From assembly GCA_030537335.1 (NCBI GenBank), contig JAUNNK010000009.1, forward strand, positions 1 through 40,569: DNA of 40,569 nucleotides, written 5' to 3'. This document shows positions 1 through 40,569 of this stretch, piece by piece. The notes beneath the pieces were generated by a model. It was not told the origin of the DNA and made no database searches. It saw only the letters and a program-made list of their open reading frames with translations. Origin of the DNA: Clostridia bacterium (GTDB lineage: Bacteria; Bacillota; Clostridia; Christensenellales; Aristaeellaceae). Position 1 is the stretch's first letter; each line of letters opens with the position of its first letter. The position numbers and the translations under genes were made by a program.

Positions 1-860
<860 letters not shown>

Positions 861-898
861 CAAAAGCGCGGCGACCGGTTGCTATGCGGGTCGCCGCG
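861..898 (-). terminator. Rho-independent terminator after the glycyl radical enzyme gene
   Basis: On the minus strand the arms CGCGGCGACC (889-898) and GGTCGCCGCG (867-876) form a perfect 10-bp GC-rich stem with a 12-base loop, followed by CTTTTGTTG. It lies 22 bases past the stop codon of the 921-2861 gene and separates it from dnaK. Confidence 0.85.
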
Positions 899-920
899 TT
901 GATGGGAGTCTTGTATTTTC

Positions 921-2861
921 TTAGATGGAGTAGGACGTGCGCTCGATGATCTGATCCTGATAGCCCTTGTCCAGCTGGACGAAGTGGCCGCTCCAGCCCC
1001 ACACGCGCACGATCAGATTCTGATGCTCCTCGGGATGGCGCTGCGCATCCAGCAAGGTCTCCCGGCTGACGGCGTTCAGCTGCAGCTGATGTCCGCCGAG
1101 CAGGATGTAGGTGCGAACCAGCTGGGCGACCTTCTTGATGCCTTCGGCGTTCTTGAACACCGTGTCGTGCAGTTCGAGGGTCATGGGGCCGCCGTTGCAC
1201 ACCAGTTTCAGCGTGGGGCGCGCCATGGCCTGCAGCGCGGACAGCGGGCCGGCATCGGAGAGGATCAGCGACGGAGAGAAGTTCGCCGCCAGCATCTCGC
1301 CCGCAGCGCGGCCATCCGCCGTCGCGCCCAGATCACGGGCGTGCCAGAGGTAATACATCGCCGAGCCGGTGCCGGTGCGGAAGATGCCGTCGCGCTCATT
1401 GGTTCTCCCCTGCCACGCGTCGTGGAAGAATCGGATCATGGTATCCAGAAGTTCCGCGCATGCGTCGTCGAGACCCAGCTTCGGAGCACGCTCACGAAGC
1501 TTGTGCTTCAGGGCGACGGAGCCTGCAAAGTCGTTCTCCATGGCGGAGATCAGTTCGTCCTTGCCCACGGAGTGATCGCCGTAGACGTAGGCCTGCACCG
1601 CGGCCAGCTGGTCGACGGCGGTGGCGAAGCCGGTGCCGTGGATGCCGTAGTTGTTGTACTTTGCACCCTCGGAGATGTCGTGGCTGTAGTCGCTCATCAG
1701 CACGGACTGATAGGGTGCGGGTTCGATCCACAGGTTTCGGTAGCCGGGCTCCTGGCGATCGGCCTCGGCGATCTCCGCCAGACGCACCTGCTCCAGCAGC
1801 GCCTCAAAGCTGTCGCAGTCCCGCAGCTTCGTAAGAATCACATTGCGCACCAGCTCCGCGTGGGAGACTGCGCCGATGTTGGGAATGTCCATCGCAACGC
1901 CGGGGATGATGAACTCCCAGCATGCTGCGACGGTGTAGTCGCGCGCGTCCTCGAGCTCGTAGCCCATCTCCACCAGTGCGGGAATGACCACGTCGTCGTT
2001 GGCGTACTGCGGGAAGCCCAGGCCCTGCTTGGTCAGCTCGGTGCACAGCTCGTAGAGCTCGATGGGCGTGTCCTTGTTCACGCGCAGGTTGATCTTTGGA
2101 TCGATGCGACGGTTGTGAAGGCTGGCCTTCAGGCAGATGTAGGTCAGTTCGTTTACGGCGCAGCTGCCGTCGGCCTTGCAGCCGCCCAGCATCAGGCTCT
2201 GCCCGTTGTCGCCCTGCTGCATGCCGGTGTAGAGGTCGCTGTCGCGGTTGAAGGAGAGGAAGAACTCCTCCGTCAGCGCGAGCGCCTGTTCCTCAGTGAG
2301 ACGACCAGCCTCGACGTCCGCCTTGTAGTAGGGATACATGTACTGGTCGTAGCGGCCCACGGTGTTGTGATAGACGTTGGAGGCCCACAGGCAGAAGTGC
2401 AGGATGCGGAACATCTGCATCGCCGTCAGGTAGCTGTCCGCACCATAGCGGACGGCATGGGACAGGGCCTCGTTCTCGTAGCGGTCTGCGTAGGCGATGA
2501 CCGCATCGATGGTCGTGCGCATATCCTCGTTGCCCGCGTCCCTGCGCGCCAACAGGCCGCCCTTCAGTACACCCTCCCAGTCGCTGGAGATGTTGCAGAC
2601 GCGGCCCTGCTCGTGAATGTAGTGGCCAGCCATGCGCGCTTCCTTCTCGCCCTCCGCATAGATGTCCGGGAAGGCGATGATCGTGCGCCACGCCGGGATG
2701 TTTTCGCCTTCGTTGCGGATGATCTGCTCCTCCTCCAGGAACAGCTTCAGGCGCAGCGCCGCGCGCGCGGACAGGCTGAGCGCCGGATCCTGAATCTGCG
2801 CGCTGATCGCATCCCAGCGTTTCTTGCTCAGTTCGCGTCGAAATGCCCTGATGTTGCCCAT
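921..2861 (-). CDS. Glycyl radical enzyme (PFL-like family), compact, substrate unknown
   Basis: This is a glycyl radical enzyme of 646 residues. Such enzymes hold a radical on a C-terminal glycine, pass it to an active-site cysteine and carry out dehydration, decarboxylation or C-C/C-N/C-S cleavage under anaerobic conditions. Visible signs are the cysteine loop ACWEF (Cys314, Glu316), AKYNNYGIHGTG near 400, and the glycine loop RVWGWSGHF with Gly622. The usual loop is RVxGYS; here the aromatic residue is Trp. There is no adjacent Cys-Cys pair, so it is not pyruvate formate-lyase. The Cys-x-Glu pattern is that of dehydratase, lyase or decarboxylase members. Known members of those groups are roughly 750-900 residues, so this one is short, mainly in the N-terminal half. 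The ATG follows AGGGGGAA. Its activase lies just upstream on the same strand. The substrate cannot be read from the sequence. Confidence 0.9.
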   Translation of the reverse strand: MGNIRAFRRELSKKRWDAISAQIQDPALSLSARAALRLKLFLEEEQIIRNEGENIPAWRTIIAFPDIYAEGEKEARMAGHYIHEQGRVCNISSDWEGVLKGGLLARRDAGNEDMRTTIDAVIAYADRYENEALSHAVRYGADSYLTAMQMFRILHFCLWASNVYHNTVGRYDQYMYPYYKADVEAGRLTEEQALALTEEFFLSFNRDSDLYTGMQQGDNGQSLMLGGCKADGSCAVNELTYICLKASLHNRRIDPKINLRVNKDTPIELYELCTELTKQGLGFPQYANDDVVIPALVEMGYELEDARDYTVAACWEFIIPGVAMDIPNIGAVSHAELVRNVILTKLRDCDSFEALLEQVRLAEIAEADRQEPGYRNLWIEPAPYQSVLMSDYSHDISEGAKYNNYGIHGTGFATAVDQLAAVQAYVYGDHSVGKDELISAMENDFAGSVALKHKLRERAPKLGLDDACAELLDTMIRFFHDAWQGRTNERDGIFRTGTGSAMYYLWHARDLGATADGRAAGEMLAANFSPSLILSDAGPLSALQAMARPTLKLVCNGGPMTLELHDTVFKNAEGIKKVAQLVRTYILLGGHQLQLNAVSRETLLDAQRHPEEHQNLIVRVWGWSGHFVQLDKGYQDQIIERTSYSI

Positions 2862-2905
2862 TCAAATTCCCCCTATAATCATTATTGTTGCTTCAAGTCG
2901 TGAAA

Positions 2906-2918
2906 GATAACGTTTTCC
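2906..2918. promoter_or_regulatory. LacI/cre-like operator upstream of the glycyl radical enzyme
   Basis: The minus-strand sequence GGAAAACGTTATC is a near palindrome around a central CG, the layout typical of LacI-family and CcpA (cre) operators. It lies between the activase gene and the glycyl radical enzyme gene, just downstream of a weak candidate promoter at 2930-2958. A related site is at 3882-3899. No LacI-family gene is present in the window, so the regulator is unknown. Confidence 0.4.
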
Positions 2919-2929
2919 ATCGTGGATAT

Positions 2930-2958
2930 AAAATACCGTCCCTTCAAAACGGACGCAA
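2930..2958 (-). promoter_or_regulatory. Weak candidate promoter for the glycyl radical enzyme gene
   Basis: On the minus strand TTGCGT (2953-2958) and TATTTT (2930-2935) are separated by exactly 17 bases. Both boxes match the sigma-A consensus only partly (3/6 and 4/6). If used, the start of transcription would fall close to the operator-like site at 2906-2918. The enzyme could instead be co-transcribed with its activase. Confidence 0.3.
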
Positions 2959-2961
2959 TTC

Positions 2962-3828
2962 CTACAATATATCTACCCGGATTCCCCGGCGTTCAAACGG
3001 TTCGCGGAAGATGTTCGGCTCCTGCTGCTCCGGGAAGTCCGGCGCATAGGTCAGGCCGACGCCGCCGTACTTCGCCCCTGCCGCCTTGTTGTAGCGCAGC
3101 AGTTCCACCTTCTCCAGCATCGAAGCGCCCTCGAGCAGCCGCGCGGTGGCCTCCATGTTCTCCATGGTGTCGTTGACCGTGGGGATCAGCGGCACGCGGA
3201 TGCGGAACAGCTTGTTCATGCCCTTGAGCTGCTCCAAGTTTTGCAGAATCAGCGCATTGTCCACGCCGATGTAACGCTTGTGCAGCGCTGGATCGACAAT
3301 CTTCACGTCCATGATAACCATGTCCATGGCCCCGGCGAGCTTTGCGAACACCTCAGGCTGGGCGAAGCCGCTGGTCTCGATCAGTGCGTGCACCTCGGGT
3401 ACCAGCTTGCGCACGGCAACCACGAAGTCCGCCTGCATCAGCACCTCGCCGCCGGAGAAGGTCACGCCGCCGCCGTTCATGTTCAGCACCTTCGCCTGCC
3501 TGCGAATCTTCGCGGCGACCTCGCCGGCGGTCATACGCGTGCCGGCGATGCGGATTGCACCCTTCGGGCACACGGAGACGCAGCGCCCGCAGCCGATGCA
3601 ACGCTCCTTGGACGGACAGACCTCCTTGCACGCGCCGCAGTGATCGCACAGCGACAGCGTCACCACACGCTGGGGATGGGGCGCGAGGCCCTCCGGGTTG
3701 TGGCACCACATGCAATGCAGTGGGCAGCCCTTCATGAACACAGCGCAGCGGATTCCCGGGCCGTCGAACACCGCAAACTCTTCAATATCAAATACCAGGC
3801 CGGTGACCTGTTCCAAATTCGTATCCAT
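2962..3828 (-). CDS. Glycyl radical enzyme activating enzyme (radical SAM)
   Basis: This radical SAM protein of 288 residues installs the glycyl radical on its partner by reductive cleavage of S-adenosylmethionine. The radical SAM cluster motif is CPLHCMWC (Cys35, Cys39, Cys42). Two further ferredoxin-type four-cysteine motifs follow (Cys61-64-67-71 and Cys77-80-83-87), an insertion found in activases of non-PFL enzymes such as glycerol or choline lyases. The SAM-binding region TFSGGE follows. The start is uncertain: the frame is open to 3915, and I chose the ATG at 3826-3828 because the family-typical sequence VFDIEEFAVFDGPG begins a few residues later; GGAAGGG lies 16 bases upstream. The next gene on the strand is the glycyl radical enzyme, 100 bases downstream, and the pairing fixes the role. 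Confidence 0.9.
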   Translation of the reverse strand: MDTNLEQVTGLVFDIEEFAVFDGPGIRCAVFMKGCPLHCMWCHNPEGLAPHPQRVVTLSLCDHCGACKEVCPSKERCIGCGRCVSVCPKGAIRIAGTRMTAGEVAAKIRRQAKVLNMNGGGVTFSGGEVLMQADFVVAVRKLVPEVHALIETSGFAQPEVFAKLAGAMDMVIMDVKIVDPALHKRYIGVDNALILQNLEQLKGMNKLFRIRVPLIPTVNDTMENMEATARLLEGASMLEKVELLRYNKAAGAKYGGVGLTYAPDFPEQQEPNIFREPFERRGIRVDIL

Positions 3829-3881
3829 ATCTGTATCATAGCACAGGCCCTTCCTTCTGTCAATCATTCCAGGCCGATCTA

Positions 3882-3899
3882 TGGAAAAAACGTTTTCCA
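3882..3899. promoter_or_regulatory. LacI/cre-like palindromic operator before the activase gene
   Basis: TGGAAAA and TTTTCCA form perfect 7-base arms around AACG. The site lies between the activase start and the divergent acetate-kinase-like gene and shares the core AACGTTTTCC with the site at 2906-2918 (read as plus strand AACGTTTTCC). Two similar sites in one module suggest one repressor or catabolite regulator. This is inference from pattern only. Confidence 0.45.
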
Positions 3900-3971
3900 A
3901 ATTCCACTGGAGCATCCCTTCTTATTTTATACGTTTCAGACATCAAAACTGCGTCAAATCCAAAATGGATA

Positions 3972-4000
3972 TTGACAAATCGTGGTGCAACCGATAAGAT
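3972..4000 (+). promoter_or_regulatory. Sigma-A-type promoter for the acetate-kinase-like gene
   Basis: TTGACA (3972-3977) and TAAGAT (3995-4000) are separated by 17 bases, about 55 bases before the start codon. The spacer and flank hold an imperfect dyad (TCGTGGT / AACCGA). Confidence 0.75.
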
Positions 4001-4054
4001 TGAGATGTTAAAAGCGGATACATACGTGCAACAAAAATCTTTTCGGGAGGTTCC

Positions 4055-5236
4055 ATGAAGATACTGATTTGCAACGCCGGCAGCACATCCCTGAAGTTCA
4101 AGCTGTGGGAGATGCCGGAATATGCGGTTCTGGCGGAGGGGCGCGTGGAGCGCGTTGGTTCGGAGAATGCGATCTTCTCCTATTCCTCTCCTGCCGGAAA
4201 AATTCACCGGGAAAACCTTTCGGTGCCGGACTACACCGCCGGAATCCAGCTGTTCCTGGACGCACTGACGGGCGGCGAGCTGGGCGTGCTCTCCAACCTG
4301 GAGGAGATCTCGGCCGTGGGCTACAAGACCGTGCTCTCCAAGGATCACTACGGCGTGCACATCCTGACGGAGGACGTGCTGGAGGGCATGCGTGCTTTCT
4401 ACACCGTCGCGCCCGCCCACAACGGGCCGTATCTGGAGGCGATCTCTGTGTTTCAGCGCCTGCTTCCGGAGGTCAGGCAGGTGGGCGTGTTCGAGACGGC
4501 CTTCCACCAGACCATCCCCATGGAACGCCGCGTGTTCCCCATCCCCTATGAGTGGACGGAGAAGTATGGCATTCTGCGCATGGGCTACCACGGCGCGTCC
4601 CACGGCTACATCGCGGAGCGCCTGGGCAAGCAGCACCGGCGCATCATCTCCTGCCATCTGGGCGGCAGCGCGTCGCTCTGTGCCATTCTGGACGGCAAGA
4701 GCATGGACAACAGCTTCGGCTTTTCCCTTCAGATGGGCATCCCCCACGCCAGCCGCACCGGCGACGTGGACGTGTACATCGTGCCCTTCCTGCTCGCGCA
4801 GGGCCTGAGCATCGACGAGATATACGAGGGCCTGGGCAAGAACGGCGGTCTGAAGGGCATCTCCGGCACCAGCGGCGACATGCGCGACATCGAGGCGGCC
4901 ATCGAGAATGGCAGTGCGCGCGCGGAGCTTGCGCTGAAGGTGCTTGCGACCCACATCCTGCGCTACATCGGCGCCTACTCCATGGAGATCGGCGGCCTGG
5001 ACGCGGTGGCCTTCACCGGCGGCATCGGCGAAAACTGCGTGCGGCTGCGACGCATGGTGCTGCACGGCATGGCCCATCTGGGCGTCGAGGTCGATCCCGA
5101 GGCCAACGAGCATGGCTCCGGCGAGCGGCGCGTCACCCTGGATTCGTCAAAAGTGGCAGCCTATGTTATTCCGGCAAACGAAGAATTTATGGTAGTGCGC
5201 GAAACATATCGAATTTGCAAGGAAAATAATTGCTGA
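4055..5236 (+). CDS. ackA: Acetate-kinase-family protein with changed catalytic residues
   Basis: The 393-residue protein has the full length and motif order of acetate kinase, which interconverts acyl phosphate plus ADP with carboxylate plus ATP. Visible are NAGSTSLK (Asn7), APAHN (His122), FETAFHQTIP, YHGASH (His179), SRTGDVD (Arg234), GGIGEN and PANEE near the end. Two positions that are catalytic in well-studied acetate kinases differ: the Arg of the HRVVHGG region is Lys91 (GYKTVL), and the Asp of FDTAFHQ is Glu147. Both changes keep charge. The ATG has GGGAGG eight bases upstream. The gene diverges from the activase/glycyl radical enzyme pair and no phosphotransacetylase or aldehyde dehydrogenase is nearby. 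It may be a working acetate kinase of this lineage, a kinase for another acyl phosphate, or impaired. Confidence 0.82.
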   Translation: MKILICNAGSTSLKFKLWEMPEYAVLAEGRVERVGSENAIFSYSSPAGKIHRENLSVPDYTAGIQLFLDALTGGELGVLSNLEEISAVGYKTVLSKDHYGVHILTEDVLEGMRAFYTVAPAHNGPYLEAISVFQRLLPEVRQVGVFETAFHQTIPMERRVFPIPYEWTEKYGILRMGYHGASHGYIAERLGKQHRRIISCHLGGSASLCAILDGKSMDNSFGFSLQMGIPHASRTGDVDVYIVPFLLAQGLSIDEIYEGLGKNGGLKGISGTSGDMRDIEAAIENGSARAELALKVLATHILRYIGAYSMEIGGLDAVAFTGGIGENCVRLRRMVLHGMAHLGVEVDPEANEHGSGERRVTLDSSKVAAYVIPANEEFMVVRETYRICKENNC

Positions 5237-5252
5237 ATTTTATGTTTACATC

Positions 5253-5281
5253 TGGTAATTTCTTTAAACTTATTGTATAAT
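5253..5281 (+). promoter_or_regulatory. Candidate promoter of the glgCDA operon
   Basis: A perfect TATAAT lies at 5276-5281, about 60 bases before glgC. At 17-base spacing the -35 would be TGGTAA (5253-5258), a weak match. Confidence 0.5.
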
Positions 5282-5341
5282 ATATACAAGCGTATGCTTT
5301 CCGAGGGAAATCCTTAAATACGAACTGAAAGCAGGGATAGT

Positions 5342-6538
<1,197 letters not shown>

Positions 6539-7675
6539 ATGAACGATGTCATGGGCATTGTCTACACCTCCAAAGACAATCTGAACCTTCGTGAGCTCAC
6601 CACCAATCGCGCGGTCGCCGCACTTCCGGTCGCTGGCCGCTACCGCATCATCGACTTCACGCTGTCGAACCTGGTCAATTCCGGCGTTCGCAACGTGGGC
6701 GTCATCGTGCAGAAGAACTACCATTCGCTGATGGACCACCTGGGCTCCGGCAAGGAGTGGGACCTGCACACCCGCAACAATGGCCTCTTCATCCAGCCGC
6801 CGTTCCTCACCCGCGAAAACGCAGGCGAGTACACTGGCATCATCGAGGCCCTGCGCGCAAACTTTGACTACCTGCGCCGCTCCCGCCAGCAGTACGTCAT
6901 CGTCACCAACAGCAACTACGTCTGCAACACCTCCTTCGAGCCGATGATCGAGCAGCACGTGAAGTCCAAGGCGGACATCACCATGATGTACATCAAGGTT
7001 CGTCCGGAGCATCTGGAGTTCTCCCGCTCCTCCGACGGCAACCACTGCTATCTCAAGGTCGGCGAGGACAAGACCATCGAGGACATCGAGGTCAATCCGA
7101 ACGCAGCCAACTATCCGAACCTCAACATGGACTGCTTCATCATCAAGCGCACCCTGCTGATCCACTTGGTCGACCAGGCGATCGCCCGCGGTGCAAAGGA
7201 TCTCGAGGGCGAGGTTCTGCGCCCCTACATCAATTCCGGCGCGCTGAAGATCATGGGCTACGAGTTCGATGGCTACTATCGCCGCATCGAGACCATCAAG
7301 GGTTTCTTCAAGTTCAACATGGATCTGCTGCGCCACGACGTGCGCAAGGAGCTCTTCGGCACCCATCCGGTGTACACCAAGACCCGCGATGACGCTCCCG
7401 CCCTCTATCGCAGCGGCGCGGAGGTCAAGAATTCTCTGGTTGCCGACGGCTGCGTGATTGAAGGCAGCGTGGAGAACTGCGTGCTCTTCCGCGGCGTGCA
7501 CGTCGGCCGCGGCGCAAAGCTGAAGGACTGCATCATCATGCAGGACAGCTATATTGAGGAGGACGTCGAGATGGAGGACGTCATTCTCGACAAGGCCGTC
7601 ACCGTGCGCGCCCATGGCCGCCTGATCGGTCAGCGCCAGTACCCCATCGTCATCGGCAAGAACGTGACCCTCTAA
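6539..7675 (+). CDS. glgD: GlgD, regulatory subunit of ADP-glucose pyrophosphorylase
   Basis: This 378-residue protein is homologous to GlgC (PVAGRYRIIDFTLSNLVNSG; C-terminal hexapeptide helix) but lacks the GGxGxRL nucleotide loop at the N-terminus, where it reads IVYTSKDNLNLREL. That loss is the mark of GlgD, which in Bacillus-type systems joins GlgC to form a more active heteromer and is not catalytic alone. It starts at the base after the glgC stop, with GGGAGG inside the end of glgC, so translation is likely coupled. glgA follows 24 bases downstream. Confidence 0.93.
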   Translation: MNDVMGIVYTSKDNLNLRELTTNRAVAALPVAGRYRIIDFTLSNLVNSGVRNVGVIVQKNYHSLMDHLGSGKEWDLHTRNNGLFIQPPFLTRENAGEYTGIIEALRANFDYLRRSRQQYVIVTNSNYVCNTSFEPMIEQHVKSKADITMMYIKVRPEHLEFSRSSDGNHCYLKVGEDKTIEDIEVNPNAANYPNLNMDCFIIKRTLLIHLVDQAIARGAKDLEGEVLRPYINSGALKIMGYEFDGYYRRIETIKGFFKFNMDLLRHDVRKELFGTHPVYTKTRDDAPALYRSGAEVKNSLVADGCVIEGSVENCVLFRGVHVGRGAKLKDCIIMQDSYIEEDVEMEDVILDKAVTVRAHGRLIGQRQYPIVIGKNVTL

Positions 7676-7699
7676 ACGACCCGTCAGGAGGTTCTGACT

Positions 7700-9163
7700 A
7701 TGAAAATTCTCTTTGCATCATCCGAATGCGTGCCCTTCATCAAGACGGGCGGTCTTGCGGACGTCGTCGGCGCGCTCCCCAAGGAGCTAATCAAGACCGG
7801 CGCCGACGTGCGCGTCATTCTTCCGCTGTACAAGACCATGGACCCCAAGTGGCGTGCGCAGGCGACGGAGCTTTTGAACTTCTACGTCGAACTCGGCTGG
7901 CGCAAGCAGTATGTGGGCATCTATCAGCTGGAGTACAGCGGCATCACCTTCTACTTCATCGACAACGAGCAGTACTTTGGCCGCGACTATGTTTACGGCT
8001 CCGGTACCGATGAGGGTGAGCGCTTCGCGTACTTCTGCCGTGCGGTTCTGGAGGCGCTGCCGAAGATCGACTTCATTCCGGACGTGCTCCACTGCAACGA
8101 CTGGCAGACCGGTCTGATTCCCGTCATGCTGAAGATTCAGTACAACAGCCTGGGCATGTACAAAAACATCAAGACCGTTTACACCATCCACAACCTGAAG
8201 TTCCAGGGCATCTTCCCCATCGACTTCGTCGAGGAGATGCTGAGCCTGGGCAGCCTGGCCTACACCAGCGACAGCCTGGAATTCTACGGCATGTGCTCCT
8301 ACATGAAGGGTGGCCTCGTCTATGCGGATGAGATCAACACCGTCAGCCCCACCTACGCCCAGGAGATTCAGACCGCCTACTACGGCGAGCGCCTGGATGG
8401 ACTGCTCCGCTCCCGCCTGGATCACCTCTGCGGCATCCTCAACGGCATCGATACCGTGGAATACGATCCGGAGACCGATCCGATGATCGAAAACCACTAC
8501 ACCGCCGACACCTTCGATGAGAAGGTCAAGAACAAGCTGCTGCTGCAGAAGGAACTCGGCCTGACTGTCGATCCCGACATCCCGATGATCGGCATGGTCA
8601 GCCGCCTCTCCGGCCAGAAGGGCCTGGATCTGGTGGAGTGCGTGTTTGAGCCCATCATGAACACCGGCGCGCAGGTTGTCGTGCTGGGCATGGGCGAGAG
8701 CAAGTATGTGGATCTGTTCAGCTGGGCCCAGTGGAAGTATTCCGGCCAGTTCGCCGCCTGCTTCCAGATGAACAACGCCCTGGCGCACAAGATCTACGGC
8801 GCCTGCGACCTGTTCCTGATGCCCTCCATGTTCGAACCCTGCGGCTTGTCCCAGCTCATCGCGCTGCGCTACGGCACGCTGCCCATCGCGCGTGAGACAG
8901 GCGGACTGCGCGACACCGTCCTCGCCTACAACAAGTACACCGGCGACGGCAACGGCTTCACCTTCCTGAACTACAATGCGCACGACATGCTCTACGTCAT
9001 CGAGCAGGCCGTACGGATGTACAAGGAGAACCGCATCACCTTCAACCGTCTGGCGACCCGCGCGATGCAGGGCCAGTACGGCTGGGATCGCTCCGCCAAG
9101 GCCTACATGGAGCTCTACAAGAAGGCTCTGGGCGAGACGGAAGCTGCTGAATCAGCAGAATAA
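7700..9163 (+). CDS. glgA: Glycogen synthase GlgA (GT5)
   Basis: GlgA transfers glucose from ADP-glucose to the non-reducing end of an alpha-1,4-glucan. The 487-residue protein begins KILFASSECVPFIKTGGLADVVGALPK, containing the ADP-glucose-binding KTGGL motif, and has HCNDWQTGL near residue 132, IHNLKFQG, and near residue 375 the retaining-glycosyltransferase segment MPSMFEPCGLSQLIALRYGT with the E-x7-E arrangement. AGGAGG precedes the ATG. It is the last gene of glgC-glgD-glgA and is followed by a strong terminator. No glycogen phosphorylase is in this cluster; the branching enzyme lies 28 kb away. Confidence 0.96.
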   Translation: MKILFASSECVPFIKTGGLADVVGALPKELIKTGADVRVILPLYKTMDPKWRAQATELLNFYVELGWRKQYVGIYQLEYSGITFYFIDNEQYFGRDYVYGSGTDEGERFAYFCRAVLEALPKIDFIPDVLHCNDWQTGLIPVMLKIQYNSLGMYKNIKTVYTIHNLKFQGIFPIDFVEEMLSLGSLAYTSDSLEFYGMCSYMKGGLVYADEINTVSPTYAQEIQTAYYGERLDGLLRSRLDHLCGILNGIDTVEYDPETDPMIENHYTADTFDEKVKNKLLLQKELGLTVDPDIPMIGMVSRLSGQKGLDLVECVFEPIMNTGAQVVVLGMGESKYVDLFSWAQWKYSGQFAACFQMNNALAHKIYGACDLFLMPSMFEPCGLSQLIALRYGTLPIARETGGLRDTVLAYNKYTGDGNGFTFLNYNAHDMLYVIEQAVRMYKENRITFNRLATRAMQGQYGWDRSAKAYMELYKKALGETEAAESAE

Positions 9164-9183
9164 GCGAATCTTGTTCAGGATTC

Positions 9184-9217
9184 GAGCCGGACAGCGAACA
9201 CTGTCCGGCTCTTTTCT
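9184..9217 (+). terminator. Rho-independent terminator after glgA
   Basis: GAGCCGGACAG (9184-9194) pairs perfectly with CTGTCCGGCTC (9201-9211) across a six-base loop, followed by TTTTCT. Confidence 0.93.
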
Positions 9218-9227
9218 GCATCATACC

Positions 9228-9256
9228 TGTACAAGCAGACCGATCCGTGCTATAAT
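9228..9256 (+). promoter_or_regulatory. Sigma-A-type promoter for the AAA+ ATPase gene
   Basis: TGTACA (9228-9233), 17 bases, then a perfect TATAAT (9251-9256), 28 bases before the start codon. Confidence 0.65.
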
Positions 9257-9283
9257 TTGAGATAGCAAAAGGAGTTGATCACA

Positions 9284-10483
9284 TTGGAGGACAAACGCGA
9301 TGAGATCATCCGCACGCAGCTGGATGTCATTGAAACGCTGATACAGAACAACATGCGCCGCGTGGCGGACGATTTCTGGGGCGCACCGACACAGCCTGCA
9401 AAATCCGCTTCACACTCCGGCGCAAAGGAAGCGCCCAGCCAGGCAAATCCGTCGAAAAAAGTGCCCGAAAAGGCGGATGCTCCAAAGCAGCAGGCAGAAA
9501 AAGCACCTGCGGAGGACAATGCGGAGCAGGAAGCGCTGCCCGTGGAGAACATCGAGGACCTGAAAACGGAGCTGAACGCGCTGATTGGACTGGACGGCGT
9601 CAAGCGCGAGGTCAACAACCTGATCAACATGGTCACGGTGCATAAGCTGCGCAAGGAGCACGGCCTGAAATCCGTGGATATGTCGCTGCACATGGTCTTT
9701 TCCGGCAATCCCGGCACCGGCAAGACGACCATCGCCCGCATGATGGCCCGCATCTATCGCTCCCTGGGCATCCTGTCCAAGGGCCAGCTGGTGGAGGTGG
9801 ATCGCTCCGGCTTGGTTGCCGGCTACGTGGGTCAGACGGCCACCAAGACGATGAAGGTGATCGAAAGCGCACTGGGCGGCGTGCTGTTTATCGACGAAGC
9901 CTACAGCCTGAACTCCAAATCCGAAAATGACTTCGGTCTGGAGGCCATCAACACGCTCTTGAAGGCCATGGAGGATCACCGTGAGGATCTCGTCGTCATC
10001 GTTGCCGGTTACGACGGCCTGATGGACGAGTTCATTCATTCCAACCCTGGGCTGGAATCCCGATTCAACCGCTACCTGCACTTCGACGACTACAGCGTGG
10101 ATGAAATGCTGGCAATCCTGGATTTGCAGCTCAAGAAGGGCCAGTATGTGCTGGAGGATGCCGCGCGCGCGGCGGTGCGCGCCTACATCGAGGACTCCAA
10201 CACCAGTTCCATCGCCTTCGGCAACGCCCGCGGCATTCGCAATATCTTTGAAAAGCTGCTGGTTGAGCAGGCAAACCGCCTGGCGACACTGTCGGAACTG
10301 GACAAGGATGCGCTGATGACCATCACCGAGGCGGATGTGCTGGCGGCGCGCGCGTCAGATACGCAGCTCGCCAAGGCAGAAGCGGATCGCAAGGAGATGG
10401 AGCGCCACACGCAGGAGGCCATCGACGCGCTGAATCAGCTCTGCGCAGAGGTAAAATCCGAAAACATACCGAAGTCTGAATAA
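9284..10483 (+). CDS. SpoVK/CbbX-type AAA+ ATPase
   Basis: A single AAA+ module of the CbxX/CfxQ (SpoVK) family, 399 residues. Motifs in order: Walker A GNPGTGKTT, GYVGQTATKT, Walker B GVLFIDEAYSL, and NPGLESRFNRYLHF with the arginine finger, then a small lid domain. Before it is an N-terminal segment of about 95 residues with a low-complexity Ala/Lys/Pro/Glu linker, making it longer than Bacillus SpoVK. I chose TTG at 9284 rather than TTG at 9275, because the ribosome binding site AAGGAG ends at 9274 and leaves no space for the upstream codon. Relatives remodel protein complexes (Rubisco activase CbbX; SpoVK in spore maturation). Spore maturation is plausible given spoIIP and spo0A nearby, but no partner is visible. 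Confidence 0.82.
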   Translation: MEDKRDEIIRTQLDVIETLIQNNMRRVADDFWGAPTQPAKSASHSGAKEAPSQANPSKKVPEKADAPKQQAEKAPAEDNAEQEALPVENIEDLKTELNALIGLDGVKREVNNLINMVTVHKLRKEHGLKSVDMSLHMVFSGNPGTGKTTIARMMARIYRSLGILSKGQLVEVDRSGLVAGYVGQTATKTMKVIESALGGVLFIDEAYSLNSKSENDFGLEAINTLLKAMEDHREDLVVIVAGYDGLMDEFIHSNPGLESRFNRYLHFDDYSVDEMLAILDLQLKKGQYVLEDAARAAVRAYIEDSNTSSIAFGNARGIRNIFEKLLVEQANRLATLSELDKDALMTITEADVLAARASDTQLAKAEADRKEMERHTQEAIDALNQLCAEVKSENIPKSE

Positions 10484-10487
10484 AACA

Positions 10488-10535
10488 GACGCAAAACAGA
10501 CCGAAGTCTTTAAAGACTTCGGTCTGTTTTGCGTC
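10488..10535. terminator. 48-bp perfect palindrome, bidirectional terminator between convergent genes
   Basis: Two 24-base arms meet with no spacer: the left arm begins GACGCAAAACAGACCG and the right arm is its exact reverse complement, ending GTTTTGCGTC. It sits between the convergent AAA+ ATPase and flavoprotein genes and overlaps the last two bases of the latter's stop codon. The inner GC-rich part with T-rich outer arms fits a two-way terminator. The left flank repeats ACCGAAGTCT (10469-10478) seen inside the palindrome. Confidence 0.8.
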
Positions 10536-11787
10536 AGCAGATGGCCTCCGCAGCGCTTTTGCCAGCAAGCGCCCCCGTTGAAAAGGCGATCTGCAGGTTG
10601 AAGCCGCCGGTGTGCGCGTCCAGATCCAGCAGCTCCCCGGCAAAGTACAGCCCGGGCGTCAGCTTGGATTCCATCGTGGAGGGATTGACCTCGCGCACGG
10701 TCACGCCGCCGCGTGTGACGATGGCCTCCTCGAAGCCGCGCAGCTTTTTTGGCGTCAGCGGCAGCGCCTTCAGCAATTGCAGAATCGTCGTGCGCTGGGC
10801 CTGCGTCACGCTGTTGACCGGGGTCTGCGGGGAGATCTTCGCCAGCAGCAGTATCTGCTGGCCGAGGTTGTGCGGCACCAGGCCGTCCATCACGGCGGTC
10901 AGCTGCTTGCGGGAGAGTGCCTGGAAGTCCCGCAAAAGCCGCGCATCCAGCGTCTGTTCGTCCAACGCAGGCTTCAGGTCGATGGCCATGCGCACGTCCT
11001 CCAATTCCTCCGGCATGCTGCTGGACAGCGTCAGCACCAGTGGCCCGCTGATTCCGAAGTGCGTAAAGAGCATCTCGCCCTGTTCGTCGTAGAAGTACTT
11101 TTTCTTCTTTCCGCCGGTCTTCCATGCCCGCAGCGCCACATTTTTCAGCGAGAGTCCGGACAGCGTGGAGGGCCAGCTCTCCTTCGTCTCGATGGGCACC
11201 AGCGACGGCAGCGGCTTCTGGATGCTATGCCCCGCCTCCTGTGCGAGGGCGTAGCCGTCGCCGGTGGAGCCGGTCAGAGGATAGCTCGCACCGCCGGTGC
11301 ACAGGATCACTGCGTCTGCCTCAACGCGCTCGCCATTCTGCAGGATTGCGCCGCAGCACCGTCCGCCCTCGATCGCCAGATGCGCGACGCGGGATTCATA
11401 GTGAATCTTTACGCCCAGCCGTTCCAGCTCCCGCCGGAGCGCTGCGGTCACGTCGCTGGCGTGATCGGAGACCGGAAAGACCCGGTTTCCGCGCTCCACC
11501 TTCAGCGGAACGCCCAGCTTCTCCATCAGCTCCATCATGTCGCGGTTGTCAAATGCCGCAAACGCTGCGTACATGAAGCGCGGGTTACGCACCACCTCGC
11601 GGAGGAAGTCCTCCGGCTCTGCGGTGTTGGTCAGGTTGCAGCGGCCCTTTCCGGTGATATATATTTTCTTGCCCAGCTTTTCATTGCGCTCGATAAGCGT
11701 GACCGACGCGCCGCCTCTGGCCGCAAAGAGCGCAGCCAGCATGCCGGCTGCGCCTCCGCCGATTACCAAGATTTTCTTCGTATGCAT
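10534..11787 (-). CDS. HI0933/BaiN-family FAD-dependent oxidoreductase
   Basis: A 417-residue flavoprotein of the HI0933/YhiN family. It opens with the dinucleotide-binding motif ILVIGGGAAGMLAALFAAR, followed by ERNEKLGKKIYITGKGRCNLTN, and later CTGGASYPLTGSTGDGY near residue 165; near the C-terminus LTPGLYFAGELLDLDAHTGGFNLQIAFSTG completes the FAD-binding fold. A characterised relative, BaiN, reduces bile acid intermediates in gut clostridia, but the family is very broad and no bai genes are here, so the substrate is open. The ATG begins at the base after the stop of the upstream rpiR-type gene, indicating one transcript and coupled translation. Confidence 0.85.
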   Translation of the reverse strand: MHTKKILVIGGGAAGMLAALFAARGGASVTLIERNEKLGKKIYITGKGRCNLTNTAEPEDFLREVVRNPRFMYAAFAAFDNRDMMELMEKLGVPLKVERGNRVFPVSDHASDVTAALRRELERLGVKIHYESRVAHLAIEGGRCCGAILQNGERVEADAVILCTGGASYPLTGSTGDGYALAQEAGHSIQKPLPSLVPIETKESWPSTLSGLSLKNVALRAWKTGGKKKKYFYDEQGEMLFTHFGISGPLVLTLSSSMPEELEDVRMAIDLKPALDEQTLDARLLRDFQALSRKQLTAVMDGLVPHNLGQQILLLAKISPQTPVNSVTQAQRTTILQLLKALPLTPKKLRGFEEAIVTRGGVTVREVNPSTMESKLTPGLYFAGELLDLDAHTGGFNLQIAFSTGALAGKSAAEAIC

Positions 11788-12672
11788 TTACTTTTTCTCC
11801 CCGGTCAGTTCGGCGTTCTTTGCGAGATACACGTCGTACTCCGCCCAGATACTTTCCATCTTGTTGAAGTATTCAGAGACTTCCGTGCGCCTGCGCTGGC
11901 CAAGCGCCACGATCAGCGCGTTGATCAGCGACAGCGGCGCGGCGAAGGAGTCCACGAAAGAGGACATATCGCTCTTGGCCATCAGGCAGATGTCCGCCGT
12001 GGAGTGCAGCGGGGAGAGTGGGCCGTCGGTGATGGCGATCAGCGAAGCGCCCTGCTTGCGCGCAAAATCCATCGCTTCAATCGAACGGGATGCGTAACGC
12101 GGGAAGGAGATGCCGATCAGCAGATCGCCCTCGCCGATGCGAGAGAGCTGCTCGAACACGTCGCTGACGCCAGAGGTGACCACGCGCACGTTGGAGAAGA
12201 TGAACTTCAGATAGTGCACGAAGAATTCCGCGATCGGTGCGGAGGAGCGCAGGCCCATCACGTAGATTTGCCGCGCCTGGAGGATCATATCGATCGCGCG
12301 CTCAAAGGAGGAGATGTCGATCTCGTCCAGCGTGGATCGGATGTTCTGGATGTCCGCCTTCAGCACCTTATTCAGCACCTGCACGTGATCCATGTCGTTG
12401 GTCAGCTCGAAGCGCTGGGAGGCCGTCAGCCGGTGGCGCAGAAGCTCCTGCAGCGCCTTCTGCAGTTGCGGATATCCGCTGTAACCGAGGGCTGCCGCAA
12501 AGCGCACCACCGTAGATTCGGACACGCCCACGTACTCGCCGAGCTTGGACGCCGTCATAAATACAACCTTGTCATAATGGGTGACGATGCATTCCGCAAT
12601 GCGGCGATGGCTCTTGGAGAGTTTTTTGCCGCTATGATTCAATCGCTGGATCAGTTCCTGCGCGTTATCCAT
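11788..12672 (-). CDS. MurR/RpiR-family transcriptional regulator
   Basis: A 294-residue regulator with an N-terminal RpiR helix-turn-helix domain (KLSKSHRRIAECI, then TASKLGEYVGVSESTVVRFAAALGYSGY) and a C-terminal SIS sugar-phosphate-binding domain (IYVMGLRSSAPIAEFF, GISFPRYASRSIEAMDFAR). RpiR proteins usually sense phosphosugars and control sugar use. The ATG at 12670-12672 was preferred over GTG at 12708 because GGAGG lies 11 bases upstream of it. It is the first gene of a pair with the flavoprotein, so it may regulate that gene or a distant target. Confidence 0.9.
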   Translation of the reverse strand: MDNAQELIQRLNHSGKKLSKSHRRIAECIVTHYDKVVFMTASKLGEYVGVSESTVVRFAAALGYSGYPQLQKALQELLRHRLTASQRFELTNDMDHVQVLNKVLKADIQNIRSTLDEIDISSFERAIDMILQARQIYVMGLRSSAPIAEFFVHYLKFIFSNVRVVTSGVSDVFEQLSRIGEGDLLIGISFPRYASRSIEAMDFARKQGASLIAITDGPLSPLHSTADICLMAKSDMSSFVDSFAAPLSLINALIVALGQRRRTEVSEYFNKMESIWAEYDVYLAKNAELTGEKK

Positions 12673-12722
12673 CTTGTCAACAACCTCCGATTTTGAATAA
12701 TCGCACACGCGATAATGCAGTT

Positions 12723-12751
12723 ATTATAACCTCTTTTCTGCACATTTGCAA
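12723..12751 (-). promoter_or_regulatory. Promoter of the rpiR-flavoprotein operon
   Basis: On the minus strand TTGCAA (12746-12751), 17 bases, TATAAT (12723-12728), about 50 bases upstream of the rpiR start. Confidence 0.7.
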
Positions 12752-12895
12752 GCAAATATAGCACACATTGCAATTTTTAATCTAAATCGGCCGATAGATG
12801 CGGCAATTTGAAGAACTGCTGACCTTTTTTATCACAGGTGGCATTGCCGGACTTGCATTTTTGCGCTCTGCATCGCGTGCATGCGACGCGCCCGG

Positions 12896-12924
12896 TGATA
12901 TTTTTTCTGCGCCAACCATACAAT
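12896..12924 (+). promoter_or_regulatory. Sigma-E-type (mother cell sporulation) promoter for spoIIP
   Basis: TGATATT (12896-12902), a 14-base spacer, and CATACAAT (12917-12924) match the known sigma-E boxes of Bacillus (ATATT-like -35; CATACAAT-like -10) in sequence and spacing. The -10 ends 24 bases before the spoIIP ATG. spoIIP of Bacillus subtilis is a sigma-E gene, so the match is consistent in function. Confidence 0.7.
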
Positions 12925-12948
12925 AGGATTACGCAAGGGGGTGAAATC

Positions 12949-13842
12949 ATGGTTCGCTTCAAGGTCATCAAGGGCTCCCATCTGCTGCTGGCGATCGCGA
13001 TGCTTCTGCTGGCGGCGGTGCTCGCCTTCATCCTGATTCAGGAGCTTTCGACCGACCGCAGCGTCTCCAGCGACGTCGGGCTGACAGGCGCAGCTGCCGC
13101 GATCGTCACGGAGACCGAAGAGGCAAAGGTTTTGCAGACCTTTGCCTCCGCTGCGTCCGGCGGACTGACGATCGAGGTTATCGCCGATACCCCCAAGCCA
13201 GTCGCACCGGCGGATGCCAGGACGATCCTGATCTATCACACCCACACCCACGAGGCCTACGCTCAGGATCCAGCCGATCCCTACGACGCCGTCGAGGCCT
13301 GGCGCACCGCCGACGAGCAGCACAGCGTGGTGCGCGTCGGTCAGGCCCTCGCAGATGCGCTGACCGAAATGGGCTATCGTGTGACCCACGATGTCACGGA
13401 CAACGAGCGGGACGATCTGAGCTCCTCTTACGTGCGTGCGCTGGAACTGCTTGAATCCTATGACACGGAATTCGATCTGGTGATCGACCTGCACCGCGAC
13501 GCATACTCCGAGGGCTTGCCCATTGGGATCGAAGCACCGGACGGGACAAGCTGCGCCCAGCTCATGCTGCTGGTGGGGCGCGGCGACAACTATCCCGAGA
13601 GCCAGCGCGCCGACTACGCGGCGAACCTGACCTTCGCACAGAGGGTCACCGGCGAAATCAACGCCGCCTTCCCCGGCCTGTGCCGGAACGTCAACGTCAA
13701 GCGCGGCCGTCACAACCAGCACATCGGCGGCCATGCGATGCTGGTCGAGGTTGGCCACAACCAGAACACCCTCGCCCAGGCGCTGAACTCCGTCCCCTAC
13801 CTCGCCCGGGCGATCGACGCCGCGCTCAATTCCATCGCTTAA
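12949..13842 (+). CDS. spoIIP: SpoIIP-family peptidoglycan hydrolase (engulfment)
   Basis: SpoIIP is a membrane-anchored amidase/endopeptidase that thins septal peptidoglycan so the mother cell can engulf the forespore. The 297-residue protein has a cytoplasmic start, one transmembrane segment (about 10-31), and an outer catalytic domain with YHTHTHEAY (His97, His99), VIDLHRDA (His182) and HNQHIGGHAMLVEVG (Glu267), the order of metal and catalytic residues of the family. The ATG at 12949 follows AAGGGGGTG; an in-frame extension upstream lacks a ribosome binding site. A sigma-E-type promoter lies directly upstream. spo0A follows on its own promoter. Family members outside sporulation exist, but the promoter and context favour a sporulation role. 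Confidence 0.85.
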   Translation: MVRFKVIKGSHLLLAIAMLLLAAVLAFILIQELSTDRSVSSDVGLTGAAAAIVTETEEAKVLQTFASAASGGLTIEVIADTPKPVAPADARTILIYHTHTHEAYAQDPADPYDAVEAWRTADEQHSVVRVGQALADALTEMGYRVTHDVTDNERDDLSSSYVRALELLESYDTEFDLVIDLHRDAYSEGLPIGIEAPDGTSCAQLMLLVGRGDNYPESQRADYAANLTFAQRVTGEINAAFPGLCRNVNVKRGRHNQHIGGHAMLVEVGHNQNTLAQALNSVPYLARAIDAALNSIA

Positions 13843-13843
13843 A

Positions 13844-13872
13844 TTGACAAATGCTCCGTTGCATGGTATGAT
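13844..13872 (+). promoter_or_regulatory. Sigma-A promoter of spo0A
   Basis: Perfect TTGACA (13844-13849), a 17-base spacer and TATGAT (13867-13872), beginning two bases after the spoIIP stop codon. I see no clear sigma-H box or TGTCGAA-type 0A box here. Confidence 0.85.
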
Positions 13873-13914
13873 ACTTCTATAAAGATAGAATTACTACTTA
13901 TAGGCGTGATTGTT

Positions 13915-14646
13915 ATGGATAAAACGCGGCTTGCAATCGTGGATGCAGATGTACAGTTTACGGAGCAACTGTGCCGTTTCTTCAAAATCTACCCGGACAT
14001 CGAAATCGTCGCGGTGGAGCACAACGGCCAGGATGCGCTGCAAAAAATCAAGAGCCTGCGTCCCGACGCGGTGCTGTTCGATCTCGTCCTACCCGGGCTG
14101 GACGGGATTTCCCTGCTGCGTTCCATCAACGATCTCCCCGACCCTCCCACCACGATCTGCTGCACGCGCTTCTATTCCGACGTCGCCCTGGAAGCGACCC
14201 GCGTCTACGGGGCGAGCTATCTTTTGTTCAAGCCGATCGAACTGCACACGCTGCATCCGGTGATCGTCTCCTGCACGAAGATGCACCGCGACATGAAGCG
14301 GCTGAGCAGCGCCATCGCGCTGGACAGCGCCGACCAGACGCACGTCGAGGCGCACATCCACAACTACCTCGTCTCCCTGGGCATTCCGTCCAAGCTCATC
14401 GGTTGCCGGTACCTCACCGAGGGCGTTCGGCTCGCCCGTCAGGACAGCACGTTGCTGCGCAACCTCTCCCGCGGCCTCTACTTGGAAATTTCGCGGAGCA
14501 TGAATACCACGTCCTCGCGCATTGAACGCTCCATGCGCAACGCCATCAGCACCGCCTACCACAGCGGTGGCCTGGATCACAAGCTGCCTCACTGTCCCTC
14601 CAACAAGGAGTTTCTCACCTACGTGCTGAACAACATCGAACTGTAA
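13915..14646 (+). CDS. spo0A: Stage 0 sporulation response regulator Spo0A
   Basis: Spo0A is the master regulator of sporulation, active when phosphorylated. The 243-residue protein has an N-terminal receiver domain with acidic residues Asp10 and Asp12, phospho-acceptor Asp56 (LFDLVLPGLDG), switch Thr84 and Lys106 (LFKP), and a C-terminal Spo0A DNA-binding domain (about 145-243) with the recognition region NTTSSRIERSMRNAISTAY and the late PSNKEFLTYV segment. The ATG at 13915 was chosen because AGGCG sits eight bases upstream; GTG at 13906 is too close to it. In most Clostridia and Bacillus spo0A follows recN-spoIVB; here it follows spoIIP, 8 kb from recN. Confidence 0.93.
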   Translation: MDKTRLAIVDADVQFTEQLCRFFKIYPDIEIVAVEHNGQDALQKIKSLRPDAVLFDLVLPGLDGISLLRSINDLPDPPTTICCTRFYSDVALEATRVYGASYLLFKPIELHTLHPVIVSCTKMHRDMKRLSSAIALDSADQTHVEAHIHNYLVSLGIPSKLIGCRYLTEGVRLARQDSTLLRNLSRGLYLEISRSMNTTSSRIERSMRNAISTAYHSGGLDHKLPHCPSNKEFLTYVLNNIEL

Positions 14647-14695
14647 GCAAATTGCAGGTTTTTGCCCCTCAAGTGGAAACTTAACTGCATCCGCA

Positions 14696-14724
14696 TTGAC
14701 ATTTTTGCAGCATCATGTTAGAAT
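14696..14724 (+). promoter_or_regulatory. Sigma-A promoter of the riboswitch-controlled B12 operon
   Basis: TTGACA (14696-14701), 17 bases, TAGAAT (14719-14724), placing the transcript start just before the riboswitch. Confidence 0.85.
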
Positions 14725-14734
14725 CAAATTGAAT

Positions 14735-14990
14735 CCGGATAAATGAATTTGCAGGGTTGCCGGGGGAAGTACGGTGCAAATCCGTCACAACCGCCATTAC
14801 CGTAATTGCCCGCAGGGGCATAAGCCGGGCTTCCCGGGGCCATGCAAGAATTCAGCCGCGTAAGCGGCTCGGGCAGACGTTTTCGGGCAGGGAAAGCGCA
14901 GCCTTTGGCATTGCGGTGCGGGCATGTCCCGCATTCACATCCAGGGAGACTTGCGCTGGTTCGCCATGAGGCGGTATCAGCGTTTTTTCT
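14735..14990 (+). ncRNA. Cobalamin riboswitch with terminator-type expression platform
   Basis: The leader between promoter and first gene carries cobalamin riboswitch landmarks: GGGGGAAGTACGGTGCAAATCCG (in two parts, 14762-14783), then ACCGCC at the B12-box position (14790-14795), hairpins CCGGGCTTCCCGG and AGCCGC-GTAA-GCGGCT, and near the 3' end CCAGGGAGACTTGCG (14941-14955), which matches the conserved CAGGAGACCTGC element. The B12 box differs from the common GCCACTGT form (GCCATTACCGT). A terminator follows at 14954-14988 and partly overlaps the aptamer's 3' end. High cobalamin is expected to favour termination and lower expression of the uptake genes. The exact 5' edge is uncertain. Confidence 0.8.
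14954..14988 (+). terminator. Riboswitch terminator hairpin
   Basis: CGCTG (14954-14958) and CAGCG (14978-14982) close a stem that continues with CGCC/GGCG around ATGA, followed by TTTTTT (14983-14988), 54 bases ahead of the first coding start. Confidence 0.8.
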
Positions 14991-15041
14991 GCTTTGCAGC
15001 CTGAATATGCCTGCAAATGCGACTTACAGGAGGAAACAATC

Positions 15042-15722
15042 ATGAAGAAGTACGCCACTGCATTCCTTTGTGCCCTGCTGGCACTGGCGCTCTGCGGCGT
15101 AGCCGTCGCCGAGACCGTGTATGTGACCATCGCCGACGCTCAGGGCCAGCTGGTCATGGTCAACGCCGCCATCGATGTGACCGACGTCGATGCGGACGGC
15201 GCGCTCACCATCAACGACGCGCTCTATGCCGCCCACGAGGCCGCCTATGAGGGCGGCGCCGAGGCGGGCTACGCCGCTGCGGACGCGGGCTACGGCCTGA
15301 GCATCTCCAAGCTCTGGGGCGAGGAGAACGGCGGCAGCTACGGCTACTACCTCAACGACGCCTCCGCCTACAGCCTGGCGGATCCCGTATCCGAAGGCGA
15401 CTACCTCAACGCCTTCGTCTACACCGATCTGGAGGCGTGGTCCGATCAGTATTGCACCTTCGGATACAGGGAAGTCCTAGCGGACTCCGGTGCAAACATC
15501 AAACTGACCCTGAACATGATGACCTTTGATGCGGACTGGAATCCCGTCAGCATGCCGGTGGAGGGCGCCATCATCACCATTGACGGCGAAGATACCGACT
15601 ATGTCACGGATGCGGAGGGCAATGTGCAGTTCACACTCGATGCCGCCGGCGATCACCTAATCTCCGCGCGTTCCGATTCCGCCATTCTGGTTCCCCCGGT
15701 CTGCATCGTCACCGTGAAATAA
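15042..15722 (+). CDS. Secreted protein of the B12 operon, DUF4430/transcobalamin-C-like
   Basis: A 226-residue secreted protein. It has a signal peptide (MKKYATAF, hydrophobic core, cleavage likely after AVA at about residue 23). The mature part has a Ca-site-like stretch DVDADGALTINDAL, then GLSISKLWGEENGGSYGYYLNDASAYSLADPVSEGDYLNAFVY, read here in two pieces as the core pattern of DUF4430/transcobalamin beta-domain proteins (glycine/tyrosine-rich YYLN, then DPV.EGD.L), and a C-terminal Ig-like beta segment ending in VPPVCIVTVK. AGGAGG precedes the ATG. Being the first gene behind the riboswitch, it probably binds or hands over corrinoid at the cell surface. No lipobox, sortase signal or transmembrane anchor is visible, so its attachment is unclear. 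The domain call is by eye only. Confidence 0.7.
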   Translation: MKKYATAFLCALLALALCGVAVAETVYVTIADAQGQLVMVNAAIDVTDVDADGALTINDALYAAHEAAYEGGAEAGYAAADAGYGLSISKLWGEENGGSYGYYLNDASAYSLADPVSEGDYLNAFVYTDLEAWSDQYCTFGYREVLADSGANIKLTLNMMTFDADWNPVSMPVEGAIITIDGEDTDYVTDAEGNVQFTLDAAGDHLISARSDSAILVPPVCIVTVK

Positions 15723-15728
15723 AGCGGA

Positions 15729-17240
15729 ATGAAGCTGCAACGCATAATTCTTTGCGCAATCGCGCTGCTGATTGCACTCACACCCATCGCATGTGCCGTC
15801 GTTGATACGCAGAATGTCATCGACGGCATTCTGTCGTATGCCAGCGGCGACGGCGCACTCCAGGATTGGCTGGACGGCGCGCTGTGCGCTGGTGCGGGCA
15901 GCAATTCGGACAACTATCTGTTCGTGCTGCCGCGTCTGCATCCGGAGCTGGATTACTCCGCTTACGCCCGGAAGCTCGCCGAAGCGGTCGCTGGAGACGG
16001 CATCCGCAGCGTGACTGCACGCCAGCGCAGCGGCCTTGCGCTGATCGCCTGCGGCGGCAGGGAGCTGCTGCCGGAGAACCTGGTGGATGATACCGTGGGC
16101 AAGCTGGGCGTCATGAGCTACATCTACGGCCTGCACTTGCTCAACTGCGGCGCGCCCTCCGAGCTGTGGAGCGCGGAGAAACTCGTCGAAAAGCTGCTTT
16201 CGATGCGCATGGCGGACGGCGGCTGGGCGGTCATCGGCCAGTACAGCGACGTGGACGTCACCGCCATGTGCCTGCAGGCGCTGGCCGGAAGCGACGTGGA
16301 GACTGCGGAGCTGCGCGCTGCCGTCGACGAAGCCGTAGACCTGCTCTCCCGAAAACAGCTCGATAGCGGCGGCTACATGAGCATGGCCAAGGAGAACTGC
16401 GAGAGCGCCGCGCAGGTGGTGATTGCGCTGTGCGCCCTGGGCATTGATCCCGCGACGGACACGCGCTTCGCCAAAAATGGAACCAGCGTCGTGGACGCGC
16501 TGCTTGCCTATCGCCTGCCCTCTGGTGGCTTCTGCCACTTGCCGGACGATACCGAAAACGAGACCGCCGGAATTCAGGCGCTGCAAGCGCTGTTTGCCCT
16601 GTCGAATCCCGACTCTGGTCTGTTCGACTTCTCCGGAGCCCCGGCTTTGCAGAATTCCGTCCGGCACAGCAGGAAGTTCTGGGCGCGCATCGCGATCGCC
16701 GCCTGCGCGGTCATCGCCTGCGGACTCTCGCTGATCCGCCGCCACGGTCGCATCAAGCGCCTGATCTCCGTGCTGCTGCTGGCCGCCATCGCGCTGTTTG
16801 CCGTGAAGCTGATCCGCGTGGAGACGGCGGCGGACTATTACAGCGCGAGTGCCGCACCCTCCGATCCCAGCGGCAACGTCTGGCTCACGATCCGCTGCGA
16901 CACCGTGGCCGGGCGCGCCGACGACGGCAGCACGCCCGCTGACGGAACGATCCTTCCGCGCACGCAGATCGGCTTTGCCGAGGGAGACAGTGTCTACGAT
17001 GTGCTGACCTACGCCGTGCGCCAGTTCGGCATTCAGATGGAGCACCAGGGCTCCTCCGAGAACCTGGCCTACATCAACGGCATCAACTATCTCTATGAAT
17101 TTGACTACGGCGACTTGTCGGGCTGGATCTACTCCGTCAACGGCGTTCAGGAGAGCGTCGGCTGCGGCAGCTGTCTGGTGCACGATGGCGACGAGATTGC
17201 CTGGGAATACACAGTGAATCTGGGTGAGGATCTGAAATGA
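15729..17240 (+). CDS. Membrane-anchored intrinsic-factor-like protein (alpha-barrel + DUF4430)
   Basis: A 503-residue protein with a signal segment (1-23), then an extracellular helical repeat domain (about 70-300) of the squalene-cyclase/prenyltransferase barrel type, with repeat marks ADGGWAVIG (162-170), DVDVTAMCLQAL, DSGGYMS and PSGGFCH. Two transmembrane segments follow (about 318-336 and 344-362) joined by a short basic loop RRHGRIKR that should lie in the cytoplasm. The C-terminal 384-497 is DUF4430/transcobalamin-like (VYDVLTYAVRQFG, YINGINYLYEF, GWIYSVNGV). So both ligand-binding-type domains face outward. Animal intrinsic factor and transcobalamin pair an alpha-barrel with a small beta domain in the same order. 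The start is six bases past the previous stop with only weak AGCGGA, suggesting coupled translation; the stop overlaps ecfT. Cobalamin binding is inferred from domain order and riboswitch. Confidence 0.75.
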   Translation: MKLQRIILCAIALLIALTPIACAVVDTQNVIDGILSYASGDGALQDWLDGALCAGAGSNSDNYLFVLPRLHPELDYSAYARKLAEAVAGDGIRSVTARQRSGLALIACGGRELLPENLVDDTVGKLGVMSYIYGLHLLNCGAPSELWSAEKLVEKLLSMRMADGGWAVIGQYSDVDVTAMCLQALAGSDVETAELRAAVDEAVDLLSRKQLDSGGYMSMAKENCESAAQVVIALCALGIDPATDTRFAKNGTSVVDALLAYRLPSGGFCHLPDDTENETAGIQALQALFALSNPDSGLFDFSGAPALQNSVRHSRKFWARIAIAACAVIACGLSLIRRHGRIKRLISVLLLAAIALFAVKLIRVETAADYYSASAAPSDPSGNVWLTIRCDTVAGRADDGSTPADGTILPRTQIGFAEGDSVYDVLTYAVRQFGIQMEHQGSSENLAYINGINYLYEFDYGDLSGWIYSVNGVQESVGCGSCLVHDGDEIAWEYTVNLGEDLK

Positions 17241-18115
17241 GCGCACTGGACAACGTCAATCCGATCGCGGCCTTTCTGTGGCTGATGATGGTCGCGGGCA
17301 TCGCCATGTTCTGCTTCAATCCGGCTATTCTGGCGATCTCGCTGCTGGGCGCGCTGCTGTTCTTTATCTCCCGCAACCCGGACGCGCGGCCCTCAGCGCA
17401 CCTCCCCTATCTCCTTCTGTTCGCGCTGTCGGTGCTGATCAATCCGCTGTTCAACCACAACGGCGCGACGGTGCTGTTCGTGCTCAACGACAACCCGGTC
17501 ACGCTGGAAGCAATCTATTACGGCGCGGCGATGGGCGGCATGGTCCTGGCGGTGCTGTACTGGTTCCGTTCCTTTCAGCAGATCATGACCAGCGACAAGC
17601 TGCTGTACGTATTCGGCTCGGCACTGCCGAAGCTGACGCTGATCCTCTCCATTGCGTTGCGCTACATACCGCTGCTGCGCAAGCAGACCAGGCGCGTGCG
17701 GGACGCACAGAAGGCGCTGGGGCTGTTCCGGGAAGAGAATCTGCTGGACCGCCTGCGCGGCGAATTGCGCATCTTTTCCGTGCTGGTGAGCTGGGCGCTG
17801 GAAAACGGCATCATCACGGCGGACAGCATGTGCGCCCGGGGCTACGGCATAGGGCGACGCACCCGCTTTGCGCTGTTCCGCTTTCAGCTGCGGGAAGGAC
17901 TGATGTGCCTGGGCTGCCTGCTGCTGGGCGGCTGCACCATCGCCGCAATCGCCTGCGGTGCGCTCGCGTGCAGCTTCTACCCGCGCTACGCGCTGCCGTC
18001 GCCCAATGCGCTGGGCTGCGCAGCCTATGCTTCTTACACCATTCTGGCCCTTTTCCCGGCACTGTTGGAAGTGGAGGAACGAATCCGTTGGAAATCCTTA
18101 AAGTTGAAAATCTGA
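17237..18115 (+). CDS. ecfT: ECF transporter transmembrane subunit EcfT
   Basis: The 292-residue membrane protein couples the two ATPase domains to the substrate-binding S component in energy-coupling-factor importers. It has about five to six hydrophobic segments and, near residues 196-204, CARGYGIGRRT, which holds the Ala-Arg-Gly coupling motif typical of EcfT. The ATG overlaps the stop of the upstream gene by four bases and the 3' end overlaps the ATPase gene by 28 bases, so T and A subunits are tightly coupled in translation. Confidence 0.9.
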   Translation: MSALDNVNPIAAFLWLMMVAGIAMFCFNPAILAISLLGALLFFISRNPDARPSAHLPYLLLFALSVLINPLFNHNGATVLFVLNDNPVTLEAIYYGAAMGGMVLAVLYWFRSFQQIMTSDKLLYVFGSALPKLTLILSIALRYIPLLRKQTRRVRDAQKALGLFREENLLDRLRGELRIFSVLVSWALENGIITADSMCARGYGIGRRTRFALFRFQLREGLMCLGCLLLGGCTIAAIACGALACSFYPRYALPSPNALGCAAYASYTILALFPALLEVEERIRWKSLKLKI

Positions 18116-19716
18116 GCTTTGCATTTCCGGGCGCGTTACAGCCGGTGCTGCACGACGTCAGCTTCCGCATGGAGGCCGGCGATTTTCTCGCGCTGATCGG
18201 CGCCACAGGCTCGGGCAAATCCACGCTGATGCGCCTGCTGAAGCGGGAACTCGCGCCCATCGGCAGCATGCAGGGCTGCGTTTACTACAACGGCGTCGCA
18301 CAGCAGGAGCTGCTGGAGCGCGTCTCCGCCTGTGAGATCGGCTACGTGATGCAGCGCCCCGAGCAGCAGATCGTCACCGACAAGGTCTGGCACGAGCTGG
18401 CCTTCGGTCTGGAGAACCTGGGTCTCCCTCAGAGCGTCATCCGCCGCAGGGTCGCGGAGATGGCCAGCTACTTCGGCATCTCGGACTGGTTTGAGCGCGA
18501 CGTGAGCGAGCTCTCGGGCGGTCAGAAGCAGCTGCTGAATCTGGCGGCAGTGATGGTGATGCAGCCAAAGATCTTGCTGCTGGACGAGCCCACCTCCCAG
18601 CTGGACCCCATCGCGGCGGCGGACTTTTTGAATACCGTCTCCAAGCTCAACCGGGAGATGGGCGTGGGTGTGATTCTGATCGAGCACCGCCTGGAGTCCG
18701 TGCTGCCCATGGCAGACCGGGTTCTGGTGCTGGAGGACGGCACGCTGCAGCTGGATTTGCCCCCGGCCCAGGCCTGTGAGCGCCTGCGCTCCCATCCGGT
18801 ACTGCTGGACGCCATGCCTGGCGCGGTCCGGCTGTTTCACGCCGTAAACGGCGCGGGCGACTGCCCAATCACCGTGCGCGAGGGTCGCCGCTTACTGCGG
18901 GAGCACTTCGGAAACGACGTGCGCAGCCTGCCCGAGGCGACAGCGTCCCGGAGCGATGAAACTGTCCTCGAATTCAAGAACGTCTACTTTCGCTACGGTC
19001 GGGAGTACCCCGATGTGCTGAAGGGCTTGAACCTGCAGGTGCGCAAGGGCGAGATCTTCTGCTTTCTGGGGTCGAACGGTTCGGGCAAGTCTACGCTGTT
19101 GAAGCTGTGTGCCGGACTGTGCCGCCCTTACAGCGGCTCCATTCGCATCTTTGGCAAGAAGATTCAGCAGTTTCGCGGCCAGTCGCTGTATCGGGATTGC
19201 GTGGCGCTGCTGCCGCAGGATCCTCAGACCGTATTCTTGAAGAGCACTGTTCGCGACGAACTGCACGAGGTGCACGCCGATCCGTCGGCGCTCCCCTACT
19301 CGCTGGTGCATCTGATGGAACGCCACCCCTACGACCTCAGCGGCGGCGAACAGCAGCTGGTGGCGCTGGCGAAGGTGCTGGCGTCGAGGCCGCAGATTCT
19401 GCTGCTGGACGAGCCCACCAAGGGCGTGGATTCCCATGCGCAGACGGCGGTGCTGGAGGTGCTGCAGCGCCTGAAGGCGGAGGGAATCACCATACTGCTC
19501 GTAACCCACGATGTGGAATTTGCCGCCCGCTGTGCAGATCGCTGCGCACTGTTCTTCCGCGGCGAGATCGTCTCCGAGGATGCGCCCGCGCGCTTCTTCG
19601 ATGAGAACAGCTTCTATACCACCTCCGCCAACCGCATCTGCCGCGGTTGGTATGAGGGCGTGGCCACGGTCGAGAACGCGGCAGAGCTCTGCCGCAGAAA
19701 CGGCGGCGCGCGATGA
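18088..19716 (+). CDS. Fused double ATP-binding subunit of the ECF transporter (EcfA-EcfA')
   Basis: A 543-residue protein made of two ABC ATPase domains in one chain, equivalent to EcfA1 and EcfA2. Domain 1 has Walker A GATGSGKST (38-46), signature LSGGQKQLL and Walker B ILLLDEPTSQLD; domain 2 (from about 290) has GSNGSGKST, LSGGEQQLV and ILLLDEPTKGVD. All catalytic motifs appear intact in both. The start is TTG at 18088 with GGAGG ten bases upstream, inside the end of ecfT; the frame is open far upstream but that part is antisense-like read-through of ecfT. It powers import together with EcfT and the S component that follows. Confidence 0.92.
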   Translation: MEILKVENLSFAFPGALQPVLHDVSFRMEAGDFLALIGATGSGKSTLMRLLKRELAPIGSMQGCVYYNGVAQQELLERVSACEIGYVMQRPEQQIVTDKVWHELAFGLENLGLPQSVIRRRVAEMASYFGISDWFERDVSELSGGQKQLLNLAAVMVMQPKILLLDEPTSQLDPIAAADFLNTVSKLNREMGVGVILIEHRLESVLPMADRVLVLEDGTLQLDLPPAQACERLRSHPVLLDAMPGAVRLFHAVNGAGDCPITVREGRRLLREHFGNDVRSLPEATASRSDETVLEFKNVYFRYGREYPDVLKGLNLQVRKGEIFCFLGSNGSGKSTLLKLCAGLCRPYSGSIRIFGKKIQQFRGQSLYRDCVALLPQDPQTVFLKSTVRDELHEVHADPSALPYSLVHLMERHPYDLSGGEQQLVALAKVLASRPQILLLDEPTKGVDSHAQTAVLEVLQRLKAEGITILLVTHDVEFAARCADRCALFFRGEIVSEDAPARFFDENSFYTTSANRICRGWYEGVATVENAAELCRRNGGAR

Positions 19717-20417
19717 AGCTGCTGCTGATTCGCAGCGCAAGGCTGCGCAAAATTCTGGGAATCGCGCTGCCCTTCATCGCCATACCGGCTGTGGTGCTGT
19801 GCTTTGCCCTGCTCTCCAGCGGAGACAACTACGCACTGGCCTCGCTTCTGGTAACGCTGCTGGCGCTGGTGCTGTTCTCCTGCGGCTTCGAGCGCCGCAA
19901 GACGGGCACGCGTCGGATGATCCTCGTGGCGGTGATGACCGCGCTTTCCGTGGTTGGCCGCTTCGTGTTCATGGTGATTCCCGGCTTCAAGCCCATCACC
20001 GCACTGGTAGTGATCACGGCCATGTATCTGGGCGGCGAAGCGGGTTTCCTCACCGGCGCGCTCTCCGCATTGATCTCCAACTTTTACTTTGGCCAGGGAC
20101 CGTGGACGCCCTTCCAGATGCTCTCCTGGGGCCTACTTGGCCTGCTGGCGGGCTTCCTCGCGCGGCCGTTGAAGCGCAGCCGCATCCTGCTCTCGCTCTA
20201 CGGCGTGTTCGCGGGCGTGGCCTACTCCTTTATCATGGACGTCTGGACGGTGCTCTGGTACAACGGCGGCTTCAATCCCGCACTCTATGTGACAGCGCTG
20301 GGCACTGCTCTCCCCTACACCATCGCCTACGCCGTCTCCAACGTGATCTTCCTGAACCTTCTGGCGCGCCCCTTCGGCGAGAAGCTGGAGCGCGTGCGCA
20401 TCAAGTACGGCTGCTGA
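19713..20417 (+). CDS. ECF transporter S component, probably for cobalamin
   Basis: A 234-residue integral membrane protein with about six transmembrane segments and the S-component pattern AVMTALSVVGRFVF, then FKPITALVVITAMYLGGEAGFLTGALSALISNFYFGQGPWTPFQM in the middle (named here by its ends; key motif FGQGPWTPFQM near 128-138). S components bind the vitamin and dock on EcfT. It overlaps the ATPase gene by four bases (ATGA) and closes the operon. Substrate specificity for cobalamin is inferred from the riboswitch and the intrinsic-factor-like genes, not from a residue signature. Two hairpins follow. Confidence 0.85.
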   Translation: MKLLLIRSARLRKILGIALPFIAIPAVVLCFALLSSGDNYALASLLVTLLALVLFSCGFERRKTGTRRMILVAVMTALSVVGRFVFMVIPGFKPITALVVITAMYLGGEAGFLTGALSALISNFYFGQGPWTPFQMLSWGLLGLLAGFLARPLKRSRILLSLYGVFAGVAYSFIMDVWTVLWYNGGFNPALYVTALGTALPYTIAYAVSNVIFLNLLARPFGEKLERVRIKYGC

Positions 20418-20427
20418 AGCCGAAATC

Positions 20428-20454
20428 GAGCCGCTGCACAAAACGCAGCGGCTC
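20428..20454. terminator. Hairpin after the B12 operon
   Basis: GAGCCGCTGC (20428-20437) and GCAGCGGCTC (20445-20454) form a perfect 10-bp stem with a seven-base loop. The following tail (GTTGCATGC) is poor in T, so it may pause or protect the mRNA end while the next hairpin terminates. Confidence 0.6.
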
Positions 20455-20468
20455 GTTGCATGCAAACG

Positions 20469-20498
20469 CGCCCGGCAAACGCCGGGCGCACAGTTTTT
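20469..20498 (+). terminator. Terminator of the B12 operon
   Basis: CGCCCGGC (20469-20476) and GCCGGGCG (20481-20488) with loop AAAC, followed by CACAGTTTTT. It may also help stop the convergent sensor transcript. Confidence 0.75.
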
Positions 20499-20509
20499 AT
20501 TATGTCCTC

Positions 20510-22648
20510 TTACACATTCTGCTGCTTCTCGCCGTTGATGTCGCGCAGCGCCAAGACAACCTCGCGCACGGTCGCGTTTTCAAAACGCGCTGCCTGCACG
20601 ATCACCGCCGACCACTCGTAGCCGTCCCCGACGATTCTGCGGTATTCGCAACGCACGAAATGGCTGCCCTCGCGGATATTCTTGCGGATATAGTATGGAT
20701 CCAGCAGCTTGTTCAGCTTCTCGCGATCCTCCTGCACCACATTCTGCTGAATATACTTCGCAAACGTCGCCCTGAACGGCATGCTCAGTTGGGTGATCAT
20801 CTCGCCGCCGTGAGTACGCGCCGCATAGCACAGATCATCGTCCAGGTTGACATAGTACAGGCCGTAGTAGATACCGCCGAGGGCAGTGAGGGTCTGCTGG
20901 AGAATGCGGGTGCGCTGCGTGCGCTCAATCTCCGCGTTCTTCTCCGCGTCCACGTTCAGCAGGTACAGATTCGCAATGATTTCGCCGCTGTCCGGGTTCT
21001 TGAACACGCGCAGCACCTGGCGATACCACTGATACTGGCCGTCGAAGCCGAGGATGCGGCATTCCATCACCTGCTCGAACTTGCCCCGGGTGTATGCATC
21101 CAGGATGGCTTCCGCGTTCATCTTTGCGAGATAGTCCGCATAATCCTCGGGATGAACGTACTCGCGCGCAAGGCCGTTCATATCGCCCTCGTAATCGCGC
21201 CACTCGTTCAGCTTGATGCCCGCGCGGGCGACTTCAAAGCCCGGCCGGCAGTCGGTGAGCTTCCATCGACCGCGCCCGAAGTTGATCTGCCACACGGTCG
21301 TGGTCTTGGGAAGGATTGCCTTGCGGTAGTTCCGCTCGTCGCTGAAGCGAATCTTCATCTGCTGCTCCACCGTGCAATCGCGCATGGCGCCGAGCACCAA
21401 ATCGCCGTTTTCTTCATCAGAATTCAGCGTAAAGCGCAACAAGTGCTTGCTGTCCTGCACGCTGCAAAGCAGGTTCATCTTGCAGTGCTGTCCCGGCTTG
21501 AGCTCCCTCAGGCGCTCCTGCAGCTGCTCGGTGTCCGACTCGCTGAGGCCGCAACACACGCCTAGCTCGGAAATGTTCCTCGGCGCGGCCGTTTCCTCGG
21601 CCTCCCCCTCGTATCGCAGGCCGTCGTAGTAGGCCAGAACCTTGTCATGCCTGCGCTGATAGAGGTACAGCCGCGACTTCGAGTCCTCCGCAGCCAGAAC
21701 GAGCATCTTTTCGGAGATGCGCGACCTGCGCCGCTGCTGGCTGCTCTCCTGCCGCATGCTCCGCATGATGACAACCACGTACACCGCCAGCGCAACAATC
21801 AGCAGAAGAATCGCCACGACGAACAGCACCGTCGTAAGTCCGATGGACTTCTCATTCTGCATCAACAACTCGCCGGGAATGAAGAGGGCAATGCTCAGGG
21901 GATAGATGGTCGTGTTCGTCTGGGCGATGTATTCGGAGCTTCCGTTCTTCGCCGAATCCACATGCGTCTGCGCGACCTGGGCGTGCAGCAGATCCTCCAT
22001 GCTTCCATCGCTGTTGAGCTTCAGCAGAGCGTCGTAATAACCACCGCCCTCATAGTTGCTCCTGTTGATGAGATACGCGCCCGTGGTGGAATTGTAGATA
22101 GCGTATCCATAGTTTTCTGTATAGGCGCTCTCCATAATCCAGTCCAAGCGATCGGGATCGATGCACGCCGCAAGCTCCGCTGACTCGCCGATGGAGACGC
22201 GCAGCTGCACCATCCCGTTTTCGCAGCTGATGATTTTCCCCTCGACCTCATCCGTATGATAGCGAATGTAGTGGGGCTCCTGTTGCATGTCCGTGATTGT
22301 GCCGTCCATGTGGTATTCCACGCCGTCGGACACGATCATTGCGTCGCTGAACACGCCGTAGCGCACCATATTGGCAATCTGATCCAGCGAGCCTTCCGAC
22401 ACCTGGCTGATCTCCTCGGAGACGACGTTCATCTGGCGGAAGCCATCCTCGACCAGCATCTGAAACTGCTGGGCAACCTGACGGGCCGCATCCGCCGCGC
22501 GCTCCTCCGCGCCTCTGGAGTCACGGTTGACCAGAATCCACGGAAACAGCATGGCGATCAGCAGCAAAATAAAGCCCAGCGCGATGGTTCCGCGCACGAA
22601 GCCATATCTGTCTTTTTGAAACAGGCGTTTGATGCTCTTCATTTCCAT
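20510..22648 (-). CDS. Two-TM sensor protein with PAS domain(s) and no output domain
   Basis: A 712-residue membrane sensor. It has TM1 at about 20-40, an extracellular ligand-binding-type domain (about 41-265) and TM2 at about 269-295, ending in a basic stretch. The cytoplasmic part of about 410 residues contains a PAS_3-like domain (YVHPEDYADYLAKMN, then FDGQYQWYRQVLRVFKN) and a second similar module (VQEDREKLNKLLDPYY, YEWSAVIVQAARFEN) ending REVVLALRDINGEKQQNV. In relatives that last phrase is the hinge into a GGDEF, EAL or kinase domain, but here the protein stops and no such motif is found before or after. The start ATG at 22648 has GGAGA upstream. It is convergent with the B12 operon and monocistronic. 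The signal it senses is unknown. Confidence 0.7.
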   Translation of the reverse strand: MEMKSIKRLFQKDRYGFVRGTIALGFILLLIAMLFPWILVNRDSRGAEERAADAARQVAQQFQMLVEDGFRQMNVVSEEISQVSEGSLDQIANMVRYGVFSDAMIVSDGVEYHMDGTITDMQQEPHYIRYHTDEVEGKIISCENGMVQLRVSIGESAELAACIDPDRLDWIMESAYTENYGYAIYNSTTGAYLINRSNYEGGGYYDALLKLNSDGSMEDLLHAQVAQTHVDSAKNGSSEYIAQTNTTIYPLSIALFIPGELLMQNEKSIGLTTVLFVVAILLLIVALAVYVVVIMRSMRQESSQQRRRSRISEKMLVLAAEDSKSRLYLYQRRHDKVLAYYDGLRYEGEAEETAAPRNISELGVCCGLSESDTEQLQERLRELKPGQHCKMNLLCSVQDSKHLLRFTLNSDEENGDLVLGAMRDCTVEQQMKIRFSDERNYRKAILPKTTTVWQINFGRGRWKLTDCRPGFEVARAGIKLNEWRDYEGDMNGLAREYVHPEDYADYLAKMNAEAILDAYTRGKFEQVMECRILGFDGQYQWYRQVLRVFKNPDSGEIIANLYLLNVDAEKNAEIERTQRTRILQQTLTALGGIYYGLYYVNLDDDLCYAARTHGGEMITQLSMPFRATFAKYIQQNVVQEDREKLNKLLDPYYIRKNIREGSHFVRCEYRRIVGDGYEWSAVIVQAARFENATVREVVLALRDINGEKQQNV

Positions 22649-23038
22649 CCTTCTCTCTCCGGCTGTGACTTTCCGCGATACAGCAGAATCGGGTTCGGAT
22701 CTCCGGCTGCACGACACTGTTATACTATGTGCGCGCCGCCCGCTTTATACCTTCCAGTGCAATTACGTATAATTATAACAATCGAAGTTTAGTTTTCCAT
22801 TAAAAACGCGCCCAATCGTGAAGAATGTCCAGTTTTAACACAGGCTCGAAGCAAACGTTTTCCGCTTTATGCAAGGTGCATAAATGTATAGAAATCCATG
22901 TCCTGCTGCGCACATGCATACATGAGCACACGAAATCACGCTTCAAAAACGTTCTTTCGCATCGGAAGACTTACTGCTTGCAGGAATTGTTGCTGCCTTT
23001 CATCTCCTATGGCGGTATATAATTCATATTATCTGCAT
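22649..23038. other. AT-richer intergenic region between the sensor and recN
   Basis: No gene is supported. On the minus strand TATAAA (22744-22749) could be the -10 of the sensor gene, with weak TTATAC 17 bases upstream. GCAAACGTTTTCC at 22851-22863 resembles the operator-like sites near the glycyl radical enzyme. A 65-codon open frame at 22825-23022 has no good ribosome binding site and no recognisable sequence. In the Bacillus order spoIVB would be expected downstream of recN; there is no trace of it here. Confidence 0.45.
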
Positions 23039-23073
23039 AAAAAACGGATGGAGCCAACCGACTTCATCCGTTT
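23039..23073 (-). terminator. Terminator of the recN transcript
   Basis: On the minus strand ACGGATG (23065-23071) pairs with CATCCGT (23044-23050), followed by TTTTTT. It lies 10-45 bases past the recN stop and ends the long minus-strand run. Confidence 0.85.
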
Positions 23074-23082
23074 GTACTATAT

Positions 23083-24801
23083 TCACTTGTCCTTTTGATC
23101 CCGTTTCAGCCGCTCCAGGCGTTCACTTGCGTAGTCCAGCATGTGTGCCGCGTGGGAGAGGCTGCTTTCGCTGTCCTCCGCGCCGCCAACCAGCCGGGAC
23201 AGCTCGTGAATCCTGCCGTCGCGGTCCAGCCGCACCACGTTGGTCTGGGTGCGTTCGCCGTCGGTGGACTTCTCCACACGGAAGTGCGCGTCGCCCAGCG
23301 CTGCGATCTGCGGCAGATGCGTAACGCACAGCACCTGCTTGCGCGTCGCGATCTCCTGCATCTTCTCGCCCACAACCTGTGCCATGCGTCCAGACACGCC
23401 AGTGTCGATCTCGTCAAACACCATGGAATCCACGCCGCCGCGATCCAGCGCAATGGCCTTCATCGCCAGCATCACACGGGACAGTTCGCCGCCGGAGGCC
23501 ACAGAGGCCAGGGGCTTCAGCGGTTCGCCGGGATTCGAGGAGATCAGGAATTCTACCTGCTCCCCACCCTCCGCCGTGGGCTTTTCCAGTACCCGGAAAT
23601 CCACGCGGAAGCGGCAGCGGGCCATGCCCAGATCTCTGAGCTGCTCCAGCAGGCTGCGCTCAAATTCCTCCGCCAGCACCCGCCGGGAGCTCGTCAGCGC
23701 CTCGCAGGCCTCGCGCAGCGCGCGATCCTCCTGCTTGAGCTGCTTCTTCAGCTCTGCGATGCGCGCGTCGCCGGATTGAATGGACTCAAGCCGCGCCTTG
23801 GCGGCGCTGCCAAAGGCGATGACCTCGTCAATTGTCGCGCCGTACTTGCGCTCCAGACGGGAAATCAGATCCAGCCGGTCGCCGATCTTGTCCATCAGCC
23901 TGGGATCAAAGCTCAGCTCTTCGCTGAGCGCCTGCAGCTCCGCGCCGGCCTCCTGCACGCCGTAATAGAGCCCCTTGAGCTCGTTCGCCAGCTTTTCAAA
24001 GCGCGGATCCAGGCCTGCGATGCCCTCCATGGCAGAGCTGGCGCGCAGCAGCGCCTCCTGAGCGCTCAGGCCACGACCGTCGCCGCCGTAGGTCAGCTCA
24101 TAGGCTGTATCTACGCCGTTCCGAACCTTCTCGGCATTCTCCAGCATGCGCAGCTTGCGCTCCAGCTTTTCCTCCTCGCCGATCTTGAGCTTCGCAGAGG
24201 TGATCTCCTCCACCTGAAAGCGGAGCATGTCGATCAGCCGCTCCCGCTCGGATGCGTCCTTGAGCAGCTTGCGCAGTTCCAAAGCCGTGGCCGCGCGCGC
24301 CGCATGGGCCGCGCGCACCGCCGCCATCTTCCCGAGATGTTCCTCGTCGCCGAAGGCGTCCAGAAATTCCATGTGCTTCGCCGGATTCATCAGCGACTGA
24401 TGCTCGTGCTGGCCGTGCACATCCACCAGCAGCGCAGTGAACTGCTTCAGCGTCGCCAACGGCAGCACCGTGCCCGCGATGCGGCAGACATTGCGCCCGC
24501 TGCGGCTCAGCTCCCTGGACACGCAAACCAAACCGCCGTCCGCATCCACACCCAGCTCCGCAGCCAGCTCCAGCGCCGCCGCATTCCCGGAGATGTCGAA
24601 CAGCGCCTGCACGCTCCCCTTCTCTGCGCCTGTGCGGATCATGTCCCGGTCGGCGCGACCGCCCAGCGCAAGGTTCACGCTGTCCACTACGATGGACTTT
24701 CCCGCGCCGGTTTCGCCCGTAAGCACATTGAATCCCTGCGCAAATTCGATGCGCAGCGATTCAATCAGGGCGATATTTCGGATTGTCAGTTCTAGCAGCA
24801 T
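23083..24801 (-). CDS. recN: DNA repair protein RecN
   Basis: RecN is an SMC-like ATPase that acts at DNA double-strand breaks. The 572-residue protein starts MLLELTIRNIALIESLRIEF, has Walker A GETGAGKS at about 31-38, a long central helical coiled-coil region (about 150-370), the ABC signature SGGELSRVMLAMK and Walker B VFDEIDTGVSGRMA, followed by CVTHLPQIAALGD. It is the last gene of the nadK-argR-recN part of the run and starts four bases after the argR stop. A strong terminator follows, so spoIVB, which commonly comes next in Firmicutes, is not part of this operon. Confidence 0.97.
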   Translation of the reverse strand: MLLELTIRNIALIESLRIEFAQGFNVLTGETGAGKSIVVDSVNLALGGRADRDMIRTGAEKGSVQALFDISGNAAALELAAELGVDADGGLVCVSRELSRSGRNVCRIAGTVLPLATLKQFTALLVDVHGQHEHQSLMNPAKHMEFLDAFGDEEHLGKMAAVRAAHAARAATALELRKLLKDASERERLIDMLRFQVEEITSAKLKIGEEEKLERKLRMLENAEKVRNGVDTAYELTYGGDGRGLSAQEALLRASSAMEGIAGLDPRFEKLANELKGLYYGVQEAGAELQALSEELSFDPRLMDKIGDRLDLISRLERKYGATIDEVIAFGSAAKARLESIQSGDARIAELKKQLKQEDRALREACEALTSSRRVLAEEFERSLLEQLRDLGMARCRFRVDFRVLEKPTAEGGEQVEFLISSNPGEPLKPLASVASGGELSRVMLAMKAIALDRGGVDSMVFDEIDTGVSGRMAQVVGEKMQEIATRKQVLCVTHLPQIAALGDAHFRVEKSTDGERTQTNVVRLDRDGRIHELSRLVGGAEDSESSLSHAAHMLDYASERLERLKRDQKDK

Positions 24802-24805
24802 TTCT

Positions 24806-25258
24806 CTATCTCTTCAGCAGATTGTGGAAGCGGTTCTGTACGATCTCGATGGCCTCCGGGGACCGGCCGATGATCAGCACGGTGTTATCTCCGGCAATGG
24901 TGCCCAGCACCTCGTTCCACTTCATCGAATCGATGGCCTCGCAGGCCGCAGCAGCGCTGGCCGACAGCGTCTTGATGACCATCAGGTTGCCCACAGCCTC
25001 CATGTTGACGATGGACTCCGTCAGGATGCGGATGAAGCGCTCGTTCAGGCCCTTCTCCGCGCGCTCCACGGTAGCATACTTGTAGCCGCCGTTCTCCGAG
25101 AGCACCTTCAATAGACGCAGCTCCTTGATATCCCGCGATACCGTCGCCTGCGTCACCTTCACGCCGTGGTTCTTCAGTTCCTCCGCCAGTTCCTCCTGGG
25201 TTTCAATATCTTTATCCTCAATGATTTCCAAAATCAGATTATGGCGCGCGCTCTTCAT
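24806..25258 (-). CDS. argR: Arginine repressor ArgR/AhrC
   Basis: A 150-residue hexameric arginine-responsive regulator. The N-terminal winged-helix region reads IETQEELAEELKNHGVKVTQATVSRDIKELRLLKV, given here as one pattern with the DNA-contacting SRDI core near 47-50; the C-terminal part has GTIAGDNTVLIIGRS, with the GDNT arginine-contact region. The ATG at 25258 has AGGAGG 12 bases upstream; an extension to 25312 in frame has no better site. Its position between nadK and recN is the standard Firmicute arrangement, and no arginine gene is in the window. Confidence 0.95.
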   Translation of the reverse strand: MKSARHNLILEIIEDKDIETQEELAEELKNHGVKVTQATVSRDIKELRLLKVLSENGGYKYATVERAEKGLNERFIRILTESIVNMEAVGNLMVIKTLSASAAAACEAIDSMKWNEVLGTIAGDNTVLIIGRSPEAIEIVQNRFHNLLKR

Positions 25259-25299
25259 GTCCGGTTGATTCCTCCTGCGTCCGCTCCCAAAATCAGAGC

Positions 25300-26148
25300 T
25301 CAATGTGTCCACTCAGACAGCTTGTCCCGCAACAAGCTGAAATAATTACGGTCGTGAAGGCGAATGAAGCGTGCCTTCAGGTTCGAGCGCGAAATGGTGA
25401 TGCCGGGCTGACTGGGCTTTACGTCCACGCACTTGCGCCCATCCAGCACTGCGTGCGCCCCGCCTCTGTCGTCCAGCACGCGAATCGTAATCAGATCGTC
25501 GGAAGAAACGACCACCGGACGCGCATTCATCGTGTGCGGACAGATCGGCGTGATGACAAAGCAGCCCAAGCCGGGTCGAATGATCGGCCCGCCGGCAGAC
25601 AACGAATAGGCGGTCGATCCGGTTGCACTTGCCACAATCAGACCATCGCCGGAAATTCGATCGACCAGAATTCCGTTGACCTCTATCTCCAGAGACAGTA
25701 TGCGCACATGGGGGGTGGATCTCGTAACAATGATCTCGTTCAGGGCAAAGGTATTTTTCTCATCTTCCCCCTGAATTGTCATTGTCAAACGCTCATCCAG
25801 CGTATAGCGACCCTCCAGCACGTCCACAACGTCCCTGCGAAGATCAACGGGATCCACCTCGGTCAGAAAGCCCATTCGACCAAGATTGATCCCCAGAACG
25901 GGAATGTCCTTCGGCAGCGCATGATCCAGCGCGGAGAGTATGGTTCCGTCCCCGCCCAGCACCATCAACAGATCGCAGTCCTCGAAGCTCCCCTCGGAGA
26001 GCTCCGGGGCGCCCAGTGCATGCGCCAGCGTGATTCCCGTCGTGACCGAAATATCATATTCGTCCAGCAGCTCTTTCAATTCGCGCGCAACATCGAAGCC
26101 GACACGCTTGGAGGGATTCCAAACGATGCCCACTCTCCGAAATTCCAT
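25300..26148 (-). CDS. nadK: NAD kinase
   Basis: NAD kinase phosphorylates NAD to NADP. The 282-residue protein has the NAD/ATP motif LGGDGTILSAL (about 67-77), GINLGRMGFLTEV, and the second conserved region DGLIVASATGSTAYSLSAGGPI near 170-190. ATG at 26148 is six bases past GAGGTG; GTG at 26157 would overlap that site and is less likely. It sits between tlyA and argR in a shared minus-strand run. Confidence 0.96.
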   Translation of the reverse strand: MEFRRVGIVWNPSKRVGFDVARELKELLDEYDISVTTGITLAHALGAPELSEGSFEDCDLLMVLGGDGTILSALDHALPKDIPVLGINLGRMGFLTEVDPVDLRRDVVDVLEGRYTLDERLTMTIQGEDEKNTFALNEIIVTRSTPHVRILSLEIEVNGILVDRISGDGLIVASATGSTAYSLSAGGPIIRPGLGCFVITPICPHTMNARPVVVSSDDLITIRVLDDRGGAHAVLDGRKCVDVKPSQPGITISRSNLKARFIRLHDRNYFSLLRDKLSEWTH

Positions 26149-26199
26149 GCGAATCACCTCACATACCTCTTATATAGAATATACCAAAGAAAAGCGAAG

Positions 26200-27027
26200 T
26201 TACAAGCCCCCTTTGGACGATTTAAAAAATTTGTCATAAGCTGCCGAAATTATGTCATTTATCCGTTCTTTACAGAATCGCAATTCGGAATCCACGCCCG
26301 GCAGCAGGTGCAGCAGGAATTCGATATTGCCCTCCGGGCCCTGCACCGGCGAAAAATCGAGGCCCGCCGCGTGCCAGCCGGTCTCCGGGACGAAATCCAG
26401 AATGTCCTGGAGCACCCGTGCGTGCACCGCAGGATCGCGCACCACGCCCTTCTCCCCCACGTCCTCCTTCGGGGCCTCGAACTGGGGCTTGACCAGCGCA
26501 ACGAACTCGCGCCGCCCGGTCAGCAGCGGCAGCACCACCGGAAGCACCGCCTTCAGCGAGATGAAGGACACGTCCGTCGCGCCAAACTCGGGAAGCTCGG
26601 GAAAGTGCTCCTTCGTCAGCAGCCGCGCGTTGGTGCGCTCCAGCGCCGTGACCCGGCTATCGCTGCGGATGCGGTAGTCCAGCAGGTTGTAGCCCACGTC
26701 CACGCAGTACACGTGCCCCGCGCCCGCGCGCAGCATCACGTCCGTAAAGCCGCCCGTGGACGAACCCACATCCACGCAGGTCTTGCCTGCAAGATCTATG
26801 TGAAAGACCTCCAGGGCCTTTTTGAGCTTGTGCGCGCCCCGGCTGACGTAGGCGTCCAATTCGCCGCGCACCCGCAGCACGTCCCCGGGCTTGATATTCT
26901 CGCTGGCGCTGAGAATCTTGCGATCCCCCGCCATCACGCGCCCCTCCATGATGAGCGCCCGCGCCAGTGCGATGCTCTCCAGATTCAGATCCTCATACAG
27001 CGCAATGTCCGCGCGCCTTCGCTTCAT
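26200..27027 (-). CDS. tlyA: TlyA-family rRNA 2'-O-methyltransferase
   Basis: A 275-residue protein with an N-terminal S4 RNA-binding domain (RRADIALYEDLNLESIALAR, KPGDVLRVRGELDAYVSRGAHKL) and an FtsJ-like methyltransferase domain (CVDVGSSTGGFTDVMLRAGAGHVYCVDVG, PQFEAPKEDVG). Homologues methylate ribosomal RNA; some were named hemolysins. The start ATG overlaps the dxs stop by four bases (ATGA), so the two are translationally coupled. Confidence 0.93.
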   Translation of the reverse strand: MKRRRADIALYEDLNLESIALARALIMEGRVMAGDRKILSASENIKPGDVLRVRGELDAYVSRGAHKLKKALEVFHIDLAGKTCVDVGSSTGGFTDVMLRAGAGHVYCVDVGYNLLDYRIRSDSRVTALERTNARLLTKEHFPELPEFGATDVSFISLKAVLPVVLPLLTGRREFVALVKPQFEAPKEDVGEKGVVRDPAVHARVLQDILDFVPETGWHAAGLDFSPVQGPEGNIEFLLHLLPGVDSELRFCKERINDIISAAYDKFFKSSKGGL

Positions 27028-28901
27028 ACCTTGCCCTCCCGTTCGCTCGCCAGTGCCTCCAGTATCCGTGCGGAGATCTGCTCCACCGAGAGTCCGCAGT
27101 AGCGGCGCTGCTGAGAAATCCGGGCGTGGGCGATGAATTCGTCCGGTGCGCCCAGGTTCAACACGCGTTTGTGCAGGCCCGCAGCGCTGAGTTCCGCCGC
27201 CACGCCCTCGCCGAAGCCGCCGAGCACGCTGTTTTCCTCAATGGTGACGACCAGCTGCACGTCCCGGCTCTTATCCAGAAGCAGCTTGCGATCCATGGGC
27301 TTGATGAAGCGCGCGTCCACCACGCCTGCGCTGACGCGCTTACCCATCAGCTCGATGGCCGTCTGCATGGCCGTTTGCACCATGGGGCCGACGGCGAAGA
27401 TCATCACGTCGCTGCCGTCGCTGAGCAGCTCCCACTCGCCCACCCGCAGCGGCTGCTGGGCCGCCATCCGGGGACCCAGATCCAGACCCGCCTTGGGATA
27501 GCGGATGGCCATGGGCTGATTGACGGTTGCGCTCAGGTCGATGAGCTTCTTCAGGTCGCGCACGTCCCGGGGCGCAGCCAGAATCAGATTAGGCATCGCA
27601 CGTAGATAGCTGAGATCAAACAATCCCTGGTGGGTCTTGCCATCCGCGCCGACGAAGCCCGCGCGATCCAGCAGGAAGGTGACCGGAAGCTCACAGCGGC
27701 ACACGTCAGTGAGCATCTGGTCGTAGGCGCGCTGCATAAAGGTGGAATAGATCGCAACGTAGGGTTTCATGCCGGAGGCGGCCATGCCCGCAGCCATCGT
27801 GACCGCGTGCTCTTCAGCGATGCCCACGTCGAAGAAGCGGTCGGGATGCTGCTTTTGGAACTCCTGCATGCCGGTGCCGGAGACCATCGCCGCGCTGACA
27901 ACGCTGATGCGGATGTCGCTGTCGGCCATCTCGCTCAGCTGGTGCGCGATGATCTCGCCGCAGCCCGCCTCGCCGCCGCTGCGCGCCTTGCCGGACTCCA
28001 CATAGAAGGGCGCGACGCCGTGGAAGGCGTCGGGGTGGCTCTCCGCAGGGCGGTAGCCCTTGCCCTTTTGCGTCACCACATGCACCAGCACCGGGCGCTT
28101 GTCGTTCTTGGCGCGGTTCAGGATGCGGCAGAGGTGCTTGATGTCGTGCCCGTCGATGGGGCCGATGTAGACGAAGCCCAGCGCCTCGAAGAACTTGCCG
28201 TCGATGAACAGCGACTTCAGCGCGTCGCGCAGCTTCTCGATAAAATGAAACACCGGAACGCCGATGCCCGGGATCTTCTCAAGACCGCGCCGCACCGTGC
28301 GCTTGAAGGCGCAGTAGCCCCGGCTCTGGCGCAGGCCGTTCAGATAGCCGCTGAGCGCGCCCACGTTCTGGGAGATGGACATCTCGTTGTCGTTCAGAAT
28401 CACAATCATCCGCGTCTTGCTCTGGCCCGCGTCGTTGAGCGCCTCGTAGCACATGCCGCCGGTCAGCGCACCGTCGCCCACCAGGGCAACCACGCTGTTG
28501 TCCGCATGCATCACGTCCCGGGTGCGCGCCATACCCAGCGCCGCCGAGATCGCGCTGGAGGCGTGTCCGGCCACGAAGGTGTCGTATGCGCTCTCGTCCG
28601 CGTCCGGGAAGCCGCTGAGTCCACCCTGCTTGCGCAGCGTGCGGAACTGGTCGTACCTGCCGGTGAGCATCTTGTGCACATAGCACTGGTGCCCCACGTC
28701 AAAGACGAACTTGTCCTCCGGGCAGTTGAACACGCGGTGCATCGCCAGCGTCAGCTCCACCACGCCCAGATTGGACGCAAGGTGCCCGCCGCACTCCGCG
28801 ACGGTGTCAATGAGCTCCGTGCGAATCTCCGCAGCCAGCGCCTCCAGCTCCCGATAGGACATCTTTTTCAGTTGTGATGGATTCTGAAGCTCCTTCAGCA
28901 T
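27024..28901 (-). CDS. dxs: 1-deoxy-D-xylulose-5-phosphate synthase
   Basis: Dxs condenses pyruvate and glyceraldehyde 3-phosphate, the first step of the MEP isoprenoid pathway, using thiamine diphosphate. The 625-residue protein shows the N-terminal HLASNLGVVELTLAMH, FDVGHQCYVHKMLTGR, the ThDP motif GDGALTGGMCYEALNDAG, and later DVGIAEEHAVTMAAGMA and DRAGFVGADGKTHQG. It follows ispA by 22 bases and overlaps tlyA. Together with ispA it gives the early steps and prenyl chain extension for quinone or undecaprenyl supply. Confidence 0.97.
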   Translation of the reverse strand: MLKELQNPSQLKKMSYRELEALAAEIRTELIDTVAECGGHLASNLGVVELTLAMHRVFNCPEDKFVFDVGHQCYVHKMLTGRYDQFRTLRKQGGLSGFPDADESAYDTFVAGHASSAISAALGMARTRDVMHADNSVVALVGDGALTGGMCYEALNDAGQSKTRMIVILNDNEMSISQNVGALSGYLNGLRQSRGYCAFKRTVRRGLEKIPGIGVPVFHFIEKLRDALKSLFIDGKFFEALGFVYIGPIDGHDIKHLCRILNRAKNDKRPVLVHVVTQKGKGYRPAESHPDAFHGVAPFYVESGKARSGGEAGCGEIIAHQLSEMADSDIRISVVSAAMVSGTGMQEFQKQHPDRFFDVGIAEEHAVTMAAGMAASGMKPYVAIYSTFMQRAYDQMLTDVCRCELPVTFLLDRAGFVGADGKTHQGLFDLSYLRAMPNLILAAPRDVRDLKKLIDLSATVNQPMAIRYPKAGLDLGPRMAAQQPLRVGEWELLSDGSDVMIFAVGPMVQTAMQTAIELMGKRVSAGVVDARFIKPMDRKLLLDKSRDVQLVVTIEENSVLGGFGEGVAAELSAAGLHKRVLNLGAPDEFIAHARISQQRRYCGLSVEQISARILEALASEREGKV

Positions 28902-28923
28902 TCGTAGTCCCCTCTACCAAGCA

Positions 28924-29829
28924 TTATTTCGTGCGATCCACCATGGACGCGATCAGATCGCGGAAGAACTGTGCCTCGGCGCCGAAGATATCCAGCTCCG
29001 TCATGGCACGCTCCAGCAGCATGCGCACCTGCGCGCGCGCGCCCTCCACGCCGTGCAAGGAAACCACGGTGAGCTTGCCCTGCTCCGCGTCCTTGCCCAG
29101 GGTCTTGCCCATCTCTGCGGCGTCGCCCACCACATCCAGCAGGTCGTCCGTCGCCTGGAAGATGCGGCCGAAGTTCTCGCCGTAGCGGCCCAGCGCGTCA
29201 ATCTGCGCCTGCGTGGCCCCGGCGAGTGCACCCGCCGCGCGCAGCGGATAGATGAACATGCAGGCCGTCTTGTCCCTGTGGATGAAGCTCAGCGCGTGGT
29301 CATCCATCACCGCGTTGTGCTCGCAGTAGAGATCCAGCACCTGTCCGGCGATCATGCCAGTCACGCCCGCGCCGGTGGCGATCTCGTAAATCGCGCGCAG
29401 ACTGCGCTGCGCAAGCTCCGGCTTCTCCAGCGCGCGGCGCAGCATCAGCTCGAAGGCTGCGTTCAGCAAGCCGTCGCCCGCGAGAATCGCCTGGCCCACG
29501 CCGAACACCACGTGGTTGGTGGGACGGCCGCGGCGCATGGTGTCGTCGTCCATGCCCGGCAGATCGTCGTGAATCAGCGAATAGCTGTGAATCATCTCCA
29601 CCGCACAGGCGAAGTCCAGCGCGAAGTCCACATCCCCATCCAGCATGTCCACCGCGGCCAGCAGCATGCTCGGGCGCAGACGCTTGCCGCCTGCCAGCAG
29701 GCTGTAATTCATCGAACGCACCAGCAGCTCAGGCATCTCGCCCTCGACAAAGCTGTTCTCCGCAAGTGCGGGAAAGACAGTGCGCAGGCGCGCATTCACG
29801 ATCTCCGCGTATTCCTTCAAGCCCTTCAT
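28924..29829 (-). CDS. ispA: Polyprenyl synthetase (farnesyl diphosphate synthase type)
   Basis: A 301-residue trans-prenyltransferase that extends dimethylallyl diphosphate with isopentenyl diphosphate. The first Asp-rich motif is HDDLPGMDDDTMRRG, of the bacterial type with two extra residues (DDxxxxD), and the second is ATDDLLDVVGD. GGKRLRP and a YSLIHDDLP segment also fit. It overlaps xseB by four bases and leads into dxs. Product length (C15 or C20) cannot be fixed by eye. Confidence 0.94.
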   Translation of the reverse strand: MKGLKEYAEIVNARLRTVFPALAENSFVEGEMPELLVRSMNYSLLAGGKRLRPSMLLAAVDMLDGDVDFALDFACAVEMIHSYSLIHDDLPGMDDDTMRRGRPTNHVVFGVGQAILAGDGLLNAAFELMLRRALEKPELAQRSLRAIYEIATGAGVTGMIAGQVLDLYCEHNAVMDDHALSFIHRDKTACMFIYPLRAAGALAGATQAQIDALGRYGENFGRIFQATDDLLDVVGDAAEMGKTLGKDAEQGKLTVVSLHGVEGARAQVRMLLERAMTELDIFGAEAQFFRDLIASMVDRTK

Positions 29830-30047
29830 TTGATCTCCTCCGCATTCAGTTCGTCCTCGCCGGACGCAGTGAGCACGCGTATTCTTTCGTCGCCCTCGTC
29901 CAACAGCTTCTGCAGCTCCCTGCGCAGCACATTTGCCCGTTCAAAGGCAGCAAAGGAAGCTTCCAGCGTCATCTCGCCGCTCTCCAGCGCCCGCGCCAGC
30001 TCTTCAAGCTCCTGCATGCCTGCCTCAAAGTTCAGCTTGCTTTCCAT
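29826..30047 (-). CDS. xseB: Exodeoxyribonuclease VII small subunit
   Basis: A 73-residue helical protein with the XseB pattern NFEAGMQELEELARALESGEMTLEASFAAFERA (shown as family pattern; core LEELARALESGEMTLE) and an acidic C-terminus. It binds the large subunit XseA, whose gene ends one base before this one starts. Together they degrade single-stranded DNA. Confidence 0.95.
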   Translation of the reverse strand: MESKLNFEAGMQELEELARALESGEMTLEASFAAFERANVLRRELQKLLDEGDERIRVLTASGEDELNAEEIK

Positions 30048-30048
30048 A

Positions 30049-31266
30049 TCATTTCTGCTCCGTAAGCGTCGTCGTGAGAATTTCCGCGCTGGCCCGACCG
30101 TCGCGCAGGTGCAGCTCCACCTGCATACCCGCCTTCAGCGACGCAGCGCTGGTGCACACGCCCGCGTCCGTGCTGACGTAGGCATAGCCCCGCTCCAGCA
30201 CGCCCGCCGGATTGAGCGCGTCCAGCTTGTCCGAGATGCGCTCCAGTCGGTTGCCCAGGCGCTCCATGTGCGCATTCTGGGCGCTCCGGCAGCGCTCCCA
30301 CAGTCCGTCCAGCGCGCTTCGCCGCCCGTCAATCAGCATCTGCGCGGGGTTCCGGAACAGCGGCGACGCGCACACGCGCATCAGCTCCGCCCGGCGCAGC
30401 CGGTTGCCCTGCATCAGCCCCGCAGACACCCTGCGCATGGCGGTGTCCAAGCTCCGCTGGAGGTCGGCAAGCACCGGCACGGCGATCTCCGCAGCCATGG
30501 ACGGAGTCGCGGCGCGCACGTCGGCCACGAAATCCGCGATGGTGAAGTCCGTCTCGTGGCCCACGCAGGAGATCACCGGAATCTTCGAGGCCGAAATCGC
30601 CCGGGCGACTGCCTCCTCGTTGAAGGCCCACAGATCCTCAATGGAGCCGCCGCCGCGCCCAAGCAGGATCACGTCCGCCCTGCCATCGCGGTTGAGCATC
30701 TCCAGTGCGCGCACGATCTCTCCCACGGCCTCCGCGCCCTGCACCGAGCAGGGAGCCACGATGACGCCCACATGCGGATTGCGCCGCCGGGCGATGCGCA
30801 CCATGTCCCGCAGCGCAGCTCCCGTGCGGGAGGTGGCGATGCCGATGTAGCGCGGCTTCAGCGGAATTTCCTTTTTGAGCGCGGGATCGAACAGCCCCTC
30901 CGCCGTCAGCTTGCGCTTCAGCGCCTCGAACTTCTGGTAGAGGTCGCCCACGCCGGCCTTCTGCATGGAGTTGACGTAGAGCTGATAGCTTCCATCCCTG
31001 GGAAACAGCGAGGCCGATGCCTGCACCCGCACCTGCATGCCGTCCTGAGGCTGAAACGCGAGTCCCATGGCACTCTGGCGGAACATCACGCACTGCACCC
31101 GCGCGCCCGCGTCCTTCAGGGAGAAGTAGCGGTGGCCGCTGATGTGGTGCTTGTAGCCCGAGATTTCACCCGTCACCACGACGTTTCGCAGCAGCGCGTC
31201 GCCTGCCAGGAGCCTGCGCACGTATTCGTTGAGCTCCGATACGCTCAACGCGCGATCTGGCTGCAT
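30049..31266 (-). CDS. xseA: Exodeoxyribonuclease VII large subunit
   Basis: A 405-residue subunit with an N-terminal OB-fold (LSVSELNEYVRRLLAGDALLRNVVVTGEISG, FSLKDAGARVQCVMF) and the catalytic domain (TSRTGAALRDMVRIARRRNPH, GRGGGSIEDLWAFNEEAVARAI, GHETDFTIADFVADVRAATPS). A coiled-coil stretch lies before the C-terminus. The frame is open to 31332; I took ATG at 31266, where the conserved LSVSELN segment begins within a few residues and GGTGAAG lies upstream. It sits between nusB and xseB. Confidence 0.95.
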   Translation of the reverse strand: MQPDRALSVSELNEYVRRLLAGDALLRNVVVTGEISGYKHHISGHRYFSLKDAGARVQCVMFRQSAMGLAFQPQDGMQVRVQASASLFPRDGSYQLYVNSMQKAGVGDLYQKFEALKRKLTAEGLFDPALKKEIPLKPRYIGIATSRTGAALRDMVRIARRRNPHVGVIVAPCSVQGAEAVGEIVRALEMLNRDGRADVILLGRGGGSIEDLWAFNEEAVARAISASKIPVISCVGHETDFTIADFVADVRAATPSMAAEIAVPVLADLQRSLDTAMRRVSAGLMQGNRLRRAELMRVCASPLFRNPAQMLIDGRRSALDGLWERCRSAQNAHMERLGNRLERISDKLDALNPAGVLERGYAYVSTDAGVCTSAASLKAGMQVELHLRDGRASAEILTTTLTEQK

Positions 31267-31365
31267 CGCTTCACCGCCCTTCCCTTTACTACATAATTCC
31301 ATATCAAAAAGAGTGCCTCTGCCGGTATTCACAGCAAAGGCACGAATGACCCGCGGGCGCTGCGC

Positions 31366-31764
31366 TTATTCGCCGCTCTCCCGGGAGAGGTTGCCCAGCA
31401 CGCCGTTGATGAACGCGCCGGCCTTGTCCGCAGAGAACTGGTTCGCCAGCTCCACGGCCTCATTGATGACAATGCCCGCCGGAACCTCGCCCAGCTTCAG
31501 CTCGTATGCGCCCAGGCGCAGGATGGCGAGATCCACCTTGGAGACGCGCTCGATCGTCCATCCGCGCAGGTGGCTGGCGATGCTTGCGTCCAGCTCCTCC
31601 GCATTGGCGACCACGCCCTCGAACATGCGGTTCATATATTCGGATTCGCGCTCACCGGGAGCGACGCCGAGCAGATTCAGGCGGGTATCCTCGCCGCCGT
31701 CCCCGCCCATTTCCCATTCGTAAATCAGCTTCATCGCGTGTGCACGGGCGATTTTTCTGTCCAT
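31366..31764 (-). CDS. nusB: Transcription antitermination factor NusB
   Basis: A 132-residue all-helical protein with the NusB pattern RAHAMKLIYEWEM, ILRLGAYELKLGEVPAGIVINEAVELANQFSADKAGAFINGVLGNL (core INEAVELA and FINGVLG). NusB with NusE/S10 binds boxA of rRNA leaders and helps antitermination. It lies between amaP and xseA, the usual Firmicute setting. Confidence 0.96.
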   Translation of the reverse strand: MDRKIARAHAMKLIYEWEMGGDGGEDTRLNLLGVAPGERESEYMNRMFEGVVANAEELDASIASHLRGWTIERVSKVDLAILRLGAYELKLGEVPAGIVINEAVELANQFSADKAGAFINGVLGNLSRESGE

Positions 31765-31845
31765 TCTGGCAAACCTCGTCTCAACTCAATTTGTATTTTT
31801 GCGCATCAAAGCGGTGACACGCAGACGCGCGCCGCCGCGATGCTC

Positions 31846-32583
31846 TCATTCCTGTTCTTCGCTCTCCTCAGCTTCTTCCTGCGCGGGAGCGTCCATGATG
31901 GGATCCAGATGCAGTTGGATCGGCGCAGGCTCGACTTTCTCGCTCTGCACGCTCGCTTCCACCGGTGCGGGCGCGCTCGGAACTGCGGGCGCAACCGGTT
32001 CCGCAGCGCCCTTGCGCCCGCGGCCATGGCGGCTGGCCTCGTCGCCCTCAAGGGCGTTTACGCTGACGCTCACCTCGCGCACCGCCACGCCGCAGTTCAG
32101 CTCGATGTAGCTGCGGATGGCGCGCTGGATGTTCATTGTCACGGTGGGTACGTGCGCGCCGGTGGCGATTGTCACGCTTGTGTTGATGGAGATGGCGTCC
32201 TCGCAGTTCACGATGCCGGACTTCATCTCACTGATGCCGTCCACGCCGCGCACAGCCTGGCGGATCATCTGCTCCACCGCGCTGACTGCGATGCGGGTCT
32301 TGCCGGCCTCGCTGGAATCCACGGTGATGAAGCCGCGTTCGCCGCGCTTTCCATCCCTTGACAGGATGATGATCACGCTGGCCACCGCGAAGATCACATA
32401 GATCGCGAGAACTACAATGCCGATGATGTCCGTGCTGCCCTTGCCGATGGCGGCATAGGCCGCTTCAAAGCCGCGATAGATGGTGTCCGGCCACACGCAG
32501 AATACGACTGCGATGGCACAGGCAACCAGAGACAGCAGCCAGTGTACAAACAGAATCAGCTTTCTGCCGAAATTCAGTTTCAT
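31846..32583 (-). CDS. amaP: Alkaline shock response membrane anchor protein AmaP-like
   Basis: A 245-residue protein with two N-terminal transmembrane segments (about 8-30 and 52-74), then an Asp23-like domain (AVSAVEQMIRQAVRGVDGISEM, SVTIATGAHVPTVTMNIQRAIRSYIE) and an Ala/Pro/Glu-rich acidic tail. AmaP anchors Asp23-family proteins to the membrane in related bacteria, and the Asp23-family gene lies directly upstream, 43 bases away. The long low-complexity tail is an addition to the basic form. Confidence 0.82.
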   Translation of the reverse strand: MKLNFGRKLILFVHWLLSLVACAIAVVFCVWPDTIYRGFEAAYAAIGKGSTDIIGIVVLAIYVIFAVASVIIILSRDGKRGERGFITVDSSEAGKTRIAVSAVEQMIRQAVRGVDGISEMKSGIVNCEDAISINTSVTIATGAHVPTVTMNIQRAIRSYIELNCGVAVREVSVSVNALEGDEASRHGRGRKGAAEPVAPAVPSAPAPVEASVQSEKVEPAPIQLHLDPIMDAPAQEEAEESEEQE

Positions 32584-32626
32584 TTTTTATTCCTCCCAGC
32601 GGACAAGGAACGCTTCGCGAGGCGGA

Positions 32627-33202
32627 TTATTCCGCCTCGTCCTCCTCTTCGTCCTCAACCGCATCCTCTTCGGGTTCGTCGTCGAGTTCCTCGTCGGGTT
32701 CTTCCTCCGCGTCATCCTGAGGCTCCTGGGGCGCTTCCTCCTTCGCAGGCTCCTCCACAGGCGCTTCGGACTTCTCCAGCATCTTTCTTCTCTGCTCCTC
32801 AAGCTCGGCTGCCGCCTTCTGCTCGCGCTCGAAGCTCACGCCGGCCACATGCACGTCAACCGCATGCACATCCAGGCCGCTCATGGTCTCGATGGCCTTC
32901 TTCACATTCTCCTGAATGCTGCGGGCGACGTCCGGAACCGGAGAGCCGTACTCCACCACGATGGTGATGTCCACCGTCACCTTGTTATCGTCCAGATCGA
33001 TGCGCACGCCCTTGGTGAAGTTGCGCGAATTCTTTCTGGAGAACATATCTGCAAATCCGCTGCTCTGGGAAGACATGCTCGCGACGCCTTCCACCTCGGT
33101 GGCTGCAAGGCCGGCGATCGTAGCGACCACCTCTGTGGCGAAGGAAACCGTGCCGTTCGGATTTTCATCCAGCTTGACGTCGGGCTGGTAATTTTCACTC
33201 AT
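32627..33202 (-). CDS. Asp23/Gls24-family envelope stress protein
   Basis: A 191-residue protein. Residues about 10-120 are the Asp23 domain (GTVSFATEVVATIAGLAATEVEGVASM, RIDLDDNKVTVDITIVVEYG, NVKKAIETMSGLDVHAVDVHVAGV). The last 60 residues are almost entirely Glu, Asp and Ala. ATG at 33202 follows AAAGGAGG. Asp23 proteins coat the inner face of the membrane with AmaP and respond to envelope stress; the pair here supports that. It lies between spoIIIAH and amaP. Confidence 0.9.
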   Translation of the reverse strand: MSENYQPDVKLDENPNGTVSFATEVVATIAGLAATEVEGVASMSSQSSGFADMFSRKNSRNFTKGVRIDLDDNKVTVDITIVVEYGSPVPDVARSIQENVKKAIETMSGLDVHAVDVHVAGVSFEREQKAAAELEEQRRKMLEKSEAPVEEPAKEEAPQEPQDDAEEEPDEELDDEPEEDAVEDEEEDEAE

Positions 33203-33268
33203 AGTGCAGACCTCCTTTTTCAGCATCATTATAACAGATCATTGCCGAAAGCGCAATCACAATTTCGC

Positions 33269-33757
33269 TTAATTTATCGGAATGATCTTTACATTGCCGC
33301 TCTGCACGCCCGTCTCCCTGCACACCAGATCCAGTATGACGCTGCACTCCTGCTGCGTAACGAGCTCCGTGCGCAGCAGCACGTTCACCGAATCGCTCTG
33401 TACCGTGACCACTGGATCGTCAAAGCCGCGCAGCGTGAGCAGCCCCTCCAACGTGAGCTCATGCTCCTCGCGGCTGCAAAGCTCCATCAGCTGGCGCTGC
33501 GCCAAAGCGGCGATCTCCGCTTCGGTGCTATCATCGTGCACGATTTCGTTCAGCTGCGCCTTCTGCATCGCCCGCAGCTGCTCCCGCTCCGTCCGGAAGG
33601 CAGCGACCGCATCCTCCTCCAGAGCCGCTGCGCTCACGGGAGCTGCGGGCGCGTCCATGATGCTGCGGCCCGCGCACCAACCTGCCGCCGCCATTGCGAG
33701 CGAGAGCGCGATGAGTCCCATCGCCTTCGCGATCTTGCCGAAGCGCCGCACCTGCAT
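33269..33757 (-). CDS. spoIIIAH: Stage III sporulation protein AH
   Basis: SpoIIIAH in the mother-cell membrane meets forespore SpoIIQ to form the channel that feeds the forespore. The 162-residue protein has one N-terminal transmembrane segment (about 12-29), a helical linker (RTEREQLRAMQKAQLNEIV) and a C-terminal ring-building domain of the YscJ/FliF type (LRGFDDPVVTVQSDSVNVLLRTELVTQQECSVILDLV). It is the last spoIIIA gene, ten bases after spoIIIAG. Confidence 0.88.
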   Translation of the reverse strand: MQVRRFGKIAKAMGLIALSLAMAAAGWCAGRSIMDAPAAPVSAAALEEDAVAAFRTEREQLRAMQKAQLNEIVHDDSTEAEIAALAQRQLMELCSREEHELTLEGLLTLRGFDDPVVTVQSDSVNVLLRTELVTQQECSVILDLVCRETGVQSGNVKIIPIN

Positions 33758-33767
33758 CCGCTCTCAC

Positions 33768-34097
33768 CTACCTCACAATCTCAATCTGACTGAGTTCCAG
33801 GTCCGTCAGCGCCTGCACGGCGCGCTGCAAACGCAGCATGACCTCCACATCCTCCGCACCGCTGGCGACCACCACCACGCCCGTGCAGTCGCCGCGCTCG
33901 TCCCGGGCGATCATCACGCTCACCTGCCCCGCACCGCCGATCTTCGACAGAATGCGCTGCATGCGCGCCTCCTCTTCGCTGGCGGCGCTCCCGCCGCCGC
34001 TGCCCAGCGCCAGCACGATCAGGATGCAGATGAGTCCGACCGCAATGGTCAGCTCCAGCCACCGCGCGGCTTTGATTGTCTCGAACAGCTGCTTCAA
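33768..34097 (-). CDS. spoIIIAG: Stage III sporulation protein AG
   Basis: A 109-residue protein with one transmembrane segment (about 15-32) followed by a compact ring-building domain (RMQRILSKIGGAGQVSVMIA, CTGVVVVASGAEDVEVMLRLQRAVQALTDL), shorter than Bacillus SpoIIIAG. The start is TTG at 34097, with GGGTGA upstream. It forms a large oligomeric ring in the sporulation channel. It follows the short spoIIIAF-like gene by 12 bases. Confidence 0.86.
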   Translation of the reverse strand: MKQLFETIKAARWLELTIAVGLICILIVLALGSGGGSAASEEEARMQRILSKIGGAGQVSVMIARDERGDCTGVVVVASGAEDVEVMLRLQRAVQALTDLELSQIEIVR

Positions 34098-34109
34098 GCG
34101 CGATCACCC

Positions 34110-34280
34110 TCACCCGTTCAGCATCCGCCACGCGCCGCAGACCGCCGTCACCGCCACAGCGGCGATCCGCAGTCCCAGCGCCAGGCGAATTGCCGGATAG
34201 AATCTGCTCGGCCGGGTCAGCTGCTCGCAAAGCGCCGCAGCCATGCACAGGGCCGCGACCGTCATCAGCAGCTGTTTCAC
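34110..34280 (-). CDS. spoIIIAF: Very short SpoIIIAF-like membrane protein
   Basis: A 56-residue open frame fills the gap between spoIIIAE and spoIIIAG. It starts with GTG at 34280 behind GGAGGG and reads two hydrophobic segments around EQLTRPSRFYPAIRLALGL, which resembles the end of the membrane hairpin and the start of the following segment of SpoIIIAF. Bacillus SpoIIIAF has a soluble domain after the two transmembrane helices; here it is missing. The ribosome binding site, the tight packing (12 bases on each side) and the gene order support a real gene; the family assignment rests mainly on position. Confidence 0.6.
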   Translation of the reverse strand: MKQLLMTVAALCMAAALCEQLTRPSRFYPAIRLALGLRIAAVAVTAVCGAWRMLNG

Positions 34281-34292
34281 AGTCAATCCCTC

Positions 34293-35405
34293 CTAACCCA
34301 GCAGCGTGCGCCCCGCAGCCATCGCTGCGCCGAGCAGAATCATGCCCAGGGTGAGCGCCGCCGCGCACAGCATCAGCAGCATCTGACACACTCCCGCCGC
34401 CTGTTCCGCCGCATTGGCCGCGCGTCGCTCACCCAGCATGTCCATCAACGCCGAAAACAGGTTCAACATCAGCATCGCCGCCGCCGTGCGCAGCATGGGC
34501 TGCAATCCCAGCGCCAGCAACAGCACAACGCCGCTCACGCCCACCGCGTTTTTTGCGATCAGGATTCCCGCGACGTAGCTGTCCCATGCGTCGGACACGC
34601 CGCTGCCGATCACCGAGGTCACACTGTCCACCGCATACTTCGCCGTGCGCACCGCCACGCCGTCCATGCCGGATATCACTGTGCCCTGGATCGCCGTGAG
34701 CGCCGTAAACAGCGTGACGGCAAGTCCCGCGCCCCAGTTTGCCGCCTTGCGCATCAAACGGCACGCCCGAGTCAGGTCGATGGCCTCGCTCAGGTTCCCA
34801 GCTACCGCAAGCGCCAGCGCATACCGGCACAGCGGCAGGCCGTATTTCAGCAGCCAGTTCTCCACCGCACCGCCCACCAGCGTCGCCATCGGTGAAAGCA
34901 GCGCTGCGCCGTTGGTCATGCCTGCCGCCGTCATCAGCGCTGCGAGGGGCGGCGCGACCGCGTCGGCAAAGCCGCCGACGCGCCGCATGCAGGCCTCCAC
35001 ACCCTCCATGCCGCCCAGCACAAGGCGCATCATGCTCAGCATCAGCACGCACAGCAGCAGAAAGCGCGCGCCCTCGCTCCCACCGTTCCCCTCCGGAAGC
35101 GCGCAGCGCAGCGTCGCCAGCAGAAGCGCCGGCGCGATCAGTGCCCCGCAGGCGCGCAGCGCCTCCCGCAGCGCATCAAGCACCCGATTTCGAAGCTGTT
35201 CCAACAGCTCGTCCGCCGTTGTCAATTCCCCTTGCGCGGCGTCAAGCACCACCTGCTGAAGGTCCAGTTCCGGTGCGGCGTCCCCGGCGAACTCCTCCAA
35301 TCCGCTGAGATCCGCCGCATCCAGTGCGCGATTCACTGCTTCCTCCGCTGCGCAGCTCCCGCACATTAAAAGCAGGCACAGCAGCACGAGGATCCCCCGC
35401 CTCAT
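34293..35405 (-). CDS. spoIIIAE: Stage III sporulation protein AE
   Basis: A 370-residue polytopic membrane protein with a signal peptide-like start (RRGILVLLCLLLMCGSCAAEE), an extracytoplasmic N-terminal part and about eight membrane segments. Family-typical stretches are NGAALLSPMATLVGGAVENWLLKYGLPLCRYALALAVAGNLS and VISGMDGVAVRTAKYAVDSVTSVIGSGVSDAWDSYVAG. It is a core part of the SpoIIIA channel. The ATG overlaps the spoIIIAD stop by four bases; a longer frame to 35792 is only read-through over spoIIIAD. Confidence 0.92.
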   Translation of the reverse strand: MRRGILVLLCLLLMCGSCAAEEAVNRALDAADLSGLEEFAGDAAPELDLQQVVLDAAQGELTTADELLEQLRNRVLDALREALRACGALIAPALLLATLRCALPEGNGGSEGARFLLLCVLMLSMMRLVLGGMEGVEACMRRVGGFADAVAPPLAALMTAAGMTNGAALLSPMATLVGGAVENWLLKYGLPLCRYALALAVAGNLSEAIDLTRACRLMRKAANWGAGLAVTLFTALTAIQGTVISGMDGVAVRTAKYAVDSVTSVIGSGVSDAWDSYVAGILIAKNAVGVSGVVLLLALGLQPMLRTAAAMLMLNLFSALMDMLGERRAANAAEQAAGVCQMLLMLCAAALTLGMILLGAAMAAGRTLLG

Positions 35406-35785
35406 GCCAGCAGCTCCGCGATGCGCTCCATGATCTCCGCGGCGGCGGGCAACGCCGAGGCGACCACGCCGATGCGCACGCCCACGTCGATCCGGTGCGC
35501 CAGCGCGGCTTCGCCTGCGTCCCGGCAGATGTCCGATGCGAACTCCGCAATCATGGCGACGCCGCAGATCTTCATCAGATACAGCGGCTGCGCTTCCTCC
35601 TGCGCATAGTCCTCCAGCGTCTTGAGCGCCCGGGAGAACGCACCCAGATCCGCACTGGAGAGCATCAGCGCCGCCACGCCCGCAGCCATCGCCACCGCCG
35701 CGGCCATCTGCGGATGCGCCGCCCGCAGCGTCATGCAGATCAGCGCCGCCGACAGGCACAGCACCAGTATGCGCAGAACCTGCAT
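35402..35785 (-). CDS. spoIIIAD: Stage III sporulation protein AD
   Basis: A 127-residue protein with three to four transmembrane segments and the family sequence YLMKICGVAMIAEFASDICRDAGEAALAHRIDVGVRIGVVASALPAAAEIMERI (core EFASDICRDAGE). SpoIIIAC and SpoIIIAD are related membrane proteins of the feeding channel. Its start codon shares one base with the spoIIIAC stop (TGATG) and its stop overlaps the spoIIIAE start. Confidence 0.92.
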   Translation of the reverse strand: MQVLRILVLCLSAALICMTLRAAHPQMAAAVAMAAGVAALMLSSADLGAFSRALKTLEDYAQEEAQPLYLMKICGVAMIAEFASDICRDAGEAALAHRIDVGVRIGVVASALPAAAEIMERIAELLA

Positions 35786-35982
35786 CAGTCAAAGCCGAAC
35801 ATCACCCGGATGCTCTCGAAGAACTCCGCCACCATGCCCACCACCATCATAAGTACCACGAGCAGCCCCGCCAACGTGGCCAGCGTGGCCATGTCCTCCC
35901 GCCCCGCGCGCTTGAGCAGCAGGGAAATCACTGTGACCAGTATGCCGATTGCGCCGATCTTGAACACGAACTCGATATCCAT
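35785..35982 (-). CDS. spoIIIAC: Stage III sporulation protein AC
   Basis: A 65-residue protein with two transmembrane segments, MDIEFVFKIGAIGILVTVIS and a second after LKRAGREDMATLATLAGL, matching the very conserved SpoIIIAC (IFKIAGIGIIVAVL, KQAGREEQA in relatives). It lies seven bases after spoIIIAB. Confidence 0.95.
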   Translation of the reverse strand: MDIEFVFKIGAIGILVTVISLLLKRAGREDMATLATLAGLLVVLMMVVGMVAEFFESIRVMFGFD

Positions 35983-35989
35983 ATTTACC

Positions 35990-36493
35990 TCAAACGATCA
36001 GGATGCACACGGCGATGCCCACCAGCGCGCCCAGCGCGGTGTAGGTTTTGGATGCATCGCTGAAGCTCTTGCGCGCCTGACTCTGCGCCTCCTCCAATTG
36101 GGCGATGCAGTCGGAGAACAGCTCCATCTGTTCCTCGCGACCGCTGCCGCCCAGGCGCTGAAAGAATCCGTCAAGCAAGCGCAGATCGTCCTCCGTGAGG
36201 CAATCCAGCGCGCAGCCGCGCTTCGTCGCTACAGATCGCAGCTCCTCCCAGCACTCCCTTAGGCCACAGTCCTCCCGCAGCGCGTTCCCCAGATCCCGGA
36301 ACAGGCGTGAATCGGACTTGCGCAGCAGGATGCCCAGCGGTTCCATGGAATTGAGCATGCGCAGCCGCAGCACGCGCATGGCCGCCAGCAGCTCTCCCAG
36401 CAGCTCAAACCTGCGCCTGCGCGCGTTGGAGAGCATTCTGCCCGTACCCGCGCCCGCGAGCAGGATGACCGAGAGCAGTATTCCCTTCAGCAT
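35990..36493 (-). CDS. spoIIIAB: Stage III sporulation protein AB
   Basis: A 167-residue protein with an N-terminal hydrophobic segment (KGILLSVILLAGAGTGRMLS), a helical middle and a C-terminal transmembrane segment (TYTALGALVGIAVCILIV). The layout and the family sequence RRFELLGELLAAMRVLRLRM agree with SpoIIIAB, a GspF-like partner of SpoIIIAA. ATG at 36493 is behind GGGAGG and overlaps the spoIIIAA stop by seven bases. Confidence 0.9.
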   Translation of the reverse strand: MLKGILLSVILLAGAGTGRMLSNARRRRFELLGELLAAMRVLRLRMLNSMEPLGILLRKSDSRLFRDLGNALREDCGLRECWEELRSVATKRGCALDCLTEDDLRLLDGFFQRLGGSGREEQMELFSDCIAQLEEAQSQARKSFSDASKTYTALGALVGIAVCILIV

Positions 36494-37368
36494 TCGATTT
36501 CCTCCCCGCTCATACAATCATAGACCGACCGGACGCGCCCCGGCGGCGGCCCCAGCAGCACCATCCGGTCGAACACGCCCTCCTGCAGAATCGCCGCCAG
36601 GCTCTCCCGGCGCTTTGCATCCGCAAATCCGGCGGCATGTGCCGTGGCGAGCACCGCCGCGCCGCACCTGCGCGCGTCCAGCAGCACCTTCGCATCCGCC
36701 GCATCGCCGATCTCATCCGCCGCCAGCAGCTGCGGCGCGCATGCGCGGATCAGCAGCGGCAGCGCCAGCGCCTTCGGACATCCGTCCATCACATCTGTGC
36801 GCGGCCCCACGTCCATCTGGGGCTGTCCCTCCCAGCAGGCTGCAAGCTCGCGGCGCTCGTCCGCAACGGCCACGTTCCAGCCGGATTCGGAGGCGATGCG
36901 GATGAGATCCCGCAGCAGTGTCGTCTTTCCCATGCCCGGCGGCGACAGGATCAGCGCGCTGGACAGGCTCTCGCCAAAGAGCAGCTTCGCCAGCGCAGCT
37001 CCGCAGCCCCTGATTTCCCGGGGAATGCGGATGCACAGCGACGCGACCTCCGATATGCTCTGAATCGCGCCGGATCGAACGCTGATTCGCCCGCAAACGC
37101 CCACCCGCAAGCCGCTCTGCGCCGTAAAATACCCCTGCTTCAATTCCTCTTCGAAGGCGTAGAGGCTGTCTCCGCAAAGGCGACGTGTGATCCTGCGCAG
37201 GGCGGCGGCGTCCAGAACCGGGCCGGCAAGCTCCGTTCCATCCAGCCTGCACAGCCGCGTCTTCTGCCCGCAGCGCAGGCGCAGCTCCGATATGGAGTCC
37301 GCTTCCCTGCGCAGCAGCGCGCCGGTTTCCCCACCGAGGCAGTCCGCCAGCCTGTCCACCGCCGCCAT
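36487..37368 (-). CDS. spoIIIAA: Stage III sporulation protein AA, secretion-type ATPase
   Basis: A 293-residue ATPase with Walker A SPPGMGKTT (142-150), the upstream family sequence GLRVGVCGRI, and ADEIGDAADAKVL and ATAHAAG further on. It is related to type II/IV secretion ATPases and powers the feeding channel in the mother cell. ATG at 37368 follows AAGGAGG; an in-frame extension to 37503 has no such signal. It is the first of eight spoIIIA genes. A sigma-E-like pair TCAGAAT, 13 bases, CATAAGAA (minus strand, 37395-37422) is only a weak match but in the right place. Confidence 0.94.
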   Translation of the reverse strand: MAAVDRLADCLGGETGALLRREADSISELRLRCGQKTRLCRLDGTELAGPVLDAAALRRITRRLCGDSLYAFEEELKQGYFTAQSGLRVGVCGRISVRSGAIQSISEVASLCIRIPREIRGCGAALAKLLFGESLSSALILSPPGMGKTTLLRDLIRIASESGWNVAVADERRELAACWEGQPQMDVGPRTDVMDGCPKALALPLLIRACAPQLLAADEIGDAADAKVLLDARRCGAAVLATAHAAGFADAKRRESLAAILQEGVFDRMVLLGPPPGRVRSVYDCMSGEEIEC

Positions 37369-37582
37369 TCTCCCACCTCCTTCGGTACAAACTATTCTTA
37401 TGGCGGATGTCCCGCATTCTGAACCTGTAAATCTCCCACGCAAGGAATTTTCTCCCGGATTTCGGTGGCAAACCGAATCCGCACGCACACACGCCGCGAT
37501 CATCTCCGGGGATCGACCGCATTCTACAGCCTGATGTCTTTCAAAAAATTAATTTAAAATTGCGAGAGAAGTTTATCTTAAC

Positions 37583-37611
37583 TTTGCATTTTTGAGTTTT
37601 CATGATATAAT
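37583..37611 (+). promoter_or_regulatory. Sigma-A-type promoter of glgB
   Basis: TTTGCA (37583-37588), 17 bases, perfect TATAAT (37606-37611), 21 bases before the ATG. It is separate from the promoter of the glgCDA operon. Confidence 0.75.
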
Positions 37612-37632
37612 CAAGAGGGGGTGTATAACTTT

Positions 37633-39657
37633 ATGAAGAGAGCAACAAAACAGGTGCAGTATAAGATCCTGTCAATCGATCCCTGGTTGAAGCCCTTCTA
37701 CAATGACATCGAGCTTCGCATGCGCCGCTACAACGACGTGCGCAGACAGCTTTTGGGCGACAAGGTGGATCTGTCCGCCTTCGCCAATGGATATATGTAC
37801 TATGGGTTCAGCCGCACTGAGGACGGCTGGGTCTATCGCGAGTGGCTTCCCGGCGCGGACGAGGTGCATCTGATCGGCGATTTCAACGGCTGGAACCGTA
37901 CCTCCCATCCGCTCACCCGCCTGGAGAACGGTGTGTGGGAGATTCAGCTGGAGGGTGCAGACGCCCTTCAACACGAGCAGCGCGTGAAGATTCAGGTGCG
38001 CCGCGGCAAGGAGACCTTCGACCGCATCCCGGCCTACATCCGCCGCGTGGTGCAGGATCCCACCACGAAGCAGTTCTCCGGCCAGATCTGGGCGCCCGCG
38101 CGCCGCTTCATCTGGACCGACGGCAGCTACAAGAAGCGCAAGCTAACCACGCCCATGATCTACGAGGCGCACGTTGGCATGGGCCAAGAGCGCGAGGGCA
38201 TCGGCACCTACCGCGAGTTTGCCGACAACAACCTCAAGCGCATCGCCGACCTGGGCTACAACACGGTGCAGCTGATGGCCATCCAGGAGCATCCCTACTA
38301 CGCCTCCTTTGGCTATCAGGTGTCGAACTTCTTCGCCGCATCCTCCTGGTACGGCGATCCCGAGGATCTGAAGTACCTCATCAACAAGGCGCACGAGCTG
38401 AACCTGTTCGTGCTGCTGGACGTGGTGCACTCCCACGCCTGCCCGAACACCGGCGAGGGCCTGAACCAGCTGGACGGCACCGACAACCAGTACTTCCTGC
38501 CCGGCCAGCGCGGCTGGCATCCCGCCTGGGGCACGAAACTGTTCAATTACAGCAGGATGGAGGTGCTCCACTTCCTGCTGTCCAATCTGAAATTCTGGCA
38601 GGAGGAGTACCACTTCGACGGCTTCCGCTTCGACGGCGTGACCTCCATGATCTATCAGGATCACGGCCTGGGCACCAGCTTTTCCAGCTACGACCAGTAC
38701 TTCGGCCTGAACACCAACGTGGACGCCATCACCTACCTTCAGCTGGCGAACGAGCTGATTCACTCCGTGAACCCCTTCGCTGTTACCGTTGCTGAGGAGA
38801 TGAGCGGCATGCCCGGCATGTGCATTCCGATCCGCAGCGGCGGCGTGGGCTTCGACTACCGCCTCTCCATGGGCCTGCCGGACTTCTGGATCAAGCTTCT
38901 GAAGGAATACAAGGACGAGCAGTGGGACATGCACAAGCTCTGGTATGAGATGACCACTCGCCGCCCGAAGGAGAAGAACATCGGCTATTGCGAGTCCCAC
39001 GATCAGGCGCTGGTGGGAGACAAGACACTGATCTTCCGCATGGCGGACTCGGAGATGTACACCGGCATGGACAAGGCCTATCACTCCCCGGTGATCGACC
39101 GCGCCATCGACCTGCACAAGCTGATCCGCTTCTCCACACTGGTGCTGGCCTGCGACGGCTATCTCAACTTCATGGGCAATGAATTCGGCCATCCCGAGTG
39201 GATTGACTTCCCCCGGGAGGGCAACGGCTGGAGCTACAAATATGCCCGCCGTCAGTGGTCTCTTGCGGAGAACGGCTACCTGAAGTATCAGTGGCTGGAG
39301 AGCTTCGACAGGGCCATGCTGAAGTTTGCGCGCAAGTACCGGGTGCTGAGCAAGCCCCAGGCGGTGAACCTGTGGATCGATCAGGAGAACAAGATCATCT
39401 CCTTTGCGAAGGGCGATCTGCTGTACCTGTTCAACTTCAACACCACCAAGTCCGACCCGAAGTTCTTCCTGCACGCCCACATCACCGGCGCGGGCAACTA
39501 TCGGGCGATCTTCTCCAGTGACGACGCCGAGTTTGGTGGACTGGATCGCGTGAGCAAGGACTACGTCTATCAGGCCAGGGAGATCCCAGAAAAGGGAACC
39601 GGCTTCGAGGTTTACATCCCCTGCCGCACCGCAGTGGTGTTCCAGCGCGTGGATTGA
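37633..39657 (+). CDS. glgB: 1,4-alpha-glucan branching enzyme, eukaryote-like GH13_8 type
   Basis: The branching enzyme introduces alpha-1,6 branches into glycogen. The 674-residue protein has an N-terminal CBM48 domain (VYREWLPGADEVHLIGDFNGWN), the GH13 barrel with Asp334 (FDGFRFDGVT), Glu388 (VAEEMSG) and Asp457 (ESHDQALVGDK), and a C-terminal beta domain. Stretches such as SIDPWLKPF, IQEHPYYASFGYQVSNFFAASSWYG and DVVHSHA are those of eukaryotic branching enzymes (GH13_8) rather than the GH13_9 GlgB of Escherichia coli or Bacillus. ATG at 37633 was preferred to GTG at 37621, which would abut the GAGGGGG ribosome binding site. It is alone, 28 kb from glgA, between spoIIIAA and a transpeptidase gene. 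Confidence 0.95.
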   Translation: MKRATKQVQYKILSIDPWLKPFYNDIELRMRRYNDVRRQLLGDKVDLSAFANGYMYYGFSRTEDGWVYREWLPGADEVHLIGDFNGWNRTSHPLTRLENGVWEIQLEGADALQHEQRVKIQVRRGKETFDRIPAYIRRVVQDPTTKQFSGQIWAPARRFIWTDGSYKKRKLTTPMIYEAHVGMGQEREGIGTYREFADNNLKRIADLGYNTVQLMAIQEHPYYASFGYQVSNFFAASSWYGDPEDLKYLINKAHELNLFVLLDVVHSHACPNTGEGLNQLDGTDNQYFLPGQRGWHPAWGTKLFNYSRMEVLHFLLSNLKFWQEEYHFDGFRFDGVTSMIYQDHGLGTSFSSYDQYFGLNTNVDAITYLQLANELIHSVNPFAVTVAEEMSGMPGMCIPIRSGGVGFDYRLSMGLPDFWIKLLKEYKDEQWDMHKLWYEMTTRRPKEKNIGYCESHDQALVGDKTLIFRMADSEMYTGMDKAYHSPVIDRAIDLHKLIRFSTLVLACDGYLNFMGNEFGHPEWIDFPREGNGWSYKYARRQWSLAENGYLKYQWLESFDRAMLKFARKYRVLSKPQAVNLWIDQENKIISFAKGDLLYLFNFNTTKSDPKFFLHAHITGAGNYRAIFSSDDAEFGGLDRVSKDYVYQAREIPEKGTGFEVYIPCRTAVVFQRVD

Positions 39658-39670
39658 CCATACGCACGCA

Positions 39671-39711
39671 AACCCCTCAGCTCATCAACGAACTGAGGGG
39701 TTCTTCTTTCG
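39671..39711 (+). terminator. Terminator of glgB
   Basis: AACCCCTCAG (39671-39680) pairs perfectly with CTGAGGGGTT (39693-39702), loop of 12, followed by CTTCTTTCG. It lies 14 bases after the glgB stop. Confidence 0.88.
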
Positions 39712-39723
39712 TTAGTATGCTTT

Positions 39724-40569
39724 TCACTGAATCACGATCTTCGCGCCGGGCTTGGCCCACTGTACGATCTTCTTCATCACGCTCTCCGGCACGGCCACGC
39801 AGCCGCCGGTGGATTTGCTGCTGCCGGTGCAGTGCAGGAAGATGCAGCTGCCCTTTCCCGCCTCGCCCGAAGCGTTGTAGTCGATGAACAGGCAGTAGTT
39901 GTATTGCGGCACATAGTTGATCAGATACTCGTCCGCCGACGCGCGTTGCCGGTCGGTCACGCGGGTGTCGATCAGCTGATTGTAGTACTCCGAGCCGGAG
40001 GTTCCGCACCAGTAGTGGTACTTTGTGACCTGAGTGTAGGGCATGTTCGCGCCGGGATCGGCCTTGATGCCGAAGGGCGTGGTCAGGTTGAAGGTGCCCG
40101 TGGGCGTGCGCTTGTCTCCCTCGCGGGTCTTGCCGATGCCGTTCTTCCCCACATAGGCCGTGCAAGAGTAAAGTTCCTTCCATACGCCGTTCCGCTTCTC
40201 ATGAATGCTCAGGTTCGCCTTGCTGCCGCTCTGGTACTCCACCAGCACGATCTGGTCCGTCTGCGAAGCGCAGTCCAGCTGCGCCGCCTTGCTCTGTTCC
40301 ACCTGCACTTCCTCCCTGTCCATCACCTGAATCTTCACGTAGAGCTTCTGCTTGCCGTAGCTGACGCGCAGCAGCGTGCTCCCCGCCTTCTTACCGGTGA
40401 TCGCGCCGCCCTTGGAAATGCTGGCGATGGAATCGTACTGCATCGTGTAGGTTTCCTTGGTTCCGTTCGGCAGCGAAACCGTCTCACCGACCGCCACCTG
40501 AACCTCCCTGGGCAACACCACCACGCCGCAGCGGGCCGTCGCGCCGCCGCCGAAGACGGTGATCACCGT
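39724..40569 (-). CDS. L,D-transpeptidase (YkuD family), N-terminus beyond window
   Basis: The visible 281 residues hold a C-terminal YkuD catalytic domain (about the last 150), which links or anchors peptidoglycan stem peptides through an active-site cysteine. Landmarks are GKNGIGKTREGDKRTPTGTFNL, the catalytic His in IFLHCTG and the cysteine in STGGCVAVPE; this [ST]xGC form differs from the common SHGC but occurs in related clostridial proteins. Before it lies a bacterial Ig-like (BIG2-type) domain (VAVGETVSLP, SISKGGAITGKKAGSTLLRVSYG). The reading frame is still open at base 40569, so the start, signal peptide and any further Ig repeats are outside the window. It converges on glgB. Confidence 0.88.
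   Translation of the reverse strand, partial: TVITVFGGGATARCGVVVLPREVQVAVGETVSLPNGTKETYTMQYDSIASISKGGAITGKKAGSTLLRVSYGKQKLYVKIQVMDREEVQVEQSKAAQLDCASQTDQIVLVEYQSGSKANLSIHEKRNGVWKELYSCTAYVGKNGIGKTREGDKRTPTGTFNLTTPFGIKADPGANMPYTQVTKYHYWCGTSGSEYYNQLIDTRVTDRQRASADEYLINYVPQYNYCLFIDYNASGEAGKGSCIFLHCTGSSKSTGGCVAVPESVMKKIVQWAKPGAKIVIQ

Follow-up and report, generated by a model that had tools for sequence, protein, structure and literature searches.

A conserved membrane hairpin joins the toroid and SLBB domains of a putative corrinoid clamp encoded beside a CbrT-like ECF importer in Clostridia

ECF importers are held to capture their substrate via a membrane S-component. This raises the question of what a protein with two predicted extracellular domains would contribute when its gene lies directly ahead of the genes for such an importer. 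We examined one such locus in a Clostridia bacterium (contig JAUNNK010000009.1, assembly GCA_030537335.1); the whole 40,569-nt stretch analysed is referred to here as the window. The features considered below are as follows.

14696..14724, plus strand: sigma-70-like promoter found by consensus scan (TTGACA-17-TAGAAT, with TG ahead of the second hexamer), 12 nt 5' of the aptamer
14737..14872, plus strand: putative AdoCbl/cobalamin riboswitch aptamer (RF01482 and RF00174, both below the Rfam gathering score)
15042..15722, plus strand: gene 1, first gene of the operon; secreted protein of 226 aa with a DxDxDGxLxxxD loop and a CarboxypepD_reg-like C-terminal part
15729..17240, plus strand: gene 2, an open ORF of 503 aa (signal peptide, toroid, transmembrane hairpin, SLBB/DUF4430)
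15729..15800, plus strand: gene 2 signal peptide region, residues 1-24, with a hydrophobic segment at 6-24
15810..16628, plus strand: gene 2 alpha/alpha toroid, residues ~28-300, boundaries approximate
16680..16736, plus strand: gene 2 transmembrane helix 1, residues 318-336, by hydropathy
16764..16820, plus strand: gene 2 transmembrane helix 2, residues 346-364, by hydropathy
16854..17237, plus strand: gene 2 SLBB/DUF4430 domain with N-terminal arm, residues 376-503, from PF14478 and alignment
17237..18115, plus strand: EcfT (CbiQ-like; PF02361, E = 2.5e-9), its start overlapping the gene 2 stop (ATGA)
18088..19716, plus strand: fused double EcfA-A' ATPase (two PF00005 stretches; TIGR04520 over its cut-off), with a likely TTG start at 18088 preceded by GGAGG
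19713..20417, plus strand: CbrT-like S-component (best PDB match 6FNP chain A; PF07155)
20468..20489, plus strand: terminator-like stem-loop with a T tail and 9 GC pairs, 3' of the S-component gene

The first-pass annotation had described the product of gene 2 as a helical barrel of the intrinsic-factor type followed by a DUF4430 domain. Both domains are present in one chain with the toroid first: residues 419-495 match DUF4430 (PF14478) above the Pfam cut-off (E = 3.2e-14), and the toroid, which alone matches PF00432 only below the cut-off (residues 132-232, E = 8e-4), is identified by a profile built from 27 toroids that matches squalene-cyclase toroids in PDB (2.6e-14). Among these 27 toroids, 25 match PF13243 and 21 match PF00432 (E <= 1), and the animal cobalamin-binding toroid family (PF01122, Cobalamin_bind) is absent from the 20 families reported for them at that threshold. 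The toroid sequence thus supports the fold class and no specific tie to intrinsic factor; the barrel part of the description stands, and membership of the intrinsic-factor family by way of PF01122, reported for none of the 27, is unsupported. A weak similarity of the toroid to the SCO2321 family membrane protein model of NCBIfam (NF053823; 7.5e-8) reaches 31.7 bits against a cut-off of 300. When the SLBB-domain profile was compared with PDB, no chain was significant, transcobalamin included (best E = 0.69, chance level). Two residues of gene 2, H270 and W466, are invariant in 79 of 79 proteins and are candidates for contact with a corrinoid; in transcobalamin, a histidine ligates cobalt.

Hydropathy analysis of gene 2 gave three segments, at residues 6-24, 318-336 and 346-364, the last two being joined by a basic loop. 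At KD >= 2.0, three segments were reached by 35 of 5000 shuffles of the protein, which puts the observation moderately above chance, and at the looser threshold of 1.6, at least three segments were found in 529 of 2000 shuffles. As such counts are too loose to prove a hairpin from a single protein, we used conservation together with shuffles instead. A pattern scan of a genome collection yielded 261 relatives, and the analysis was carried out on the best 80. These are not independent: many are closely related, and four share contigs with regions found in a smaller first search (L019-L022). In 79 of these best 80 of 261 relatives, the toroid motif and the SLBB motif are separated by exactly two hydrophobic segments (the exception is L099), and the loop between the segments averages 4.1 K/R and 0.04 D/E. 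A stricter pattern, requiring the two-segment hairpin and its basic loop, likewise occurs in 79 of the 80, whereas shuffling of these regions reproduced it 3 times in 2000; at a higher threshold the hairpin was found in 78 of the 80 and in no shuffle. On the strength of this conservation we consider the hairpin real, in agreement with the two transmembrane helices first proposed for the protein. Under the positive-inside rule, the loop would be cytoplasmic and the toroid and SLBB domains would both lie outside the cell, with which the signal peptide agrees; the same orientation had been suggested before, and it is consistent with the SLH domains and tail anchors seen in split relatives.

These split relatives also bear on the origin of the hairpin. 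A search of the class, covering 291 genomes including the window's own, gave an SLBB match in 109, and 20 regions were chosen from the listed matches with weight on the best, so that they are not a random sample. All 20 carry an EcfT homologue. The toroid is part of a fused hairpin protein in three of them (L153, L156, L157), is encoded by an adjacent separate gene in 12, lies inside a giant multidomain protein in three (L159, L168, L172) and was not found in two (L154, L170). Giant proteins of ~1,300-2,300 aa, with SLBB and with or without a toroid, were seen adjoining, or not far from, these ECF genes in L159, L161, L164-L166, L168 and L172. In distant relatives, toroid and SLBB are often two separate proteins with anchors. 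SLH domains are present in six of the 10 separate toroid proteins scanned, which points to a location at the cell wall. The separate toroid proteins of L155 and L171, and of the nearer relatives L024 and L026, end in a membrane helix and a basic tail, and their SLBB partners have an N-terminal anchor helix, which in L171 is replaced by a lipoprotein-like signal; the split toroids of L025, L158 and L169 have neither SLH nor a tail helix. L155 comes from a draft genome and its two frames share 14 nt, so that a frame error is possible there; L024 and L026 are independent of this. Given the tail-helix toroids and their N-anchored SLBB partners, the hairpin looks like the tail anchor of a toroid protein fused to the signal anchor of an SLBB protein, and we infer that the change ran from split to fused. 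In a tree of 58 SLBB domains there are three changes between fused and split, and none of 200 bootstrap trees (0%) has one; however, the data do not reject a tree constrained to hold all fused rows in one clade (AU p = 0.549), and this tree has the slightly better score. Independent fusions are accordingly not claimed.

Gene 2 had been placed second in an operon with an ECF importer, and the window bears this out: genes for EcfT, the fused EcfA-A' ATPase and the S-component follow it directly. The gap between genes 1 and 2 is 6 nt and the S-component gene starts 4 nt before the end of the EcfA-A' gene. The promoter-like and terminator-like sites matter for their positions bracketing the operon and not for their numbers, as their counts are near those expected by shuffling (2 found against 1.3 expected, and 5 against 4.3). 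Taken together, the arrangement suggests that riboswitch, gene 1, gene 2, EcfT, EcfA-A' and S-component are co-transcribed. Immediately upstream of this unit, at 12838-14646 of the window, are SpoIIP and Spo0A-like sporulation genes. At the Rfam gathering score, no riboswitch was found anywhere in the window. The AdoCbl model (RF01482) gave 35.1 bits at 14737-14872 (E = 1.2e-4 in 701 bases; gathering score 50) and RF00174 gave 20.7 bits (gathering score 31.5); a relative of the same genus (L030) scored 36.9 bits, and the RF00174 gathering score was passed in relatives L031, L040, L042, L039, L089 and L108. A cobalamin riboswitch below gathering score is thus a credible assignment for the window.

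Is this gene order typical of the family? In the first search, which covered 60 genomes including the window's own, 12 had a match. EcfT and an S-component stand beside the gene in nine of the 11 regions examined (L019-L029); the contig of L024 ends shortly after the gene, and L029, which has neither toroid nor EcfT, looks unrelated. Among the best 80 of 261 relatives, EcfT starts less than 1 kb downstream in 68 of the 77 loci that hold 700 nt or more of downstream sequence; the ECF set is upstream instead in L059, L066, L071, L073, L087 and L096, and L053, L063 and L103 gave no EcfT match. For the riboswitch, a covariance model (R1) was made from those of the window, L030, L031, L039, L040 and L042. 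Applied to 81 sources, R1 gave 64 matches, all on the strand of the gene, which fall in the window and in 60 of the best 80 of 261 loci; five of these 60 are seed members of R1 and three carry two matches. R1 also matches eight of the 11 regions of the first search. With L089 and L108, recognized by Rfam, a cobalamin riboswitch is present in 62 of the best 80 of 261 loci. An R1 match lies within 3.5 kb of the gene, at a median of 1293 nt from its start, in 51 of the 73 loci whose upstream sequence exceeds 2 kb (best 80 of 261), and 4.4-4.8 kb upstream, ahead of the ECF set that precedes the gene, in L071, L073, L087 and L096. With the models as applied, 18 of the 80 gave no cobalamin riboswitch; two of these (L052 and L109) hold less than 1 kb upstream. 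Of the 20 class-wide regions, R1 matches only eight at E <= 0.1, four of them weakly. Rfam scans of 24 loci over their full length gave only two riboswitches of other classes, FMN (L040) and THF (L092), each kilobases distant and on the other strand; none of another class lies upstream on the strand of the operon. Homologues thus stand mostly, and not always, beside an ECF importer and a cobalamin riboswitch, and they are not consistently associated with riboswitches or transporters of another kind.

The strongest independent pointer to the substrate is the S-component. Compared with PDB, the window S-component alone matches 6FNP chain A at 6.3e-12 (next match 0.035), and a profile of 25 S-components matches the same chain at 2.5e-17 (next 4HZU, 8e-4). 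The 6FNP entry is ECF-CbrT of Lactobacillus delbrueckii, which takes up cobalamin and cobinamide according to the portion of its description available (PMC5997447). The nearest S-component model in NCBIfam is that of the folate family, matched by 24 of the 25 S-components (best 2.8e-10); on the window S-component it reaches 23.6 bits, far below its cut-off of 60. The importer is likely of the CbrT type and is predicted to take up B12. Together with the riboswitch in 62 loci, this upholds the original reading of the locus as a cobalamin operon.

Gene 1 had no confident Pfam family. In 67 of the best 80 of 261 loci, a loose script found an ORF with a signal-peptide-like sequence immediately 5' of the gene 2 homologue, and 29 of these 67 ORFs were aligned with the window protein. 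In all 30, D48, D52 and G53 are invariant; they lie in the DxDxDGxLxxxD loop, which we take to be of the EF-hand/dockerin type. CarboxypepD_reg is matched in 15 of the 30 and Gram_pos_anchor in one (Pfam), and many of the relatives have, by eye, a C-terminal hydrophobic helix with an LPxTG-like motif. The N-terminal half compared with the SLBB domain gave an hhalign probability of 8-13%, one of 100 column-shuffled controls scoring higher, and the SLBB model matches the gene adjoining the toroid in L155-L157. Colinearity is suggestive, but at these probabilities we do not claim a second SLBB domain in the window; a calcium-binding, SLBB-like domain in gene 1 is possible.

The host is probably more than a scavenger. 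Its genome encodes CbiD (E = 1.8e-91), on a contig where further CbiA/CbiP/CbiB/CbiC/CobD-like ORFs were recognized by eye, and has four B12-binding-domain matches, three PF01497 matches and seven PF07155 matches, six of them over the cut-off. From these genes, the host is probably a maker of corrins that also salvages them, and the reading as a plain B12 auxotroph was set aside on account of CbiD. Three strong cobalamin riboswitches were seen elsewhere in the genome. One (G000:C67:11168-11348, or L115:6169-6349, minus strand, 105.8 bits) precedes OppD/OppF/OppB-like ABC ORFs, after which come a PF01497 binding protein and a FecCD-like permease (ORFs and permease by eye), possibly a second unit for uptake of cobalt or corrinoids. 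The nearest plus-strand ORF to another (G000:C238:6261-6435, or L116:2262-2436, plus strand, 88.3 bits) resembles, by eye, a C39-type cysteine peptidase, a surprising gene to find under B12 riboswitch control; a CobT-like ORF lies on the other strand. The third (G000:C136:2336-2530, or L114:2336-2530, minus strand, 107.8 bits) is followed by an ORF that resembles, by eye, one for a secreted CbiK-type cobaltochelatase.

We favour, with a probability of about 0.65, the reading that gene 2 encodes a membrane-pinned extracellular corrinoid clamp serving the CbrT-type ECF importer with which it would be co-transcribed. Its toroid and its SLBB domain would stand outside, side by side on the two-helix hairpin with its short basic cytoplasmic loop, and, judging from the architecture, would close on a corrinoid between them as transcobalamin does. 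The secreted product of gene 1 may capture B12 first; the pinned clamp would then raise the local concentration of B12 at the S-component or hand it over, a step suggested by gene neighbourhood, and the S-component would carry it across with EcfT and EcfA-A'. At plentiful intracellular AdoCbl, the riboswitch would shut the operon down. The hairpin itself would have come about when a toroid protein with a tail anchor was fused to an SLBB protein anchored at its N terminus; the two are encoded by separate genes in many other Clostridia. A bolder version, in which the clamp is pinned to the ECF complex and its closure is mechanically coupled to loading of the S-component, so that the whole would be an ECF transporter with a tethered substrate-binding protein, is a tentative idea that we consider rather doubtful.

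Other readings share much of this evidence. The clamp may take corrinoid precursors or other cobamides, such as cobinamide and incomplete corrinoids, in place of B12, for remodelling by the host. The corrin-synthesis genes and the CobT-like ORF suggest that the host could finish such precursors, and the transport of cobinamide by ECF-CbrT (PMC5997447, as far as available) fits as well; the riboswitch, however, suggests only that the operon responds to a cobalamin and does not separate B12 from its precursors, and we regard this reading as unlikely while giving it some weight. A different ligand altogether, for example a glycan or another cofactor, with an incidental operon association, seems very improbable. 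Other ligands have indeed been proposed for some proteins with SLBB domains, polysaccharide export proteins among them (PMC1796856, in the part available), and the nearest NCBIfam model for the S-component is a folate one, but the cobalamin riboswitch in 62 of the best 80 of 261 loci, the CbrT-like S-component and the lack, in full-length Rfam scans of 24 loci, of any other riboswitch class 5' of the operon on its own strand all speak against it.

The remaining alternatives concern the hairpin. It could itself be an ECF subunit with a role like that of CbiN or NikN in metal ECF importers, binding EcfT or the S-component within the membrane and gating loading while the outer domains sense or position the substrate. 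Its retention in 79 of the best 80 of 261 relatives, where a single anchor should suffice, and the position of the gene ahead of ecfT in 68 of 77 loci of that set would be explained, and NikN and CbiN are described as having two transmembrane domains (PMC2667541, in the part available). Neither Pfam nor NCBIfam gives a CbiN or NikN match for gene 2, however, and the hairpin is not essential to the system, since an SLH domain replaces it in six of the 10 split toroids scanned. CbiN, moreover, has the opposite topology, with its termini inside and its loop outside. We hold this role to be quite improbable. Conversely, the toroid and SLBB domains might form a surface reservoir or receptor independent of the transporter, the hairpin being no more than a relic anchor of gene fusion. 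The same ECF genes are also found next to separate toroid and SLBB genes whose anchors differ, and, with a single fused clade not rejected, the fusion may be one inherited accident; conservation of the hairpin across a large family and the ATGA overlap of gene 2 with ecfT in the window are harder to reconcile with independence, which makes this an unlikely account.

B12 is contested in gut and rumen communities, and the host is related to gut and rumen species. Were the bolder version true, the gut and rumen Clostridia of this large family would possess a dedicated corrinoid clamp with two jaws, made of the two domain types that animal intrinsic factor also has. The capture step ahead of Gram-positive ECF transporters seems little studied, and a compact clamp with both domains and the anchor in one chain encoded by one gene is convenient for structural and binding work.

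The idea of B12 scavenging by such proteins dates from 2007, when Burroughs et al. described bacterial toroid-SLBB proteins with paralogous SLBB partners and CbiO/CbiQ neighbours and predicted that they scavenge B12 (PMC1796856; here and below we refer to the part of that paper available). Like those proteins, gene 2 has a toroid with an SLBB domain of the transcobalamin clade, a signal peptide and CbiO/CbiQ-type neighbours; their operons often encode a second extracellular SLBB protein, and here gene 1 adjoins, in which such a domain is only possible. The 2007 hosts usually lack key enzymes of B12 synthesis, whereas the host of gene 2 has CbiD. The 2007 proteins are secreted or at the cell surface, some with a Gram-positive anchor, and the available text mentions no hairpin between the domains (PMC1796856). 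In the open-access literature, which leaves most subscription papers and all preprints outside, we found neither a description of the fused form with a membrane hairpin nor an experimental test of the 2007 prediction on toroid-SLBB proteins and transporters; the available parts of a paper on corrinoid starvation in Dehalobacter and of a review of C. difficile riboswitches contain nothing on the family. Gene 2 is thus a real, conserved, membrane-pinned variant of the predicted kind; what it adds is the hairpin between toroid and SLBB, and its family ties the 2007 prediction to a CbrT-like S-component.

Among other systems, CbrT of L. delbrueckii is the nearest solved relative of the window S-component. 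Its gene lies in nrdJ-cbrS-cbrT-pduO and it shares its ECF module with other S-components (PMC5997447, in the part available), unlike the window operon, which has its own EcfT, fused EcfA-A' and two secreted or surface proteins. In Lacticaseibacillus rhamnosus, a DUF4430 protein beside rtpR and the 'lipoprotein component of putative cobalamin ECF transporter' also tie DUF4430 and extracytoplasmic lipoproteins to cobalamin use; the source is a proteome listing, whose available part describes no toroid fusion or hairpin (PMC9963975). These cases apart, gene 2 can be set beside the B12-capturing proteins of other importers. BtuG captures B12 outside the cytoplasm, and both BtuF and BtuG have other folds and belong with another transporter class than the gene 2 system. 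From this background, and as the gene 2 protein has no PF01497 match in Pfam, its strategy appears distinct from theirs, as the first-pass annotation had it. BtuF, working with BtuCD, does resemble the proposed clamp in capturing B12 extracytoplasmically for an importer (PMC5997447, in the part available). The animal carriers transcobalamin, haptocorrin and intrinsic factor have the same order as gene 2, toroid and then DUF4430/SLBB (PMC1796856, PMC4350170, in the parts available). They are soluble, whereas gene 2 is membrane-anchored and PF01122 is not reported for its toroid. We know of no membrane helices in the animal carriers, on whose origin the gene 2 family bears.
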